A stretch of 64,000 bases of DNA from Oribacterium sp. P6A1 (GTDB taxonomy: Bacteria > Bacillota > Clostridia > Lachnospirales > Lachnospiraceae), in the NCBI RefSeq assembly GCF_000702885.1, contig NZ_JNKO01000007.1:124001-188000 (forward strand), given 5' to 3'. The notes below the pieces were generated by a model. The model saw nothing but the letters and a program-made list of their open reading frames with translations, did not search any database and was not told the origin of the DNA. The first letter of the stretch is position 1; each line of letters starts with the position of its first letter. This document shows positions 1 through 64,000 of this stretch, piece by piece. A program made the translations under genes and the position numbers.

Positions 1-691
1 CACCCGGACCGGAAACTCCCACATTGAGTATGCAATCCGCCTCGGAAACGCCATGGAAAGCTCCCGCCATAAACGGATTGTCGTCAGGCGCGTTGCAGAA
101 AACCACAAGCTTTGAGCATGCGGAAGAGTCTGTATCCTTAGTAAGCTCTGCAGCTTCCTTTATCACCTCTCCCATGAGTCTCACTGCATCCATATTGATT
201 CCGGTCTTTGTGGAACCCAGATTAACAGACGAGCAAACTATATCCGTTTCCGAAAGTGCTCTTGGAATGGCTCTGATGAGCATCTCATCTGCAGGAGACA
301 TACCCTTCTGGCAAACCGAAGAAAATCCGCCCAGGAAATTGACGCCTACAGCCTTCGCAGCCCTGTCAAGGGTGTGAGCCACCTTCACAAAATCATCAAC
401 CGACTTGCATGCCCCGGCTCCAGCAATTGCAATAGGCGTAACGGAGATTCGTTTATTAACGATAGGAACCCCGTATTCTCTTGAGATTTCCTCTCCTGTC
501 TTAACCAGATCCCTGGCTTTTGTTGTTATCTTGTTATAGATATTGTCACAAAATGTATCAACATCCTGAGCGGAACAATCCAGAAGACCGATACCCATAG
601 TGATGGTACGTACATCAAGATTGTTGTGTTCGATCATATTGTTGGTCTCGTTGACCTCAAATGCGTTTACACCATAGTTAAATCCAGCCAT
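1..691 (-). CDS. PFL-like UPF0210 (DUF711) family protein, C-terminus cut by window edge
   Basis: Reading the minus strand from an ATG at 691 gives an open frame of about 230 codons that runs off the left edge. It begins [18 protein letters not shown] and carries the glycine-rich stretches typical of UPF0210 ([27 protein letters not shown]). The family is normally about 450 residues, so roughly half is present. A good Shine-Dalgarno (AAAAAGGAG) lies 6 bases before the ATG. The ACT-domain gene ends 13 bases upstream, and this ACT plus UPF0210 pair is widely conserved in Firmicutes and archaea. The fold resembles pyruvate-formate-lyase-like barrels, but the reaction is unknown; a regulatory link to the small ACT protein is only implied by the pairing. 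Confidence 0.9.
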
Positions 692-704
692 CTTCGTCTC
701 CTTT

Positions 705-980
705 TTAGATTCTGTGCATCATAGTGAAGATTTCTTCAAGCTGCATTTTTATATCAACGCCTATCTTATCTTTTCCGTACTTTGTAAGTTCTCCAGCAAG
801 ATTCTCAAAAGAATCTGTCGCCTCGGAAACATCTACGATCATCATCATGTTAAAAAATCCGCCTGTGATGGTCTGTGAAATATCAAGAATATTGATATTG
901 GCTTCTGAAAGAAATGAACAAACTTTAGCAATGATTCCTACGCTATCCTTGCCTACAACAGTAATAATCGCCTTTCTCAT
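705..980 (-). CDS. ACT domain-containing protein (UPF0237 family)
   Basis: This 91-residue protein is a single ACT domain. It begins [20 protein letters not shown], the usual first strand and GxDxxGI turn of the fold, followed by the [13 protein letters not shown] helix-strand segment. The length matches the UPF0237 family, stand-alone ACT proteins that probably sense a small ligand such as an amino acid. The start has a strong AGGAGG site. It is the promoter-proximal gene of a two-gene unit with the UPF0210 gene, 13 bases apart. Ligand and partner cannot be read from sequence. Assignment is firm at family level only. Confidence 0.93.
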
Positions 981-1022
981 AAATCCTCCTAGTTGTTTTC
1001 ACTTTCACTATATCTAAGCATT

Positions 1023-1065
1023 GAAAGCAGGAAAAAACAAGTTTTATCTTGCATTTCCTGCTTTC
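1023..1065. terminator. 12-bp inverted repeat between MBL and ACT genes
   Basis: GAAAGCAGGAAA (1023-1034) is repeated inverted at 1054-1065 with a 19-base loop. It lies between the end of the MBL gene and the start of the ACT gene. The T-run is weak on either strand, so termination is plausible but unproven. The rest of 1066-1226 shows nothing recognisable. Confidence 0.45.
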
Positions 1066-1226
1066 ATTTTCCCATACAATTACCCGTGGCTATAAGTGCC
1101 ATAATAAAGACACTATTTTCACCCTTTAACCTGCCGTCTCAGGTCTTATGCCGAAAAATGTGAGGACATTCCCAACAGCTTTTAAATATAATCCGGGACC
1201 CCGGGAGCCACAACAGCAGGTGACCG

Positions 1227-2048
1227 TCAGAGCTCTATCACCTCAGAAATCCTGTCTCTCCTGGCAACACTTATGCTGATGTCCCCAGCCTTATGTTCGG
1301 AAGCGGAATTATCTATCTCCTTCTGCACCGTCTTTAATGCGAGGTCCGGAAGATTGTTTTCCTTGCTGAGGTGTCCCAAAAACACATGCTTAATGCGCTT
1401 AGACAATATGGAATCCAAAAGACGTCCGCAATTATCATTGCTTAAGTGTCCATGATCGCTCAGTATCCTTCTCTTAAGAGAAAACGGATACGGTCCGTCG
1501 CTCAGCATCCTCACATCATGGTTTGATTCAAGCACCATCGCATCAAGGTCCTTCAGATGCTCTGCAATGTAGTCATCATAATGTCCAAGATCCGTTGCAA
1601 CAGCCACATTTTTGGCAGCCCCGGCATTTTCTCCGGATGCTCCGTACTCTATTCTGTATCCTACAGGATCAGCCGCATCATGATATATGCTGAAAGGAAG
1701 AACTTTAAGATCCCCTATCTCCAGTTTTTTATCCGGAAGAATGGGAAACAGCCTGTCATGGGAGAACTCTCCCAGTGTCCTGTTCAGCATAACTTCCCTC
1801 AACGTCCCCAGTGTTCCGTATACCGGAATGTCATATTTCCGCGCAATGGTTCCCACAGCTCTTATATGATCTATATGCTCATGGGTCAGAAATATGGCAT
1901 CTATATCCTTTAAATCCAGATCAAGTTCGTGAAGCCCCTCGTTCACAGCCTTCATGGTAACTCCCACATCCACAAGAATGTGGGTGCTTTCTGTCCCTAT
2001 ATACGTGCTGTTTCCGCTGGATCCGCTTGCAATGCTGGTAAATCTCAT
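1227..2048 (-). CDS. MBL-fold metallo-hydrolase, YycJ/WalJ-like
   Basis: This 273-residue metallo-beta-lactamase-fold hydrolase has the metal-binding motif HEHIDH at residues 56-61, the SGSSGNS entry strand at 8-14, and later GHLSN and FLGHLSKENN motifs typical of the YycJ (WalJ) group. Members are small cytoplasmic hydrolases, in bacilli found beside the WalKR genes and linked to cell-wall and DNA-repair phenotypes. Here it stands next to coaE and polA instead, with no two-component genes in view, so the WalKR link does not carry over. The start uses AAAGGA eight bases upstream. The metal site looks intact. The substrate is unknown. Confidence 0.88.
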   Translation of the reverse strand: MRFTSIASGSSGNSTYIGTESTHILVDVGVTMKAVNEGLHELDLDLKDIDAIFLTHEHIDHIRAVGTIARKYDIPVYGTLGTLREVMLNRTLGEFSHDRLFPILPDKKLEIGDLKVLPFSIYHDAADPVGYRIEYGASGENAGAAKNVAVATDLGHYDDYIAEHLKDLDAMVLESNHDVRMLSDGPYPFSLKRRILSDHGHLSNDNCGRLLDSILSKRIKHVFLGHLSKENNLPDLALKTVQKEIDNSASEHKAGDISISVARRDRISEVIEL

Positions 2049-2166
2049 ATAATAAAATCCTTTGTTCCTTCAAAATAGTGTGTTAAGGGCTAAAACCGCT
2101 TGTCCCGTGTCCCGCAAAATGACTAAACTTAAAACAGGCAGTCAAATCATCCTTATATAGAGGCGC

Positions 2167-2754
2167 CTAATCTGTATTCGCCTGCTTCATATGCCCTTCT
2201 ATCGCCCTGATCGTTTCCTCTGGAGTACCGCTGTTGTCGATGATAAATGTTGCCATTCCGGAATACTCCTCGTCTCCGATTTGCGAAAGAATCATATCAC
2301 GGGCTTTTTCCTCTGTATAGCCCCTTGTTTTCATGAGACGTTCGATTCTTACCTCACATTTTGTCAAAACCGCCCAGATCTCATCACACATTTGAAGAAA
2401 CATCCCATTGGGAAGGGCGGTCTCCACCACCACATCTCCGTCAGATGATTCCACCTGCTCCCTTACATAATCCCATACAGCAGGGTGGACGATTCCGTCC
2501 ACCCTTTTTCTTATGCTTTCCTTATGAGTTCCGTAAAGTTTTTTTGCAAATGCCTGAATATTTACAGTCCCGTCTTCCTTCTCAATATCATCTCCCAAAA
2601 GCTCCTTCAGCTTCTCGAACACAGGATTTCCGGAAACATAAAATGACTTGGCAATATCATCTGTTTTCAAAACATTAAAGCCGTACTTTTTTTCCAGCGT
2701 TTCCAGAACAGTGGATTTCCCGGCGCCCACTCCGCCTATGACTCCGATAACCAT
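2167..2754 (-). CDS. coaE: dephospho-CoA kinase
   Basis: This protein catalyses the last step of coenzyme A synthesis, ATP-dependent phosphorylation of the 3'-hydroxyl of dephospho-CoA. The 195-residue protein opens with a P-loop GGVGAGKS (residues 7-14) and has the TDDIA segment (31-35) that corresponds to the DADxIA substrate motif. HPAVWDYV and the lid segment around LMKTRGYTEEKARDMI are also family-typical. Length matches the family. It lies downstream of polA with the small uncharacterised 2831-3235 gene between them; polA-coaE adjacency is common in Firmicutes. The Shine-Dalgarno (AGAGGTGTGG) is only moderate. Confidence 0.95.
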   Translation of the reverse strand: MVIGVIGGVGAGKSTVLETLEKKYGFNVLKTDDIAKSFYVSGNPVFEKLKELLGDDIEKEDGTVNIQAFAKKLYGTHKESIRKRVDGIVHPAVWDYVREQVESSDGDVVVETALPNGMFLQMCDEIWAVLTKCEVRIERLMKTRGYTEEKARDMILSQIGDEEYSGMATFIIDNSGTPEETIRAIEGHMKQANTD

Positions 2755-2830
2755 CTTCCCACACCTCTAAAATAAATCAGGAGGAAAAACTGCCCGAAAG
2801 CCGCATTCCCTCCTGATCCTGACACAGACT

Positions 2831-3235
2831 TTACAGTTCCTTCCAGTCCCTCCAGGACATCGCAAGCTCTGACCAGTCACAGGACTGCTTCTGCTCATTT
2901 ATCCATTTAAGGCCTTCCATAACTCCGTCTTCTTTGAAGTCAAATTCCTTAAAGATCTTCTTTTCTTCCGGAGTTTTTTCAAATGAGAAAGGCTCAGGCC
3001 ACACCCACACCCCGAGAGTATTTCTCTCTATGGTCGGGTTCATGATCTTTTCTCCGGTTTTCTTATCCACGGGATAATCAGCTTCTCCCGCCTCTATCTT
3101 TTTTAACAGCTCAGTATCGGGATCATTGTAGACCACCTTTGAGAAACGGTATCTCATGCCTTCCGAAGAACCCGCAAAGGTTTCCTTCTTCAGAAATGCT
3201 ATATGCATTATCTCTGTTGCTTCTATCAGTTTCAT
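2831..3235 (-). CDS. uncharacterised 134-residue protein between polA and coaE
   Basis: I do not recognise this family. It starts MKLIEATEIMHIAFL after a purine-rich AAAGGAAGAG site, and its ATG lies 20 bases beyond the polA stop, so it is almost certainly co-transcribed. The protein is soluble, charged and tryptophan-rich (GVWVWPEPFSFEK, the repeated WINEQ / DWSEL / SWRDWKEL stretch at the C-terminus), with no signal peptide or membrane segment and no metal-binding cluster. The tight position between two conserved genes and the clean start and stop make it a real gene. No function can be assigned. Confidence 0.75.
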   Translation of the reverse strand: MKLIEATEIMHIAFLKKETFAGSSEGMRYRFSKVVYNDPDTELLKKIEAGEADYPVDKKTGEKIMNPTIERNTLGVWVWPEPFSFEKTPEEKKIFKEFDFKEDGVMEGLKWINEQKQSCDWSELAMSWRDWKEL

Positions 3236-3255
3236 AGAACTCTCTTCCTTTAATA

Positions 3256-6036
3256 TCAGTGTGCTTCATCCCAGTTATAGCCTTCGCTGGCATCCGCAAC
3301 CAGAAGAACCGCAAGCTTTGCCGCATTCTGCATCTTCTCGATGAGAAGAGCCTTAACCTCATCCTTCTCTTCCAAAGGTGCCTCTATCAAAAGCTCATCG
3401 TGTACCTGAACCACGATTCTTGACTTGAAGCCGCCCTCACGAAGTGCACGGTCCACATCATTCATGGCCTTTTTCATTATATCCGCGGCAGTTCCCTGAA
3501 TAGGGCTGTTCATGGCAACTCGCTCGCTGAAGCTTCTTCTCATGAAGTTAGAGGCATTGATATCCGGAACAGGTCTGCGTCTTCCGAAAAATGTCCTGAT
3601 ATATCCATTTTCCCTTGCAAAATCCACCTGACTGTCAAGATACCTCTTAACATCAGGATAGGTCATGAAATATCTCTCGATATACTCCTTCGCCTCGTTT
3701 CTGCTGATGGAAAGACCTTCACTCAGCCCAAATGCGGATATACCGTATACTATTCCGAAGTTTACAGCCTTGGCATTACGTCTCTGCTGGGGTGTTACTT
3801 CGGAAAGCGGGATATGGAATACCTGTGATGCCGTTACCGCATGAATATCCTTTGCATCCCTGTAGGCCTCTATAAGCTTTGGGTCTCCGGACATGGATGC
3901 CAGTATACGAAGCTCAACCTGAGAATAATCGGCATCTATAAATACACATCCTTCTTTGGGAACAAATACCTTTCTGAATCTTCTTCCAAGCTCTGTACGG
4001 ATAGGAATATTCTGAAGATTTGGATTTGTTGATGAAATACGGCCTGTAGCCGTCACCATCTGATTGAACTCTCCGTGGATACGTCCGTCTTTTCCTATGT
4101 AGCCGAGAAGTCCCTCCGCGTAGGTGGAATTCAGCTTGCTGAGGGTACGGTAGTTAAGGATATCCGCAACTATTTTATGATCCTCCGCCAGCTTTTCAAG
4201 CACGTCAGCAGCAGTGGAATAACCGGATTTTGTCTTCTTTCCACCCTTAAGCCCAAGTTTTCCGAAAAGAATCTCCCCAAGCTGCTTCGGTGAGTTAATG
4301 TTAAACTCCTCACCGGCCTCTTCATAGATTCTCTTCTGAAGCTCCTCTATGCCTGCGCGAAGCTCCACACCGAAATCAAGAAGCGCATTCTTGTCTATAA
4401 GGATACCCGCAGTCTGCATATTATATAGTGTATATACAAGGGGCATCTCTATCTCTTTATAGAGTTCCGTCTCCTCAAGCTCCGAAAGCTTTTTCATGAG
4501 GCTTTCCGCTGCATCGCAGGAAACAATGGCTGTATATGCCCCCATGGTCTCTTCAACAGAAAACTCTGCTGTTCCGGAAGCGGCCAAAGACTTTCCGCCG
4601 TTCACCGCCTTCTTTTCCGCCTTGAATCTGTCTCTCAGTTCCTTTTCGGAAGGAAGAGTCTCAGACATAAAATCTCTTGCTATATCCTCATAGGTATAGG
4701 TATCCTTCAGCGGATTCACCACGTAAGCCGCCAGTGACAGATCATAGACATTACTATCCGGGGAAAACTCGCATTCATAGAGCTGGGACTTAAGATTCAT
4801 GGTGTAAAGCGCCACACCCTCTTTAAGGGACAGTTCCTTAAGCTCCTCCCTCCAGTCAAAGCCGCTGAATCTGTAGAACCTGTCGCCGCTCAACGCAAAG
4901 AAAAGCTCAGCAGTCTCATTTTCGTCACCCTTACCGGAAGCCTTTTCCACGCTCTCGTCAGGATCCAAAAGCATCATCTCCAGCTGCCCGGATTCGGACT
5001 CTGTTATCTCTTCCTTTCTTACGACAGCAAAACCTGCAGCACCCTGACTTGCCGCATCCTTAAAAGCAATGCGTGCCATATAAGGATCTGTAACGCACTT
5101 TATCTTTGAGAGATCAATGCTTTCCTTCTGTGAAAGATCAAGAGCCGTTACATCAAAACGCTTGATAAGTGACTTGAGCTCCAGTTTCTTTATGATCTCA
5201 AAGGACTCCTCATTGAACATTCCTTCGACTTTGGCATCGTCATACTCAAAATCTATAGGGGAATCAATATTTATGGTGGCGAGAACCTTTGAAAGCTTAG
5301 CCGCCTCCCATTCCGAAATGAGCATTTGGGCAGCCTTTGGCTTTCTGGGAACCTTGAATTCAGGATCCCCGGAAAGGGCCGCTTCATGAGCTGCCTCGAT
5401 GGTATGGTATCTGTCAATGATCCACTCCGCAGACTTCGGACCAAGCCCCGCAACTCCCGGGATGTTGTCGGAGGTATCCCCCATAAGCGCCTTAAGGTCG
5501 ATAAACTCCAAAGGGGTAACATTCCACTCATTCTTTACATCCTCAGGATAGTAATTGTAAACAGTGGTCACACCCTTTGCAGTCTTTGGAAGACAGATCT
5601 TTATCTTCTCATCGCTGAGCTGAAGCAGATCCCTGTCACCGGAAACTATGGTAACCTCTACTCCCTTTGCCTGGGCCCTCTTAGCCACTGTTCCAAGAAG
5701 ATCATCAGCCTCATAGCCCCCCTTGGAAAGTATGGGGATATGCATGGCAGTAAGAACCTCCTTTATCACAGGAATCTGCTCATGGAGTTCCTCAGGCATA
5801 GGCTTTCTGGTACCCTTGTACCCATCAAACATCTTGTGTCTGAAGGTAGGTTCATGGACATCAAAGGCCACTGCGAGATGATCTGCCTGTTCCTCATCAA
5901 GTACCTTGAACAGTATATTTAAAAATCCGTAAACCGCATTTGTATGCAGCCCCTGTGAATTTGTGAGCTCGGGAATACCGTAAAACGCTCTGGACATAAT
6001 GCTGTGACCGTCAATAAGTAAAAGTTTATCTGCCAA
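3256..6036 (-). CDS. polA: DNA polymerase I
   Basis: Repair and Okazaki-fragment polymerase with an N-terminal 5'-nuclease. I place the start at a TTG (6036) because AAGGAG sits 7 bases before it and the protein then begins L/M-ADKLLLIDGHSIMSRAF, the normal family N-terminus; upstream in-frame codons would add 24 non-homologous residues. The 926-residue product shows the 5'-nuclease residues (SGDRDLLQL, GDTSDNIPGVAGLGPKSA), polymerase motif A (DADYSQVELR), motif B (RRNAKAVNFGIVYG) and motif C (QVHDE, Asp near 880). The middle region lacks the DxE of an active 3'-5' exonuclease, so proofreading is probably absent, as in many Firmicute PolA proteins. Confidence 0.97.
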   Translation of the reverse strand: MADKLLLIDGHSIMSRAFYGIPELTNSQGLHTNAVYGFLNILFKVLDEEQADHLAVAFDVHEPTFRHKMFDGYKGTRKPMPEELHEQIPVIKEVLTAMHIPILSKGGYEADDLLGTVAKRAQAKGVEVTIVSGDRDLLQLSDEKIKICLPKTAKGVTTVYNYYPEDVKNEWNVTPLEFIDLKALMGDTSDNIPGVAGLGPKSAEWIIDRYHTIEAAHEAALSGDPEFKVPRKPKAAQMLISEWEAAKLSKVLATINIDSPIDFEYDDAKVEGMFNEESFEIIKKLELKSLIKRFDVTALDLSQKESIDLSKIKCVTDPYMARIAFKDAASQGAAGFAVVRKEEITESESGQLEMMLLDPDESVEKASGKGDENETAELFFALSGDRFYRFSGFDWREELKELSLKEGVALYTMNLKSQLYECEFSPDSNVYDLSLAAYVVNPLKDTYTYEDIARDFMSETLPSEKELRDRFKAEKKAVNGGKSLAASGTAEFSVEETMGAYTAIVSCDAAESLMKKLSELEETELYKEIEMPLVYTLYNMQTAGILIDKNALLDFGVELRAGIEELQKRIYEEAGEEFNINSPKQLGEILFGKLGLKGGKKTKSGYSTAADVLEKLAEDHKIVADILNYRTLSKLNSTYAEGLLGYIGKDGRIHGEFNQMVTATGRISSTNPNLQNIPIRTELGRRFRKVFVPKEGCVFIDADYSQVELRILASMSGDPKLIEAYRDAKDIHAVTASQVFHIPLSEVTPQQRRNAKAVNFGIVYGISAFGLSEGLSISRNEAKEYIERYFMTYPDVKRYLDSQVDFARENGYIRTFFGRRRPVPDINASNFMRRSFSERVAMNSPIQGTAADIMKKAMNDVDRALREGGFKSRIVVQVHDELLIEAPLEEKDEVKALLIEKMQNAAKLAVLLVADASEGYNWDEAH

Positions 6037-6125
6037 AATATATCTCCTTGTAATACTTCTGTCTAAAAATGTCCGGACATAAACCCATCGTCGGGCTCCG
6101 CCGCTCATAAAAAATGATCAGATAC

Positions 6126-6464
6126 TCAAAAAATCCAAATCCTGAACTGCATGATAAGCATGACCAGCACAGCCCAAAAAACTATGGTGTCCACCACCAT
6201 GATCATGATCTTTCTCACAAAGCCTCTGAACAAACGGAATTTTGCGTCGGTGATACTCTTCTTCAAGGCTCCGTCTATATCGATATCCGTATCCTTGTCC
6301 GAATCAAGCTCCGCAACACCGCTGTAGACCATGTGTGTTATTCGCAGCTCTTCCATACACTCTTTACAGTTTCCAACATGATCTATAAAGGGTTTTAATT
6401 CATCTTCCGACAATTTGTTGTTCAAATAATCGTATATTCTTTTTCGCGCATCAAGACATGTCAT
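6126..6464 (-). CDS. zf-HC2-type membrane protein (anti-sigma-like)
   Basis: A 112-residue protein with an N-terminal zinc-finger of the zf-HC2 type: MTC at the start, then H29-xxx-C33-xx-C36 in DHVGNCKECMEEL. A membrane segment follows near residues 87-108 (IMIMVVDTIVFWAVLVMLIM). This layout resembles anti-sigma factors such as RsgI/RsiW-type proteins. An in-frame GTG at 6476 would add four residues, but family members begin with MTC, so I prefer the ATG at 6464. No ECF sigma factor gene is adjacent; the gene lies just upstream of polA with a 90-base gap. Function as an anti-sigma factor is therefore only a suggestion. Confidence 0.75.
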   Translation of the reverse strand: MTCLDARKRIYDYLNNKLSEDELKPFIDHVGNCKECMEELRITHMVYSGVAELDSDKDTDIDIDGALKKSITDAKFRLFRGFVRKIMIMVVDTIVFWAVLVMLIMQFRIWIF

Positions 6465-6577
6465 ACTGTGCTTCACCCGTCATTAGCGTCCTTTATAACT
6501 CTAAGGGAATATTACCGCTTAAGTCATAACTTCGACTTGAAAACCTTTCGATAATGTGCTAATTTATAAAAGTCTTA

Positions 6578-6658
6578 GCCGCCTTGGCGGAATTGGCAGA
6601 CGCACGCGACTCAAAATCGCGCGGTTTATCCATGCCGGTTCAAGTCCGGCAGGCGGCA
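6578..6658 (+). tRNA. tRNA-Leu (anticodon CAA)
   Basis: The sequence folds as a class II tRNA: acceptor GCCGCCT pairs with AGGCGGC, the anticodon stem CGCGA/TCGCG holds loop CTCAAAA with anticodon CAA, there is a variable arm, and the T-arm has GGTTCAAGTCC. It reads UUG codons. The discriminator base is A at 6658; CCA is not encoded. It is one of the few plus-strand genes here and has its own terminator immediately downstream. Confidence 0.96.
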
Positions 6659-6665
6659 GATATGA

Positions 6666-6698
6666 AGGTGAGTTTGTTTATACAGACTCGCCTTTTTT
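6666..6698 (+). terminator. intrinsic terminator of tRNA-Leu
   Basis: AGGTGAGT (6666-6673) pairs with ACTCGCCT (6686-6693), one G-T wobble, followed by a T6 run. It closes the tRNA transcript on the plus strand. The stretch from 6699 to 6875 holds nothing else recognisable. Confidence 0.85.
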
Positions 6699-6875
6699 GT
6701 TTTATTTGAGAACCGCCGAAAAGGCTGTTTCACCCTGCAGCAAATTGCGGAGGGCGTACCCGCAGATATGGCGATGCATCTTCTCTGCTTTATCAAAATA
6801 CTGCGCCGAAATCCGCCGGAAAACAATCAGACTTGATTCCCGACGCGATTATAGCGCAGCTCTTTATACTCTTGA

Positions 6876-7520
6876 TTACTTTGTTCCGAAGATACGGTCT
6901 CCTGCATCTCCAAGACCAGGGCAGATATAAGCATTTTCATTGAGGCAGCGGTCAACATTTCCAACATAGATCTGGATGTCAGGATGTGCCGCTACAAGCT
7001 TCTTGATTCCTTCAGGAGCTGCGATGATGCAAATGAACTTGATCTTCTTTCCGCCATGTCTCTTGATCTGGGAAATAGCATCAACTGCAGAACCGCCTGT
7101 TGCGAGCATAGGATCGCAGACAACGATCTGACGCTCTTCGATAGGATTAGGGAGCTTGCAGAAATACTCTACAGGCTGATGAGTTGTCTCATCTCTGTAC
7201 ATACCGATATGTCCGATCTTTGCACTGGGAACGAGAGCTGTAAGACCCGATACCATTCCGAGACCTGCACGAAGGATAGGAACGATGGCAAGCTTTCTTC
7301 CGGCAAGCATCTTTACACTTGCCCTCTCGATAGGTGTGTCGATCTCAACATACTTTGTAGGAAGGTCATGTAACGCCTCAAAACCCATAAGCATAGCGAT
7401 CTCTTCTACCAGCTGTCTGAACTCGTTTGTACCTGTTGACTTTTCACGAAGAAGTGAAATCTTATGTGTAAGTAATGGGTGATCAAGTATTGTTACATTC
7501 TCTCCAAAATTGTTTTCCAT
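6876..7520 (-). CDS. upp: uracil phosphoribosyltransferase
   Basis: Pyrimidine salvage enzyme converting uracil and PRPP to UMP. The 214-residue protein has the PRPP-binding loop [11 protein letters not shown] near residue 135 and the family signatures [16 protein letters not shown] and the C-terminal uracil-binding [14 protein letters not shown]. Length matches the family (about 209). AAAGGAG precedes the ATG. A hairpin with a T-run lies directly before this ribosome site (see 7545-7580), so expression may pass through a terminator. It is a stand-alone gene; the divergent PRTase at 17875 is not linked to it. Confidence 0.97.
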
Positions 7521-7544
7521 TATTAAATCTCCTTTATAAAAAAC

Positions 7545-7580
7545 CCGGTCCTTAAAAACTCTAATGTCATATCAGACCGG
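7545..7580 (-). terminator. terminator-like hairpin just before the upp ribosome site
   Basis: On the minus strand CCGGTC (7580-7575) pairs with GACCGG (7550-7545) and is followed by GTTTTTTAT, which runs into the AAAGGAG of upp. The stem is only 6 bp with a 24-base loop. It may end the upstream beta-helix gene's transcript or act as a leader element for upp. Confidence 0.5.
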
Positions 7581-7633
7581 TACTGGTTTATGATTTGATG
7601 TAATACTTACGATTACAAACTGATTTATAAATA

Positions 7634-8311
7634 TCAGTCTTCGTTCTTTCTTACGATGTCGTCCTTCGCCTTGTAGATGGAATGTGCACCGACACAGCCT
7701 CTCACTGAACTCAGGGGATAGATATTGGTATCACATCCTATCACAGTTCCCGGATTAAGTACAGAGCCGCAGCCCACTTCAACATGATCACTGAGCATGG
7801 CACCGAACTTCTTAAGTCCTGTTTCAATGTCTCCGTCCTCAGCATGCACCTTTACGAGCTTCTTGTCGGACTTCACATTTGATGTAAGTGAAGCAGCTCC
7901 CATGTGGGACTTGAAGCCAAGAACAGAGTCTCCTACATAATTATAATGCGGTATCTGAACATTATCAAAAACAATCACGTTTTTAAGCTCACAGGAATTA
8001 CCGATAACGCAATTCTTACCCACAATTATGTTTCCTCTCAGGAAGGCACACTGTCTCACCTCGGTCTCGGGACCGATGATGGTATACTCTGCAAAATATG
8101 CGGATTCAAAGACCCTGGCAGTCTTGTGGATCCATACGTGAGGTTTTACTTCATCATACTCATCCTTTGATAATGTCTCTCCGTATGCTGCAATAAAATC
8201 ATGAATCTTCGGAAGCACCTCCCATGGATACGTACATCCTGAAAATACCTCTTTAGCTTCTGTATATTGAAGGTCATACATGGCCTCAATAGTCATTTCA
8301 CTCTTTTTCAT
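7634..8311 (-). CDS. left-handed beta-helix (GlmU-like hexapeptide) protein
   Basis: This 225-residue protein is a hexapeptide-repeat left-handed beta-helix related to the acetyltransferase half of GlmU and to nucleotidyl/acyltransferase hybrids annotated as UDP-GlcNAc pyrophosphorylase-related. Repeat turns are visible from about residue 65 (VWIHKTARVFESAYFAEYTIIGPETEVRQCAFLRGNIIVGKNCVIGNSCELKN) with characteristic asparagine/glycine turns, then HYNYVGDS and LNPGTVIGCDTNIYPLSS. It lacks any nucleotidyltransferase domain. I take the second ATG (8311) because the GGAGG ribosome site overlaps the first ATG at 8323. The acceptor is unknown. A short dispersed repeat sits immediately before the ribosome site. 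Confidence 0.85.
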   Translation of the reverse strand: MKKSEMTIEAMYDLQYTEAKEVFSGCTYPWEVLPKIHDFIAAYGETLSKDEYDEVKPHVWIHKTARVFESAYFAEYTIIGPETEVRQCAFLRGNIIVGKNCVIGNSCELKNVIVFDNVQIPHYNYVGDSVLGFKSHMGAASLTSNVKSDKKLVKVHAEDGDIETGLKKFGAMLSDHVEVGCGSVLNPGTVIGCDTNIYPLSSVRGCVGAHSIYKAKDDIVRKNED

Positions 8312-8323
8312 TCTTACCTCCAT

Positions 8324-8366
8324 GGGTCATGCGCAAATCGAGCTTGCTCGAATTTGTATATGACCC
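8324..8366 (-). repeat. dispersed hairpin repeat, copy 1
   Basis: GGGTCAT at 8324-8330 and ATGACCC at 8360-8366 frame a 29-base centre containing CGCAAATCGAG and TGCTCGAATTTG, so the unit folds into a long imperfect hairpin. On the minus strand it ends one codon before the GGAGG of the 7634-8311 gene. Copies 2 and 3 lie at 11590-11632 and 11677-11717. The remainder of 8367-8518 shows no gene. Confidence 0.75.
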
Positions 8367-8518
8367 ACCAATTAAGTTTGACAGTTCACTTTCAAACTTT
8401 TCTCTCCCATGGAATCCGTCAAAATATGGGATTTTATTTTTGCCCTATGGGCACATTATGATCTCCGCAGGCTTAGGCTCCGGTACTTTTCCTGCATCAG
8501 GCCGCTCCCGGAAAGCCG

Positions 8519-10501
8519 CTACATGCTTCGTATCTTTTCGGTTTTTTCTCTGACGAACTGTTCCAGCTTATCCATATATTCTCTTTCGGTGATCTTTCCC
8601 TCGGCCACCGAGCTTAATCCCATTTCCCATGAAGCGGTAAGCTTCGGGTTCAAAAGATGAGGTATGGATATCTTTACATAATAGGCAATATGTTCTCCCA
8701 GCTCTGTAGGTGTCAGCACCTGAGTCTTTTTCTGAAGAGAAACATAATTATCATCCACAAGTTTTGTGAGAATTCCTGCTCTGGTGGCACTGGTTCCTAT
8801 ACCGGCTCCCTTTATCTGAGCTCTCAGATCTTCATCCTCAATCAGATTACCTGCGTTTTCCATGGCAAGTATCATGGATCCTGAGGTATATCTCTTTGGC
8901 GGTGAGGTTTCTCCCTCCTTGACTCTCAAAGTCAGAAGATCCAGGCGCTGACCTTTTTTCATCTTAAGAAGAGCTTCACTGAGCCTGCCGCTCAGATCAT
9001 CCTCTGCCCCTTCGCTGTCCTTATCGTTTTCCTCAGGCTGTCCGCCCTGGCCACCGTCCGAAGACTTTTTAACATTGGCCACCTTCAGATAGCCTTCCTC
9101 TTTCAAGGCTCTGGAGCTTGCGGAAAAGCACTCTCCGTTACACTCTATGGAAAGGGACACCTTCTGATATACTGCGGGCGGATAAAAGATAGCAAGAAAT
9201 CGTCTGCAAATCAACTCATATACCTTTTTTGCAAGAGGTTTCAGAGACTGATATTCCTTCTGTCCCTGTCCTGTAGGAATGATGGCATAGTGATCCGCGA
9301 TCTTCTTGTCATCCACATATCTTGACTTGGCTATCTGTTTGTAGGCTTCCTTTTCCAGAATCTCACGCGCACATTCTGCCACAGGTTCGTAAGTGGAAAG
9401 CCCCTTTATGTTCTTCGCTATCTCCTTTGATACCGCAGTTGAAAGAACTCTTGCATCTGTACGCGGATAGGTGGTGAGCTTTTTTTCATACAGCTCCTGG
9501 GCGATGGCAAGGGTCTCATCAGGACTTATCTTGAACATCTTAGAGCAGTCATTCTGAAGCTCCGCAAGATTATACAGTAAAGGAGGGTTCTTTGTCTCCT
9601 TTTTCTTTTCAACCGAGGTAACTATAGCCTCTCTCGGGAAAGGCATGAAGCTCTTCATGAACTCCACAGCCCTGCCCTGCTTGAGAAAACCCTTTCCGTC
9701 ATAGATTTCAGCAGGAGCATACAGATGTGAACCCTCGGTCTGCTTCCAGTCAGCAGTGATCTTCGCACCTTCGCCTATATCAAAATCTCCGAGAATCCGA
9801 TAAAAGGTGGTCTTCTGAAAGGCCCTTATCTCCTGCTCCCTCTTGACTATCATACCGAGAACGCAGGTCATGACACGTCCTACGGCCACCACCATCTTGT
9901 CCTTACGGTCCATATTCAGTTCCCGTCTGATGCGGTTACTGTATTTAAGAGACAAGGCGCGGCTGAAGTTTATGCCCATGAGATAATCCTCCTTGGCCCG
10001 GGAGAATGCCGCTGCCGAAAGATTGTCATAGGCGCTGTCCGGTTTCGCCTCCCTGATACCTCGGAGTATCTCTTCATTGGTCTGGGAATCTATCCATACA
10101 CGCTTTTTTTCCTTGCTCTCCGGAACCTTGGCCATCATCTCTACAAGCCTGTAGATATACTCTCCTTCACGGGCGCTATCGGTACAGACATATATGGTTC
10201 CTACATCCTCCCGGTTCAGCTGTCTGGAAACCACTTCGAACTGCTTTTTGGTGCTTTTACCCACCTCATACCTCCACTCCGCATCCTTCGGAATGAAAGG
10301 AAGTGTTTCAAAGCTCCACTTTTTCAAAGCAGCATCATATTCTTCAGGATAAGAAAGCTGAACCAGATGCCCGACACACCAGGTGATGACATAATTCTCA
10401 TCCTCCAGAAAGCCGTCTCCCCTCCTGACATTTTTCATATTGAGGGCCTGGGCGAACTGCTGCGCCACCGACGGTTTCTCTGCTATAAATAAACTCTTCA
10501 A
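8519..10501 (-). CDS. topB: DNA topoisomerase III (type IA)
   Basis: Relaxes negative supercoils and decatenates DNA through a single-strand break. The start is a TTG (10501) with GAGAGG five bases upstream, giving MKSLFIAEKPSVAQQ, the TOPRIM entry strand with catalytic Glu. The second TOPRIM motif reads CTDSAREGE, so the usual DxD has Ala in place of the second Asp, a variant like those of some accessory-element TopB proteins. The active-site tyrosine is Tyr345 in LTTYPRTDARVLS. Length is 660 with no C-terminal zinc ribbon, shorter than E. coli TopA. It lies downstream of galM (13-base gap) with no obvious functional tie. Confidence 0.94.
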   Translation of the reverse strand: MKSLFIAEKPSVAQQFAQALNMKNVRRGDGFLEDENYVITWCVGHLVQLSYPEEYDAALKKWSFETLPFIPKDAEWRYEVGKSTKKQFEVVSRQLNREDVGTIYVCTDSAREGEYIYRLVEMMAKVPESKEKKRVWIDSQTNEEILRGIREAKPDSAYDNLSAAAFSRAKEDYLMGINFSRALSLKYSNRIRRELNMDRKDKMVVAVGRVMTCVLGMIVKREQEIRAFQKTTFYRILGDFDIGEGAKITADWKQTEGSHLYAPAEIYDGKGFLKQGRAVEFMKSFMPFPREAIVTSVEKKKETKNPPLLYNLAELQNDCSKMFKISPDETLAIAQELYEKKLTTYPRTDARVLSTAVSKEIAKNIKGLSTYEPVAECAREILEKEAYKQIAKSRYVDDKKIADHYAIIPTGQGQKEYQSLKPLAKKVYELICRRFLAIFYPPAVYQKVSLSIECNGECFSASSRALKEEGYLKVANVKKSSDGGQGGQPEENDKDSEGAEDDLSGRLSEALLKMKKGQRLDLLTLRVKEGETSPPKRYTSGSMILAMENAGNLIEDEDLRAQIKGAGIGTSATRAGILTKLVDDNYVSLQKKTQVLTPTELGEHIAYYVKISIPHLLNPKLTASWEMGLSSVAEGKITEREYMDKLEQFVREKTEKIRSM

Positions 10502-10514
10502 AAATACCTCTCTG

Positions 10515-11576
10515 TTACTTTACTTCCCACTTATATATGGTGGTCGTATCATATTCCTCACCCACCTTCACTATGGATGAAGGCCAGTCTGCCTTGTGGA
10601 GACAGTCAGGATAAAGCTGGGTCTCGAAACAGTAGCCATGTCTCGGGCCGAAATGTGCTCCGTTCTTTCCCTCGAAATCCGAAGCAAGGAAGTTGGCTGT
10701 ATAGAACTGCATTCCCGGAAGGTCTGTGTAAACAGACATCTTTATTCCCGACTTCTCAGAGTATGAAGTTGCCACAAGTCTTACATCTCCGTCATAATCA
10801 TCGAGAACCCAGTTATGGTCAAAACCACCTGCGAAATTAAGCTGGTCAAAGTTTGTGTTAATGTCTCTCTTTATAGGCTTCGGTGATGTGAAATCCATCG
10901 GTGTGCCCTGAACGGAATCTATGCTGCCGTAAGGTATGGATTCGGAATCCGCAGGTGTATATCGGGAAGCATTGATCCAGACGATCTGATCTGTAGCATC
11001 ACCGCTGTCGTGACCCGCAAGATTGAAGTACGCATGGTTAGTCATGTTGAAGACAGTATCCTGATCCGCAGTTCCTGTATAGCGTATCTCCAGACTGTCG
11101 TCCTCAGTAAGTGTATATGTTACGGAAACCTCAGCATTTCCCGGGAAGCCCTGATCCCCGTCAGGTGAATTGATAGAGAACATCACATAGCTTCCGAGGC
11201 CTGCATTATCATACTCTGCATCCCAGATTCTGGTTCTCCAGTAATCAGGTCCTGAATGAAGGCTGTTCTTTTCCTTGTCATTCTTACTGAGCTCATATGT
11301 TTTTCCGTTTATCTCAAAGCTTGCCTTACCGATACGGTTGGCATTTCTTCCCACAGGCTCCCCCATGTGACCCGGATTCTTGAGAAGCATGTCCACAGAA
11401 TCAACTCCGAGAACCACGTCTCTCTTCTTTCCTTCTTTATCCTTTACAAGCATGGTGAGCCAGATTCCGCCAAGATTTGTAAAGCTTGCCTCTGTACCGT
11501 TACCGTTTGTCAATGTATATCTTTTTACTTCTGTTCCATCCTGGAGCTTTCCAAGAATCGATTCTTTTACTGCCAT
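10515..11576 (-). CDS. galM: galactose mutarotase (aldose 1-epimerase)
   Basis: Interconverts alpha and beta anomers of D-galactose and D-glucose before GalK. The 353-residue protein has the family motifs GRNANRIGKASFEING, NMTNHAYFNLAGH (catalytic His) and FDHNWVL, and ends with GFCFETQ-like GYCFETQLYPD carrying the catalytic Glu. Length fits the family. It is separated by about 8 kb from the galKET operon of the same window, so the Leloir pathway is split. The ribosome site GGAGGTAAAAA is embedded at the edge of dispersed repeat copy 2. Confidence 0.95.
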   Translation of the reverse strand: MAVKESILGKLQDGTEVKRYTLTNGNGTEASFTNLGGIWLTMLVKDKEGKKRDVVLGVDSVDMLLKNPGHMGEPVGRNANRIGKASFEINGKTYELSKNDKEKNSLHSGPDYWRTRIWDAEYDNAGLGSYVMFSINSPDGDQGFPGNAEVSVTYTLTEDDSLEIRYTGTADQDTVFNMTNHAYFNLAGHDSGDATDQIVWINASRYTPADSESIPYGSIDSVQGTPMDFTSPKPIKRDINTNFDQLNFAGGFDHNWVLDDYDGDVRLVATSYSEKSGIKMSVYTDLPGMQFYTANFLASDFEGKNGAHFGPRHGYCFETQLYPDCLHKADWPSSIVKVGEEYDTTTIYKWEVK

Positions 11577-11589
11577 TTTTTACCTCCAT

Positions 11590-11632
11590 GGGTCATTGTG
11601 CGAATCGAGTGCATCCGGAATTACGTATGACC
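11590..11632 (-). repeat. dispersed hairpin repeat, copy 2
   Basis: GGGTCAT at 11590-11596 and ATGACC at 11627-11632 bound a centre with GCGAATCGAG and GGAATTACGT. The overall design and flank match copy 1: both are followed on the minus strand by ATGGAGGTAA and then the start codon of the next gene (galM here). Confidence 0.75.
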
Positions 11633-11676
11633 TGCCGGACAGATTTGAAAGTAAGCATTTAACCTTCACATCTATA

Positions 11677-11717
11677 GGTCATCGCAAATTCAGTCTGCTC
11701 GAACCCGTACAGATACC
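11677..11717 (-). repeat. dispersed hairpin repeat, partial copy 3
   Basis: GGTCATCGCAAATTCAG followed by TGCTCGAA and CGTACAGATACC aligns closely with copy 1 (GGTCATGCGCAAATCGAG, TGCTCGAA). The closing arm is decayed. It lies about 45 bases from copy 2 and not at a start codon. Confidence 0.6.
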
Positions 11718-11750
11718 GTCCCCTTTTTTGCTCCGACCATTATACAATAA

Positions 11751-11776
11751 AATCCCCCCTAGGAGTAGGGGGGATT
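11751..11776 (-). terminator. intrinsic terminator of asd
   Basis: AATCCCCCCTA (11751-11761) is perfectly inverted at 11766-11776 with a 4-base loop. Read on the minus strand the stem ends in ATTTTATTG. It lies 20 bases past the asd stop. Confidence 0.9.
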
Positions 11777-11796
11777 TACAGCATACCTGTATGCCA

Positions 11797-12879
11797 TTAT
11801 TTCTTTGTGATGTAGCCCTTTGCCGCAAGGTACTCTGCAGCCTCAACTCCGCCGCCTGCTGCGCCGCGAAGGGTGTTATGGCTGAGGCCCACGAACTTCC
11901 AGTCATATATGGAATCCTCGCGGATACGTCCGATGGAGATACCCATGCCACGCTCATAATCAACATCAAGAGCGATCTGAGGGCGGTTATCATCCTCAAG
12001 ATACTGGATGAAATGCTCGGGAGCTGAAGGAAGCTTGAGTTCCTGAGGCTCGCCCTTGTAATCTCTGAGGGCCTGAATGAGCTCTTCCTTTGTAGGCTTC
12101 TTATGGAACTTAACAAATACAGTAGCTGTATGACCGTTAAGAATAGGAACACGGATGCACTGTGCAGAGATCTTGATATCCTCGCAAAGATCGATGTGAT
12201 CTCCTTCAAGCTTTCCGAGAACTCTCAAAGGCTCCTTCTCTGACTTCTCTTCCTCACCGCCGATATAAGGAATGATGTTATGCTCCATCTCAGGCCATGA
12301 CTCAAAGTTCTTTCCTGCACCGGAAATAGCCTGATATGTTGAAACGATAACCTCATAAGGCTCGAACTTACGCCATGCCGCAAGAGCCGGAGTATATGAC
12401 TGGATTGAGCAGTTTGGCTTAACAGCAATGAATCCTCTGGTTGTGCCAAGTCTCTTCTTCTGAGCCTCGATGAGCTGATAGTGATCAGGATTGATCTCAG
12501 GAACTACCATAGGAACATCCGGTGTCCATCTGTGTGCGGAGTTGTTTGAAACAACAGGGGTCTCTGTCTTTGCGTAGGCCTCCTCAAATGCACGGATCTC
12601 ATCCTTCTTCATATCTACTGCAGAAAATACGAAATCTACGTCCTTAACAACCTCGTCAATTTTGGAAACGTCCTTGACGATCATCTTCTTTACTGACTCA
12701 GGCATGGGAACATCAAGTTTCCATCTTCCCTGAACCGCCTCTTCATAGGTCTGTCCTGCAGATCTTGGTGAAGCTGCCAGTGTTGTAAGCTCGAACCATG
12801 GGTGATTCTCAAGAAGTGTGATGAATCTCTGTCCAACCATACCTGTTGCACCGAGAACGCCAACCTTTAACTTTTCCAT
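11797..12879 (-). CDS. asd: aspartate-semialdehyde dehydrogenase
   Basis: NADPH-dependent reduction of aspartyl phosphate to aspartate semialdehyde, at the branch to lysine/diaminopimelate, threonine and methionine. The 360-residue protein starts MEKLKVGVLGATGMVGQR with the Rossmann loop at residues 7-16. The catalytic cysteine lies in KPNCSIQSY, the variant of the long archaeal/fungal-type ASADH family rather than the GxxNCTT of the E. coli type. I chose the ATG at 12879 because AGAGGAG stands 8 bases before it; upstream in-frame codons add 16 non-homologous residues. It is monocistronic, with its own promoter and terminator. Confidence 0.95.
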   Translation of the reverse strand: MEKLKVGVLGATGMVGQRFITLLENHPWFELTTLAASPRSAGQTYEEAVQGRWKLDVPMPESVKKMIVKDVSKIDEVVKDVDFVFSAVDMKKDEIRAFEEAYAKTETPVVSNNSAHRWTPDVPMVVPEINPDHYQLIEAQKKRLGTTRGFIAVKPNCSIQSYTPALAAWRKFEPYEVIVSTYQAISGAGKNFESWPEMEHNIIPYIGGEEEKSEKEPLRVLGKLEGDHIDLCEDIKISAQCIRVPILNGHTATVFVKFHKKPTKEELIQALRDYKGEPQELKLPSAPEHFIQYLEDDNRPQIALDVDYERGMGISIGRIREDSIYDWKFVGLSHNTLRGAAGGGVEAAEYLAAKGYITKK

Positions 12880-13047
12880 AATTGATATCTCCTCTTTTGG
12901 ATTATTCAGTCCATTTAATCTCGACAAGCGAAGGACTGTGCCATATACATGTGAATTTCAGGCTATCCGCCATTCACTGATGATGCGCCCCGCTCCTTAT
13001 AAGCAAAAACTCCCTTCATTGCCGTGAAGCACACCGTAATACCTAGA

Positions 13048-13076
13048 ATGATATATCCAATCCCGCTTTAAAGCAA
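13048..13076 (-). promoter_or_regulatory. candidate sigma-A promoter of asd with ~160-nt leader
   Basis: On the minus strand TTGCTT, 17 bases, TATCAT. The resulting leader runs to 12879. It contains short hairpins (GTGAAT/ATTCAC; CAGTCC/GGACTG at about 12907-12930) but no lysine-riboswitch or T-box core that I can recognise. An AAAAACTCC/GGAGTTTTT pairing (13105-13113 with 13005-13013) spans the promoter. Confidence 0.5.
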
Positions 13077-13134
13077 TAAACTTTTATTTATATCTATTCT
13101 AACCGGAGTTTTTGTCATAACTCTACGTCATGCA

Positions 13135-15372
13135 TCAGTGTTTTGTTCCCTTACCTGCACGGTTCGCTATCTTAAGTCTGTTAAGAGAAAGCATCTTTCC
13201 GCTTACCTTTATCTCAACAGGATCAACTCCCAAAAGATATACGTCTGTGAGTTCATCTCCGGTTCCAAGCTTAATAGCTGCCACACCCTTGCTGTTCTTC
13301 TTTTGAAGAGGAATATCACTGAGTGAACATCTGAGGAAGTATCCGTCTCTTGTTCTGAAGACTATCTCGGTTTCATAACCCATTTCAAGGATGCTGACTA
13401 CCTTGTCCCCCTCATTCAGCTTTGTAGCCGCCACCACTCTGTTGGCCGTTTCAAATTCTGAGGCTTCAACAAGTTTCACCATGGCATCCTTTGTTGTGAA
13501 AACAAGAGTCTTGCCCGCAAGCTCAGACTTTACATTGACAAAAACGATTTCTTCATCGTTAGCGTTGAACTTACTGATGTTGTCAATAGGAACACCCTTA
13601 TCCTTGAACTTGGAAAGCGGAATATCCTGGCACTTGATCTGGTGCATGTTGCCCTTATCCGTAAAGAGAAGCACTCTGTCGGTGTTCTTACACTTAAAGA
13701 TGTATCGGCTGTCAGTATTCAGTGCCTCCTGATTCCTCTGATAGGTCGCTTCATCGAGAAGCTTGCAGTAACCAAACTTGTCCTGAACATAGTAGCAATC
13801 CATCTCCTGGACTTCGTTCTCGTTAAATACAGCTTCCTTTCCGTCCTCTATAAAGGTTCTTCTGGGTTTTGCGTATTCAGACTTAATGAACATAAGGTCT
13901 TCGGAAAGAACTTCATTCATACGGTCACGGCTTCCAAGGATGCCTCTGTACTCCTTTATCTTCTTAAGTGTCTCTGCGTGCTGTTTTTTCAGTTCGATAA
14001 GCTCGAGACCTATAAGTCTTGAGAGCTTCATATCGAGAATGGCCTGGGCCTGGCGCTCGGTAAATGAAAAATCTTTGATGACATCCGCAAATTCCTTGTC
14101 TCTGTCACGGAACTTGACCCCGGTGATATCTCCCGTCATCAAGGCTTTCTTGGCATCAGCCTGTGACTTACAGCTTCTGAGAAGTGCAATGATGGCATCA
14201 ATAAGGTCAACCGCCTTGATGAGACCATCCTGAATCTCCTTCTTATCAATTTCCTTGTCAAGGAGGGCCTTGTACTTCTTGCCCATGATCTCGTACTGGA
14301 ACTTAAGGTATGCCTTGAGAATACCCCTTAAGGACATGGTTTCAGGACGGCCTTCGTTGATGGCAAGCATATTGACACCAAAGGTATCCTCAAGCCGGGT
14401 CTTTTTATAGAGAACATTTGTGATTCTCTCTATATCGGCTCCGCTCTTGAGATCAAGTACGATTCGTATACCGTTTTTATCAGACTGGTTTGAAATATCC
14501 GTTATCTCGGGAAGTACCCTGCTCTCTACAAGCTGTGCGGTATCCTGCATGAACTTCATGATGCCCTGCCCGATCATGGTATAAGGTATCTCGGTCACAA
14601 CCAGCTTATCTCTGTCGGATCTTCCGTTCTTCTTTTCAAATACAAGCTTTCCGCGAAGCTTCAGCTTTCCTGTACCCGAGCGGTAAATATCAACAAGCTC
14701 TGACTTGTTGGCAATGATTCCTCCCGTCGGGAAATCAGGTCCCTTCAGGTAATTCATCATCTCTGAAGTTCCCATGGCAGGATTTCTGAGATATGCAAGT
14801 ATGAGGTCGACTATCTCTCCGAGATTATGGCTGGGTGTTGATGTGGTCATACCTACAGCGATACCCTCAGAACCGTTCAGGAGGAAATAAGGAACTCTTG
14901 CTGGAAGAACAACAGGCTCCCTGAGAGTCTCATCATAGTTCGCCTGAAACTCTACGGAAGTATCCAGATCCGCAAGCATACAGTCATCCGTAAACTTCTC
15001 AAGCTTCGCCTCCGTATATCGGGGAGCCGCTGCCGAGTCACCCTCGATGGAACCGAAGTTACCCTGTCCGTGAATAACAGGCTGCATACGCTTGAAATCC
15101 TGGGCCATAACAACCAGTGTATCGTATATGGAAGCATCTCCGTGAGGATGATACTTACCCATGGTATCGCCCACTATACGTGCTGACTTATATGTTGGAT
15201 GGTCATGGGTCGCATGGAGCTGATCCATATCAAAAAGCACTCTTCTCTGTACCGGTTTAAGACCATCTCTGATATCCGGAACCGCTCTTGATGTGATGAC
15301 ACTCATGGAGTAGTCGAGATAGCTCTTCTGCATCTCCTCCGAATATTCCGTTGTTAATATCTGTTCTGCCAT
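13135..15372 (-). CDS. parC: type II topoisomerase subunit A, ParC-like
   Basis: DNA-cleaving subunit of topoisomerase IV (or a gyrase-like enzyme) acting with the ParE-like subunit encoded just upstream. The catalytic tyrosine is Tyr119 in AAPRYTEAKL. The quinolone-determining region reads YHPHGDASIYDT, residues 74-85, so the position equal to E. coli GyrA Ser83 is Ala80, while the Asp87 equivalent (Asp84) is kept. The C-terminal beta-pinwheel lacks a clear GyrA box (only QKKNSKGVAAIKL), which favours ParC over GyrA. Length is 745. The AAGGA site and the 120-base gap to parE suggest one transcript. Confidence 0.9.
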   Translation of the reverse strand: MAEQILTTEYSEEMQKSYLDYSMSVITSRAVPDIRDGLKPVQRRVLFDMDQLHATHDHPTYKSARIVGDTMGKYHPHGDASIYDTLVVMAQDFKRMQPVIHGQGNFGSIEGDSAAAPRYTEAKLEKFTDDCMLADLDTSVEFQANYDETLREPVVLPARVPYFLLNGSEGIAVGMTTSTPSHNLGEIVDLILAYLRNPAMGTSEMMNYLKGPDFPTGGIIANKSELVDIYRSGTGKLKLRGKLVFEKKNGRSDRDKLVVTEIPYTMIGQGIMKFMQDTAQLVESRVLPEITDISNQSDKNGIRIVLDLKSGADIERITNVLYKKTRLEDTFGVNMLAINEGRPETMSLRGILKAYLKFQYEIMGKKYKALLDKEIDKKEIQDGLIKAVDLIDAIIALLRSCKSQADAKKALMTGDITGVKFRDRDKEFADVIKDFSFTERQAQAILDMKLSRLIGLELIELKKQHAETLKKIKEYRGILGSRDRMNEVLSEDLMFIKSEYAKPRRTFIEDGKEAVFNENEVQEMDCYYVQDKFGYCKLLDEATYQRNQEALNTDSRYIFKCKNTDRVLLFTDKGNMHQIKCQDIPLSKFKDKGVPIDNISKFNANDEEIVFVNVKSELAGKTLVFTTKDAMVKLVEASEFETANRVVAATKLNEGDKVVSILEMGYETEIVFRTRDGYFLRCSLSDIPLQKKNSKGVAAIKLGTGDELTDVYLLGVDPVEIKVSGKMLSLNRLKIANRAGKGTKH

Positions 15373-15464
15373 AATAATTCCTTATACGTAACTTATTTCT
15401 CTTCACCCTCTATCCGGGCTTAGTGCACACACAGATTAACTGTGTGCGCTAATCTCGCTTTTGC

Positions 15465-15496
15465 GAAATGAAAATTTCTGATGAAATTTTCATTTC
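15465..15496. repeat. perfect 14-bp inverted repeat in the parE-parC gap
   Basis: GAAATGAAAATTTC (15465-15478) is inverted at 15483-15496 with a 4-base loop, starting at the last base of the parE stop codon. Two further hairpins follow (TCGC/GCGA; GCACACACAG/CTGTGTGCGC near 15425-15450). No T-run, so these may be mRNA stability or processing elements between parE and parC. Confidence 0.7.
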
Positions 15497-17421
15497 TAGG
15501 CATCAATCACTGCCTCATCCGCATGATCGTGAATAAAATCACGACGCGGGCCTACTTCCGACCCCATAAGCATGCTGGTAACTTCAGATGCAAGGCGTCC
15601 GTCCTCTATCTCAACTCTCTTTAAAACTCTGTTCTCCGGGTTCAGTGTTGTTTCCCAGAGCTGCTCAGGATTCATCTCTCCGAGACCCTTGAATCGCTTC
15701 AGATCATAAGTTCCGGCCTTGTGGTTCTTCTGATACTTCACAAGGGCCGACTCATCGTAAAGATACTCCGACTCTTCCTTCTTACTGTGAGGGATAGCCT
15801 GATAAAGAGGAGGCATGGATACATAAACATGTCCCTCTGTAATAAGATCCGGCATAAAACGATAAAGGAATGTAAGAAGCAGGGTATCGATATGGGAACC
15901 ATCAACATCCGCATCGGTCATAAGTATGATCTTGTCATAACGGAGCTTTGTAATATCGAAATCGTTGCCGTAGCCCTCTGAAAATCCGCAGCCAAAAGTG
16001 TTGATCATGGTCTTGATCTCAGCATTGGCAAGAACCTTATCTATAGAGGCTTTCTCAACATTCAGAATCTTTCCTCTCAAAGGAAGGATAGCCTGTGTTC
16101 GTCTGTCTCTGTGATTCTTTGCAGAGCCTCCCGCAGAATCTCCCTCTACGATGAAGATCTCGCACTCCTCAGGGTTCTTGGAGATGCAGTTGGCAAGCTT
16201 GCCGTTTGAGTCAAAGCTGTATTTTGACTTGCTGAGCATGTTGTTCTTGGCCTTCTGTTCCTGCTTTCTGATCTTGGCAGACTTCTCGGCACAGGCGATG
16301 ATGGCCTTTACGACTTCCACATTTCTGTCGAAATAATGCTGAAGCTCCGCATCAACTATGGAGGCAACATGCTTTCCTGCTTCCTGACTGGCAAGCTTTG
16401 TCTTTGTCTGTCCCTCAAAAATAGGATCAGGGAACTTTACAGCCACAACAGCCACCATTCCGTTACGGGTATCGGCGCCTGTAAAGTTCTCGTCCTTTTC
16501 CTTGAGAAGACCAAGCTGTCTTGCATAGCTGTTTACGAGCTGTGCGAACTTGGTCTTGAAACCTGTGATATGAGTTCCGCCCTCCTGAGTGAAGATATTG
16601 TTGCAGAAACCGTGAACATTCTCCTCAAAAGCATCGCAGAACTGGATACAGCACTCAAGAATAGTACCCTCTGACTCACCCTTAAAATAGATCTCAGGTG
16701 TGATCTTTTCTTTTTCTTTATTCTCGTCCTTTACGAAAGCAATGATTCCTTCCGGCTCATGGAACTCCTTGATAACCGGCACTTCGTCTCTGTCATCACG
16801 GTAATGTATGGTGAGATCAGGATTCAGATACGCAGTCTGATGGAGTCTTGACTGAAGCCAGTCCTCCTTGAATCTTGTTTTCTCAAAGATCTCAGGATCA
16901 GGAATGAATGTTGTCTCCGTTCCCGTTTCCTTTGTCTTCCCAACAACAGGGAGAAGGCCCTTTACAAGCTCTGTGGTAGGCTTGCCGCGCTCATATGTAT
17001 CCTCAGAAATCTTTCCGTCCTGATAAACACGGATCCTGAGAAATGATGACAGAGCATTAACAACAGAAGAACCTACGCCATGAAGACCTCCTGATGTTTT
17101 ATATGCCTTGTTGTCGAACTTTCCGCCGGCATGAAGAGTTGTGAGAACTACACGTTCTGCCGAAACTCCCTTCTGGTGCATGCCCACAGGGATGCCTCGA
17201 CCGTCATCACGAACGGTACATGAGCCATCCTTACCCAATGTTATCCATATATTCTTGGCATATCCCGCCAGATGCTCATCCACGGAATTGTCCACGATCT
17301 CGTAGATAAGGTGGTTAAGACCTCTTGAACCTACTGAACCGATGTACATACCGGGTCTCACTCTTACCGGTTCAAGTCCCTCCAGGACCGTGATACTCGA
17401 CGCATCATACTTCTCTGCCAT
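15496..17421 (-). CDS. parE: type II topoisomerase subunit B, ParE-like
   Basis: ATPase subunit partnering the 13135-15372 protein. The GHKL ATPase motifs are in place: EIVDNSVDEHLAG, DDGRGIPVGMH and LHGVGSSVVNALS. The TOPRIM domain has EGDSAGGSAK and MTDADVDGSHI. The 641-residue length matches ParE and Gram-positive GyrB proteins. The start has AGGAG with an A/T-rich spacer. Gyrase versus topoisomerase IV cannot be settled from this subunit alone; I follow the ParC-like partner. It is the first gene of the two-gene unit. Confidence 0.92.
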   Translation of the reverse strand: MAEKYDASSITVLEGLEPVRVRPGMYIGSVGSRGLNHLIYEIVDNSVDEHLAGYAKNIWITLGKDGSCTVRDDGRGIPVGMHQKGVSAERVVLTTLHAGGKFDNKAYKTSGGLHGVGSSVVNALSSFLRIRVYQDGKISEDTYERGKPTTELVKGLLPVVGKTKETGTETTFIPDPEIFEKTRFKEDWLQSRLHQTAYLNPDLTIHYRDDRDEVPVIKEFHEPEGIIAFVKDENKEKEKITPEIYFKGESEGTILECCIQFCDAFEENVHGFCNNIFTQEGGTHITGFKTKFAQLVNSYARQLGLLKEKDENFTGADTRNGMVAVVAVKFPDPIFEGQTKTKLASQEAGKHVASIVDAELQHYFDRNVEVVKAIIACAEKSAKIRKQEQKAKNNMLSKSKYSFDSNGKLANCISKNPEECEIFIVEGDSAGGSAKNHRDRRTQAILPLRGKILNVEKASIDKVLANAEIKTMINTFGCGFSEGYGNDFDITKLRYDKIILMTDADVDGSHIDTLLLTFLYRFMPDLITEGHVYVSMPPLYQAIPHSKKEESEYLYDESALVKYQKNHKAGTYDLKRFKGLGEMNPEQLWETTLNPENRVLKRVEIEDGRLASEVTSMLMGSEVGPRRDFIHDHADEAVIDA

Positions 17422-17734
17422 TTAAAAAACTCCTCAACCTATATTCTTTAAAAGTCCTTGCCGGACTTCAATAAATGTTTCTGCAAAGCATGTATCATTT
17501 TTCAGTCATCAATATAAAATCTCTAAATAAACATACATGCCGTGTACGTCTATAACGCCAAACATAACAAGTTTACCGCATAATCGCCTGAAACTATACC
17601 ATAATAACTGCAAATTTATCAAGTTTATGCCGTGCAGCCTGCTCCTTCGCTGCAATATACCTCTTAATATAATCCTCTTTCGCGCAAAACGCAATACATA
17701 TGTTCGCACATATTTTCATCAATCCCTTTGCCAT

Positions 17735-17792
17735 CAGCAGTTCAGCCGGGGATGGATTTCCAATCAGAACTTCATCCCCGGCTGAACTGCTG
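17735..17792. repeat. perfect 20-bp inverted repeat, function unknown
   Basis: The 20-mer beginning CAGCAGTTCAGCC at 17735-17754 is perfectly inverted at 17773-17792 around an 18-base loop. It is GC-rich in an AT-rich gap, has no T-run on either strand, and lies just past the phosphoribosyltransferase terminator. Confidence 0.9.
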
Positions 17793-17809
17793 CACTTTAT
17801 GCATCTAAA

Positions 17810-17834
17810 AACCGGCACCGAAAAGGTACCGGTT
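17810..17834 (-). terminator. intrinsic terminator of the 17875-18513 gene
   Basis: On the minus strand AACCGGTACC pairs with GGTGCCGGTT (one wobble) around TTTTC and is followed by a short T-run. It lies 40 bases past the stop codon. Confidence 0.85.
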
Positions 17835-17874
17835 CAAAAAAATACAGAATTTGTGTTTCTTATGTTCGATCCCA

Positions 17875-18513
17875 TCAGATCATGGATACGCCAAATGAAT
17901 TCACAAGTCCGTCTATAGGCTGGCCTGCCTTGCAAAGCGGACAGTCATTATAGTCCGTGTATTCATAATCAGGAAGATCATTCTTACCATAAACCGAAAC
18001 CACAGGCACTCCATTGTAAGAGCTGATGGCACTGAAAACAGCCGTAACACCGCTAAGCTTTCCGCCATAGTACTTAACAGCTTCCATAACCCTGTTGATG
18101 GTCTTTCCGGTGGAAACCGAACCCTCAACAATGAGGATATTCTTGCCACGAATCATTGGCTTTATATTATCTCTGAAGATAATCTGAGAGTTGGTGTTAA
18201 ACTCCGGCTTTACGATATAAACGGTTTTGTGAGCATTGGTATTCATTGCCCCGCTCTTTGTGAGTTCCTCAGCTATAAATGCGCCGATAACCTCTGTTCC
18301 CTCATCACATATGATGGTATCCACAACCATGCCGAAAAGATAATTTTCCACAAGCTTTGCAGCTACGGCATGAGCTTCTGAAGCGCGGGCTTTCACGGTG
18401 GTGAGATCAATGTAGTAGTTGGTATGAGAGTGATTTGTCGCAAAATGGCCTTTTGTAACCTTAAGAGGAACCGAAATTCCTGAAACATCGATTTTCTGAT
18501 AACCTTGCTGCAT
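17875..18513 (-). CDS. type I phosphoribosyltransferase, orotate-PRTase-like but divergent
   Basis: This 212-residue protein has the type I phosphoribosyltransferase fold. The PRPP loop reads ILIVEGSVSTGKT, where the canonical second acidic residue (VEDxxTTG) is Gly. Near the C-terminus a CPLC motif (YNDCPLCKAGQPIDG) could bind metal, which true PyrE proteins lack. Annotation pipelines often call such proteins orotate phosphoribosyltransferase; I consider the substrate unproven. The start at 18513 (MQQGYQKID) follows AAAGGAG; a longer frame to 18561 adds 16 residues without support. No other pyr genes are nearby. Confidence 0.75.
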   Translation of the reverse strand: MQQGYQKIDVSGISVPLKVTKGHFATNHSHTNYYIDLTTVKARASEAHAVAAKLVENYLFGMVVDTIICDEGTEVIGAFIAEELTKSGAMNTNAHKTVYIVKPEFNTNSQIIFRDNIKPMIRGKNILIVEGSVSTGKTINRVMEAVKYYGGKLSGVTAVFSAISSYNGVPVVSVYGKNDLPDYEYTDYNDCPLCKAGQPIDGLVNSFGVSMI

Positions 18514-18649
18514 ATTTACTCCTTTTCCGGTTTCCCGATGATCACAGAGTACACTTCCCAAGCTAAGACCAACTTAACGCCCTGCTTCCGGATTTCAGTA
18601 CTGCTTTGCAGTTCACGAACCTGCATACCGAAAAACCTGTCTCAAAAAA

Positions 18650-18668
18650 CATCCCGCCCTGCAGGATG
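18650..18668 (-). terminator. strong intrinsic terminator ahead of the PRTase gene
   Basis: On the minus strand CATCCTGC, loop AGG, GCGGGATG, then T6. It lies about 135 bases before the PRTase start codon and only some 20 bases after a TATAAT-type -10 element at 18688-18693. It may end readthrough from the beta-helix gene or attenuate the PRTase transcript. Confidence 0.75.
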
Positions 18669-18687
18669 ACACGCTACTGATAGCATC

Positions 18688-18696
18688 ATTATAACA
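18688..18696 (-). promoter_or_regulatory. extended -10 element (TGTTATAAT)
   Basis: The minus strand reads TG-T-TATAAT at 18696-18688. The -35 region is poor (TTTATT-like). If active it would produce an RNA that meets the terminator at 18668-18650 almost at once. Confidence 0.45.
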
Positions 18697-18808
18697 TTTC
18701 ATGACGCAAAATAAATAAATTTTCCAGAAATATAAAAATAGAAAATTTACATTTATGTCTTTGCAGATCACCTCATAACGAATTAATGCATCAATAATTC
18801 GTTATGCT

Positions 18809-19513
18809 TCAACTGTAATTTATTTCAATTGAAGCCCCGTTTAATTCCTCTGTCACAACACTGCCATGAGCTCCTATTGGAAAATAAAACGAGCAATCAT
18901 TCAGATTAAGTCTGGCCCCTTTTATATTAACATCATGAACATCCGTGTGCACGTAAAGAGCGCCATCCTGCCAGCGTTTTGAGCTTTCATCTGCCCGATT
19001 CATAAACTGACAATTGTTAAAAGTAACTTCACTGTCATGGGTTAATCCCATACCTACCGAAGCTGTCTGATATGACAAAAAACTGCAGTTATTAAACTCA
19101 GTATGCTGCGAACCGTAATCCGCATGAACAGCATAAGCCCCCTCATCATCCGGCGGTATTTCACCATTTTTATGGGTTGCCGTAAAACTGATGCCTTCCA
19201 CTTTCCCGTCAAGCCTCAGACTTGCAGCCGGAAAATCATACCTGCCATCATCACTTTCCACAATCACCATACCCATCCCTATAAAATCAATGTATCTTGG
19301 TTCCATATTCATATCCGATACAGCATTAAAGGGACTGTATGTTCCGGCCTCCATATAAATCTCCACTCTGTTAGCACTGCTGTCATTACAGTTATCTATG
19401 ATTTTTTGTAAATCATCCTCACTTGAAACATAGTAACGTGTATCCGCCATACCTGTAACAGCCATCCCTATACAGAAAGACAGTGTCACTGCCAAAAGTC
19501 CGATCTTCTTCAT
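18809..19513 (-). CDS. secreted parallel beta-helix protein
   Basis: A 234-residue exported protein with a signal peptide (MKKIGLLAVTLSF..., cleavage likely after GMA near residue 23). The mature part has repeated short strands and asparagine/cysteine ladders typical of pectate-lyase-like right-handed beta-helices (FNNCSFLSYQTASVGMG, TFNNCQFMNRADES, LNLNDCSFYFP). No catalytic set of a polysaccharide lyase is visible, so a binding or structural role is equally possible. The ATG at 19513 has GGGAGGG six bases upstream, which rules out the longer frame. It stands alone. A 12-bp inverted repeat (18774-18806) follows the stop. Confidence 0.75.
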   Translation of the reverse strand: MKKIGLLAVTLSFCIGMAVTGMADTRYYVSSEDDLQKIIDNCNDSSANRVEIYMEAGTYSPFNAVSDMNMEPRYIDFIGMGMVIVESDDGRYDFPAASLRLDGKVEGISFTATHKNGEIPPDDEGAYAVHADYGSQHTEFNNCSFLSYQTASVGMGLTHDSEVTFNNCQFMNRADESSKRWQDGALYVHTDVHDVNIKGARLNLNDCSFYFPIGAHGSVVTEELNGASIEINYS

Positions 19514-19864
19514 TAACCCTCCCGAAATCTCTGTCTTTATTTCTTGCCATATCACAAAAACTCATCATTCTTTCAAATGATAGTTTCCTTTGCATATATA
19601 GCATTTATCGACAGGATAGCGAAATTGTATAGGTGTATGAAGGATACTACCTTTTACCGTTTTCAAAAAACAGAAAAAATGAGGTTTCAATACCAACTGG
19701 GCTTGCTGCTTGAAAGCACACGAAGAGAAAAAAAGTCCGCCAGGGATGAACACGTAAGTGTTCAATCACTGACGGACTTTTTGACGTAGTGTGATTTCAA
19801 CGCCGTGAGCCGTTGGCATGAAGCCTCATTTTTTCGTCCGCGGAGCCATTCATACTGCGAAACG
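19514..19864. other. 351-base intergenic region between galT and the beta-helix gene
   Basis: Contains the gal operon terminator (19729-19782) and, nearer the beta-helix gene, a possible minus-strand promoter TTGAAA-16-TGATAT (about 19549-19576). No gene is visible. Confidence 0.6.
19729..19782 (-). terminator. long-stem terminator of the gal operon
   Basis: AAAAGTCCG.CAG at 19731-19743 pairs with CTGACGGACTTTTT at 19769-19782, extended by GAACAC/GTGTTC around a short loop. T-runs on both strands make it bidirectional; it lies about 85 bases past galT. Confidence 0.88.
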
Positions 19865-21454
19865 TCACAGCGTCTTTATAAACTTATCAAATGCAGCCTG
19901 TCCCTCCGGGGTTCTCTTGTAAACTCCGGCATCCTCAAGGACATGCATGAAGACCTTTCCTATTTCATTCTGAAGAATCTCGTCAAAATTCTCGGCATCA
20001 ACCTCTATATCACTTCTATAGTATTCATCCATGAACTCATCGAACCAGTCAGCATGCTTTGCAAGCTCGGGGATATCACGAATATCCTTTCCGGAAAGGA
20101 ACGCCTCCTTAAGTTCCGCCATCTCGTTTTTAAGACGGCTTGGAAGCACCGCAAGGCCCATAACCTCGATAAGGCCAATGTTTTCCTTCTTTATATGATG
20201 GAGCTTGGCATGAGGATGGTAAACACCAAGAGGATGCTCCTCTGTGGTAATATTGTTGCGAAGAACAAGATCAAGCTGGAACTCGTCCCCCACCTTTCTT
20301 GCTATAGGCGTAATGGTGGAATGAGGAACTCCATCAGTCTCAGCAAAGATAAATGCATCTTCATCAGTGTAGCCTCTCCAGGATGCCAGGATATGATCCG
20401 CAAGCTCTGCAATCCTTCCGGTATCCTCACCGCTTAACCGGATAACAGACATTGGCCACTTAACAACTCCCGCCTTAACATCCGGAAATCCCGGAACAGT
20501 GAAGCTTCTCTCAACAGGAGCCTTCGCCATGGCAAACTCATAGTTTCCGCCCTGGAAATGCTCGTGGGCGAGGATTGAGCCACCTACGATGGGGAGATCA
20601 GCATTGGAACCCACAAAATAATGGGGGAACTGGGCCACAAAATCGAAAAGCTTCAAAAACGCGCTCTTGTCGATCTTCATGGGAGTGTGCCGGGTGTTAA
20701 GAACTATACAATGCTCGTTGTAGTAAACGTAAGGTGAGTACTGGAAGCCCCACTCCTGTCCGCGGATGGTTATAGGGATGATACGATGATTCTCTCTGGC
20801 CGGATAGTCTGCTCTTCCGCTGTATCCCTCGCATTCACAGCAGAGCTGACACTTGGGATAACCGGTCTGCTTTGCCTTTCCTGCTGCCGCAATGGCCTTC
20901 GGATCCTTCTCAGGTTTACTTAAGTTTATGGTAATGTCTAAGTCCCCGTACTCAGTCTCTGTCTTCCACTTGAGATCCTTCTTTACCCTGTAACGTCTAA
21001 TATAGTCAGTATCACGACTGAAGGTATAGTACCAGTCGGTTGCAATCTTCGGATCCTCTTCATAGAGCTCCGAAAACTCAGCCTGAACCTCTGATGGTCT
21101 CGGAGTAAGAGCCCCCATAAGCTTTGTATCAAACAGATCTCTGAAAACCACAGAGTCCCCGTCTGTGAGCCCCTGCTCCACTGCATAATCCGTAAGAACC
21201 TTTAAAACATTTTCAAGATAAGAACCGTCATCAATGATTCCTTTCTCCGAAGCAGTCTTAAATTCCTCTGCCTGGACCGCATCAAAAGGTATCTTTTCAG
21301 CCTCTTCCAAAACCTCCTCTTTGGCAGAAGTCACTTCCATTACCTTTAAATTAAGAGCGATGGTATTAAGCGCCCAGATGATATCGCTTTCCTCGATAAG
21401 TCCTGTCCTGTAAGCATAAGCAACTAAATTTTTTATTTCACTCTGTATTTCCAT
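19865..21454 (-). CDS. galT: UDP-glucose--hexose-1-phosphate uridylyltransferase, class II
   Basis: Exchanges galactose-1-phosphate with UDP-glucose in the Leloir pathway. The 529-residue length, much longer than E. coli GalT (about 350), marks the Firmicute class II enzyme, and the class motifs GGSILAHEHFQGG and HPHAKLHHIKKENIGLIEVMG are present. A CQLCCECEGY cysteine cluster near residue 210 may bind a metal. It is the last gene of galK-galE-galT, separated from galE by 131 bases that hold two hairpins. A GAGGGTG site lies before the ATG. Confidence 0.96.
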   Translation of the reverse strand: MEIQSEIKNLVAYAYRTGLIEESDIIWALNTIALNLKVMEVTSAKEEVLEEAEKIPFDAVQAEEFKTASEKGIIDDGSYLENVLKVLTDYAVEQGLTDGDSVVFRDLFDTKLMGALTPRPSEVQAEFSELYEEDPKIATDWYYTFSRDTDYIRRYRVKKDLKWKTETEYGDLDITINLSKPEKDPKAIAAAGKAKQTGYPKCQLCCECEGYSGRADYPARENHRIIPITIRGQEWGFQYSPYVYYNEHCIVLNTRHTPMKIDKSAFLKLFDFVAQFPHYFVGSNADLPIVGGSILAHEHFQGGNYEFAMAKAPVERSFTVPGFPDVKAGVVKWPMSVIRLSGEDTGRIAELADHILASWRGYTDEDAFIFAETDGVPHSTITPIARKVGDEFQLDLVLRNNITTEEHPLGVYHPHAKLHHIKKENIGLIEVMGLAVLPSRLKNEMAELKEAFLSGKDIRDIPELAKHADWFDEFMDEYYRSDIEVDAENFDEILQNEIGKVFMHVLEDAGVYKRTPEGQAAFDKFIKTL

Positions 21455-21496
21455 CCTTTTACACCCTCAAACAAATCCTCACATTTTTATCATGTC

Positions 21497-21523
21497 GTGA
21501 GTGACAAAAGCATTGCCACTCAC
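21497..21523. repeat. hairpins in the galE-galT spacer
   Basis: GTGAGTG (21497-21503) pairs with CACTCAC (21517-21523); a second hairpin AGTAC/GTACT lies at about 21540-21557. They may shape differential galT expression or mRNA stability. Confidence 0.6.
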
Positions 21524-21585
21524 CGATGTAGCGCAGCAAGTACGTAATTCGGTACTTTTTTCCATTACATCATTTCATAATAAAA

Positions 21586-22602
21586 TCAGGAATTATATCC
21601 GTCCGGATTCTTCTGCTGCCAGTTCCAGGAGTCACGACACATATCGATGAGATCGAATTCCGCCTTCCAGCCGAGCTCCTTCTCTGCCTTTGCAGGACTT
21701 GAATAACAGGTGGCAACATCACCGTCACGTCTGGGCTTCATAACATAAGGAAGCTCCTTGCCGCAGGCCTTCTCAAAAGCATGGATAACATCCATTACAG
21801 AATAACCGTGGCCTGTTCCAAGGTTGCAGATGAATACTCCATCCTTCTTTGCAAATCTCTCGATGGCCTTTACATGTCCTCTTGCAAGGTCAACCACGTG
21901 GATGTAGTCACGAACTCCGGTTCCGTCAGGTGTCGGATAGTCATTGCCGAAGACATTGATCTCCTTAAGCTTTCCGATGGCAACCTGGGCAACGTATGGA
22001 AGAAGGTTGTTAGGGATGCCCTTAGGATCCTCTCCGATGAGACCTGACTTATGAGCTCCGATAGGATTGAAATATCTAAGGAGGATAACATTCCACTCAG
22101 AATCGGCTGTATGAAGGTCTGTAAGAATCTGCTCCTGCATCCACTTTGTCCAGCCGTAGGGATTTGTACATGTTCCCTTAGGACAGTTCTCTGTGATAGG
22201 AATCTCCGCAGGATCGCCGTAAACTGTAGCCGAGCTTGAGAAAATGATATTCTTAACACCATGAGCACGCATCTCGTCAACAAGGTTAAGAGTAGAGTCA
22301 ATGTTTGTACGATAATACTCGATGGGCTTGTGCACAGACTCACCCACTGCTTTGAGACCTGCAAAATGAATAACCGCATCTATCTCGTTCTCATCGAAAA
22401 TCTTCCTGAGTGCCGCTCTGTCAAGCATGTCATCCTGATAGAACTTTACCTTCTTTCCGGTGATCTCTTCGATTCGGTCAACCGCCTTCTGGTTCGAATT
22501 GTAAAGGTTATCAACGATAACTACCTCATAACCCTCATTAAGAAGCTCTACGCATGTATGGCTTCCGATATATCCTGCTCCACCTGTTACAAGTATTCTC
22601 AT
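21586..22602 (-). CDS. galE: UDP-glucose 4-epimerase
   Basis: NAD-dependent interconversion of UDP-galactose and UDP-glucose. The extended short-chain dehydrogenase fold is clear: GGAGYIGSH at residues 7-15, the catalytic Ser/Thr region SSSATVYG and the YGWTK (YxxxK) active site. At 338 residues it has standard GalE length. GAGAGGAG precedes the start. It follows galK by 54 bases in the operon, so it supplies both galactose catabolism and UDP-galactose for the polysaccharide locus further along the window. Confidence 0.97.
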   Translation of the reverse strand: MRILVTGGAGYIGSHTCVELLNEGYEVVIVDNLYNSNQKAVDRIEEITGKKVKFYQDDMLDRAALRKIFDENEIDAVIHFAGLKAVGESVHKPIEYYRTNIDSTLNLVDEMRAHGVKNIIFSSSATVYGDPAEIPITENCPKGTCTNPYGWTKWMQEQILTDLHTADSEWNVILLRYFNPIGAHKSGLIGEDPKGIPNNLLPYVAQVAIGKLKEINVFGNDYPTPDGTGVRDYIHVVDLARGHVKAIERFAKKDGVFICNLGTGHGYSVMDVIHAFEKACGKELPYVMKPRRDGDVATCYSSPAKAEKELGWKAEFDLIDMCRDSWNWQQKNPDGYNS

Positions 22603-22656
22603 AATGTCTCCTCTCTTTCATGCCGGATTTTCATCATTCTCAACGTTCGCATCACA

Positions 22657-23838
22657 TCAGATTACTGATGGACCGTCTCCGATGCTCACCTCATAGAATG
22701 TACAGTCATAGCCGACTTTGGCCTTATAGGCTTCTCCCACCTGCTTCTTGAATTCAGGAATGGCCTCATCCTTAACGATGGACACTGTACATCCGCCGAA
22801 TCCGCCGCCTGTCATACGGGAACCGAGAACTCCCGGAATCTTCCAGGCTTCCTCTGCAAGGATATCAAGCTCCTCACAGGTCACCTCAAAATCATCGCGA
22901 AGAGATACATGGGAAGCATTCATAAGCTTTCCGAACTCTTCGATATCTCCATTCTTAAGAGCCTCTACAGCCACAAGAGTACGGTTGTTCTCATAGACTG
23001 CATGCTTTGCTCTCTTAAGAACCACAGGATCCTTTATGGCATCCTTATACTTTTCAAAATCCTCATTTGAAAGCTCACCCAGCTCCCTGATTCCTGCCAC
23101 ACCGGCAAGGATTTCTCTTGCCTTTTCGCACTCGTTACGGCGGTCATTGTATGCAGAACCCACCAGCTTGTGCTTCTTGTTTGTATTTGTTACCACCAGT
23201 TTCATCCCATTGAGAACCACCGGTGCATATTCGTATTTTAATGTGGCACAGTCAAGGAAAATGGCATTGTCCTCTTTGCCCATGGCACTTGCGAACTGAT
23301 CCATGATACCGCAATTCATGCCGCAATAGTTATTTTCCGCATCCTGTCCTATGACGGCAAGGTCAACACCGGAAACATCAAAGCCATAAAGATCTCTGAG
23401 GATAAAACCTGTAAGTACTTCAATGGATGCACTTGAGGAAAGGCCGGAACCATTCGGGATATTTCCGTAGATCACTATGTCAAGACCGGTGTCCATGCTG
23501 AAACCTCTTTTTTCAAAGGCCCACATAACTCCCTTTGGATATGATATCCAGCTATCCTCCTTAAGGGGCTTAAAATCATCAAGTGAGGTTTCGATAACTC
23601 CCGATTTATCAAGATTCACACTGTAAAAACGAAGCTTTCTGTCACTGCGCTTTCTTGCAGCAGCAAAAGATCCGATAGTAAGCGCACAGGGGAAAACATG
23701 TCCGCCGTTATAATCTGTATGTTCACCGATGAGGTTCACACGTCCGGGTGCAAAATAGCACTTGACACCCTCATTGCTTCCCTCGCCGAATTTTTCCGCA
23801 AATGTCTTCAAAACAACTTCTTTGAATGAAAGATCCAT
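22657..23838 (-). CDS. galK: galactokinase
   Basis: Phosphorylates alpha-D-galactose to galactose-1-phosphate. The 393-residue GHMP kinase shows the galactokinase signature GRVNLIGEHTDYNGG, the ATP motif GSGLSSSAS and the C-terminal GGGFGGCTVS. It is the first gene of galK-galE-galT, behind a near-consensus promoter at 23892-23920 and an AGGAGG ribosome site. No repressor gene is adjacent; any control would act on that promoter region. Confidence 0.97.
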   Translation of the reverse strand: MDLSFKEVVLKTFAEKFGEGSNEGVKCYFAPGRVNLIGEHTDYNGGHVFPCALTIGSFAAARKRSDRKLRFYSVNLDKSGVIETSLDDFKPLKEDSWISYPKGVMWAFEKRGFSMDTGLDIVIYGNIPNGSGLSSSASIEVLTGFILRDLYGFDVSGVDLAVIGQDAENNYCGMNCGIMDQFASAMGKEDNAIFLDCATLKYEYAPVVLNGMKLVVTNTNKKHKLVGSAYNDRRNECEKAREILAGVAGIRELGELSNEDFEKYKDAIKDPVVLKRAKHAVYENNRTLVAVEALKNGDIEEFGKLMNASHVSLRDDFEVTCEELDILAEEAWKIPGVLGSRMTGGGFGGCTVSIVKDEAIPEFKKQVGEAYKAKVGYDCTFYEVSIGDGPSVI

Positions 23839-23891
23839 ATGATTGTTGACCTCCTAAAGTCTTTTTCAAATCTTGTTGACCCTCGCATCAC

Positions 23892-23920
23892 ATTATAAGA
23901 AAGCGATTTTTTACAGTCAA
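23892..23920 (-). promoter_or_regulatory. sigma-A promoter of galKET
   Basis: On the minus strand TTGACT, 17 bases, TATAAT, about 54 bases before the galK start. One mismatch to consensus in the -35 and none in the -10. Confidence 0.85.
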
Positions 23921-23980
23921 CGCGAAAAAACTCTCATTATCTTTGAAATCCTTTTGTGACTATATCATGGTCGAAAATGC

Positions 23981-24928
23981 TCAGAATATTCCTGCAGCTG
24001 TAAGTCCCGCAATCCAAAAGAATATGGTAAACAGCGAAAGAACCGTACTTATGGCAAGAAGCTGACCCTGAAGATCCCCGTCTCCGCCCATATTCTGAGC
24101 CATGGGAAATGACGCTCCGGCGATAGGAGTTGCATAGAGGATAAACGCAATGAACAGCTCCGGGCCTCTGAATCCCGCCATATACATTATCACAGTCACT
24201 ATACCAGGGACTATGACAAGCTTTAGTGACAGCACAGAAACAATGTATTTCATATTTTTACCGATATCGGGAATATTCAATGTGGCTCCCAGGATCAGGA
24301 TGGAAAGCGGAGTTGTCATGTTGGCAAAACCTTCAACAGGTTTCTCTATTGATTGCGGAAGCACCCAGCCCGTAAGCTTAAATACCCCGCCGATGATGGC
24401 GCCGACGATAAGGGGATTGGTAATGATATTTTTGAGTATCTTCTTTAAGTCTGTTTTTGAACCGTTTTTTCTGTCAAATACAGAGAAGATCATGACAGTG
24501 CATATATTATAGATAGGAACAACTGTTGCGATGACAAGGGATGCTACAGCTCCCCACTCATCACCATACATGGTCACACATAACGGATAGGCAAACATCA
24601 GAGTATTGCTTCTCCATATAGACTGTATGACCACTCCTCTTTTAGGGTTTTCCTTTACTATCAAAGGCACCAGAATCATGGAAAGAAGGATGATAGCCAT
24701 CATCACACCGCAGAAAACCATGATAAGGGAAAGATTTGATCCTAAATCGATATCCGCAGAATAAATATTGTTGAACATAAGAAGCGGAAAGAAAGCCTTA
24801 AAAACAACTTTGTTCAATTTGTTATAAAATTTATCATCCCCGAGTCCAAGGCGGCATATAATAAATCCATACAACATATAACAAATAAACGGTATAACTG
24901 CATTGGCTGCGATCATAAAGCTGTTCAT
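23981..24928 (-). CDS. AEC-family (auxin efflux carrier-like) permease
   Basis: A 315-residue integral membrane protein with about ten hydrophobic segments in two halves and the AEC-family features: N-terminal AANAVIPFICYMLYGFIICRLG, the NTLMFAYPLCV segment and ATPIAGASFPMAQNMGGD in the second half. Bacterial members export or exchange small organic acids such as malate or lactate; the substrate here is unknown. Its ATG overlaps the stop of the sce7726-family gene (ATGA), so the two are translationally coupled, which is an unusual partner for this transporter type. Confidence 0.88.
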   Translation of the reverse strand: MNSFMIAANAVIPFICYMLYGFIICRLGLGDDKFYNKLNKVVFKAFFPLLMFNNIYSADIDLGSNLSLIMVFCGVMMAIILLSMILVPLIVKENPKRGVVIQSIWRSNTLMFAYPLCVTMYGDEWGAVASLVIATVVPIYNICTVMIFSVFDRKNGSKTDLKKILKNIITNPLIVGAIIGGVFKLTGWVLPQSIEKPVEGFANMTTPLSILILGATLNIPDIGKNMKYIVSVLSLKLVIVPGIVTVIMYMAGFRGPELFIAFILYATPIAGASFPMAQNMGGDGDLQGQLLAISTVLSLFTIFFWIAGLTAAGIF

Positions 24929-25638
24929 AATTTCTTCTTCCTCGTCTTAACAATATGTGACACTCTGAGATTCGGCTTTTTCAACACCTTGCCGCCGATT
25001 GATACTAAAGCGGAATTCTTACCTGCCTTCTTTTTACGGCGGGGCTTTTTATTCTCCTTTTCAACACGATACTTATTTATGGTATCCAGTATGGTATTGT
25101 AATCCCTTTCAAACAGTTCTGTCGATATCTCTTTTCTGATGCTGTCATAATCAAGCTGATCCGTAATCCGTTTTATCACCTCTTTTTTACTCAGAGTATC
25201 ATATTTATGTTTGAGATTTCGATAAACAATATGCTGCAGTTCCGGTCTCCAGAGAAGACTTAACTTATCTTCATATATAATATGAGGATTTTCTTTGGGA
25301 CGTCTCAGTATATAGAAATCCGGCCGGCCATCCACCTCGTCTATGGTTATGATTCCCCAGAAATCAGGAACGTGCTCTTCCACATGCATGGCATGACTGC
25401 TTCCGACAGCGATGATGTTGTAATCAAAGAAACGGTTATAATCCTTCACCTGCCCGGCAAGTCTAACGTAACGGTCGGCATCGGATTTGATCTCTATCCC
25501 ATAGAGACTGTCATCCGTTACCATCACTATGTCCGCCCGGCTCCCGCCCATTATTTTTTCTTCTATTATTCTTGTTTTGCCGTAGGTCTCCTCCAAAAAA
25601 GAGAACAAAGGCTCTCTGATATCTTTATCGTATAACAT
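24925..25638 (-). CDS. sce7726 family protein (PD-(D/E)XK-like)
   Basis: The first half matches the sce7726 family: DIREPLFSFL, the RADIVMV strand and GIEIKSDADRYVRLAGQVKDYNRFFD, whose D and ExK correspond to a PD-(D/E)XK nuclease core (residues about 35-55). The C-terminal quarter is strongly basic (KPRRKKKAGK, KTRKKKL), consistent with nucleic-acid binding. The family is uncharacterised and often found in mobile or defence contexts; here it overlaps the AEC permease gene. There is no Shine-Dalgarno, and TTGACA-16-TGATAA ends only a few bases before the ATG, so translation may be leaderless. Confidence 0.8.
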   Translation of the reverse strand: MLYDKDIREPLFSFLEETYGKTRIIEEKIMGGSRADIVMVTDDSLYGIEIKSDADRYVRLAGQVKDYNRFFDYNIIAVGSSHAMHVEEHVPDFWGIITIDEVDGRPDFYILRRPKENPHIIYEDKLSLLWRPELQHIVYRNLKHKYDTLSKKEVIKRITDQLDYDSIRKEISTELFERDYNTILDTINKYRVEKENKKPRRKKKAGKNSALVSIGGKVLKKPNLRVSHIVKTRKKKL

Positions 25639-25719
25639 GATTTATCATATGTACTGATGTGAATGTCAAAAGTCAATATGGGACCGCTTTGTGCTTTCGA
25701 TTACACTTATATCCTATAA

Positions 25720-25748
25720 GGAGCCGTCCGCATAATGCGAACGGCTCC
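25720..25748 (-). terminator. terminator of SGNH-fold gene A
   Basis: GGAGCCGTCCGCAT (25720-25733) pairs with ATGCGAACGGCTCC (25735-25748), one mismatch, 20 bases past the stop of the 25768-27618 gene. Confidence 0.8.
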
Positions 25749-25767
25749 CATAGCATCGTTTAGTATA

Positions 25768-27618
25768 TCATCCAACAGTCGGTCCGATGGAATTCCACTG
25801 ATTAATGTCAATTCCCTGTCCTGCCTGAACTGTATATGTATCACCGGCAGGAGAAACATTGGCAGAATCCGCAGGATCACTTATCACAGCCCCTTCGACT
25901 CCAGGTACTGTAGGAACAGCTGCGGCTGTTTCAACAACCTGCTGACTCATATCCTGAGTGGTTTCAACGGCTGCTGTCTCAGCTACAGTTACCGCCGCCG
26001 TCTCCGGAGCGGCAGTCTGCTGTGCCGGAGTCTGTGAAGTTCTTTTGGAATTTGAACTCTTCTTTTCCGAATCGTCCTTTTTCTTTTCGGAAGACCTGGT
26101 TTCTTTGTTCTTTGCAGACTCTTCTTCCTTCTTTTTATTCCCGGAATCTGCCTTTGCAGATTTCTCAGCCTTGGACTCATCTGATGCGGCAGCTGTCTCA
26201 ACTACCGACTCCTCTGTCTCAGCTTCGGTTTCAGGCTCAGTTTCCGGAGCAGTGGTCTCAGGCGGCATCGGCAGCTTGTCATACTTCTCTTCACTCTGAT
26301 GAAGATTCAGATTTCCCGTAAGTATGAGTCCATGGAAAGCATCAGCCTGTTCCTTTGTGGCAAAGCTCACTGCCAGCTCATCATATACAGCGGCATTGTT
26401 GTTCACTATACGGATATGTCTCTCGGGAGCTGTACCCTCAAACTCTGTATTCCATCCGGTAAAAATATTTTTATCGATAACAACCTGAACTGTATTCTTT
26501 CCTTCTACATATTCATAATCGATACCAAGCATACCGACATTCTCGACTCCAAGTTCCTTAAGTCTGCTGATGTTTATAAGATAGTTTACATCATCTGCAC
26601 GATAGAACTCTGAAGCCTCTATATAATAATAATGATCATAAAGCTCTGCATCCGGATTCACAGGATCCTCTGATCCGGAAGCCGGCTGTTGAGAAACCGC
26701 CTCCTGAGATTCTGTTCCCCCAAGAGTATCATCCAGCTTGTTCTTTATCTTCTTAACTATCCAGTCAGCATATATCTTCTGTCCGGCAGCGTTCGGAAGA
26801 ACCCCGTCAGATGTCAATGTGCCTGCATCCATTCCGGAAACCGCATAGGCTTCCCCCATGTTTGCAACTATTCCGCCATAATGCTCAAGAAGATTTCTGG
26901 CATAGAGAGCTGTCTCATCAGAATAACCCTCTGTTGCTGTTACAGATGCCGACTCTATGATTCCAATGATTTCTGCTGAGCCGTAACATCTTCTTATAGA
27001 ACGAAGTATACCTTCATACTGAAGACCAAAGTTAAACGGATCATCATAGTATCCCAGGGAAACTATAACCGCATCATAGACCGCATCCTTGTTTCCGGCA
27101 GCTTCGTTCATCAAAGAAACATAGGCCCCGTACGCATCATTTCCATTAGCCAGAGAAAGGTTGTTGACACTGACTTCCGAACCGAAGTCTTCCTTTATAC
27201 TGTCTGCAAGAAGCTCTGTCCAGTTTGTTCCGTCCTGTGCTCCGGCCCCTGTTCCAAAGGTGTCTCCGATGACAAGAATCTTCACCGGTTCAGAAGCGGT
27301 AAGCTTTTTAAATAAGCTGCTGCTCCCCGAAAGTGCCTCATTCAAATCCACTGAAGATTCCGGGACTGTCTCGGGCTGAAGTCTTTTACTGTCTTCATCC
27401 ATTCTTTCCGCTGCAACGGACTGATCCAGGGCATCTTCTTTCATGGCGACATTTACCATGTATCCGAATACTCCTGTTATGGTCAAGATCAGAAGAATCA
27501 GGATTACAAGAAGTGTCTTTGGTCTCCCGGAAGCTGCTTCCTTCTCGGTCAGCGGCTCGTTCAGATTAAGATTTGGGGTGTCATTTGTCTGCTTGTTATC
27601 ATTACTACTCATACTCAT
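25768..27618 (-). CDS. membrane-anchored SGNH-fold protein A, catalytic residues lost
   Basis: A 616-residue protein: cytoplasmic tail, one membrane helix near residues 34-55 (LLVILILLILTITGVFGYMV), an SGNH/GDSL-hydrolase-like domain (about 110-300), a second conserved domain (about 330-440) and a long Glu/Thr/Ala/Lys tail. The nucleophile block reads ILVIGDTFGTG (Ser to Thr), block III LGYYDDP (Asn to Tyr), and block V DGVLPNAAG (His to Leu), so hydrolysis is unlikely. Paralogues lie at 27972 (divergent) and 54753. The start is the ATG at 27618 after AAGGA; a TTG one codon earlier is less likely. A surface-binding or scaffold role is inferred. Confidence 0.82.
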   Translation of the reverse strand: MSMSSNDNKQTNDTPNLNLNEPLTEKEAASGRPKTLLVILILLILTITGVFGYMVNVAMKEDALDQSVAAERMDEDSKRLQPETVPESSVDLNEALSGSSSLFKKLTASEPVKILVIGDTFGTGAGAQDGTNWTELLADSIKEDFGSEVSVNNLSLANGNDAYGAYVSLMNEAAGNKDAVYDAVIVSLGYYDDPFNFGLQYEGILRSIRRCYGSAEIIGIIESASVTATEGYSDETALYARNLLEHYGGIVANMGEAYAVSGMDAGTLTSDGVLPNAAGQKIYADWIVKKIKNKLDDTLGGTESQEAVSQQPASGSEDPVNPDAELYDHYYYIEASEFYRADDVNYLINISRLKELGVENVGMLGIDYEYVEGKNTVQVVIDKNIFTGWNTEFEGTAPERHIRIVNNNAAVYDELAVSFATKEQADAFHGLILTGNLNLHQSEEKYDKLPMPPETTAPETEPETEAETEESVVETAAASDESKAEKSAKADSGNKKKEEESAKNKETRSSEKKKDDSEKKSSNSKRTSQTPAQQTAAPETAAVTVAETAAVETTQDMSQQVVETAAAVPTVPGVEGAVISDPADSANVSPAGDTYTVQAGQGIDINQWNSIGPTVG

Positions 27619-27856
27619 CAAAATTCCTTCTTAGATATAGACTTTTTAATTATAGGCCATAAGTGTTATGAAGTCTATCTTCACCTTATATCCTGTCCCG
27701 GTTCACTGATGTTCCAACTTAATCACTTTTTCACTATAACTTCACATATACTGTGTTTTACATGCCAAAATGAGTAAATACAGGATTTTATCCTTTGCAC
27801 CGTGATTTTAAAAGAAACTTAATTGATTTTTATATTTATAAAAAGTATCATGAAAC

Positions 27857-27935
27857 GGTGTCTTTATCGGAAAAAGCCCGTATATCAGGGCATGACGCCG
27901 ACTCTCAGCACCTGTATTTCATATATTAAGTGCTG
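27857..27935 (+). promoter_or_regulatory. structured leader before SGNH-fold gene B
   Basis: GGTGTC (27857-27862) pairs with GACGCC (27894-27899), enclosing an internal loop and a GCCC/GGGC hairpin (27876-27891). A second hairpin CAGCAC/GTGCTG follows (27906-27935), ending 36 bases before the start codon. The fold matches no riboswitch class I can name. The rest of the 353-base divergent gap is AT-rich. Confidence 0.45.
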
Positions 27936-27971
27936 TATCAAAATATCCTGCATGGATTTAAGGAGAAATTT

Positions 27972-29705
27972 ATGGATTTCAAAACATTTTTTGAGCAGAA
28001 TAAGAAAGCCTGCGTAGGCGGTCTCGCCGGTGTAGTGGTTGTTCTTATGGGCCTTGCTGCCGTAACAGGAAAAAGCAACGGAACCGACCCTGCCATAGAA
28101 ACCACCGCTGCAGCAACAACAGCTGAAACCAAAGAAACCGCAGCAGCCAAAGCAAAAGAAGAGGCAAAAACATTCTACGGAAAGCTGAAAAACGGTCAGC
28201 CTGTATCTGTACTTGTTCTCGGAGACGGCTTTGCAAAGGGAAGCAATCTTGAGAACGTTTCAACATCCTGGGCTGAACTCATCAGCGAAAAGATTCAGAA
28301 AGAGTTCTCATCCGATGTTCAGATCGATAACTACGCTCTTCCTTCCGACAATACAGTTTACTCAGGTTTTGTTATGGCAAACGAAATTCCTGAAGGTTCT
28401 GAATACGACGCAGTTATCCTAAGCTTCGGCGAGTATGACGATCCGGAAACCTTCGGAACCTTCTACGAGAGCATCATCAGAAACCTCATCAAAAAGTGTC
28501 CTGAGATTTCGATCATCTCTCTCATCGAGCCATCCTCTTTAACAAATCCGGAGGGTCATGCCGCTGCCAATGCTTCTGCAATACAGACTATCACCGATCA
28601 CTACCATGGTCTCACCATCGATGTAGCAAAGCTTATGGAAGCTTCGGGGGCTGATGCAAAGGATACTGCAGCTTCTGACAATATCGGCCAGAACGATGAA
28701 GGAAATGCAAAGACAGCAGATATGATCCTTGCTTCTGTAAAGGACTTTGCCGCAGGTGCGGATGATAACATTGACAACTCCGTAGATGCTTTGGACGAAA
28801 AAATCGAAGGCCTCGAAAGCTACGCTTATATTTCAGCTTCGGATTTTGTAAAGGTTAATGACACAACCTATGAACTTCCTGCCGATATGATTCTGGATGT
28901 TTACGGCGAAACCGTAACAGGTCTCATGGGTGTTGACTATGACTATCAGTCCGGTGCAAATGATGTATACGTAAGTGTTGACGGAAAACCTTTCGGACGT
29001 TCAACAACAGATTTCAGCGGAAAAGATCCGGAGCAGCACATCGTACTTATCAACGATGAATTTGCTCCTGCTGAATATGTAGCCGTATCCTTCGGAACAG
29101 CTGAAGAAGCGGCTTCATTTGCCGGCATCATAGTTTCCGGCAACATCACTCTTCCGGATTCTTACGACAAGTTTGAATCAAAGACTATTGAAACACTGGA
29201 CGCTGCAGCTCTCAGTGAACTTATGGACAATGGCGATACTGCAGACGGCGGTCCGGGTTCTGAGAATGAATCTGAGGAAGCGGAGGAAACAGAAGCAGCA
29301 AACGGTCTTTCCAACGGAGCTACAAAGACTGAAGACGGTGTTCTCTACGAGTACTATAACGGCGAGTGGTACGAAGTCATCAATGATGACACAGGAAATC
29401 CAGACGTAGGTGTTAAGCAGCAGATAGTTGAGACACGTTCAGCCGGACAGATCATCACAAACAAAGAGACAGTACACTCTTCCGGAATTGACTCTTCAAA
29501 TACAGTATCGGAAACACAGGCTGCTGTTCAGGAAACAGTTGCCGAAACAAGCGCAGCTATTCCTGATACAAGTGCTCAGACTGCAGCTGAAACCGCTGTT
29601 CCCGAAACAGCCGCTGCAGAGATTCCTATGGAAACACAGTCTGTTGAATCAGCCGCTATGGATATGCCGATGGATCCCGCAGCTGCCATGGCTATCACAC
29701 AGTAA
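27972..29705 (+). CDS. membrane-anchored SGNH-fold protein B, catalytic residues lost
   Basis: The 577-residue paralogue of the 25768 and 54753 proteins. The start is the ATG at 27972 with AAGGAG upstream. A membrane helix (VGGLAGVVVVLMGLAAVTG, residues about 14-32) is followed by an Ala/Thr/Glu linker, an SGNH-like domain and the shared second domain ending SFGTAEEAASFAGIIVSG. The tail is rich in Ala, Glu, Thr and Ser. The nucleophile block is VLVLGDGFAKG (Ser to Gly), block III FGEYDDP (Asn to Tyr), and block V DNIGQNDEG (His to Gln). It is transcribed away from gene A across a 353-base gap and has its own terminator. Confidence 0.82.
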   Translation: MDFKTFFEQNKKACVGGLAGVVVVLMGLAAVTGKSNGTDPAIETTAAATTAETKETAAAKAKEEAKTFYGKLKNGQPVSVLVLGDGFAKGSNLENVSTSWAELISEKIQKEFSSDVQIDNYALPSDNTVYSGFVMANEIPEGSEYDAVILSFGEYDDPETFGTFYESIIRNLIKKCPEISIISLIEPSSLTNPEGHAAANASAIQTITDHYHGLTIDVAKLMEASGADAKDTAASDNIGQNDEGNAKTADMILASVKDFAAGADDNIDNSVDALDEKIEGLESYAYISASDFVKVNDTTYELPADMILDVYGETVTGLMGVDYDYQSGANDVYVSVDGKPFGRSTTDFSGKDPEQHIVLINDEFAPAEYVAVSFGTAEEAASFAGIIVSGNITLPDSYDKFESKTIETLDAAALSELMDNGDTADGGPGSENESEEAEETEAANGLSNGATKTEDGVLYEYYNGEWYEVINDDTGNPDVGVKQQIVETRSAGQIITNKETVHSSGIDSSNTVSETQAAVQETVAETSAAIPDTSAQTAAETAVPETAAAEIPMETQSVESAAMDMPMDPAAAMAITQ

Positions 29706-29720
29706 TATTGTATTAATCTT

Positions 29721-29751
29721 AAATGGTCCTTCCGATTTGGGGGGACCATTT
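29721..29751 (+). terminator. terminator of SGNH-fold gene B
   Basis: AAATGGTCC (29721-29729) pairs with GGACCATTT (29743-29751) followed by T-rich sequence, 16 bases past the stop. Confidence 0.88.
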
Positions 29752-29847
29752 TTACTTCTTTATTCTTTACTCCTTCTTCCCTTAAGTCTCCCGCTTGGTA
29801 CGTTGTGGGCCACAATACATCAGAAAAAAAATGACAGCACTAAAAGA

Positions 29848-29867
29848 GGCAGACCCTGAAGTCTGCC
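29848..29867 (-). terminator. terminator of the XRE-like regulator gene
   Basis: GGCAGAC (29848-29854) pairs with GTCTGCC (29861-29867); on the minus strand TCTTTTAG follows. It lies 60 bases past the regulator's stop. A small TCTCAAT/ATTGAGA hairpin lies between. Confidence 0.75.
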
Positions 29868-29927
29868 CCTTATAAGTCCGGAATCTCTCAATAAATTGAG
29901 AAATCCTTTTTTACTATCTTTTGTGTG

Positions 29928-31382
29928 TCACCCTGTCCTGCGCCGGTCAGATTGATTCTGTTCCTCCAGCTGCTTCTCCATCTCATGTATCAGCCTTTGT
30001 ATATTTCTATGAGCCGATTGTATGGGCAGTACCTGATCTGACAACGGAAGGCTTCCCATAAAATCCGAAAAGATATTGATGATGTTCTGCTCTCTCACCG
30101 CCATGGCCTGTAACTTTTCACTATTTGAGATAGTAAGAACATGTCCCTCAACAATCGTAAAAAACCATTTCTTAATTATGGGCACCTTAGTTTCATCCAA
30201 AATGTAGTACCCCGCACCGAGAGATTTATCAATCTTTTTTAGTATATCGATTCGCTGTTCCAAAGAAAAATGGCACTCGGTCGGAAAAGGAAAATCGAAA
30301 GCGGTACCTTCCTGCGCAAACCTTCGTAATCCATCCATGGACAAATATTCTGTCATCAGCTGTTTCTGTTCCATGAAATTCTGAAGCTTAAAAATACGTG
30401 ATGCATAGGGCTGCAATTCCCGAATACTGTTCATCATATTCTCATCTATCAGCATCAGAAGATTTGCCATGCCTCCATAATTCCAGCAGTTTACTCCGAG
30501 ATAGCCAAAATCCTCCATGGTATCCACTATGATATCCATATCTTCAGTCTGTACTTTTGTTTCATGAGCCTCGGCAAAAACTCTGTCTATCTGTTTTTTG
30601 AACTGCTTCACCAACACCGGATTCTGAATGCGTACCGCCCCGGAACACTGCTTACCGAGTAAAATCACTTCCGAATCGTCCGCAACATAATATGGATACA
30701 ACACTCCGAAATTATCTTCGATCATATTGTCATCATAATAATAATAAAGGTGAGTTCCTCCGATTCCGCATACATTAAATATAAGCATGTTGGTATATTT
30801 TGCCACAATATTGTAAGCGGAAACTCCTGATTTTTTCTTTGGAAACTGGAGCAGCATTCTGATATCAGCATTCCGTATTTCACTTTGGAGGGCCATAGAA
30901 TTTATGCGGGCATAAAATGTCTCCTCCATACGCGGTATAAAAACGTCAAATTTCGGCTCACCTGATGCAAAATGGCGTTCAAAAAAGTTCTCCAGCAAGT
31001 TGATGACATCATGTTTTTGGTCAAAAACCAGTTTGTTATTCTGAAATTCACTGACAGTTGGTCTGATACCGACAGTCGGTCTCACTGAATCCTCATAATC
31101 GGCCACTGTTTCCAGGCACATAATGACCGCTTTTCGATTGAGTGCTGTATCCACCCCCATAGTCTCAAATGCATATAACTCATCCAGTTTCTTGATCTCC
31201 GACTTCGAGAGGGGCAATACTCTTTTTATATCATTGTATTGGACATTTGTCGGGATTCTGGAACCGTTCAAAAACTTATAGAAAGAAGAACGATTTATTC
31301 CTGTGTTCCTGATGATACTGTTTTTTCCTAAACCACTCTCTTCAACAAGACTGGCAAGAAGTGATGAAAAAGGGCTGTTCAT
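29928..31382 (-). CDS. large XRE-like helix-turn-helix regulator of unknown family
   Basis: The 484-residue protein opens with a helix-turn-helix (residues about 8-55: SLVEESGLGKNSIIRNTGINRSSFYKFLNGSR), the layout of XRE-type DNA-binding domains. The remaining 400 residues are predicted soluble, match no domain I recognise, and contain a GTHLYYYYDDN segment and an amphipathic C-terminus (HEMEKQLEEQNQ). It is probably a transcription regulator with a large sensor or effector domain. It has a good promoter at 31437-31465 and its own terminator, and sits between the SGNH-fold pair and the riboswitch-controlled protease, either of which it could regulate. Confidence 0.7.
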   Translation of the reverse strand: MNSPFSSLLASLVEESGLGKNSIIRNTGINRSSFYKFLNGSRIPTNVQYNDIKRVLPLSKSEIKKLDELYAFETMGVDTALNRKAVIMCLETVADYEDSVRPTVGIRPTVSEFQNNKLVFDQKHDVINLLENFFERHFASGEPKFDVFIPRMEETFYARINSMALQSEIRNADIRMLLQFPKKKSGVSAYNIVAKYTNMLIFNVCGIGGTHLYYYYDDNMIEDNFGVLYPYYVADDSEVILLGKQCSGAVRIQNPVLVKQFKKQIDRVFAEAHETKVQTEDMDIIVDTMEDFGYLGVNCWNYGGMANLLMLIDENMMNSIRELQPYASRIFKLQNFMEQKQLMTEYLSMDGLRRFAQEGTAFDFPFPTECHFSLEQRIDILKKIDKSLGAGYYILDETKVPIIKKWFFTIVEGHVLTISNSEKLQAMAVREQNIINIFSDFMGSLPLSDQVLPIQSAHRNIQRLIHEMEKQLEEQNQSDRRRTG

Positions 31383-31436
31383 ATCGCTTAGTCCTCGCAG
31401 TACTAAAAGGTATATAAATAAACTGTGCTTATCAAA

Positions 31437-31465
31437 ATTTTATTGTGATTTAATGTGCCTTACAA
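31437..31465 (-). promoter_or_regulatory. sigma-A promoter of the XRE-like gene
   Basis: On the minus strand TTGTAA, 17 bases, TAAAAT, 55 bases before the start codon. Confidence 0.65.
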
Positions 31466-31563
31466 GAACTTTTTTATATAATTCTATTTTTCGTGATATT
31501 TAATATTAATAACATTCTTTAATTTCAATATTTCTGACTATCTGTAGTGAGAAAACTCGTGTT

Positions 31564-31610
31564 GACCGTCAAATGCATATCCATGTACACATGATATGTG
31601 CTTGACGGTC
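31564..31610. repeat. imperfect 18-bp inverted repeat
   Basis: GACCGTCAA...GCATATC (31564-31581) faces GATATGTGCTTGACGGTC (31593-31610) with three mismatches. It lies between the protease terminator and the regulator promoter and could be an operator or a second terminator. Confidence 0.6.
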
Positions 31611-31624
31611 TTATCGCGAAAGAA

Positions 31625-31663
31625 AAAGTGCAATTGCCGGAGTTACTATGACAACTGCACTTT
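31625..31663 (-). terminator. terminator of the secreted metalloprotease gene
   Basis: On the minus strand AAAGTGCAGTTG pairs with CAATTGCACTTT (one mismatch in 12) followed by TTCTTT. It lies 35 bases past the stop. Confidence 0.85.
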
Positions 31664-31697
31664 ATAGTACTAAAAATCCCGAAAAAGACCTGAAGGA

Positions 31698-32300
31698 TTA
31701 GATTGAATATGAAAGCATCTGCTGGCAAAGATCCTCAGCCTGCATGAAAACTCTGTACTCCGGGCTAGGCATAGCATGTGCGCCTCCTCTGTAGTTGAAC
31801 TTGATGTAGTCGGAGTACAGTGCTGCAAATGTCTCATCCTCGTTGTAGCAGCGATTGTCATAAGACTTTCTTTCATTGTAAAGCTTTCTGATATCAGCCT
31901 TCATCTGATCTGTAAACATCGGCTGTGTTGTGTGATAGATAAAATGACCGAGCTCATGAACCGGAGCCTTCTGTACTTCATCCCAGGAATTGTTGTTGGA
32001 AGTTGCTTTAAGTGTGATCTGCTTTGAATCAAAAGTATAGATTCCGTTTACATCCTGCTGGCCAACAAGCACTGTATCTGTATAATGGATAGTTCCGCCG
32101 CGCTGCATAAAAAGGACGATAACACTGTTTGGCACTCTTTCGAAATAAGTATTGACAGCAATCTTATAAGATTCAGGCTGCTGATCGTAAACATCGTGAC
32201 CAGATGCGATTAACTGAGTAACGTTAGCAGCAAAAGCTGTAACTGTCATCATAACAACCAGATTGACTACTATAACGATTGTTCTAACAAGGTTCTTCAT
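31698..32300 (-). CDS. secreted HELGH zinc metalloprotease (gluzincin, ATLF/PPEP-like)
   Basis: A 200-residue exported protein: signal peptide MKNLVRTIVIVVNLVVMMTVTAFA, then one compact domain. The zinc motif HELGH (about residues 115-119) is followed some 40 residues later by DETFAALYSDY, fitting the third zinc ligand (Glu) and tyrosine of gluzincins of the anthrax-lethal-factor type. Size, secretion and the EFFAxxY-like motif recall Clostridioides difficile PPEP-1/Zmp1, which cuts Pro-Pro bonds in surface adhesins under a c-di-GMP riboswitch. Sequence identity is not obviously high (PPEP-1 has HETAH), so the Pro-Pro specificity is inference. Its leader carries two GEMM-I aptamers and a terminator. 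Confidence 0.8.
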   Translation of the reverse strand: MKNLVRTIVIVVNLVVMMTVTAFAANVTQLIASGHDVYDQQPESYKIAVNTYFERVPNSVIVLFMQRGGTIHYTDTVLVGQQDVNGIYTFDSKQITLKATSNNNSWDEVQKAPVHELGHFIYHTTQPMFTDQMKADIRKLYNERKSYDNRCYNEDETFAALYSDYIKFNYRGGAHAMPSPEYRVFMQAEDLCQQMLSYSI

Positions 32301-32319
32301 ATTCTCTATCCTTTCAAGT

Positions 32320-32379
32320 GCAACTGGCTGACCTTTCGGTCCCTATAGCTTTGCGCCACCGGATTTCTCCGGGTTTGCT
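32320..32379 (-). promoter_or_regulatory. GEMM-I riboswitch, gene-proximal aptamer (A20 variant)
   Basis: On the minus strand: AGCAAAC, then the CCGGA-GAAA-TCCGG tetraloop hairpin, GCGCAAAGCTATAGGG, a second GAAA-capped stem and GTCAGCCAGTTGC. This is the core of the c-di-GMP-I (GEMM-I) aptamer. Aligned to Vc2, spacing from position 20 to 47 is identical; position 20 is A instead of G, position 43 is G instead of A, and A47 is kept. Only 19 bases separate it from the start codon, and AAAGGAT follows at once, so it probably acts on translation initiation. Confidence 0.88.
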
Positions 32380-32474
32380 ATTTAAATGAATGAATCGAAT
32401 CGGGTTATATACCTACCCGCCTTCGCCAAAAATCTTAATTTCCCCTTCCCTGGATTTCTTTTGGCGAAATAAAA

Positions 32475-32506
32475 AACCGGCATCGGATCTCTGTCCGTTG
32501 CCAGTT
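32475..32506 (-). terminator. intrinsic terminator between the two aptamers
   Basis: On the minus strand AACTGGCA and CGGA pair with UCCG and TGCCGGTT, followed by TTTTTTATTT. Its 5' arm AACTGGC is exactly complementary to GCCAGTT at the 3' end of the distal aptamer, which gives a plausible antiterminator. A further TTCGCCAAAA/TTTTGGCGAA hairpin (32422-32468) follows. Confidence 0.85.
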
Positions 32507-32575
32507 AACCTAGAACCTTCTTTGTATTAGTCTTGATTCGAGGACTAACCTTCGGAGCTCTGCTCCATGAAGATT

Positions 32576-32635
32576 GCAACTGGCTGACCTTTCGGCCCCT
32601 ATAGCTTTGCGTCACCGGATTTCTCCGGCTTTGCC
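32576..32635 (-). promoter_or_regulatory. GEMM-I (c-di-GMP-I) riboswitch, distal aptamer
   Basis: On the minus strand: GGCAAAG, CCGGA-GAAA-TCCGG, TGACGCAAAGCTATAGGGG, a GAAA-capped stem and GTCAGCCAGTTGC. Differs from the proximal aptamer at 4 of about 60 core positions. Positions equal to Vc2 G20, A43 and A47 are all canonical, so c-di-GMP is the expected ligand. The terminator at 32475-32506 is its likely expression platform. Confidence 0.92.
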
Positions 32636-32714
32636 AAATGTGATCTAGGTTGGATCACATTCTAAAGAGAAATGAACTACTTAGTTCTTTATCCTCTTTC
32701 TCTTTACATTTTCT

Positions 32715-32742
32715 ATTCTATCATTTATTTTTTAAATTGCAA
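32715..32742 (-). promoter_or_regulatory. promoter of the protease leader RNA
   Basis: On the minus strand TTGCAA, 16 bases, TAGAAT with an extended TG. The predicted leader is about 400 nt. It begins with an AAAGAGAAA/TTTCTCTTT hairpin (32664-32705) and ATGTGATC/GATCACAT (32638-32660) before the first aptamer. Confidence 0.6.
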
Positions 32743-32755
32743 TAGATAAATTAAA

Positions 32756-32790
32756 ATTCGCAAATTAAAATTGAAATTTAATTTGCGAAT
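32756..32790 (-). terminator. AT-rich 14-bp inverted repeat after the HTH gene
   Basis: ATTCGCAAATTAAA (32756-32769) is perfectly inverted at 32777-32790, about 50 bases past the HTH gene's stop. Probably the 3' end of that transcript; the T-run is weak. Confidence 0.5.
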
Positions 32791-32838
32791 CGACTGATAT
32801 TTTTAAGTATTCAATTTTTCTCTAAGCCTTGTGGGCCC

Positions 32839-33111
32839 TCAACATGCGCGTTCTGTGTTTTTCATTCCTTCCAAAAGACGCTTTAACTCTCCGTCTATTT
32901 TCCACTTGCTGACATTGTAGCGTTTTCTCCAGTCTCTGTAAGCCCCTGTAGTGATTCGGTGATCCTCCGGGCGCGGCGCATCTGCGGGAATAATCCAGAG
33001 ATGACCGTTTTTATATGCGCCTTCGATCTTTCCTTCCCGGCATAATGCCCTCAGGTACTTCGGTGTAACTCCCCATTGCTCCGCTAAATCCTTTAGCATT
33101 GTGTAAACCAT
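32839..33111 (-). CDS. small helix-turn-helix DNA-binding protein
   Basis: About 90 residues beginning MVYTMLKDLAEQWGVTPKYLRALCREGKIEGAYKNGHLWIIPADAPRPED. The LAEQWGVTPKYLRALCREGKI helix-turn-helix followed by a W-I-I-P wing is the pattern of excisionase/MerR-like small DNA-binding proteins. I chose the ATG at 33111 because AAGGAG lies 9 bases before it and the gene then clears the end of the sugar transferase by 47 bases; an ATG at 33129 is possible. The longer frame to 33309 would overlap the upstream gene. It closes the polysaccharide locus and could be a local regulator. Confidence 0.65.
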   Translation of the reverse strand: MVYTMLKDLAEQWGVTPKYLRALCREGKIEGAYKNGHLWIIPADAPRPEDHRITTGAYRDWRKRYNVSKWKIDGELKRLLEGMKNTERAC

Positions 33112-33158
33112 ATCCCTATGCTCCTTCATTAAATCCTTTAAAACTACAAACTGCAATG

Positions 33159-34610
33159 TTACATCGCGCCTTTTCGCGCCAGAACCACATAAACTGTTTT
33201 CAACAGTATCTTTACATCCAGTGCGATACTCCATTTTTCGATATACATTTTGTCCAACGCTACCACCTGGCAGAAATCTTTGATCCCACTTCGGCCGCTG
33301 ACCTGCCATAATCCTGTGATACCTGGTTTTGTAGACATTCGCACCCTGTATTCAGGCTTATACTTCTGCCACTCATCCAGGGTTGGGGGTCTGGTACCAA
33401 CCAGTGACATATCGCCCTTCAGAACATTTAAGAACTGCGGGAATTCATCGATGGACCAGTCTCTGATCAGATTGCCTATTCCCTTGTGCACGCGACCATT
33501 CTCGTCCCTGTGACAGCCGATGATACGTGGATCATATTCGATCTTGAACATGAACCCGTCATTAAATTCATTTTGAGAAAGAAGCTGCTTCTTACGTTCC
33601 TCGGCATCCATGTACATGGATCGGAACTTATAGATTTCAAAAACCCGGCCGTTATAGCCGATTCGCTTTTGTTTGAAAAAGATCGGCCCCGGTGATGCCA
33701 TATAAATCAACGGCCCAAAAATAAGCGTTAATACAGCGGTAATGAGGCATCCCACGAGGCCCCCTGCGATATCGATGCAGCGTTTTAAGAATGCTGCAAC
33801 CAGACTTGCTTCACTGAGGCTTGTAGTCAGGACCACATATTCTCCCATGCGCTCAACATCTTTTATACTCTTGTCTTTTTTCGAGATGCGGGACAATTTT
33901 GTATGTACTGTAATGCCCATTTCTATGACCTGGTCAACCATATCCTGAAGAGCATCCACCTGATACGGAAGATCAAAATACACTTCATCTACCCAATGGG
34001 ATTTAAGATACGAAATAATGTTGCTTCTATCTGCCACCACATCGATGCCATGAATCCTCTCTCCCACGTGGTCTCCGTCAATCAGCGCGATGCCGGAGAA
34101 GTGATAGCGGTCATAATTTTTCTCCACCAGACCCTCCATCACTTCCTGAAGATGTGACATTACAGTCACTATCAGAAGAGATTTTCCCCGGTTTCCTTTC
34201 ATGGCTTTCTGTAAATGCCGTTTCCAAAAAGCTCTGCCGCAGAAACCCATGATAACATAGATGATACTCATATAGAAGATGTTCAGTCTGGAAACCTTTC
34301 CTCCGTCATGAACCACAAACAGATATAGCGATATCCCCAATAACACAAGAAGAACCTGCATAATTGTATATTGAATTTCACTGATGCTGTCTCTCTTCAG
34401 CACATTGTGAAATGTGCCAAACACCGCAGAAACAACAATTTCGATAAAAAATAAAGCCACCATGACATGGGTATAGACGACGTTTGTAAAATCCAGCAGT
34501 GCTCCATTACGGAGAAAATATCCGATCACAAAGGATATCTCGAGACACAAAAAATCTATCAATATGAAATCAATATGCTTGATCCAGCCTCTGCTTTTTC
34601 GATGATACAT
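33159..34610 (-). CDS. initiating sugar-phosphate transferase (polyprenyl glycosylphosphotransferase)
   Basis: Transfers the first sugar-1-phosphate to undecaprenyl phosphate to start each polysaccharide repeat unit. The 483-residue WbaP/CpsE-type protein has four N-terminal membrane segments, a CoA-binding-3-like middle domain, a fifth membrane helix (AGGLVGCLITAVLTLIFGPLIYM) and the catalytic domain with FKQKRIGYNGRVFEIYKFRSM, DEFPQFLNVLKGDMSLVGTRPP and PGITGLWQVSGRS. The donor sugar is not readable. GGGGAGGG precedes the start. It is at the 3' end of the locus behind its own upstream region, which carries a 12-base-spaced direct repeat. Confidence 0.93.
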   Translation of the reverse strand: MYHRKSRGWIKHIDFILIDFLCLEISFVIGYFLRNGALLDFTNVVYTHVMVALFFIEIVVSAVFGTFHNVLKRDSISEIQYTIMQVLLVLLGISLYLFVVHDGGKVSRLNIFYMSIIYVIMGFCGRAFWKRHLQKAMKGNRGKSLLIVTVMSHLQEVMEGLVEKNYDRYHFSGIALIDGDHVGERIHGIDVVADRSNIISYLKSHWVDEVYFDLPYQVDALQDMVDQVIEMGITVHTKLSRISKKDKSIKDVERMGEYVVLTTSLSEASLVAAFLKRCIDIAGGLVGCLITAVLTLIFGPLIYMASPGPIFFKQKRIGYNGRVFEIYKFRSMYMDAEERKKQLLSQNEFNDGFMFKIEYDPRIIGCHRDENGRVHKGIGNLIRDWSIDEFPQFLNVLKGDMSLVGTRPPTLDEWQKYKPEYRVRMSTKPGITGLWQVSGRSGIKDFCQVVALDKMYIEKWSIALDVKILLKTVYVVLARKGAM

Positions 34611-34683
34611 AACGCCCTCCCCTTAAATTCTCATACCTATCGCGCTTGTTTAATACTATGTCATCCGGCACCTGTATTAAATA

Positions 34684-34703
34684 AGTGGCACAAGGAGTGG
34701 CAC
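34684..34703. repeat. direct repeat AGTGGCAC x2, 12-base period
   Basis: AGTGGCAC occurs at 34684-34691 and 34696-34703, upstream of the sugar transferase. Spacing near one helical turn suggests a regulator site. The rest of 34611-34873 is AT-rich with no gene. Confidence 0.5.
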
Positions 34704-34873
34704 TTAATAGTTTATTTATATTAATACAAATCTCCGCTTTTTAGCAACGATTATTAAGCCATTTTTTCAGCTCGTAATTGAAAGCGGTTACACTAGTCGG
34801 GTTATATTACACAAAACCGTCGGGAATATCGCAATTTTTATGCACCAAAAACGACCAATCCAAAATAGAATTT

Positions 34874-36220
34874 TCAGATTAGCCGTTTTTTACTGTAAGC
34901 CGCCCCATAACCGATGAGGGCTCCGAGCACATTACTGAACACATCATCCATTTCACAAAGCCCGATACCGGTAACATACTGTACCGTTTCGATCAGAACG
35001 CTTAACGCTAATGCCCATACCCATCCGAACCGATGCTTCGGATCGTACAGTGCCGCACCAAGGGGGACAAACAACCAGATATTATTCAATATGTTCTGCC
35101 GTGTTGCCGGTGATATCAGAAATTCTTTATATGATTTAAAAAGTTCAAATACTGCTCTATGATCTCCTGCCTCCCTAAAGGCTATAGTCATTATGCCTAT
35201 GAAGATAATATAAAAAATAAGGAATACTATCTTAACTTTTCCCCGTACCATGATTGCTGCAATTGTCACCAGGACTCCAAATATCAGAACCAGATAAGGC
35301 CTTGTATTAAGAATGTTATCAATTCGGAGCATCTGTTCTCCAGTTTCATCCAGGTAGACCTCCTGACCATTGACCTTTTCAATCCCATACTGGCCCCGGC
35401 CAACAGTCACGGGACTTCCTTCTTTATCAAAATACAAAGTCCTCGTTCCTTCTTTTTTTTCGACAGCATATCCCCGGGTAGTGTTATCCGGTTTTCCCTC
35501 AGCATCAAGATATGTGGTGACGTTTACCCCATCCACAGTTTCCGTCATCTTCCCATACTGCCCTAATGTAGATGCGACAGGCTGCAAATCTTCATCAAAG
35601 TACATATCAATGGTTCCAGTGTCTGTATACGATCGACGTATCAAGGCATAACCGGATGTGTTACTTACCAGATTACCCTCCTGATCCATGTACTTCAGCT
35701 CACAGACATGATTTGATTCGTCATAGACACGTTGATACTGCCAGTAGCCCTGCTTCCTTTCAACCTGTTTATCACCGATCCAATAGGTGTCAGTGTCTGC
35801 TTTTCCGGCATCTGTGTATGTTCTCCGGATAGTATCGTAACCATCTCTTAAAACAGCCCTACTATCCAGGGCATCAAGGTATATAATCTCTGTATTGAAT
35901 TTACCTTCATAAACCCGGGATATCTGCGCATAGCCGGCCGGAAGAACAGTTAGATTTCCCTTTTCATCAAAGTACTGCTCCAGAACCACATGCCCGTCTT
36001 TTTTCGTTTTTATAGCCGTCGCATAACCTTTGTCTCCAGCAAAAGTAATATGCCCTTCAGAATCAAGGTAATCGATCCGCTCATAATCCTCTGTACTCGT
36101 CTCTTCTTTTGATAATTCCGCGGAATTCACAGATGATTGTTTTATGTTCAATATGAATGTAATAATGATGATAAATAAAACCGGAAGCACAAGGAGTATC
36201 CGGATCAAGATTTTTTTCAT
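34874..36220 (-). CDS. VanZ-family membrane protein with N-terminal tandem repeats
   Basis: About 448 residues. An N-terminal membrane anchor (MKKILIRILLVLPVLFIIIITFIL) is followed by six or so repeats of about 45 residues, each of the form GYA-x-I-x-R-x-Y...YLD-x-EGN (GYAQISRVYEGK, GYALIRRSYTD, GYAVEKKEG), then a four-helix VanZ-like domain (from about 330). Repeats of this kind before VanZ are familiar in Lachnospiraceae; function is unknown. I take the start at 36220 because the decayed copy at 37336-37709 starts at the same residue, although no clear ribosome site precedes it. It lies inside the polysaccharide locus. Confidence 0.8.
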   Translation of the reverse strand: MKKILIRILLVLPVLFIIIITFILNIKQSSVNSAELSKEETSTEDYERIDYLDSEGHITFAGDKGYATAIKTKKDGHVVLEQYFDEKGNLTVLPAGYAQISRVYEGKFNTEIIYLDALDSRAVLRDGYDTIRRTYTDAGKADTDTYWIGDKQVERKQGYWQYQRVYDESNHVCELKYMDQEGNLVSNTSGYALIRRSYTDTGTIDMYFDEDLQPVASTLGQYGKMTETVDGVNVTTYLDAEGKPDNTTRGYAVEKKEGTRTLYFDKEGSPVTVGRGQYGIEKVNGQEVYLDETGEQMLRIDNILNTRPYLVLIFGVLVTIAAIMVRGKVKIVFLIFYIIFIGIMTIAFREAGDHRAVFELFKSYKEFLISPATRQNILNNIWLFVPLGAALYDPKHRFGWVWALALSVLIETVQYVTGIGLCEMDDVFSNVLGALIGYGAAYSKKRLI

Positions 36221-36447
36221 AGTTTTTAATGTCTTTGCAAAGTAGCACAGTGCCATTTTTTCCAGGTTATGGTTCAAAATCAGACTATATGCATTTCCTG
36301 TATGTTCTGTTATTATACTTTCATAACACAGCCGCTTAAGATTCTAAAAGTTCTTTAAAATCCATCTTTATTTCTTTTATTTATGATATATTCATATTAT
36401 ATATACATATCTTGGCTGTTTCTATCCCAACATTTAAGAGGTAATAA

Positions 36448-37293
36448 ATGTCAGAATTAACTATTGAAGAGAAGAAAGCCAAGGTAAAAGACCTTCGCCC
36501 TATTGATGATGTCTTCTTCGAAGTACTTGCCAGAAATCCCGGTGTCATGGAAGAGATCCTGTGCACTATTCTTGAAGATGATAAGCTCATCGTAAAGGAT
36601 GTGATCGTTCAAAGTGATGAACGTAACCTATATGGCAGATCTGTAAGACTTGATGCACTCTGCCTGCTTGGAAACGGAATAAGCTGTAATGTCGAAGTAC
36701 AGCGATCTGATAATGATGATCATTTCAGACGTGTGCGTTTCAATGAATCCAGCATTACAGTCAGAGATTCCCAGTCAGGTACCGATTTTAAAGAAATCCC
36801 GGATGTACATGTTGTGTATATCTCGGAATTTGATATCATCGGAGCAGGTCATACCATATACCATGTAAACAAAGTGATTGCCGAAACAGGACAAATCGTT
36901 GATGATGGAACCGGATATGTCTATGTCAACACAGCCATAGACGATGGGACCGACATCTCAAGTCTCATGTCCTGCTTTACAAAGAAAGACTTTAACAATC
37001 CGAAATTCCCAAAACTCAGTAAAGAAGTCAGTTATCTGAAAACAACAGAAGGAGGCCTTAATTCTATGTGTACAGTTATGAAGTATTATGAAGATATAGC
37101 CGAGCAAAAGGGGCGCTCTGAAGGTCGATCCGAGGGCCTCGCTGAAGGAAAACGCTTATCCTACTTCGAAATGGTTCAAGATGGCGACCTGAATGTAAAA
37201 AAAGCGGCCCAGAAAACAAATCTCACTGAAGAAGAATTCCTGAAGGAAATGGAACTAGCCGGCTTTAAGCTACCAAAGGAGCAAACTGTTTAG
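36448..37293 (+). CDS. Rpn-family PD-(D/E)XK nuclease / transposase-like protein
   Basis: A 281-residue protein matching the Rpn/PDDEXK transposase-like group: DLRPIDDVFFEVLARNPGVMEEILCTILED at the start, a nuclease core around VRLDALCLLGNGISCNVEVQRSD (D and ExQ/ExK-type residues near 75-95), then a Gln/Glu/Gly-rich SEGRSEGLAEGK linker and a C-terminal helical region. The family promotes RecA-independent recombination in E. coli and is multicopy in Lachnospiraceae genomes. It is on the plus strand against the polysaccharide genes and sits exactly between an intact and a decayed copy of the VanZ/repeat gene. AAGAGG precedes the ATG. Confidence 0.85.
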   Translation: MSELTIEEKKAKVKDLRPIDDVFFEVLARNPGVMEEILCTILEDDKLIVKDVIVQSDERNLYGRSVRLDALCLLGNGISCNVEVQRSDNDDHFRRVRFNESSITVRDSQSGTDFKEIPDVHVVYISEFDIIGAGHTIYHVNKVIAETGQIVDDGTGYVYVNTAIDDGTDISSLMSCFTKKDFNNPKFPKLSKEVSYLKTTEGGLNSMCTVMKYYEDIAEQKGRSEGRSEGLAEGKRLSYFEMVQDGDLNVKKAAQKTNLTEEEFLKEMELAGFKLPKEQTV

Positions 37294-37335
37294 GTTGCCA
37301 CATGAATCTTTGACCTCAAAGATATATCCGTAGAG

Positions 37336-37709
37336 CTATAAGCCATTCTATCCAGGGCATCAAGATATATTATCTCTGTATTAAATTTTCCTTCATGCAC
37401 CCGGGATATCTGCGCATATCCCGCCGGAAGAACAGTAAGATTTCCCTTTTCATCAAAAAACTGCTTCCAGAACCACATGCCCATCTTTTTTCGTTTTTTT
37501 AGCCGTCTCATAACCCTTGTTCCCGGCAACCATAATATGTCCTTCAGAATCAAGTTAATCAATCCGATCATAATCCTCTGTACTCATCTCTTTTTTTTTG
37601 ATAATTCCGAAGAATTCACAGATGAATTTTTTATATTCATCATGAATGTGATAATTACGATCAGTAAAATCGGAATCACAAGGAGCATCCGGAACAGTAA
37701 TTTTTTCAT
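37336..37709 (-). pseudogene. decayed 5' copy of the VanZ/repeat gene
   Basis: The minus strand from the ATG at 37709 (MKKLLFRMLL-like) repeats the first 110-120 codons of the 34874-36220 gene, including FDEKGNLTVLPAGYAQISRVHEGKFNTEIIYLDALD, but with frameshifts, so no single frame spans it. The homology stops near 37336, just past the Rpn gene. It is a remnant of a duplicated gene; the Rpn gene separates the two copies. Confidence 0.85.
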
Positions 37710-37785
37710 GGTTTATTCCAAATTATAATCTTTAAAGGTTAAGCAGTTAGTCTCCATCTATTTTTACATATTCCCCTTCTTTGAT

Positions 37786-38766
37786 TCAAATTATCTGAAA
37801 AACATCCTCTGATCTTCTTCTAACCGAACACGGGATAATATTTTCATCCAGATAATATCCGGCACCAACCACAATTCCGATTCTCTCGCTGTCTCTAAGA
37901 CCCAACTTCTCTCTTACTTCAACATCCTGCTTATATTTGTTTGACCACTGAAGGCAACATGAACCTATTCCTTTTGCGTGTAACCCATTGATAAAATTCA
38001 TCGTGCATAACCCTGCATTGAACAGACCTTGTTGCCGCTCTCCTGAATATGCGAAAGAAGCCAAATCATATGTGATGAGAAAGTATTGAACTGTTTTCTT
38101 ATTGAATCCCGGAACGCCAATTACGACATGATTCAGCAAATCCGTGATTTCCTGATTCTGAATATAATAGACTCTGCACATCTGCCGGTTACATGCAGTC
38201 GGAGTCTCAACAAAACACTTCAAAGCAAACTGAACATCTGCCAAATCTATTTTACGTTCCTGATAGTCACGCACAGAATGACGGGACAGGAACATTTCTT
38301 CATACACTTTAGCATCTACAAAAGTATCTCCTGGTCTGTACAACTTTGCTCCCGCTTGAAATCCTGCATTCCGATTCTTATCTTTCAGAAAAACAATCAC
38401 ATCATTGTAAGCAAGTTCTGATTGCCAATTGTGCTTTTCAAAAAAATCAGTCCATGCAAACAGAGCAGAAACCCCCAACTGATATTCAAATTCTTCCCGT
38501 CTCGTTTCAGAATATGCATTCAGATAGCCTATCAGTTCTTTTACCTTATCCAGACCATATGGACGAGGATTCGGCATACACATACCTTTCTCAAGACTAT
38601 GTACAAGTAGTAATATGCTGTATCGGAAATCACCTTTTTTTACAGCTTCCTCAACATAGTTTTTGGAAAAATCCTTCGCATCCTGTCTGAATTGATAATC
38701 GATGTTTATTTTTTTCCCAATCTCTCTAATCAGTTTATTTGATTTCAGCTTCTGTTTTATACTCAC
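37786..38766 (-). CDS. nitroreductase-family protein of the polysaccharide locus
   Basis: A 326-residue protein with a C-terminal nitroreductase-like flavin domain: RHSVRDYQERKI (FMN-contact loop, about 165), ETPTACNRQ, and GLFNAGLCTMNFINGLHAKGIGSCCLQW. The N-terminal 150 residues are a helical extension seen in homologues that travel with polysaccharide pyruvyl transferases. A role in modifying the repeat unit is suggested by position alone. The start is a GTG (38766) after GGGGGA. It lies 14 bases downstream of a pyruvyl transferase gene, so they are co-transcribed. Confidence 0.82.
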   Translation of the reverse strand: MSIKQKLKSNKLIREIGKKINIDYQFRQDAKDFSKNYVEEAVKKGDFRYSILLLVHSLEKGMCMPNPRPYGLDKVKELIGYLNAYSETRREEFEYQLGVSALFAWTDFFEKHNWQSELAYNDVIVFLKDKNRNAGFQAGAKLYRPGDTFVDAKVYEEMFLSRHSVRDYQERKIDLADVQFALKCFVETPTACNRQMCRVYYIQNQEITDLLNHVVIGVPGFNKKTVQYFLITYDLASFAYSGERQQGLFNAGLCTMNFINGLHAKGIGSCCLQWSNKYKQDVEVREKLGLRDSERIGIVVGAGYYLDENIIPCSVRRRSEDVFQII

Positions 38767-38780
38767 AATGGTCCCCCATC

Positions 38781-39905
38781 CTATAAGTTCTTTTTACTAT
38801 TTCTAGTAGATTTCCTGATAATCTCATTCACAAGATCAATGGATCGTTTTCTGTTTGCAAAAAGTATTTCATTTACCGGGCTAAAATCAATCGGTACATC
38901 TGCAATATCAAATTGGTCGTAGGATCTTAGTCTCCTCTCCTCCAAGCCATACAAGCGCAACACGTCTCCTATCCTGCAACTGTATTCATTTGGAAAAACC
39001 GAAACAAACTGTGTGTTCAAATTAATGCAAAATGCTGTTGCATGGAAAGAATCAGTCAGCACGATCTCAGCTTTGTTCATGATAGACAGCCATTCCTGTA
39101 CTTGGGGAATAAATATAGGTTTGCCAGGCAAACGTGCCTGATCATACCTTGTACAGATCCTATAAAGAGGAATTCCTTTTCTTCGGGCAAATTCTTCTGC
39201 ATATTTATCAAATGTATCATTGTGATTCAGCTGGTATAAAAGTACATACTTTTCCGGAAGATCCTTATATTCTATCGAATGTTCAAGCCATTGTTCTCTG
39301 GAAAGCAATTGTGTGGGATCAAGACAGAAATCAACATTTTCAAAACCCTGATTCTTCAAAAACTCCACACTTGATATTTCCCGAAGACTGATATAGTCAT
39401 ATCTACGTAGATAAGGAAATATATTCTCACATTCTTCTTTGCTGAGCTCCGGCTTTCCAATACTTGCAGCCATGGCAATTTTAGGAATCTCGTCCGGAAC
39501 AAACGTCAAATAAAATGGTTTTTCAATACCGTTATTCCACCCACTGTTCCAAACCTGATCGCTCCCAGTGCAAAAAACATCTGCCTTAACTGAATTTGCC
39601 TCTAAGTCAGATTCGTCACTATAAACACAAGGAGATGTTTGAATGTATTCCCCAAGATAACCACCGAATACTGCCTTCCATCTCTTTAGGGTTGGGAATA
39701 AAACCGCTTTCTTTATAATCTTCTTTATACCATGGTCTTTTCGGGTCCATGTGTTCGCAAGGTTTGAATCCAAATTCTTTTTACGGATATAATTGATAAC
39801 TTCGACATCATATCCTAAATCTTTTAAAACCTTCTGTGTCGCATATGTCTGCAAAGCTGAACCGTAATTCTTAACGGCATGCATTGTTATTACAGCAATC
39901 TTCAT
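38781..39905 (-). CDS. polysaccharide pyruvyl transferase family protein (1)
   Basis: A 374-residue member of the family that adds pyruvate ketals to polysaccharides or teichoic acids using phosphoenolpyruvate. Typical features are MKIAVITMHAVKNYGSALQTYA at the start, FCTGSDQVWNSGWN in the middle and the AEIVLTDSFHATAFCINLN motif near residue 285. I prefer the ATG at 39905 because TGGAG is then 9 bases upstream; 39911 is the alternative. It precedes the nitroreductase-like gene. A second member of the family lies at 47646. Confidence 0.87.
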   Translation of the reverse strand: MKIAVITMHAVKNYGSALQTYATQKVLKDLGYDVEVINYIRKKNLDSNLANTWTRKDHGIKKIIKKAVLFPTLKRWKAVFGGYLGEYIQTSPCVYSDESDLEANSVKADVFCTGSDQVWNSGWNNGIEKPFYLTFVPDEIPKIAMAASIGKPELSKEECENIFPYLRRYDYISLREISSVEFLKNQGFENVDFCLDPTQLLSREQWLEHSIEYKDLPEKYVLLYQLNHNDTFDKYAEEFARRKGIPLYRICTRYDQARLPGKPIFIPQVQEWLSIMNKAEIVLTDSFHATAFCINLNTQFVSVFPNEYSCRIGDVLRLYGLEERRLRSYDQFDIADVPIDFSPVNEILFANRKRSIDLVNEIIRKSTRNSKKNL

Positions 39906-39920
39906 GTCCATTAACTCCAG

Positions 39921-40937
39921 TTATAAGGATCGTCCTTTTGTAATCATGTATAGTATCCAATATTGTTTCATCTCAAAGAGTATCGTAAAGATTCCCCATT
40001 TTTTGTCCTCACCCAAATACTTCAAAAGACTGTCACTTTGCATGAAATAATCAGAGTGGATTTGGTTTAACAGTCTCTTCATTTCCCCTCTGTCGGCATG
40101 AACTGAGGCAAGATATGAAAGTGTTGGATATACCTGCTCCTTGACGATACAAAGCTTGAATAGCGGATTATTCAGAGAAATATCAAGAATTTCGCAACAT
40201 TCATGCAAGTTATCAATCAGCATTTGAAATTTGGCTAATCTGTGTTCATCTAGTTTGGTTGAAGTGCTGTATCCCTTTCTAATGTAATGTTCATAATACA
40301 CTTCATTATTAAACGCCAATGTTTCAGCTAAAGCAAAACATCTTCCGCAGAAATCTATATCCTCTCCACCCTTCTTATAACGGATATCAAACAGAAGCTT
40401 ATGGGCCATCAAAAACTTTCTTTGATACAGACCATCCCATACACAGGTCATCGCATTTCGGAGGCGTAATTTTAAATAACGTTCTTTAATTTCAGGTCTC
40501 GACAAAGCCTCCTTGGGAAAACGACGCACATCTGTACGTTTTGTAACATCTCCTTCAATGTATAAGGCTTTCCTTCCAAATTTAATAATATCTGCTTTAT
40601 GCTCTGATGCTATCTTATAGTTATCTTTCAGAAAACCCGGAAGCACTATATCATCATGATCGGAAAAAGCTATATATTCTCCTCTTGCTCTTTCCATGCC
40701 ATAGTTTCGTGCCTCACAGATTCCGCCATTGTTTTTATGGAAAACCCTTACTCGAGAATCCTTTCTGGCAATCTCATCGCATATTTCCGGGCTACCGTCA
40801 GTAGAACCATCGTCGATCAGCAACAACTCAAATGAATCAAAATCCTGACTTAGAATGCTATCAACGCAGCTTTGCAGATAAGCCTCGCTGTTATAAACCG
40901 GCATGATAATGCTGACTGCAATACTCTTATCTCCCAT
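39921..40937 (-). CDS. glycosyltransferase family 2 (1)
   Basis: A 338-residue GT-A fold enzyme, one of three GT2 proteins in the locus proper. It begins VSIIMPVYNSEAYLQSCVDSILSQ with the nucleotide-binding LLIDDGSTDGS and an acid pair in AFSDHDDIVLPG in the DxD position. The C-terminus is helical and variable, typical of enzymes that add one sugar of a repeat unit at the cytoplasmic membrane face. Acceptor and donor are unknown. It directly abuts the flippase gene (stop and start adjacent), which points to one transcript. Confidence 0.9.
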   Translation of the reverse strand: MGDKSIAVSIIMPVYNSEAYLQSCVDSILSQDFDSFELLLIDDGSTDGSPEICDEIARKDSRVRVFHKNNGGICEARNYGMERARGEYIAFSDHDDIVLPGFLKDNYKIASEHKADIIKFGRKALYIEGDVTKRTDVRRFPKEALSRPEIKERYLKLRLRNAMTCVWDGLYQRKFLMAHKLLFDIRYKKGGEDIDFCGRCFALAETLAFNNEVYYEHYIRKGYSTSTKLDEHRLAKFQMLIDNLHECCEILDISLNNPLFKLCIVKEQVYPTLSYLASVHADRGEMKRLLNQIHSDYFMQSDSLLKYLGEDKKWGIFTILFEMKQYWILYMITKGRSL

Positions 40938-42350
40938 TTATCTTCCCAACCTCTTTCTGACCATGCCAAACACCATATTCCAAACAGCTGTTAAGCTTTC
41001 CTTCATAAAGATCATGGACAGTACCAACACGCCTGCCATATACACTACAAAACCAACAATCGCTTCCAGATAGAATCCACTCAGAATAAATAGCGGAATC
41101 GCAATAATAACAAACAGAATTTCTTTCCAATCCGGCATAATTTCAGGAACTGAAATACAACAAATCACATACCAGATGACCACAGACAAAAGAGTTGCAA
41201 ATGCAATGCCCTCATTGGATCTGGCGAAATAGTAAAATATTGCATTCAGGATTACGCCAATAATAATGACGCCAATCAGCTGCTTTAAATATGTTGACTG
41301 ATGTTTTCTTGCTTTGTAGATGTTCACATAAATGCCCTTGATTATCATATAGAACACCTCCGTTGAGAAGAGTATAAACAGAACATACTTTGATGCAAGG
41401 TACTTCTGCAAATAGACCTCAAGGATGAATTTTGCCGGGAAAGCACTGGAAATCAGAAACAGTGAGAATACCAGACACATTCTTTTTATCCTCTTAATAG
41501 CCTTCATATCTGTTGTGACACAGATATAATTGTACATGGTAGTCACTACAGGCGTTATGAAGATGGCAACCAGATTCTCCACACTTATAACAAAGGAATA
41601 ATATGCAAAATGCTGAACAGTCAGCAGAGCTTTGACAAACCATCGGTCCACACTGGTCATCAAAATGGAGGAGAAGTTTCCAAGCATCAGTACAATACCG
41701 GATTTTATATTCTCAATAAGGCTTGGTATGTTCAGACTCCAACCGATTCTCTGTTTGTACGACACTGTCATTTTTCGCTCGACCAGAATCCAGATAAAAA
41801 AGGTTACAACCACATTCCATCCGATATACAGTAGGCTGTTGTCTGTTCTTTTAATGAACAGTAGAATCATCGTTCCGACAAAAACAAGAATAGATGTATA
41901 ATTCAATATTCGGCTATATGACTTAAACTCTCCGGTTGCCTGATAAATATTCTTATATGATGAGACCAAATTAACGGGAATAATGCTTATGGCAGTGACC
42001 AACAGAATACTATTTCCTGTAACCCAGCCAAAAACTACTCCAATAACCGTAATAATAGTTTGAAGAACTATAAGATTAGAGCGACATTCATTAAATCCAT
42101 TTGATCCGACATCACTTATCTTCTTTCCTCCATATTGAAGATATAAACCATCAGGATATCCCAAAGCCAATACTCCTATGTAGTTGGCATACAGATGGTA
42201 CGTCTTAATATCAGCAAATGATTCAACAGACAGATACTTTGGAAGTACAAATCCATTAATCAGGCTTATGCAAAGATTTATTGCATTGGCAATAAAAACC
42301 AATGCAATTCCTCTCTTTAAATTATCATTTAATGATATGTTCTTTGGCAT
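40938..42350 (-). CDS. Wzx-type polysaccharide repeat-unit flippase
   Basis: A 470-residue integral membrane protein with about 12-14 hydrophobic segments, beginning NLKRGIALVFIANAINLCISLINGFVLPKYL. This is the pattern of Wzx (MATE/MOP superfamily) flippases that move lipid-linked repeat units across the membrane. No other flippase is in the window, and a Wzy-type polymerase is encoded at 43836, so a Wzx/Wzy-dependent pathway is likely. GGAG lies 9 bases before the ATG. Confidence 0.9.
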   Translation of the reverse strand: MPKNISLNDNLKRGIALVFIANAINLCISLINGFVLPKYLSVESFADIKTYHLYANYIGVLALGYPDGLYLQYGGKKISDVGSNGFNECRSNLIVLQTIITVIGVVFGWVTGNSILLVTAISIIPVNLVSSYKNIYQATGEFKSYSRILNYTSILVFVGTMILLFIKRTDNSLLYIGWNVVVTFFIWILVERKMTVSYKQRIGWSLNIPSLIENIKSGIVLMLGNFSSILMTSVDRWFVKALLTVQHFAYYSFVISVENLVAIFITPVVTTMYNYICVTTDMKAIKRIKRMCLVFSLFLISSAFPAKFILEVYLQKYLASKYVLFILFSTEVFYMIIKGIYVNIYKARKHQSTYLKQLIGVIIIGVILNAIFYYFARSNEGIAFATLLSVVIWYVICCISVPEIMPDWKEILFVIIAIPLFILSGFYLEAIVGFVVYMAGVLVLSMIFMKESLTAVWNMVFGMVRKRLGR

Positions 42351-42356
42351 TTATAT

Positions 42357-42998
42357 CTACTCCAACAGAGTTATTCGTTCCATTACCTCTTCATAATTCT
42401 CATTGTTAAGTTCGGTATACAACAGGTCAAAATATTTTTCTAACTCTTCCCAATTCAGTTTTGAAAAATCAAAGGAACACAGTCTGCTACGTATTTCCTC
42501 AGTAAACCGATATTTGAGTATCCTGTCCCTTGCAAAAATCGCATATGGTGGTACTTCTCCGGCAACAACGCTACCGGCGCCAATGACAGCACCTTGTCCT
42601 ATGGTGGTTCCAGACAAAACGATAACTCTGCTTCCAATCCAAACATCATCTCCAATCGTGATAGGTCCTTTTGAAATAGCTTCAGCGATTTTATTCTTCG
42701 TAATCCTATTCTTGAACGGGAAGGACGATAGGTTTTTGTAGTTATGCTCTCCTCCCAAGAAGAAATGAACATCGTCTGCTATGCTGCAGTACCTACCGAT
42801 ATACAAGCCTTCATTTTCCTGCTTATAGTAATGCACATTCAGAGTTCCATATGTGTGATCACCCACAGATACAACTTTGACCGGAAAGACATTTCCGGCT
42901 TTTGTGCCGTTTCCTAGATTCATTTTTCTCCAGGTTTCCTGAAATTTCAGAAGCCTGATGTGATCATGCCATTCCTTCAGCAGTTTTTTTAGAACCAT
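42357..42998 (-). CDS. hexapeptide-repeat acyltransferase
   Basis: A 213-residue left-handed beta-helix acyltransferase of the CatB/xenobiotic acetyltransferase type. Typical features are YIGRYCSIADDVHFFLGGEHNYKNLSSFPF (active-site His in GGEH, near residue 75) and repeats GDDVWIGSRVIVLSGTTIGQGAVIGAGSVV. It probably O-acetylates a sugar of the repeat unit. I chose the ATG at 42998 because GGAG lies 7 bases before it; the ATG at 43004 has no spacing. Its start overlaps the end of the upstream glycosyltransferase gene by about 10 bases. Confidence 0.9.
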   Translation of the reverse strand: MVLKKLLKEWHDHIRLLKFQETWRKMNLGNGTKAGNVFPVKVVSVGDHTYGTLNVHYYKQENEGLYIGRYCSIADDVHFFLGGEHNYKNLSSFPFKNRITKNKIAEAISKGPITIGDDVWIGSRVIVLSGTTIGQGAVIGAGSVVAGEVPPYAIFARDRILKYRFTEEIRSRLCSFDFSKLNWEELEKYFDLLYTELNNENYEEVMERITLLE

Positions 42999-43834
42999 GT
43001 ACATTCTCCCATCTTATTGTTCATACCATCTCTAAGACCTTTTCGACGAGCTTTGAGCTTTGCCATTTTATTCGACTCATATAACAAAATCAAAAGCCTT
43101 GACTCAATCTCCTTCATCCTGACTTTGGTCATTGAATATACCTGTGGATACTTTTTCGCCATGTAGACGTGATTTCGTGCGATGTAATAATTTCTTAAAA
43201 CAGACTGATTATAAATAATCTTCTGTTTCCCTAAGAAATTAACATTTCGTCCATGCCCCACCTCATGTAGAAGTCCAACATAAGGAATTCTGTAAATCTT
43301 GTATCCGTGCGCCCTAAGGTTTAGACAGATATCAAAATCTACAGAATCAATAAACATCTTTTCATCGAAGCCACCGACTAAGTTAAGCACCTTAGTCTTA
43401 CAAAAAGATGCAGAAGTTATACATTGATCAATCTGGACAGCTTTTTTTTCGGCTTCATATTTAGGCTTTGCATCAAAATTTCTGTCGATTATCTTACAAG
43501 TAAGTATTGCAGCATGCTGCAAATCTATATTCTTTCTATAGGCTGCTACCAAACCATCCTCGCAAACCGAATCCTGATCTAAAGTGATAAACCACTCATA
43601 TCCGTTTTCTGTTGCATAAGCCAGAATTTGGTTTAATGCTGCTGCAATTCCTTTATTTTTAGCATTTTCCAAATATACAACCGTATCAGGCAATGCAGCT
43701 TTTACTTCCGGCAGATTTGCCGAGCCATTATCTACACAGACAATTCCGTCAACCTGCGGAAATATTGCACCGATATTCAATTTCAATCGTTCAATATCTG
43801 GATTGAACAATACAATTCCAGCTAATACTTTCAT
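42989..43834 (-). CDS. glycosyltransferase family 2 (2), rhamnosyltransferase-like
   Basis: A 281-residue GT2 enzyme starting MKVLAGIVLFNPDIERL, with GIVCVDNGS, the donor-site WFITLDQDSV (DxD type) and KMFIDSVDFDICLNLRAHGYKI. The LFNP/VDNGS/LDQDS set is that of WbbL/RfbF-like rhamnosyltransferases. No rhamnose synthesis genes (rmlABCD) are in view, so dTDP-rhamnose would have to come from elsewhere; the donor is thus tentative. AGGACG precedes the start and it follows the polymerase gene by one base. Confidence 0.88.
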   Translation of the reverse strand: MKVLAGIVLFNPDIERLKLNIGAIFPQVDGIVCVDNGSANLPEVKAALPDTVVYLENAKNKGIAAALNQILAYATENGYEWFITLDQDSVCEDGLVAAYRKNIDLQHAAILTCKIIDRNFDAKPKYEAEKKAVQIDQCITSASFCKTKVLNLVGGFDEKMFIDSVDFDICLNLRAHGYKIYRIPYVGLLHEVGHGRNVNFLGKQKIIYNQSVLRNYYIARNHVYMAKKYPQVYSMTKVRMKEIESRLLILLYESNKMAKLKARRKGLRDGMNNKMGECTWF

Positions 43835-43835
43835 T

Positions 43836-45176
43836 CTAACGTCCTTTTACACTGACAATTTTAGTTTGAGGATAAACAAAAACTGCATATAATATAGAAA
43901 TATAAACCAAGCAATAAATTGTAGATATACTGATAACATTCATAAAGAATCTTTCTTCTATTGACATGAATACCAGGGGATAAAATATCATACCTGTTAG
44001 TATGGTACGCACACCTGAGAAGTGCTCGGTTCTGTTAAGGGCTATAATTCTTGAATAAAACCATGAAACAGCAAACATAATAAAGAACAGACCAACCCAC
44101 CCAAAATCCTGAAAATATCTACGTAGTGCCGTATAGATGTTAGTTACTACATAACCACATGGAATATATTCCAAGGCTACAACACTACGCGGAATGTCAA
44201 TGCCTATAGTTCGCAGAGTTGTATATAGGCCTGAAAAAGTGTGGATTCCAAAAAAGCTACTTGAGTCAAATATAGCAGGATCTCCCAAGTATGCGTTAAG
44301 AGCATAAATTGATGAGCAGAAATAATTTGCCATATTGTCACTCAGCGCATCATAGTGCAGTGATTTTCCCGTTAACATCCCTGCATAATAAAAGATTACA
44401 ATTATTGCTACTACCAAGATAATTACTCTTGAGAACAATTTAATATTTCCACGTCTAACAAAGCTTCTTTCCCGGTCATACACTAAAAACCAAATAACAA
44501 AAGCAGCAATCAGAAAGTGTAAAAGAACTGCACGGCCTGATGTAAATAATGCCGTGATGAGATATAGAACCATGGGTGAGAAATAAAGCAGTTTATACTT
44601 TATCTTTTCCTTTTTTTTCAAATTCATCACCACAATATATGCAAATAACAGAGCAATACTGTTGGATATAGTCAAAAGCTGTTGTGCTAAAGAACTAACT
44701 GCATATCCACTTGTTTTTATCTTGTTGACCTGCATCAGTAATAGGGTTTCATATCCAGCATAGAAAGAGGCGATTCTAATTGTTTCCTTGTAATAAACTA
44801 TCAGTGTAACCACGCAAATCAGATTCAGTCCAATAAGACTGCCTAAACTTAACGTGATTACGTTCTCTCTAAAATCTTCCTTTCCTAAAAACATTTTTCT
44901 CTTATAGCTTATACCGGCATCGAATAGTCCTTTACATCTTCGTGCCGATTTCTTAGCAAACAATTCTCCAATGATTGACGCTAAAATGCCAACAAGAATG
45001 ACCGCTGTGGTTTTATCATTCCATACCATGCCCCATCTTTTTGCGTAAAATAGAAGCATGAATGTGCTTAAGAAAAACATCATCGTTATAATAAGCGATG
45101 GTGACAAGACGTATTTGTTAAAAATAATATATTCAAGAAATAATAGTATTAATAATGAAACTAGGAGAATCCACAC
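43836..45176 (-). CDS. Wzy-type oligosaccharide repeat-unit polymerase
   Basis: A 446-residue membrane protein with about 10-12 hydrophobic segments and a larger hydrophilic loop near residues 260-330 (GKSLHYDALSDNMANYFCSS...). This matches oligosaccharide repeat-unit polymerases, which are recognised by topology more than sequence. The start is a GTG (45176) with AAGGAAAA before it. It is noticeably AT-rich, as usual for wzy. With Wzx, Wzz-like adaptor and BY-kinase it completes a Wzy-dependent assembly set. Confidence 0.85.
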   Translation of the reverse strand: MWILLVSLLILLFLEYIIFNKYVLSPSLIITMMFFLSTFMLLFYAKRWGMVWNDKTTAVILVGILASIIGELFAKKSARRCKGLFDAGISYKRKMFLGKEDFRENVITLSLGSLIGLNLICVVTLIVYYKETIRIASFYAGYETLLLMQVNKIKTSGYAVSSLAQQLLTISNSIALLFAYIVVMNLKKKEKIKYKLLYFSPMVLYLITALFTSGRAVLLHFLIAAFVIWFLVYDRERSFVRRGNIKLFSRVIILVVAIIVIFYYAGMLTGKSLHYDALSDNMANYFCSSIYALNAYLGDPAIFDSSSFFGIHTFSGLYTTLRTIGIDIPRSVVALEYIPCGYVVTNIYTALRRYFQDFGWVGLFFIMFAVSWFYSRIIALNRTEHFSGVRTILTGMIFYPLVFMSIEERFFMNVISISTIYCLVYISILYAVFVYPQTKIVSVKGR

Positions 45177-45239
45177 TTTTCCTTGACCTCATTTGTTCAT
45201 AATCTAAAAATATTACCCTTCAGTGCATACATACAACTA

Positions 45240-46274
45240 TCACCGCATCTGCTTTTGCCATTTCCTAATAATTCCCATTAAATTCAATGCAAAATATATG
45301 TGGTGCTGCACCATAAACAATACAGTCAGTCTCTGCTTTGACAGACCTTTTGTATTCTCTGTCTTTAATGCCCTGGCAATAATTGGTCTTTCACAATATT
45401 CTGCGAACTTACGTTTTTTTTCGATATACGGCTCGGGATTTGATGGGCTAAAATAACCGCTGATAGCCGTTGTAATCACGACATACAATAATCTATTATC
45501 AAACCAGGGAAAAAGTTTCTCCTTGTTTTCGCTCGTCTCAATAAAACTCTTTATCTTCTCAAAGCAGCTTATAACATACTGATGATTTCGCTCATCATGC
45601 GATGCAGAAATAGACTTTTCATTATATAGGTAATGATAGAATGGTCTATTGATGAAACTAGCTGATTTCAAGGTTTCAAACATCCGAAGATTAAATTCAA
45701 GTCCTTCTGCTCCCTGCCTAAGTTGTTCATCATGTAAAATCCCTTTGTCCACAAGATAGTCTCTTCTGATCAGCTTGGAATAAGCAACCGCGATATTTCC
45801 GTTATAAACGAGGAGTTGTTGCTGAAGCCACTTGCACTCATTTCCCCTGTATGTTTTTTCTTCAATGTAATATCTATATTCTTCCGTTGAATGACCATAA
45901 TCCTTTGTGATTCCACACATGACCAGTTGAACGCCATCATTCTCACCAGCCCTGAACATAGCTTCACACATAACAGGTTCAATCCAGTCATCACCATCCA
46001 CAAACATGATCCATCTACCAGCGGCAGATAAGAACCCGGTATTCCTGGCCGCTGAAAGACCTCCATTCTTTTTATGAATCACCTTTATCCGTGTGTCATT
46101 TTCTGCGTAAGCGTCACATATAGTTCCGCACTGATCGGGAGAACCATCATCAACCAAAACAATCTCTATTTCCTTCAAGGTCTGTTTTTGACAGCTTTCT
46201 ATACACGCTCTCAAGTATTTTTCCGGAACTTTATATACCGGTACTATGATGCTTACCTTTGGTGTTTCATTCAT
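45240..46274 (-). CDS. glycosyltransferase family 2 (3)
   Basis: A 344-residue GT2 enzyme: MNETPKVSIIVPVYKVPEKYLRACIESCQKQTL, EIVLVDDGSPDQCG, and MFVDGDDWIEP (DxD). The remaining half is variable and helical. I chose the ATG at 46274 (GGAGACAAATTG upstream) over the longer frame to 46316. It sits between the Fe-S F420-dehydrogenase-like gene and the polymerase, in the middle of the operon. Confidence 0.9.
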   Translation of the reverse strand: MNETPKVSIIVPVYKVPEKYLRACIESCQKQTLKEIEIVLVDDGSPDQCGTICDAYAENDTRIKVIHKKNGGLSAARNTGFLSAAGRWIMFVDGDDWIEPVMCEAMFRAGENDGVQLVMCGITKDYGHSTEEYRYYIEEKTYRGNECKWLQQQLLVYNGNIAVAYSKLIRRDYLVDKGILHDEQLRQGAEGLEFNLRMFETLKSASFINRPFYHYLYNEKSISASHDERNHQYVISCFEKIKSFIETSENKEKLFPWFDNRLLYVVITTAISGYFSPSNPEPYIEKKRKFAEYCERPIIARALKTENTKGLSKQRLTVLFMVQHHIYFALNLMGIIRKWQKQMR

Positions 46275-46419
46275 CAATTTGTCTCCTACTATTTCAGCAA
46301 TGCATTGACACCCCATTTCACTGGCTCATCTTTTGCTTCACTTCAAATTAGCTGTTTGTGTCAACCAACACTTATCATCAACGACCATTTCAGTCCAAGT
46401 GCCGTATTTAGGATATTGC

Positions 46420-47649
46420 TTAGTACTTACCAGTTAGTCTCACAAAAACTTTCTTGGCGACACTGTAAATACCAATATTGAGGGCTGTCATTCTGATCAT
46501 CCGTTTCAACTTGACTTTTGCTGTTTCCGGAAAGTATTTTTCAAGCAGATCATATCCATTCAGAGTATTCGCATCAATAAAGAACGTTTCTCTTTGTTCA
46601 TTTGGTGCGACAGACTCGTTCAGTTCTTTCGCTCCGTCAACTATTATCTGAACCGGCACTTTGAACTCCACCAGTTCCTCCGATACAGCATCTAATATCT
46701 GTTGGCCTTTCAAACTGTGCACCAGCATCCTCGTAGCTCCTCTGTCATTATCAAGTTCTTTAGAAAATCTGCCAACGTGAAAGCAATCCCATATGGTAAA
46801 ATCGCTAACCCTATGGAGTTTTCGGAACTTACAATCATGGCACGATGGACGGTCACATATGTTTGAAAAGAAAGCCCGAAGCCACGGATCAGATTCAACC
46901 CCCCGATGGTAATCCCCATTATTCCTGTCACTTATGACATTCATTGTTGAATACTTGTATCCATAATGTTTGTCACGGAAACGTACACTTGTGATATGTT
47001 CAGAATTCTTTTTCTCTTGATGTTCCAAATATTTTCTGAATATTAACGGTGAAGGGACCGCTCTGCAAACGACATCTACCAGGATTAGATTTGTCTGGTC
47101 AACCTTCTTTGCATCAAGATACTGTTTTATTCCTTCTACCTGACAAGGTGTTCCGCTAAAGCATACATACTTGCCTTGTTCTAAAAAGGATTTGACCTGT
47201 TTCGGTGTACCCTCCCCAACAAAACTTTGAATATATTTGCTATTTCTGAATTTCTTCAGATCAGCTTTATTATCAACCCAGATATGATGGGCCGCAGAAG
47301 GTTTTGCATACAAATCTGTCTGTAACTCAACACCGAAAATCACACCACCATGGTCTATAACATATTCTGCGATCGCCGTAAACGCACCTCCGGCAGTAGA
47401 TTCTCTAAGAACTTCCGGATTCCTATGCTGAACAATGTATCCCTGCTGCTGAAAGCTGTTCCTGTCATCTCTTACATTAATCACTGGGCATACTTTCTCA
47501 CACAGATGACAATTCACGCAGGCGCTATCATCAATATGAGGATAGACGAATCCTTCATCATCCGTAAGCATTTTTATACATTCTTTGGGACATGCCCCGG
47601 CGCACATACAGCAGCCACAGCAATCCTTCTTGTTTTTTATTTCAATCAC
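46420..47649 (-). CDS. Fe-S protein, coenzyme F420 hydrogenase/dehydrogenase beta-subunit family
   Basis: A 409-residue protein with an N-terminal pair of 4Fe-4S ferredoxin motifs (CCGCCMCAGACPKEC at about 10-24; CVNCHLCEKVCP at about 40-51), then an FrhB/FpoF-like domain with further cysteines (CDRPSCHDCKFRK). Despite the family name, such proteins are common in bacterial polysaccharide loci next to pyruvyl transferases, where the job is unknown. The start is a GTG and the stop of the adjacent pyruvyl transferase overlaps it (47646-47649), so the two are translationally coupled. Confidence 0.88.
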   Translation of the reverse strand: MIEIKNKKDCCGCCMCAGACPKECIKMLTDDEGFVYPHIDDSACVNCHLCEKVCPVINVRDDRNSFQQQGYIVQHRNPEVLRESTAGGAFTAIAEYVIDHGGVIFGVELQTDLYAKPSAAHHIWVDNKADLKKFRNSKYIQSFVGEGTPKQVKSFLEQGKYVCFSGTPCQVEGIKQYLDAKKVDQTNLILVDVVCRAVPSPLIFRKYLEHQEKKNSEHITSVRFRDKHYGYKYSTMNVISDRNNGDYHRGVESDPWLRAFFSNICDRPSCHDCKFRKLHRVSDFTIWDCFHVGRFSKELDNDRGATRMLVHSLKGQQILDAVSEELVEFKVPVQIIVDGAKELNESVAPNEQRETFFIDANTLNGYDLLEKYFPETAKVKLKRMIRMTALNIGIYSVAKKVFVRLTGKY

Positions 47650-48836
47650 AGATCAGTGTTCCTTTCATCTGCCAACGCTGCTTTCAGATACTCATATGAT
47701 TTAGTACGGATATGTTCCAGATTCTCTCGAACAGCTTCATAATCAATTTTTCGATTGATACACTCCCTGGCATCCTCTTCGCCAGTCAATATTCTGTCTT
47801 TGACGCCGGCCAGCTTAAATAAAGTATCCAAACGGCTGTTCGTGGAGGATGCAGTCTTTCGTGCGTAACGTCTAAAAGAAAAAAAAGTTTTCTCATACTG
47901 CATGGAGAAAACTGAGCAATGGAAAGAATCCGTACAAACATAACTAGCGTTTCTAATTAAGTTAATGAAATCTGCCGGATCTATATCGTAAGGCGTATAA
48001 TCCGCATAACCTTCATCACTCTTTACAAACTCATCCAGATGCACTAAAGCGACAATCATACATCCTGTCTCTTCCTTTAGCCTTTTCACAAATTCCCGAT
48101 GTGACGGATTATTTCCAAGGAAGTAAACAAAGATATAAGGCTCCTTTATAATCGGTTCCTCTTTCTTAATTGTCAACCATTCTTCACCTGTAAATAGTAG
48201 TGTCGGGTCACATACAACCGGTACATCACGTCCTGCTATCTGCTTTACAAGTTTTTGACCGCTCTCTTCGCGGATTCCGATGTGTTTGATCTTCTTTAAG
48301 AATACTGCCGCTTTTGCAGAGGAATCCTTGGGAAGCACCGACTGTCCAAAGCTGGTGGCATAAGCAACTGTGTTTACAGACTCTGGAACCCAGTTTAATG
48401 TATAGTAATCTGCAGCTATATTAGCGGGAAGCCAAAGCTGGTCAGATCCGACAAGTACTGTGGACAAATTGTCATAGGAATACATCCCCAGCTCCGACTT
48501 TGACGCAAAAGTTCCGGACAGGCGGAAATGTTTCTTACTGAACTCTGTAAACTTCTTTTTTCTGATAGCACAGTTCTTTCCGTACTCATTACGAGAGTAT
48601 CTTTTCTTTATGACATTTTTTGCCATTCCCATCTTCGATAGCAATATATCTGATGTTAATGCGGCTTTTGTGAAATAAAGAAGTTTTGCTTTTTTTATCT
48701 CGCTGTTGAACTCAGTAATATTAATCGTCTCATTTTCATAACCTAGTTTGTCCAATGCCATCTGTGTTGCAAGCGCCTGAAGCATGCTTCCATAATTCGG
48801 TTGGAAATAACAAGATACTATTCCTACTTTTTTCAT
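47646..48836 (-). CDS. polysaccharide pyruvyl transferase family protein (2)
   Basis: A 396-residue member of the pyruvyl transferase family (MKKVGIVSCYFQPNYGSMLQALATQ, VLVGSDQLWLPANI, NASYVCTDSFHCSVFSMQYEK). Second of two such proteins in the locus. Its end overlaps the Fe-S protein gene by 4 bases. The ATG at 48836 has GGAGG five bases upstream, preferable to the GTG or ATG just before it. A pyruvylated, hence acidic, polysaccharide is the simplest reading. Confidence 0.88.
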   Translation of the reverse strand: MKKVGIVSCYFQPNYGSMLQALATQMALDKLGYENETINITEFNSEIKKAKLLYFTKAALTSDILLSKMGMAKNVIKKRYSRNEYGKNCAIRKKKFTEFSKKHFRLSGTFASKSELGMYSYDNLSTVLVGSDQLWLPANIAADYYTLNWVPESVNTVAYATSFGQSVLPKDSSAKAAVFLKKIKHIGIREESGQKLVKQIAGRDVPVVCDPTLLFTGEEWLTIKKEEPIIKEPYIFVYFLGNNPSHREFVKRLKEETGCMIVALVHLDEFVKSDEGYADYTPYDIDPADFINLIRNASYVCTDSFHCSVFSMQYEKTFFSFRRYARKTASSTNSRLDTLFKLAGVKDRILTGEEDARECINRKIDYEAVRENLEHIRTKSYEYLKAALADERNTDL

Positions 48837-48980
48837 CATCACCTCCGTGCGGTATACCTCTTCAGTTTTGTCAGAAAAGCAACAAGGTATCGCACCGCTA
48901 GGACCTCCGCAACATGCATTATCCTTTTCATGCCGCCACAGCTTCTCTTCTTTGACAGTGGAGCAATCAAATCATTCGTA

Positions 48981-50072
48981 CTATGCCGGAACTGTAGCTA
49001 AAACCAACTCATGCTGCGTCTTACCCTGATAGATTTTGTCGTATTCATCCGCCATCACAGCAATGTTGTACCGTTTTTGTATATCCTCATATGCCAACTT
49101 AATCAGCTTTTCCGTATCAGTTGTCCTAATTGCTTTTATAAAATCATTTACTGTCTTACAAACAAAACCGTTTACGCCATTCTTAATCACATCATGATTA
49201 CCTATGGTATCATTCACAACGCAAAGCTTTTTCATATACATAGCTTCAAGCAGGCTGATCGGAAGCCCTTCCCATAAGCTCGTAAGCAAAAAAACATCAG
49301 CATTATAGCATCTTTTAAGAGCATTTTCCCGATCAACCCATCCTGTGATTTCTATGTTCGGCGCTTTCAGTTCATCCCTCAACTCACCATCACCGATCCA
49401 CACAAAACGTACATCCGGCATAGTTTCCGCAATTGAATTAAATAGTTGAGGATTTTTCTGATGACATATCCTTCCCAAAGTAAATACAGTAAAAGGATGT
49501 TCCTCTTTATCAACCGCTTTGATCATACCTTCTAACTCAGCAGTGTTGATTCCATTATCTATATAAGTGGCTTTCTTTGTAAGATTCAAGGTCTCTATAT
49601 ATTCACCAAATGAACAGCCAATTGTCGTACAGTTCCTTTTGGCAAATATAGTCTCTATTGCCTTAAACATCATCCTCTTTAAAGGTGTATAGTTTTTCAT
49701 TAGGAAGCTGTATCCATGTGGTGTATAGTACAGTGGTATATTTTTTCCATTAAAAGCAATCCGACCGATTACACCGGCTTTAGAACTATGAAGATGGATT
49801 ATATCAGGTTGAATTTCATCAGCTATCTTCTTAACTTCCAGTACAGCCTTTAAATCCTTGACCGGATTTATAGAGCGTGTAAAGTTCTTAACTTCCACCA
49901 AGTGAATCCGATCATCAAAATAAGCTTTATAATCCTCAGGCGTTTGTGATCTTACCGCATAAGCAATGAACATATCATAATCTTTGACCAGTTTATTTGC
50001 TAAATCCACAATATAAGTAAAAACGCCTCCACCCATAGCTTCAACCACGAAAAGTATTTTCTTTTTTTTCAT
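48981..50072 (-). CDS. glycosyltransferase family 4
   Basis: A 363-residue GT-B fold enzyme similar to EpsD/EpsF-type transferases. N-terminal domain: KKILFVVEAMGGGVFTYIVDLANKL and DIIHLHSSKAGVIGRIA. C-terminal donor domain: VFTLGRICHQKNPQLF and the GT4 loop LWEGLPISLLEAMYMKK with the catalytic Glu pair. GGGGAGAAGG precedes the start. Preceded by the kinase gene across a 181-base gap with nothing recognisable. Donor sugar unknown. Confidence 0.92.
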   Translation of the reverse strand: MKKKKILFVVEAMGGGVFTYIVDLANKLVKDYDMFIAYAVRSQTPEDYKAYFDDRIHLVEVKNFTRSINPVKDLKAVLEVKKIADEIQPDIIHLHSSKAGVIGRIAFNGKNIPLYYTPHGYSFLMKNYTPLKRMMFKAIETIFAKRNCTTIGCSFGEYIETLNLTKKATYIDNGINTAELEGMIKAVDKEEHPFTVFTLGRICHQKNPQLFNSIAETMPDVRFVWIGDGELRDELKAPNIEITGWVDRENALKRCYNADVFLLTSLWEGLPISLLEAMYMKKLCVVNDTIGNHDVIKNGVNGFVCKTVNDFIKAIRTTDTEKLIKLAYEDIQKRYNIAVMADEYDKIYQGKTQHELVLATVPA

Positions 50073-50253
50073 GACCTTCTCCCCTTCGAATTAATCCAAC
50101 AAACTATCAGAACAGCTACTTTCTTATCAAGTCCACTACTCCGGTCATCTTATCAGCAGTTACAATTACACTAATAATTAATTCCCCTAAAAAGAATCAA
50201 AGCTATATACGCATTACATCCCATTACTACAACAATGCTATATTCCTCATCTC

Positions 50254-51018
50254 CTACGACAGATCAGATCCACCTCTTCCATATCCGCCATAATATCCAT
50301 AACTACGATAGTCACCATAGTTCTTACTGTACTTCTTATAGTAATTACCGTAGTAGCCGTTTTTCGACATATTGACCTTATTGATGATCACTCCGAGGAA
50401 ACGGGTTCCTGTACGATCCAGCTGAGCTTTTGACTTCTTGAGAAGCTTCCTGCTGGTGATCTCAGATTCGCAGATCAGCACAGTGCCATCCGCATAACGG
50501 CTTAAAATAGCCGCATCTATAACTGTACCGACCGGTGCTGTATCCAGGATGACCATATCGTAACCTTCTTCCTTAACTCTCCTGAAAAAACATTCACACA
50601 TTTCATCCTCAAAGAGCTCTGCAGCATTGGGCGAGTAAGGTCCTGACATAACTATATCAAGGTTCGGTATCATATCAGTCTTATAAAAGCCTTCTTCGAT
50701 AGGAACCTGTCCTGTCAGTATCTGACTAAGCCCCAGAATCTCATTTTGTGAAGTGTCCCTTGCTGCATGTACTGAAACAAACTCGGAATTACGGATATCA
50801 CAGTCCACATAAAGTGTGCGCTTTCCTGACTCTGAAAAAGCTCTTGCGAGATCAAAGGATACTGTAGATTTTCCCTCGTTTGGCGACGTGGAGGTTATGA
50901 GTACAGTGTGAACATTAGAACCGGAAAAAAGGATATTGGTACGAAGAGTACGGATAGACTCAGAGTAGCGGAAATCCTTATCCACAGGAGTTGTCATAGT
51001 TAAGCTTCTGTAATTCAT
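50254..51018 (-). CDS. bacterial tyrosine kinase (CpsD/CapB type)
   Basis: A 254-residue BY-kinase controlling polysaccharide chain length together with the Wzz-like protein. The Walker A is SPNEGKSTVSFDLA, Walker A' is LYVDCDIRNSE and Walker B is MVILDTAPVG. The C-terminus holds a cluster of about eleven tyrosines (GYYGNYYKKYSKNYGDYRSYGYYGGYG), the autophosphorylation tail. The ATG at 51018 overlaps the TGA of the adaptor gene, as usual for cpsC-cpsD pairs, and GGGAGA precedes it. Confidence 0.95.
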   Translation of the reverse strand: MNYRSLTMTTPVDKDFRYSESIRTLRTNILFSGSNVHTVLITSTSPNEGKSTVSFDLARAFSESGKRTLYVDCDIRNSEFVSVHAARDTSQNEILGLSQILTGQVPIEEGFYKTDMIPNLDIVMSGPYSPNAAELFEDEMCECFFRRVKEEGYDMVILDTAPVGTVIDAAILSRYADGTVLICESEITSRKLLKKSKAQLDRTGTRFLGVIINKVNMSKNGYYGNYYKKYSKNYGDYRSYGYYGGYGRGGSDLS

Positions 51019-51824
51019 CACTTGTCTCCCTTCTTACTCTTTCTGCGATCATATCCATAGTGGCGTGCCTTTTCCGCTGCCTTTTCATCTATTTCCGGGA
51101 TAGATGCCAGTACCGGTACACCTAAGTACTCTTCGATATCATCCTCTGTTTTAATAGCATCATTTGTTATGGTAGCGATAACGATTCCGCAGCATACGAT
51201 TGCCATACCCATAAGTGCAGCAAGCAAAGCATTTCGTGCAGTCTTGGGACCTGTCTTCTTAAGTGGGATCTCACCGTATTCGATGATCTTCGGCGGATCC
51301 TGTTCCATGATGTCCGCTATATAATCACTGGCACAATCTGCCACCGTGTCTGTAAGCTGCTTGGCTCTTCCGGGATCTGTATCCAGAAGAGAAATCTTTA
51401 ATATACGGGTATTCGCAGGATTATCCATGGTGATCTTTTTTCGAAGCTCCAGGTAGTTCATATCGAGAGCCAGCCTTTTGATAACATCTTCAAGTACTGT
51501 TCTGGAGGTCACCAGCACCTTATAATCGTTAGTCAGCTGGCTTCCGATCTGGAGATCCGCAAGACTTGTCAGGGTCGTTTCTTTCGTCATGACATAGATC
51601 ATTGAGGTGCTTGTATAGGTGGGTGTCAGAACGAAGCGTGATACCATGTATCCCAGAGCACCGCAAAGTACTGCACTTAGGATCAAAAGCCAAAGTCGAC
51701 GTTTAATCTCGATATAAATTTCAAACAAATCGATTGTATCATCCTCTTCAGTCATGATTTGATTCATCGATACCCCCGTCAAAAGGTTTGTATTTTCCAC
51801 TGTGTTTTTATTATTAAAAGGCAT
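51018..51824 (-). CDS. Wzz/YveK-type chain-length adaptor
   Basis: A 268-residue membrane protein with two transmembrane helices (about residues 43-63, LWLLILSAVLCGALGYMVSRF, and 204-226, ALLAALMGMAIVCCGIVIATI) flanking an extracytoplasmic Wzz domain. It carries the conserved proline-rich motif before the second helix (EYGEIPLKKTGPKTARN). In Gram-positives this activates the separate BY-kinase, encoded directly downstream. The start at 51824 follows GAGGATAG; an internal ATG 19 codons later also has a GGGGG site. Confidence 0.93.
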   Translation of the reverse strand: MPFNNKNTVENTNLLTGVSMNQIMTEEDDTIDLFEIYIEIKRRLWLLILSAVLCGALGYMVSRFVLTPTYTSTSMIYVMTKETTLTSLADLQIGSQLTNDYKVLVTSRTVLEDVIKRLALDMNYLELRKKITMDNPANTRILKISLLDTDPGRAKQLTDTVADCASDYIADIMEQDPPKIIEYGEIPLKKTGPKTARNALLAALMGMAIVCCGIVIATITNDAIKTEDDIEEYLGVPVLASIPEIDEKAAEKARHYGYDRRKSKKGDK

Positions 51825-51836
51825 AACTATCCTCGT

Positions 51837-52556
51837 TTATACTATTTCTTTATCCTGTATTAATTTCTCTACATTCCCACGAAACAGATCGACTGACTGT
51901 TCCGGTGCATGAGTTTCTATCCAGCGGATGGCCTTCGCAAGTACCGGCGGACGCCTGTCCTCACGGTGCATGTCAGTTCCCAGAAAATGTACCTGCCCCT
52001 TCCTGATGGCATCCCGCACAAATCCGGTTTCTTCATCCATCATAGCTGAAAACCCGCTTTTGCTAAGGGGTTCTGTGCTCACCTGAATGTATCCCCCCAT
52101 ACGGATCACTTCTGAAAGTCCATGCTCTCTGAGCCCCTTAAATCGTTCGGCATGGGCGATAACCGGGCGATAACCTGCAAGGCGAAGTTTTCGCACTGCC
52201 CTGAGTATCACCTGATAACTTTCCATAGGATAAAACTCTATCAAGGTATAGTGGGAGCCTGCAAGTGTCAGGATCTCACCGCTTCTGAGCCTTTCTATCA
52301 TGCTTTCGAAATACAGTACTTCGTTCCCCTCATAGAGCGCTACCCGGAGCTCTTCTCTACTGCATCTTTCACGCAGGATATCCAGTTTTTTTCGGATTTC
52401 TTCGGGATCAGAAGGCGCCTCCGGATAGTAATGAGGAGTCGCAAAAATTCCTTCCGCTCCCTGTGATACGGCTGAACGTATAAGGTGCAGGGATTCTTCC
52501 TGACTTTTGGCCCCGTCATCTATTTGATAAATAATATGCGAATGAATATCAAACAC
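51837..52556 (-). CDS. PHP-type protein-tyrosine phosphatase (CpsB/CapC family)
   Basis: Dephosphorylates the BY-kinase and so tunes polysaccharide export. It has the PHP metal motifs FDIHSHII, DDGAKSQEES and later HAERF and GTDMHREDRRPP. I take a GTG at 52556 as the start because AGGGG lies 7 bases upstream and family members begin right at (M)xDIHSH; an ATG at 52571 adds five residues and has no ribosome site. The result is about 240 residues, the family size. It is followed by the adaptor gene after 12 bases. Confidence 0.88.
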   Translation of the reverse strand: MFDIHSHIIYQIDDGAKSQEESLHLIRSAVSQGAEGIFATPHYYPEAPSDPEEIRKKLDILRERCSREELRVALYEGNEVLYFESMIERLRSGEILTLAGSHYTLIEFYPMESYQVILRAVRKLRLAGYRPVIAHAERFKGLREHGLSEVIRMGGYIQVSTEPLSKSGFSAMMDEETGFVRDAIRKGQVHFLGTDMHREDRRPPVLAKAIRWIETHAPEQSVDLFRGNVEKLIQDKEIV

Positions 52557-52578
52557 TACATTTCCCCTCATAAAGACA

Positions 52579-52600
52579 GGGAGGCAGTTTCCCGCCTCCC
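52579..52600 (-). terminator. GC-rich hairpin before cpsB-like gene
   Basis: GGGAGGC (52579-52585) pairs with GCCTCCC (52594-52600). On the minus strand only TGTCTTT follows, so termination would be partial. It could lower polysaccharide-gene expression relative to the secreted-protein gene upstream. Confidence 0.6.
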
Positions 52601-52667
52601 CGGCATCCAGGCTGTGCTGTGCACCGCACAAGCCTTATAGCTATTTCCCGGGATAAATATCAGTTAA

Positions 52668-53252
52668 TCAAACATAAAACTGTCCGTTTACAACATGAAC
52701 AAGTTTCCTTGTTCCGTCGGCAAGAACTATGGTGAGATCTCCGGTAAATTTCGAGTAAGATCCTGTAGCAGGATCTATCATCAAACCGGCAGTACTTCCA
52801 CCTATAGTACAAAGCATAAACTTGAGATCTACAGTACTTCCGTCGATGGTTCCCTTGTTGGTAACAGTTGTATAAGTAGCACCGTTAAGTGTAGCTACCG
52901 CTGACTGAAGCTCCAAATCGAGACCGGCTCCCTTGACCGTGCCATCCTCAAAAACAGCCTTGACACCCTCGATGGTTACTTCTTGTGTTTCACTGGTCTT
53001 ACTTGCACCATCTGCAGTGACAGTGGTTGTACCATTGTTAGTTGATGCTGCAAAACCTGTTGTAGTCTGCGCAACTGTTCCTGTTGTTCCTGTTGTACCT
53101 GTGGTACTTGATGAGCCAGAATCGCTATCAGATGAACCACGATCTGTTGAAGAATTAGTACTTCCACTTGTGGAATTGGCAGCAAATGCAGACACAGCGC
53201 TTGATGCAGAAAGTGCAAACACCAGCGCAAGTGTAAGAATTTTCTTTTTCAT
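52668..53252 (-). CDS. secreted Ser/Thr/Gly-rich protein of the polysaccharide locus
   Basis: A 194-residue exported protein: signal peptide MKKKILTLALVFALSASSAVSAFAA, a low-complexity linker (SSDSDSGSSSTTGTTGTTG, about residues 40-60) and a beta-rich C-terminal domain of about 115 residues (TIEGVKAVFEDGTVKGAGL ... GDLTIVLADGTRKLVHVVNGQFYV). I do not recognise the domain. AGGAGG precedes the start. Position between the LCP and CpsB genes suggests a wall or matrix protein made together with the polysaccharide. Confidence 0.75.
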   Translation of the reverse strand: MKKKILTLALVFALSASSAVSAFAANSTSGSTNSSTDRGSSDSDSGSSSTTGTTGTTGTVAQTTTGFAASTNNGTTTVTADGASKTSETQEVTIEGVKAVFEDGTVKGAGLDLELQSAVATLNGATYTTVTNKGTIDGSTVDLKFMLCTIGGSTAGLMIDPATGSYSKFTGDLTIVLADGTRKLVHVVNGQFYV

Positions 53253-53327
53253 TTGGTCATCGCCTCCTTACTTTTGTATTTAGGCATCAAGCTTTCTGTG
53301 CACATAGCTTTAGCCCATACTATAAAT

Positions 53328-54596
53328 TTATACTTCTCTGTAAAAAATGTTTAGGACCGATTTGTCAATATCCATGTAATCCGGCCAGAATTCATCATAT
53401 TCAGTTATCCGTATATCACCTTTTGGTGTGATAAAGCTTGATTCAGAAAGTGGATCATCTTTCATAAGGATTTCCAGAGCCAGGTCAAGATATGTTCCCT
53501 TTTCCATATTTGTGATGATGTTGTCATCTAAAAGCTGAAACATTTGCGGAACCGTGTCCTTATCCTTTTTCTGCTCTGAAATCAGTTTCTTTTCAAAGGC
53601 GATGGCATATATGCGCTGCCGGTCCATACGGCTTATGGGAGATCCGGCCACATCGGTATCTCTCCAGCGGACAAACATCTCTGCCAGTTCTCCCTGAAGA
53701 TCTACCCTGGCGCCCTTTTTGAATACAGGATCCGCTTTTTCTATGCTGTCATCCGGAACTTCTACCGTTACTCCTCCCACAAAATCATTTAGACGATTGA
53801 TGATTCCGGCAGGGCCAGCCATGTATCCATCGATTGGTAATCCCCCGAAGAGCCATGAAACAGCCGTGGTTGCAAGCTTTCCGGACAGCTCATGATTGTC
53901 TCCCATCCACCAAGCCAGAGTCAGATGATCATGGCCGATGCGAAGGATGTTGTAGTTATAATCTGTAACATACATATCGCACATGGTGTCTCTGGGCACC
54001 TGTATTATGGTCACCTGATTCTTTGCAGTATCATGAGCCAACAGGAAAATACCGTCACTTCTTCCCGTATCATGGGAATCAAAATCCTCTTTCAGAGGTC
54101 TGTCTGTATCTATACCAAGTATCAGATATGCCTTCACCGCAGTATTACGCTTATAATGCTTTCCATTGTAATAAAGCTCCGGAAGATCAAATACCTTTGG
54201 TCGTTCTTCCACTGTGATACCATTGAGGGCATATTCCGGTTTACTGATATCTTCCCCCGGCTTACAGGTAACTTTGAGAATCTGCTTGTCCGGATTGCTG
54301 GCCATATCTATAAGATCCCGGAGTTCCTCTTTACCGATATTCTCTCCACCAAGAATCCCCGTACTACCGTCTCCAAAAGCTCCGGAATCCAGAAGCTGCT
54401 TGTTGAAAGCTTCAACCTTCTCCGGATCCTGCCCTATCTCAGCCGCCTGGTTTACACTTATCCGGGCCTGATACTGTTGATATACCCAGACGCCTCCTGC
54501 TATAGCGATGATCATCACCCCTGCGATGAATATCTTTAGGGGTCTCTGCCTTTTTCTCTTTGCTCTTTCTTTTTCTAAATGTTGTTCTCTTGCCAT
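53328..54596 (-). CDS. LytR-CpsA-Psr (LCP) family transferase
   Basis: LCP proteins attach lipid-linked polymers to peptidoglycan. The 422-residue protein has a basic cytoplasmic tail, one membrane helix (about 22-41, IFIAGVMIIAIAGGVWVYQQY) and the LCP domain with YLILGIDTD, GRSDGIFLLAH, QVPRDT and RMDRQR, carrying the conserved Arg and Asp residues that bind the pyrophosphate. I chose the ATG at 54596 (TAGGAG upstream). It is the promoter-proximal gene of the polysaccharide operon and faces the SGNH-fold gene C across 156 bases. Confidence 0.92.
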   Translation of the reverse strand: MAREQHLEKERAKRKRQRPLKIFIAGVMIIAIAGGVWVYQQYQARISVNQAAEIGQDPEKVEAFNKQLLDSGAFGDGSTGILGGENIGKEELRDLIDMASNPDKQILKVTCKPGEDISKPEYALNGITVEERPKVFDLPELYYNGKHYKRNTAVKAYLILGIDTDRPLKEDFDSHDTGRSDGIFLLAHDTAKNQVTIIQVPRDTMCDMYVTDYNYNILRIGHDHLTLAWWMGDNHELSGKLATTAVSWLFGGLPIDGYMAGPAGIINRLNDFVGGVTVEVPDDSIEKADPVFKKGARVDLQGELAEMFVRWRDTDVAGSPISRMDRQRIYAIAFEKKLISEQKKDKDTVPQMFQLLDDNIITNMEKGTYLDLALEILMKDDPLSESSFITPKGDIRITEYDEFWPDYMDIDKSVLNIFYREV

Positions 54597-54700
54597 GAAT
54601 TCTCCTATATTTTGTATAGACGAAGTTTGACATATGACCACATTATATTAAATTATGGGCGAATTCGAAAATTTTTCTGACATATACGTCGTTTAAATGC

Positions 54701-54730
54701 TTGAGGGGCTTAGTTAAAATAGGATAAAAT
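54701..54730 (+). promoter_or_regulatory. candidate promoter of SGNH-fold gene C
   Basis: TTGAGG (54701-54706), 18 bases, TAAAAT (54725-54730). A second TTGACA-16-TAAATT possibility starts near 54628. On the minus strand TATAAT near 54650 could serve the LCP operon, so the gap holds divergent promoters. Confidence 0.5.
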
Positions 54731-54752
54731 CTTTTTCAATGAGAGGAAAATC

Positions 54753-56588
54753 ATGTATCGAAATAATCGAATCGGGAACGTTTCTCCTTTTGTGAAGAAA
54801 CTGTTCGGCGGAACCGTACTGGGGATCGTTCTATGCGGCACCTCTTTTTTTGTAGTACGGGACTATCAGGAACAGAAATCATATCAGGCCTGGGCACGAA
54901 CAAAAAATCAGGAACTGTATAACCAGTCACTGACAAGGCGAACCGAAGAACGCCTTAGTCTGAAAGAGTCTCAGAAGAAAAATGACAGCTTCTACCAGCG
55001 CCTTCATGATCACCTTCCGGTACGTATCCTCGTGTTGGGAGATGCTTACGGACATGGGCTTGGTGCCGAAAAGAAAAAATCCACCTGGTTTTCTATCCTT
55101 GAAAATTCTCTCCGTAAGAAATATAAGGTTAATGTCACTATCGACAATATGTCTTTATCCGGATCAACCACTGCTTATTCCGGTTTTGGTCTTCTGTCGT
55201 CCATGGATAATCAGTCCGAAGGCGGAAAGGATTATGATCTTTGCATCTTAAGCTTCGGTACAAATGATAAGCCGAAGGACTTTTCTCTCTGGTATGAGGG
55301 AATTCTCAGAAATCTGCAGGAGAAATACCCTCATTGCAGTGTGATGTCGATTCTCGGTCATCAGGGTGTCATGCAGCCGGAATCAGGTTATCTGGATGAA
55401 AATGCCAATGCTCTGAAAAATCTCACGAAAACTTATGACGGTGCCCTGATAGATATGCCGTCGGCCATGTCACCGAAGGACCGTGATAATTCCGAAGACA
55501 AAGGAAGCCAGTATACAAACGATGGTCTCTTCCTGAACGATTCCGGGCAGAAACTTCTCGCAGATACCATTTTTCATTCCATCGTATCTACTGTTTCGAA
55601 ATACCCGGATTACAAAAAAGATGCGGTAACACCGGTTTCTCCGGAAGCTCCGGCGCTGATGGATCCGGTATATATCCCTTCAGATAATTTTACCCGTATC
55701 GATCAGTATACTCTGACCATAGGTCCTGCTGCTTTAAAAGAAGCCGGCATAGATACCGAGCATTTTATCGGAACACTTGGTGTGGACTTTTCTTATATTC
55801 CGGGTGCCAATGACCTTCTGGTAAGTGATGGAGGCCGGGGCCTCGGACGGAATGCATTTTCACTTACGGATACGAAAGAGGAACGCGCCATCGAACCCAT
55901 CAACGATCACGTGAAGATCTCGGATTATCTGATGCTCAGCTTCCTTACAAAGTCTCAGGCTGACACTTTCCGGGGAGTGCTTTTCACAAAAGATGTCCCT
56001 ATGTCGGAAACCCTGGACGCATTCACGTCACCGGAAATCATCGGTCCCGTGGATGGAACAGGCACATTGATCCCTCTGGACCGGGAGGGAAAGAAAATCA
56101 CCGAGACGGATACAGAAACCTCTGCCCCGGTAACCGGTACTTCTGCATCTAAACCGGCTTCTTCGAAAGCATCTGCTGCTAAAAAAGAATCAGAGAATGC
56201 TGTAAATGAAACTCTGGTAAACAGTCGTCCCGCAGAAGCACACAGTGAAGAAATCACTTCTGAGAAGGCAACGGAGAATTCCCGGGAGTCTGCCTATTCC
56301 GAACCTGAAAGTGATGAAGTCGTGACGCATACTCAGGATCAGCCATCGGAAAAGTCCGGTGAGACTAACCATGCTAATGATACTACTAATAATACTGATA
56401 ATGGTAATGAAACCAGCGAGACCGGCGTCACAAACTCAAGTGTTTCTGAATCTGCTTCATCTGATGTGTCTGAAGACTCCTTTCCCACACTTCCGGATGA
56501 TGCGAATCAAACCTCTTTAACTAAACCGGATATCGTAAAGGGGGACCATCTCATGACCACCTCTTCTCCAAAGGTGAAGACGTACTGA
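54753..56588 (+). CDS. membrane-anchored SGNH-fold protein C, catalytic Ser and His lost
   Basis: A 611-residue paralogue of the 25768 and 27972 proteins, facing the LCP gene. N-terminal helix (LFGGTVLGIVLCGTSFFVV, about 15-33), charged coiled stretch, SGNH-like domain (about 88-290), the shared second domain (about 305-430) and a Ser/Thr/Glu tail with a short Asn/Thr repeat (NDTTNNTDNGNETSE). The nucleophile block is ILVLGDAYGHG (Ser to Ala); block III FGTNDKP keeps Asn; block V NDGLFLNDSG has Phe for His. It is the least eroded of the three. GAGAGG precedes the ATG. Linked by position to polysaccharide attachment. Confidence 0.82.
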   Translation: MYRNNRIGNVSPFVKKLFGGTVLGIVLCGTSFFVVRDYQEQKSYQAWARTKNQELYNQSLTRRTEERLSLKESQKKNDSFYQRLHDHLPVRILVLGDAYGHGLGAEKKKSTWFSILENSLRKKYKVNVTIDNMSLSGSTTAYSGFGLLSSMDNQSEGGKDYDLCILSFGTNDKPKDFSLWYEGILRNLQEKYPHCSVMSILGHQGVMQPESGYLDENANALKNLTKTYDGALIDMPSAMSPKDRDNSEDKGSQYTNDGLFLNDSGQKLLADTIFHSIVSTVSKYPDYKKDAVTPVSPEAPALMDPVYIPSDNFTRIDQYTLTIGPAALKEAGIDTEHFIGTLGVDFSYIPGANDLLVSDGGRGLGRNAFSLTDTKEERAIEPINDHVKISDYLMLSFLTKSQADTFRGVLFTKDVPMSETLDAFTSPEIIGPVDGTGTLIPLDREGKKITETDTETSAPVTGTSASKPASSKASAAKKESENAVNETLVNSRPAEAHSEEITSEKATENSRESAYSEPESDEVVTHTQDQPSEKSGETNHANDTTNNTDNGNETSETGVTNSSVSESASSDVSEDSFPTLPDDANQTSLTKPDIVKGDHLMTTSSPKVKTY

Positions 56589-56673
56589 TAAGCAGCTCGA
56601 AGCCGTGTGACTCCTTATATTAAAAATCGAAAGCAGTTGTGCTGCCCATCACATATCCTTAGCTTATAAAAAA

Positions 56674-56702
56674 AGAAGTGCTGCAACTTATGCAACACTT
56701 CT
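56674..56702. terminator. bidirectional terminator
   Basis: AGAAGTGCTGC (56674-56684) pairs with GCAACACTTCT (56692-56702), flanked by A6 and T6. It separates the convergent SGNH-fold gene C and Na/Pi gene. Confidence 0.88.
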
Positions 56703-56741
56703 TTTTTAATGTATAGTTCCGTAAATCAATCGAAGGATTTT

Positions 56742-58418
56742 TTAGAATGCCACTGCTTTTACTGCAGCATTACGGTTCTTTGCCTCATAAAGCGAGAACG
56801 CGATATTGATGGCATGATCTCCTACGCGTTCGATACCGGAAACGATATCCGAGAAGAAAATGCCTGCTCTTACGGAGCACTTACCTTCGCTGAGTCTCTG
56901 GATATGCTTATCCTGAAGGCTTAGCTCCAGACTGTCGGTCTCGTCCTCAAGAGTACGAACCTCTTCCATATTTGTCATATCCCCCGTAACGAACATGTCG
57001 AGGGAATCTCTCATAAGCTTGTTGACCACATCCATCATGCCCTTCAGGTCTTCCTTCGCAAGATCCGACATATGGACATCCTTTTCGGTAAAATACTTCA
57101 CCACATCTGCGATATCCTCTGCATGATCGCCGATTCTTTCTATATCCGAACATACATGGAAATATCCTGCAATGAGATCCGCGTCCCGTAGAGGAATGGC
57201 ATTCTGGTTTATCTTTGTCATATATGTGGTTATCTGTTCGCAGAGCCAGTCGATATACTTCTCTGTCTCATAGACCTTTTCGATACCTGAGCCGTCCTCA
57301 TTGATGAGACACTCCATGGCAGTGTTCAGGTTCTTGAAGGCTGCATTGGCCATGCGCTCCATTTCCTGTTTTGCCATGTAAATGGCAACTGCCGGGTTAG
57401 GAAGCTTGTTGATATTGATGTACTTGAGACGGAACTCTCCATCCTCTTTGGATTCCGGAGTCTGATCCTCTTTGACCAGAACATAAGTAAGCTTGATGAT
57501 CTGGTCCATAAACGGATAGAAAATGATAACCTGGAACACCTTAAATATAAAGTGGGCAAATGCTATATTTCGTCCAAGAGATCCCGGGTCGTTTCCGGTT
57601 CCGGAGATGAATCTTATGATGTTCTCGATATGTCCGGCGAAAAGCATTAGCAGGATAAACATGAGAACTGTTCCGAATATGTTGAACAAAAGGTGGATGA
57701 GGGCTGCGCGCTTTGCATTGACATTACCCTGAAGAGCTGTAAGAACTGCGCTTGAACATGCGCCGATGTTACAACCAAGGATAATGAACATACAGATGCG
57801 AAGATCCACAAGACCCATGGAACCCATGACAACGAGTATGGATACTGTCACGGATGATGACTGAACAATGGAGGTGATGACAAATCCCATGAGAAGTCCC
57901 AGCACCGGATTTGTAAAGCCGGAAAGGAAACTTATAACCGCCGGAATCTCTCTTAGATCCGCCATTGAGCCCGACATGGTGGAGATACCCACGAACAAAA
58001 GTCCGAAACCCATGACGATCTCACCTGATTTTTTAACAGTCGGATAAGGAATGAAATTCATCATGATAGCACCGGCAAAAATAAAGATAGGCGCTATCGC
58101 TGACAATCGGAAGGCAACCAGCAATGCCGTCACCGTGGTACCGATGTTTGCACCAAGTATGATACCGCAGGCATTGGACAATGCCATCAGTCCTGAATTT
58201 ACGAATGTTACTACCATTACCGTGGCAGTACTGGAGGACTGAATCACAGCCGTGAAGAACAGACCAACAAGCACTCCCGTGAGTCTCGTTCTGGTGAATG
58301 TCTCCAGAATCTTTCTGAGCTTGTTACCGGCAACCTTTTCGATACCGTGACTCATCATGTACATACCTGCAATGAAGAGGCCCAGCCCACCTAACAGACT
58401 TACAAAAATTGTAATCAT
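56742..58418 (-). CDS. Na/Pi cotransporter family protein with PhoU domain
   Basis: A 558-residue transporter (NptA/YjbB type). Two inverted membrane repeats each hold the QSSS motif (VIQSSSTATVMVVTFVNSG near 60; IVQSSSVTVSILVVMGS near 185). The last 200 residues are a PhoU-like helical bundle (CSDIERIGDHAEDIADV and the second copy IVSGIERVGDHAINIA). It probably imports phosphate with sodium or effluxes it; direction is not readable. GGGAGAAA precedes the ATG. Monocistronic between two terminators. Confidence 0.93.
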   Translation of the reverse strand: MITIFVSLLGGLGLFIAGMYMMSHGIEKVAGNKLRKILETFTRTRLTGVLVGLFFTAVIQSSSTATVMVVTFVNSGLMALSNACGIILGANIGTTVTALLVAFRLSAIAPIFIFAGAIMMNFIPYPTVKKSGEIVMGFGLLFVGISTMSGSMADLREIPAVISFLSGFTNPVLGLLMGFVITSIVQSSSVTVSILVVMGSMGLVDLRICMFIILGCNIGACSSAVLTALQGNVNAKRAALIHLLFNIFGTVLMFILLMLFAGHIENIIRFISGTGNDPGSLGRNIAFAHFIFKVFQVIIFYPFMDQIIKLTYVLVKEDQTPESKEDGEFRLKYININKLPNPAVAIYMAKQEMERMANAAFKNLNTAMECLINEDGSGIEKVYETEKYIDWLCEQITTYMTKINQNAIPLRDADLIAGYFHVCSDIERIGDHAEDIADVVKYFTEKDVHMSDLAKEDLKGMMDVVNKLMRDSLDMFVTGDMTNMEEVRTLEDETDSLELSLQDKHIQRLSEGKCSVRAGIFFSDIVSGIERVGDHAINIAFSLYEAKNRNAAVKAVAF

Positions 58419-58723
58419 TTAGTTTCTCCCTATTTTCGTGAATCCTTTGTTCAAAAGACCACTTTCTCTTTATTTTTGCCCATACAATTTTAAGTATATC
58501 GCACAATCTTTTATTAAAATAGTACATATTTAGAGAAAGCCATAAGATAATTTGAATATTTTTGCATTTATCGTACAAAAATTTTGTGAATAAACCTGGT
58601 CTTCGCCCTGTTTAAAACAGAGATCAAATCTTCTAATAAAAAGCGGGAGCCTGTCTGCAATTCCCAGACCAGCTCCCCCACTTTCATTTAATCCGTCAAC
58701 ATAAACCATTTCAAAATACAATC
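58419..58723. other. 305-base intergenic region
   Basis: Holds the terminator of the 58724-59236 gene (58645-58677) and an AT-rich stretch before the Na/Pi gene that should contain its promoter. No gene seen. Confidence 0.6.
58645..58677 (-). terminator. terminator of the 58724-59236 gene
   Basis: GGGAGC (58645-58650) pairs with GCTCCC (58672-58677), extended by GTCTG/CAGAC; on the minus strand GCTTTTTATT follows. Confidence 0.85.
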
Positions 58724-59236
58724 TCATGAAATATTTCCCTCTGACTCCTGTTTCTCTTTTCTTCCTATGAATATCATGGCAGCTGTCAAAAGAAGAATGG
58801 CGCCAACTATGAAATAGTATTTTGTAAAAGCGCTTGTAGTTCCATAGATGTCCAATACTCCATGTAATATGGAGCCCACTGTAAGTGTCGTAATCCCGTA
58901 TCCCCATAAATCAATTGTCTGTTGTCCGGGAAATCCCGCTCCCGGTCCTTTTACATCCATTGCAGCGAGCATCCACGGAAGAACTCCAAGGACCAAAGGA
59001 AATGCAAAGGCATACAGCATATAATAGGAATAAACTCCGAAACTGAAATACTCATAAACTGCGCCAAACACAGCTGCTGCTATGGTGGAAATGACATATC
59101 TCAGGACCTTTCTCATAGCCAGCTTCCTGTTTATGAGCCGTTGCGCTGCGCTGTCCTCATTTATTATTTCGATGTTTTTTTCTCTGTCCTGATCTGTTAC
59201 TGTTAAAGTTTCTTTTAAACTGATATAATTCGTCAT
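58724..59236 (-). CDS. uncharacterised 170-residue membrane protein
   Basis: I do not recognise a named family. After about 40 hydrophilic residues there are four hydrophobic segments (VISTIAAAVFGAVYEYF, MLYAFAFPLVLGVLPWMLA, GITTLTVGSILHGVLDIYG, YYFIVGAILLLTAAMIFIG). GGAGG precedes the ATG. It lies about 100 bases after the phosphodiester glycosidase gene in the same direction; the gap holds an 11-bp inverted repeat. No enzymatic motif is visible. Confidence 0.75.
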   Translation of the reverse strand: MTNYISLKETLTVTDQDREKNIEIINEDSAAQRLINRKLAMRKVLRYVISTIAAAVFGAVYEYFSFGVYSYYMLYAFAFPLVLGVLPWMLAAMDVKGPGAGFPGQQTIDLWGYGITTLTVGSILHGVLDIYGTTSAFTKYYFIVGAILLLTAAMIFIGRKEKQESEGNIS

Positions 59237-59250
59237 TATTACCTCCTGAT

Positions 59251-59310
59251 GCAGGACTTATTCATTATCCGGTTACTCCGTTATCGGCACCATACATGTA
59301 TAAGTCCTGC
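59251..59310. repeat. 11-bp inverted repeat across a ribosome-site leader
   Basis: GCAGGACTTAT (59251-59261) is perfectly inverted at 59300-59310 with a 38-base loop. On the minus strand it ends a few bases before the GGAGG of the 58724-59236 gene, so the fold could affect its translation. Confidence 0.6.
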
Positions 59311-59338
59311 GATTTACTCTTATAGCTTTTTCGCAATT

Positions 59339-60430
59339 CTAATCCTGCTTTGCGATATATATGATGTCGCTCACGGATCTCTCTGAAATTTTATTTCCTC
59401 CGGTGGTGGGCTTATTCACTATCTGACCGTTGAAATACATGGTGCTGGAACCGCCGCCGTCAAGGTTGTAGGCAGTTGTACATCCAAGGCTCTGCATAAA
59501 TTCCGCAAGCTGATACAGTGTGAGTCCGGTTGATTCACTTGTTCTTCCGTCCGTAACAACGAAAACATAGTGTCCGTCCTCCAGCATGCCGATTGCCGTT
59601 CTTGGGTTGGAGGCCATGGCCTTTCCAACTTCCTCATCCTTCGTTACCGCGATCTCTCCGTCTATAACAAGTCCGGGGCCGAAACTTAATACATCAGAAG
59701 CGCCTTCTGACAGAATCTCTTCTGCACTTACCTCATCCTCAGAAAAGATCCGTAAGGTTCCGTCGGTGAGAATTGCCAGATCCTCATTTCCCCTGGAGGT
59801 TGATCTGTAAAGAGTGCCGTTCCTTACTACGTATCCCTCGTTCTGAGCTCCGTAAAAATCGCCGTTGATAGCAAGGATCGCATTATTTTCCTCCGCGATT
59901 TCCGAAGTCTCTGCCTTGACGTTCTTTCCGTATGTGTCTTCGGCAAATGCCGTCTTTATGAGATCCTGTGAAGTATAGGCATCGCTGTCTTCCGTTGTTG
60001 CATCTCCCACAAGTCTCACATCTGCAACGTATATTGATGTGTCATTTGCCCTGTATTCCGATACTGTTATGGTCTTTACGCTGTCTGAATAGGTTCCCAG
60101 GGCTGTGTCAGAGCTAACAGTATCTATGGTGGTGGTCACATCCGCCGTAGCTGATGTGGTTTTGGATGTATGGCTTCCAGGCTTTGCCATTCCGGGACCG
60201 CCTGATGGTCTTTCGTGTTTCTTCTTTTCACTTACTGCCGCATCCTCCGCGGTCACTGATTTACTTACTTCCTTTACAGTCACCTGAAGCCTCTCTGTAT
60301 CAGCGCTGTATCTCTTGGGAATAACAAAAGTGTCAAGCAGCGCATAGCTCGTAAACATGATGAGCAGACTGTAATATATTAAATTGAATTTTCCTGAGGA
60401 AATATTCCTCGGCATAGTACTGGTCTTCAT
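59339..60430 (-). CDS. exported phosphodiester glycosidase family protein (NAGPA-like)
   Basis: A 363-residue protein with an N-terminal membrane anchor (LIYYSLLIMFTSYALLDTFVI) and a NAGPA/phosphodiester glycosidase domain: NAILAINGDFYGAQN, RTAIGMLEDGHYVFVVTDGR and AYNLDGGGSSTMYFNGQIVN. The family removes GlcNAc from phosphodiester linkages (as in the mammalian uncovering enzyme) and occurs in bacteria with wall glycopolymers. I chose the ATG at 60430 (AGAGG five bases upstream). It is 28 bases after the GT2-GtrA gene, suggesting they act on the same glycan. Confidence 0.88.
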   Translation of the reverse strand: MKTSTMPRNISSGKFNLIYYSLLIMFTSYALLDTFVIPKRYSADTERLQVTVKEVSKSVTAEDAAVSEKKKHERPSGGPGMAKPGSHTSKTTSATADVTTTIDTVSSDTALGTYSDSVKTITVSEYRANDTSIYVADVRLVGDATTEDSDAYTSQDLIKTAFAEDTYGKNVKAETSEIAEENNAILAINGDFYGAQNEGYVVRNGTLYRSTSRGNEDLAILTDGTLRIFSEDEVSAEEILSEGASDVLSFGPGLVIDGEIAVTKDEEVGKAMASNPRTAIGMLEDGHYVFVVTDGRTSESTGLTLYQLAEFMQSLGCTTAYNLDGGGSSTMYFNGQIVNKPTTGGNKISERSVSDIIYIAKQD

Positions 60431-60458
60431 TTTCACCTCTTTTTCCTTTGTATATACT

Positions 60459-61679
60459 TCACTTTACCGCCACGCTAAGATTCTTAGCCGACTTGAACCT
60501 TTCTTCCGGCATGATCTCTACATCTTCCGGCACGTGAGTTTTACGGTTTTTCTTTCCTTTTGTTCCCTTTGCAAAAACGATTTTTCTTTGTACAGCGAAA
60601 CTGACGAAGAACATAAGTACTTCAACCAAAACTTTGAGTATAACGGGATCTGCTCCGGTATAGGTCGTGAACAGATAAAGAAGAACCGAATTCACTGTAA
60701 GTATGCTCACCGCAAGGGCTGCATATTTTATAGCCGATGACTTTCCGTTTTCCTCCGCCTTCTTGCTTGTCTTATCCGAGTCATAGCCCGCAAACACAAA
60801 ATTTCGGTTAATGCTATAGTTGAACACAGCGCTTGTAATCCGGGCAAAGACATTGGCAAAAAGCACCACTGAAACGGATGTTCCGAAAAGGGCAACTATG
60901 CAAAGGAACACGAGGTAATCAATGATAAAACTTAGGAAACTGGAAGCGCTGAATTTAAAGATCTCTCCATATATCCGGGCCGAATCCTTAAAAGGATCAA
61001 AGTGACTTCCCGCGTTGTTGTCGATATATATTGTTTCTATGGGAAGTTCCTCCATGGGAAGGCCCTGACGAGCAAACTCCATAAGCATGTTCATCTCATA
61101 TTCATAGCGGTCTCCGGAGATTTCAAGCATTCTCTCCGTAAGTTCCTTTGAAAAGGCTCTCATTCCGGTCTGGGTATCATAAATGCCCACCCCTGAAAGC
61201 ATTCTGAAAACGCTTCTTGTAATGCCGTTTCCAATGCGGCTTCTGAGGGGGGATGAGGGGCTCTGCTTACGGCTTCCGAGGACAAGTGTACCCGAATGAA
61301 CTGCTGCATATTCCACAAGCCTTACGGCATCACTGACCCTGTGCTGGCCGTCGGAGTCAATAACAACCACCGCGTATCCCGGCTCGTACCTGTATTTATC
61401 CCTGATGTATCTGAATGCCTCTTTCATGGCATATCCCTTACCTCTGTTTTCCGGGTAGCTTATGACATGGGCAAAAAGTTTTGCATCTTCAAATATAAGA
61501 CGGAACTTTTCTGCCGGCACCTTCCCGGATTTCACTGCGTTTCCTCCTGCAGATCCGTCATCTACCACAACTACCTCAAAACCCGAAGCTGCGGCTTCGG
61601 CTGCTACTTCTATAAGCTTGTCATCCGGCTCATACGCCGGAATCACTGCAATCTTTATAAGTGCTGATTCTATATACAT
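60459..61679 (-). CDS. GT2 glycosyltransferase fused to a GtrA-like membrane domain
   Basis: A 406-residue fusion. Residues 1-220 are a DPM1-like GT2 (KIAVIPAYEPDDKL, VVVVDDGSAGG, VVVIDSDGQHR with the DxD, GVGIYDTQTGMRAF). Residues about 235-375 form a four-helix GtrA-type flippase domain (FLSFIIDYLVFLCIVALFG, VFNYSINRNFVF). Such pairs make and flip polyprenyl-phosphate sugars for polymer decoration. The ATG at 61679 has AAAGGAG upstream. It is followed by the phosphodiester glycosidase. Confidence 0.92.
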   Translation of the reverse strand: MYIESALIKIAVIPAYEPDDKLIEVAAEAAASGFEVVVVDDGSAGGNAVKSGKVPAEKFRLIFEDAKLFAHVISYPENRGKGYAMKEAFRYIRDKYRYEPGYAVVVIDSDGQHRVSDAVRLVEYAAVHSGTLVLGSRKQSPSSPLRSRIGNGITRSVFRMLSGVGIYDTQTGMRAFSKELTERMLEISGDRYEYEMNMLMEFARQGLPMEELPIETIYIDNNAGSHFDPFKDSARIYGEIFKFSASSFLSFIIDYLVFLCIVALFGTSVSVVLFANVFARITSAVFNYSINRNFVFAGYDSDKTSKKAEENGKSSAIKYAALAVSILTVNSVLLYLFTTYTGADPVILKVLVEVLMFFVSFAVQRKIVFAKGTKGKKNRKTHVPEDVEIMPEERFKSAKNLSVAVK

Positions 61680-62123
61680 AATTCCTGCTCCTTTCAGAAC
61701 TCTGATCTGCTCCGGTCTCAAAGATTTGGAAGCACTTGACTATAGTACTTCACAGACCGAAATATCGATTGATCTCATCAATTTCCTATAAAAATACATT
61801 CCGTCGACTAAGTTTTAATCTATCGTCGTATTAATTGGCTAATGCTCAGGTCACTACCTGTATGGCTGTATCTTACGAAACGAAGCTTGAATGATGCTGA
61901 AGAAAAGTAGGAAAAAAATAAGCCATCCAAAACAATTTGCGTTTCGAATGACTTTTACAAGATTGCAAAAAAAATAACCGCCCCAGCCTGGAAAGTTGAG
62001 CGGTTATTTTTGTAACCAATTAAGTTAAGGGCTAACCGTCTACGGCAAGCGCCTTCCTTAATGAAATAGTAAATTATAATTCAGATACTTTCAATAGGTT
62101 TTGAAAATCTTTCTCATATTCCA
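61680..62123. other. 444-base intergenic region
   Basis: Holds the bidirectional terminator at 61971-62010. The remainder, including the likely promoter of the GT2-GtrA gene, shows no recognisable gene. Confidence 0.6.
61971..62010. terminator. bidirectional intrinsic terminator
   Basis: AAAATAACCGC (61971-61981) is perfectly inverted at 62000-62010, with A and T runs on both sides. It ends the 62124-63800 transcript. Confidence 0.9.
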
Positions 62124-63800
62124 TCATCGTGTCTCTGCCGGCATCTCAGGAGCACCTTCAGGTGGATTTCCCATCTGCCCCGCAGCACCATTCATCTCAG
62201 GTAGTGTTCCTCCCATGTCAGAAGGAGCATTTCCGCCTTGGCCTCCCGGACCACCCTGACCTCTTGGGCCGCCCTGACCCGGACCGCCCATTCTTCCGCC
62301 CATCATATTGGCAGAACGCTCCCCAATGGTACCTGTGAGCCCGTCAATGGTCACCGTTTCTTCCTGATCACCTGTCTTTACGGTATAGGTCTCTCCATCC
62401 TTAAGTTTAGCGTCAGAAAGCAGGAATGCTGTAAATGCCTTTGTGGAGTCAGCATTTTCATAGATCACGTTTCCTTCGCTGTCTGTAACAGTGATTTCTG
62501 TGCCTGCTGCCTGTTTCTCCGAATAGTAAACTATAATCTGTGCCTGGGTTGAATCCTCACTGAAGCTCTGGAACATACCGCTGGAACCCGTAAGCGCAAA
62601 GCTTCCGCCTGTTATGGTGGCTGTTCCGTTGTAATCGAGAGATGCATTGCCATCCATCTCAGGACCGTCAACATAAATATCTCCACCGGTAATGACTACA
62701 TTTCCGTTTGAATCAATACCGTCTCCGGCGGCTGTTATGTACACGGTTCCTCCGTTTATGGTTATGGCCGCTCCATCAGTGACTGCAAAAATATCATCTG
62801 AAGTATCGGATCCCCCTGCGGAATTGATACCGTCGTCAGAAGCCGTGACACTGACCTCTCCACCGTTTATGGTTACGGAAAGTCCCTCAAGACCCTCATA
62901 GGATTCAGCCACATTTACTTTTCCGCCGTTTATGATAAGTGCCGTCTCCGCATGAATTCCATCGTCTTCCGCGGAAATGTTGACAGTTCCGTCGCTGATG
63001 ATCACATCCCCCTTGGAATGAAGGGCATCCTCACCGGAAGTGATATTGAAGGTTCCTGCCTGAATCTCCAGACTGTCCTTGCCGTTAATGCCGTGCTCCG
63101 CTGCATTTATATTGAGGGTCACCGCTTCTGATACCATCAGAAGATCCTTTCCATGGATACCGTCTGCGTAACCGCCGTTGACATTAAGGGTACCTGTTCC
63201 AATGATATAGAGGTCGGACTTGCTGTATATAGCCGCGTCGGGAATTTCCTCTGCAACGGTGCTGTCTGTCGAAGATACAGCCTCACGTTTGTCCTCCACC
63301 GTATTATCAGTACCTGCCTCAATCTCTAAGAAGAAATTACCGGAAGTCTTTACATAAATCGGTGCTGTTTCGCTGTTACTGATGCTGAAGCCGTCAAGGA
63401 CAAGCTGAACATCATCCTTGTCTCCGGCTTCCACCAGAATCTGTCCCTCCGTAAGGGTACCGCTCAGTCTGTAGGTACCGGCCTTTGTTATGGTTATGGT
63501 AGAGCCTGACAGCTTTACACTGTCTGAATTCTGCCCGCTTATGTCAATATTTCCATCGGTAACTGTTATGGCTATTTCGCCCTTTGCAGACTTTACATCT
63601 TTGGAAGCCGAAACCGAAGAAACGCTCTCCGATGAGCTGTCGGAAGAAGCCTGAGCTGCTGCATCCCCTGTTCCCGAAGCCTGATCGGTCTTTGTGTTAC
63701 CGCAGCCTGTTGCCATAACAGAAGCAACGACCGCAGCAGTCAGCACTTCTGCCATACCCTTAAGTGTTCTGTTATATATCTCTTTTGAATAGTTGTTCAT
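62124..63800 (-). CDS. lipoprotein with DUF4353-type carbohydrate-binding beta-helix
   Basis: A 558-residue exported lipoprotein: lipobox ATGC near residue 33, Ser/Ala linker, then a right-handed beta-helix whose rungs repeat a pattern of NGG-x-V-x-I-x-AxDDGI(N/H/D) (INAAEHGINGKDSLEI, ISAEDDGIHAETALIINGG, VTASDDGINSAGG, ITAAGDGIDSNGNVVITGG). This is the DUF4353 pattern. The tail is Gly/Pro/Met-rich (GGRMGGPGQGG). Such proteins accompany CotH, VTC and DUF4956 proteins in Lachnospiraceae; the partial DUF4956 gene upstream fits. GGAGG precedes the ATG. Confidence 0.85.
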   Translation of the reverse strand: MNNYSKEIYNRTLKGMAEVLTAAVVASVMATGCGNTKTDQASGTGDAAAQASSDSSSESVSSVSASKDVKSAKGEIAITVTDGNIDISGQNSDSVKLSGSTITITKAGTYRLSGTLTEGQILVEAGDKDDVQLVLDGFSISNSETAPIYVKTSGNFFLEIEAGTDNTVEDKREAVSSTDSTVAEEIPDAAIYSKSDLYIIGTGTLNVNGGYADGIHGKDLLMVSEAVTLNINAAEHGINGKDSLEIQAGTFNITSGEDALHSKGDVIISDGTVNISAEDDGIHAETALIINGGKVNVAESYEGLEGLSVTINGGEVSVTASDDGINSAGGSDTSDDIFAVTDGAAITINGGTVYITAAGDGIDSNGNVVITGGDIYVDGPEMDGNASLDYNGTATITGGSFALTGSSGMFQSFSEDSTQAQIIVYYSEKQAAGTEITVTDSEGNVIYENADSTKAFTAFLLSDAKLKDGETYTVKTGDQEETVTIDGLTGTIGERSANMMGGRMGGPGQGGPRGQGGPGGQGGNAPSDMGGTLPEMNGAAGQMGNPPEGAPEMPAETR

Positions 63801-63816
63801 TTCTTTACCTCCGGAA

Positions 63817-64000
63817 TCAGAGTGACTCCACCTTTTCAGAAATTCTTCCGCAGCTTATCTCCAAATTGCCGTTTCTGGTTCTGATGTCGTCAATCATCTG
63901 CTTCTCATTTTTCTTATCCTTAAGTGTCAGATGATATACCAGCTCATAAAGTGAACCCATATTTACAGTCTTAACTCTCATAAGCTGTGCATCCTCTGAA
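63817..64000 (-). CDS. DUF4956 family protein, C-terminal 60 residues only
   Basis: The minus strand from the right edge carries an open frame ending at a TGA (63817-63819), coding SEDAQLMRVKTVNMGSLYEL...KDKKNEKQMIDDIRTRNGNLEISCGR. The YEL-x-Y-x-x-x-LKDKKNEK and IRTRNGN segments match the C-terminus of DUF4956 membrane proteins, usually next to VTC-type polyphosphate polymerase and CotH genes. The N-terminus lies outside the window. 16 bases separate it from the DUF4353-like gene, so they are co-transcribed. Confidence 0.72.
   Translation of the reverse strand, partial: SEDAQLMRVKTVNMGSLYELVYHLTLKDKKNEKQMIDDIRTRNGNLEISCGRISEKVESL

Follow-up and report, generated by a model that had tools for sequence, protein, structure and literature searches.

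A mixed G20/A20 doublet of c-di-GMP-I aptamers in Oribacterium: a possible two-stage OFF switch on an apparently grafted leader

Two c-di-GMP-I (GEMM-I) riboswitch aptamers stand in series in front of a putative protease gene of Oribacterium sp. P6A1, and they carry different letters, G in the first and A in the second, at a position that we take to be a ligand contact. Our preferred reading, which we would put at a probability of about 0.45, is that this doublet forms a two-stage cyclic-dinucleotide OFF module, with a sign, ligands and thresholds that we infer, in which G20 and A20 would represent different sensitivities within c-di-GMP signalling. What can be made out directly in the letters of the window (the whole stretch of 64,000 nucleotides that was analysed) is the pair of predicted aptamers, the putative terminator between them, the mixed pairing of G with A, and the replacement of a whole block at the 5' end of the gene.

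Both aptamers are members of the c-di-GMP-I class, with ligand binding predicted. The Rfam covariance model RF01051 (gathering score 35) places aptamer 1 at 32645-32572 with 52.3 bits (E 2.4e-7) and aptamer 2 at 32389-32316 with 50.7 bits (E 5.8e-7), both on the minus strand, and the only other match above gathering in the whole window is one tRNA. A sequence-only reading made beforehand had proposed two GEMM-I copies, to be checked with Infernal and RF01051, in the leader of a single gene with an HELGH motif. The scores bear this out, the gene being the open reading frame at 31698-32300 on the minus strand, with VHELGHF in its translation; the motifs then quoted are all present in each copy, and the near-identity of the 60-nt cores stands as well, at 95% rather than the 93% or so first given. 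In both aptamers one finds the P2 hairpin of the family with its GNRA loop (CCGGA-GAAA-TCCGG) and the CGCAAA junction (CGCAAAGC), and base pair 12-37 of P2 agrees with the RF01051 consensus in being G-C. Both Rfam alignments are gapped where the P3 consensus has CUAA/UAUG, a part that we take to be the receptor of the P2 GAAA loop, leaving no receptor-like P3 segment; this does not bar membership, because short-P3 matches elsewhere in the family also exceed the cut-off. Upstream lies a sigma-70-type promoter-like site, TTGCAA-16-TAGAAT (32715..32742, minus strand), which is a consensus match only and has a similar stretch in related leaders, and if transcription begins at this site, which ends at 32715, the leader would be about 400 nt long. 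A search of the same genome for c-di-GMP-II aptamers gave no matches, and its controls likewise gave none.

The difference between the two aptamers lies at position 11 of the RF01051 alignment, where aptamer 1 has G (32635) and aptamer 2 has A (32379), G being typical of the family and the family model accepting both letters; the sequence-only reading had not reported this difference. We take this to be G20 of Vc2, a ligand contact, on our own numbering of the Vc2 sequence. The equation of Cd1 G11 with Vc2 G20 in PMC9262584 agrees with this mapping (here and below, a PMC number stands for passages of a paper, not for the whole of it). The contact at position 20 is described as G where the ligand is c-di-GMP and as A where it is c-AMP-GMP (PMC9481103), and the position is regarded as a factor in selectivity and not a hard filter (PMC9262584). 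Of the two window aptamers, only the second has the A that is expected of a cGAMP-sensing GEMM-Ib aptamer.

This mixture is not peculiar to the window. We searched 17 Oribacterium genomes with RF01051, that of the window (G000) included, and 13 of them gave 35 matches in total, which resolve into 15 complete doublets in 12 genomes and five others: a single aptamer in G009, a fused single copy (G004:C34) and three at contig ends (G010:C155, G012:C47 and G012:C66). All 15 complete doublets, 11 of them aligned whole, combine one G20 with one A20, and no G/G or A/A doublet occurs among them; the order is G-A in 13 and A-G in two, those of G001 and G002. In these two genomes aptamers 1 and 2 seem, from their P3 features and flanks, to have stayed where they were, the letters having changed and not the modules, and a midpoint-rooted tree of 12 CAP-type proteins groups G001 and G002 with G009 (single G20), beside G008 (G-A). 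The mixed arrangement is real and well kept. Outside the genus, 18 doublets from 16 genomes could be read at both copies, taken as the best-scoring rows among the matches listed, a choice that may favour G20, and these comprise 13 G/G, four mixed G/A and one C/G. Left out of the 18 were L114, whose copies lie 885 nt apart, and two triplets, L141 (G, G, G) and L112 (G277:C26), in which three c-di-GMP-I aptamers with G, A and A at position 20 follow one another with almost no spacing. Setting 12 of 12 Oribacterium genomes against 4 of 18 outside doublets gives a Fisher p of 2.2e-5, to be read with the relatedness of the genomes and the best-scoring origin of the outside sample in mind. The leaders of the genus share ancestry, which we count as a point against our preferred reading. 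Among the papers listed by literature searches, no title or abstract opening announces G20/A20 doublets or Oribacterium c-di-GMP switches.

Two of the genus leaders deserve mention in their own right. The fused copy in G004 (L157) joins the 5' half of an aptamer 1, with its G20, to the 3' half and Shine-Dalgarno of an aptamer 2 in front of a CAP gene, and looks like the product of recombination between the two cores by which a doublet collapsed. In G006 (L016/L028), aptamer 2 reads GTTATACTT in place of the GTTGCACTT of most others, giving an A20/U92 aptamer, the U being presumably the equivalent of Vc2 C92.

What might the second aptamer sense? Enzymes of the Hypr kind, which make cGAMP, have Ser where canonical GGDEF domains have Asp (PMC6456294), a residue that we place at the bracketed position of GHxxG[D]; this mapping is our own and fits the Asn339-Ser348 spacing in that paper. 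The genome of the window, which is 97.6% complete, has 42 GGDEF matches, and across these aligned rows (one domain appears twice) the position holds 33 D, four N, one each of Q, M, E and T, and one gap. The lone T belongs to a domain without the GGDEF motif, so that none of the 42 rows combines Ser or Thr here with an intact motif. In G001, the swapped-order genome (two contigs, 99% complete), there are eight GGDEF matches, and D is found in all seven readable domains. SMODS cyclases gave no match in 16 of the 17 genus genomes, the window's own among them, and were found in G004 only. With Hypr GGDEF and SMODS as the kinds searched for, and the Hypr check covering the window's genome and G001, neither kind emerged in the former or the latter, and two c-di-GMP thresholds are therefore likelier than two ligands. 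Barring an unrecognised source of cGAMP, both aptamers probably bind c-di-GMP, at different sensitivity. Three of the genome's GGDEF domains with an intact motif (L045, L046 and L051) carry Asn for Asp at the base-contacting position. The window's genome and G001, of one genus, have 42 and only eight GGDEF matches respectively, and some 2.5 kb on the downstream side of its doublet of swapped order G001 has a partial, divergent GGDEF match (L155, G001:C1:1317118-1317501).

Between the two aptamers an intrinsic terminator hairpin with a T6 tail is predicted at 32506-32471 (minus strand) from folding and covariation, in agreement with the terminator that the sequence-only reading had placed there: a stretch of 61 nt has a folding energy of -19.8 kcal/mol (z -2.79, with four of 200 shuffles as good), and 4/10 stem pairs show two-sided change across 16 related leaders, one pair of the window being absent in 13 of the 16 rows and another in six. 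A simple terminator scan of the window did not pick this hairpin up. At the 5' end, a hairpin TGTGATC-CAACCTA-GATCACA (32639..32659, minus strand) has two-sided change in six of its seven stem pairs over the same number of leaders, and its loop AACCTA (32651-32646) is complementary to TAGGTT (32512-32507), immediately ahead of the terminator. For this loop-linker pairing the true partners beat shuffled ones (p 0.004, 11 leaders), with two-sided change in only one of six pairs. A candidate antiterminator strand, GCCAGTT (32584-32578) with AATCTTC (32575-32569), overlaps the 3' strand of aptamer 1 (32569..32584, minus strand), its partners being AACTGGC (32506-32500), which is the 5' arm of the terminator, and GAAGGTT (32520-32514); this helix is nearly invariant and shows no covariation (p 0.73, 11 leaders). 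Over the whole leader structure, 11 of 23 pairs show two-sided change, a number reached by none of 500 shuffles, in an alignment of 16 leaders of which some share one genome, and in which G001 and G002 are shifted by one position at the loop-linker helix, several of their pairs being counted as unpaired as a result.

Folding of 12 leaders from the 15 doublets (two of the 12 give equal energies) adds a direction. Before the 3' arm of the terminator exists, all 12 prefer the antiterminator to the folded aptamer, by 3.7-7.0 kcal/mol; once the arm is present, the energy of aptamer plus terminator differs from that of the antiterminator by -0.9 to +4.4 kcal/mol, so that ligand could tip the fold. 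From these energetics ligand would favour termination, an OFF switch. In all 12 leaders folded in silico, the antiterminator excludes the folded aptamer and the terminator is compatible with it, and on this modelling aptamer 1 fits a transcriptional OFF switch of the Clostridioides difficile Cd1 kind.

For aptamer 2 it is position that speaks. A Shine-Dalgarno-like AAGGA (32309..32313, minus strand) lies directly beyond the aptamer match, and in G-A doublets with a readable gene, G008 excepted, the start codon falls 12-16 nt beyond the aptamer-2 block with the Shine-Dalgarno adjoining. On this basis our likeliest guess is a translational switch in which ligand hides the ribosome site. In G001 and G002 the start codon is 68-69 nt past the aptamer block, and unconstrained folding puts the Shine-Dalgarno into a local hairpin. 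One specific candidate, in which an extended P1 helix of aptamer 2 sequesters the Shine-Dalgarno, was convincing by eye but did poorly when tested, and we retain it as no more than our likeliest guess: the pairing shows no covariation and its cognate-partner test gives p 0.46 (8 leaders), and access to the site does not change consistently between aptamer 2 held folded and free in nine leaders (0.27 free and 0.30 held in the window).

Put together, our preferred reading would run as follows. Binding of c-di-GMP would fold aptamer 1, and the folded aptamer would withhold GCCAGTT from its antiterminator pairing with AACTGGC, as folding and the logic of Cd1 suggest, letting the terminator form and transcription stop. 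Transcripts that escape this first stage would meet aptamer 2, whose 3' edge touches the Shine-Dalgarno and where ligand would, as its position leads us to guess, most likely mask the ribosome site. The G20/A20 difference would most likely give the two stages unequal sensitivity to c-di-GMP, and it would be at low c-di-GMP that the secreted product is made. The normal charge of the unit would be a secreted CAP-type protein, the block of promoter, doublet and signal peptide lying at the window on a protease-like gene instead.

It is of course possible to read the same doublet otherwise. Both aptamers might sense c-di-GMP alike in a pseudo-cooperative manner, with G20 versus A20 a near-neutral relic, which we think unlikely and yet worth serious attention. 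Indeed, one survey has more tandems of c-di-GMP-I than of any other class, with 347 doublets (PMC9481103), tandem copies are credited with a more digital response (PMC4759541), and in Cd1 the G11A change is neither strongly stabilising nor strongly destabilising (PMC9262584). In look-alike leaders of other Clostridia, moreover, the second aptamer carries G (L129, L132, L133, L135) or A (L131, L134) at position 20, and given such variation this position may drift. However, drift should also yield G/G or A/A doublets, of which the genus has none in 15, and G001 and G002 differ from the other lineages at both positions and have nevertheless kept the mixture. If instead aptamer 1 read c-di-GMP and aptamer 2 read 3',3'-cGAMP or another cyclic dinucleotide, the two would make a NOR-like gate. 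A mixture that is genus-wide and survives a swap of order suits such a symmetric gate, and A at position 20 marks c-AMP-GMP riboswitches: in the one A case tested, from D. acetoxidans, the aptamer binds c-AMP-GMP markedly better and c-di-GMP perhaps slightly more weakly (PMC9481103), and a G20A GEMM-I is tabulated as a cGAMP sensor (PMC11352751). We nonetheless find this gate distinctly improbable, with no Hypr-type Ser or Thr beside an intact GGDEF motif in the 42 rows of the window's genome or the seven readable domains of G001, with SMODS cyclases missing from all the genus genomes except one, and with c-GAMP riboswitches said to bind c-di-GMP as well (PMC9262584). The two-input switch floated by the sequence-only reading thus draws some support from the G20/A20 pairing, but not enough, given the synthases, for a second ligand to be preferred.

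More doubtful again is the fullest form of that idea, a genus-wide gate whose two near-identical aptamers, differing at one contact base, read c-di-GMP on the one hand and cGAMP or a further cyclic dinucleotide on the other, one at transcription and one at translation, on a mobile block that recruits secreted proteins. A two-ligand gate, if true, would imply an unrecognised cGAMP synthase, for which the three Asn-bearing GGDEF domains could be examples. The slimmest chance goes to stages of opposite or different sign, one of them ON, or an aptamer 2 whose main effect is on RNA stability or processing. Folding leaves the aptamer-2 platform without a consistent change at the Shine-Dalgarno, and Bc1 offers a precedent for incoherent control of transcription and translation (PMC11218506); against this, the aptamer-1 energetics suit OFF in every leader folded, and the order swap of G001 and G002 would invert an asymmetric gate.

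The two-stage OFF module that we prefer has several known relatives, none quite the same. Tandem c-di-GMP switches appear in passages of published surveys as same-ligand pairs that sharpen a response, they are reported as enriched in tandem in a 2025 survey (PMC12452182), and the logic-gate table of PMC9481103 contains no gate of c-di-GMP-I with c-AMP-GMP. Closest in logic is C. difficile Cd1, of the same aptamer family, where the terminator coexists with the bound aptamer and the antiterminator competes, an OFF switch (PMC9262584); here that logic comes from folding only, and Cd1 is a single aptamer whereas the window has a doublet. Mutation of the P2 tetraloop abolishes binding in Cd1 (PMC9262584), and the window aptamers keep their GAAA loop above a short P3 that lacks CUAA/UAUG. 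The Bc3-5 triple tandem of B. thuringiensis also strings c-di-GMP-I aptamers along one 5' UTR, but as three transcription switches said to be jointly more digital (PMC4759541), whereas in the window the last aptamer lies beside the Shine-Dalgarno and position 20 differs. The cGAMP riboswitches, namely Geobacter GEMM-Ib, for which tandem copies occur too (PMC6456294), and cluster 3 of D. acetoxidans (PMC9481103), share A20 with aptamer 2; unlike them, the window pairs its A20 with a G20 aptamer, has G-C at P2 12-37 and belongs to a genome with no Hypr or SMODS match.

The gene itself has a more obscure pedigree. Its 200-aa product (31698..32300, minus strand) has, on inspection of the open reading frame, a signal-peptide-like start and the HExxH motif HELGH, as a PPEP-1-like protease would, and a homologue has HEMGH; we regard it as a putative zinc metalloprotease. 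It has no Pfam match at E<=0.001, and neither Pfam nor NCBIfam gives one above cut-off, its best weak Pfam match being Peptidase_M78 at E 0.018, below the cut-off of that family, and a search of PDB sequences gave no meaningful match, so these three collections relate it to no described protease family. A structure model built on a two-sequence alignment (mean pLDDT 46.9) is too poor for use. What bears out the secreted metalloprotease proposed from sequence is the signal-peptide-like start and HELGH. The comparison drawn with C. difficile zmp1/PPEP-1 is a good one as regards logic, in that class I switches in C. difficile are OFF and ppep-1 (zmp1/CD2830) is a secreted metalloprotease-type gene under such control (PMC11477304); but ppep-1 has one switch and the window two, and the PDB sequence search shows no relation of the protein to a solved protease. 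The protease occurs in two of the 17 genus genomes, the window's own and G006, where the homologue is 77% identical (Oribacterium sp. C9 has a protein identical to the latter), and beyond the window's own genome one of 397 family genomes gave a weak match at 26% identity. Next to it in the window (29928-31382) lies a 484-aa protein without a Pfam match at E<=0.001, and further off a stretch of a VanZ-family gene is repeated at 35855-36225 and 37341-37714 (83-90% identity, about 1.49 kb apart), the two copies enclosing a PD-(D/E)XK transposase-family gene (36448-37293).

A protease is not what these doublets usually precede. By the look of their targets, 13 of the 15 genus doublets stand before a secreted CAP-type protein, one stands before the protease of the window and one runs into a contig end (G012:C80). 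A CAP-type gene also follows the single aptamer of G009 and the fused copy of G004. In this genus, a secreted CAP-type protein is what such leaders usually control; the copy in the window's own genome, the only one scanned against profiles, matches PF00188 with E 2.8e-15. Its leader, on contig C19, is homologous to that of the window, at 83.8% over 591 nt, the part of the window that matches it being about 570 bp (32813 to about 32241), and pieces of the G005 CAP leader match the window unit at about 87%. This unit (32230..32813, minus strand) is clearly delimited on either side, where the flanks match the G006 protease locus at 85-86%, and in G006 and Oribacterium sp. C9 the protease sits beside the same HTH gene without a GEMM-I leader. 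The unit comprises the promoter-like site, the tandem aptamers, the Shine-Dalgarno and the first 20 or so codons; ending at about codon 20, it therefore includes promoter, doublet and signal peptide, all predicted, and in the alignments it replaces the 5' end seen in the G006 relative. It looks as if the unit was grafted onto the protease-like gene from another gene in a local event, a direction that we infer.

Two things follow for the wider biology of these switches. The mixture of G20 and A20 in every complete doublet of the genus, together with the exchange of order in one lineage, amounts to a natural test of threshold tuning against ligand tuning. The replacement of the block, in turn, illustrates clearly how a gene has apparently entered a second-messenger regulon through the exchange, in one piece, of promoter, switch and signal peptide.
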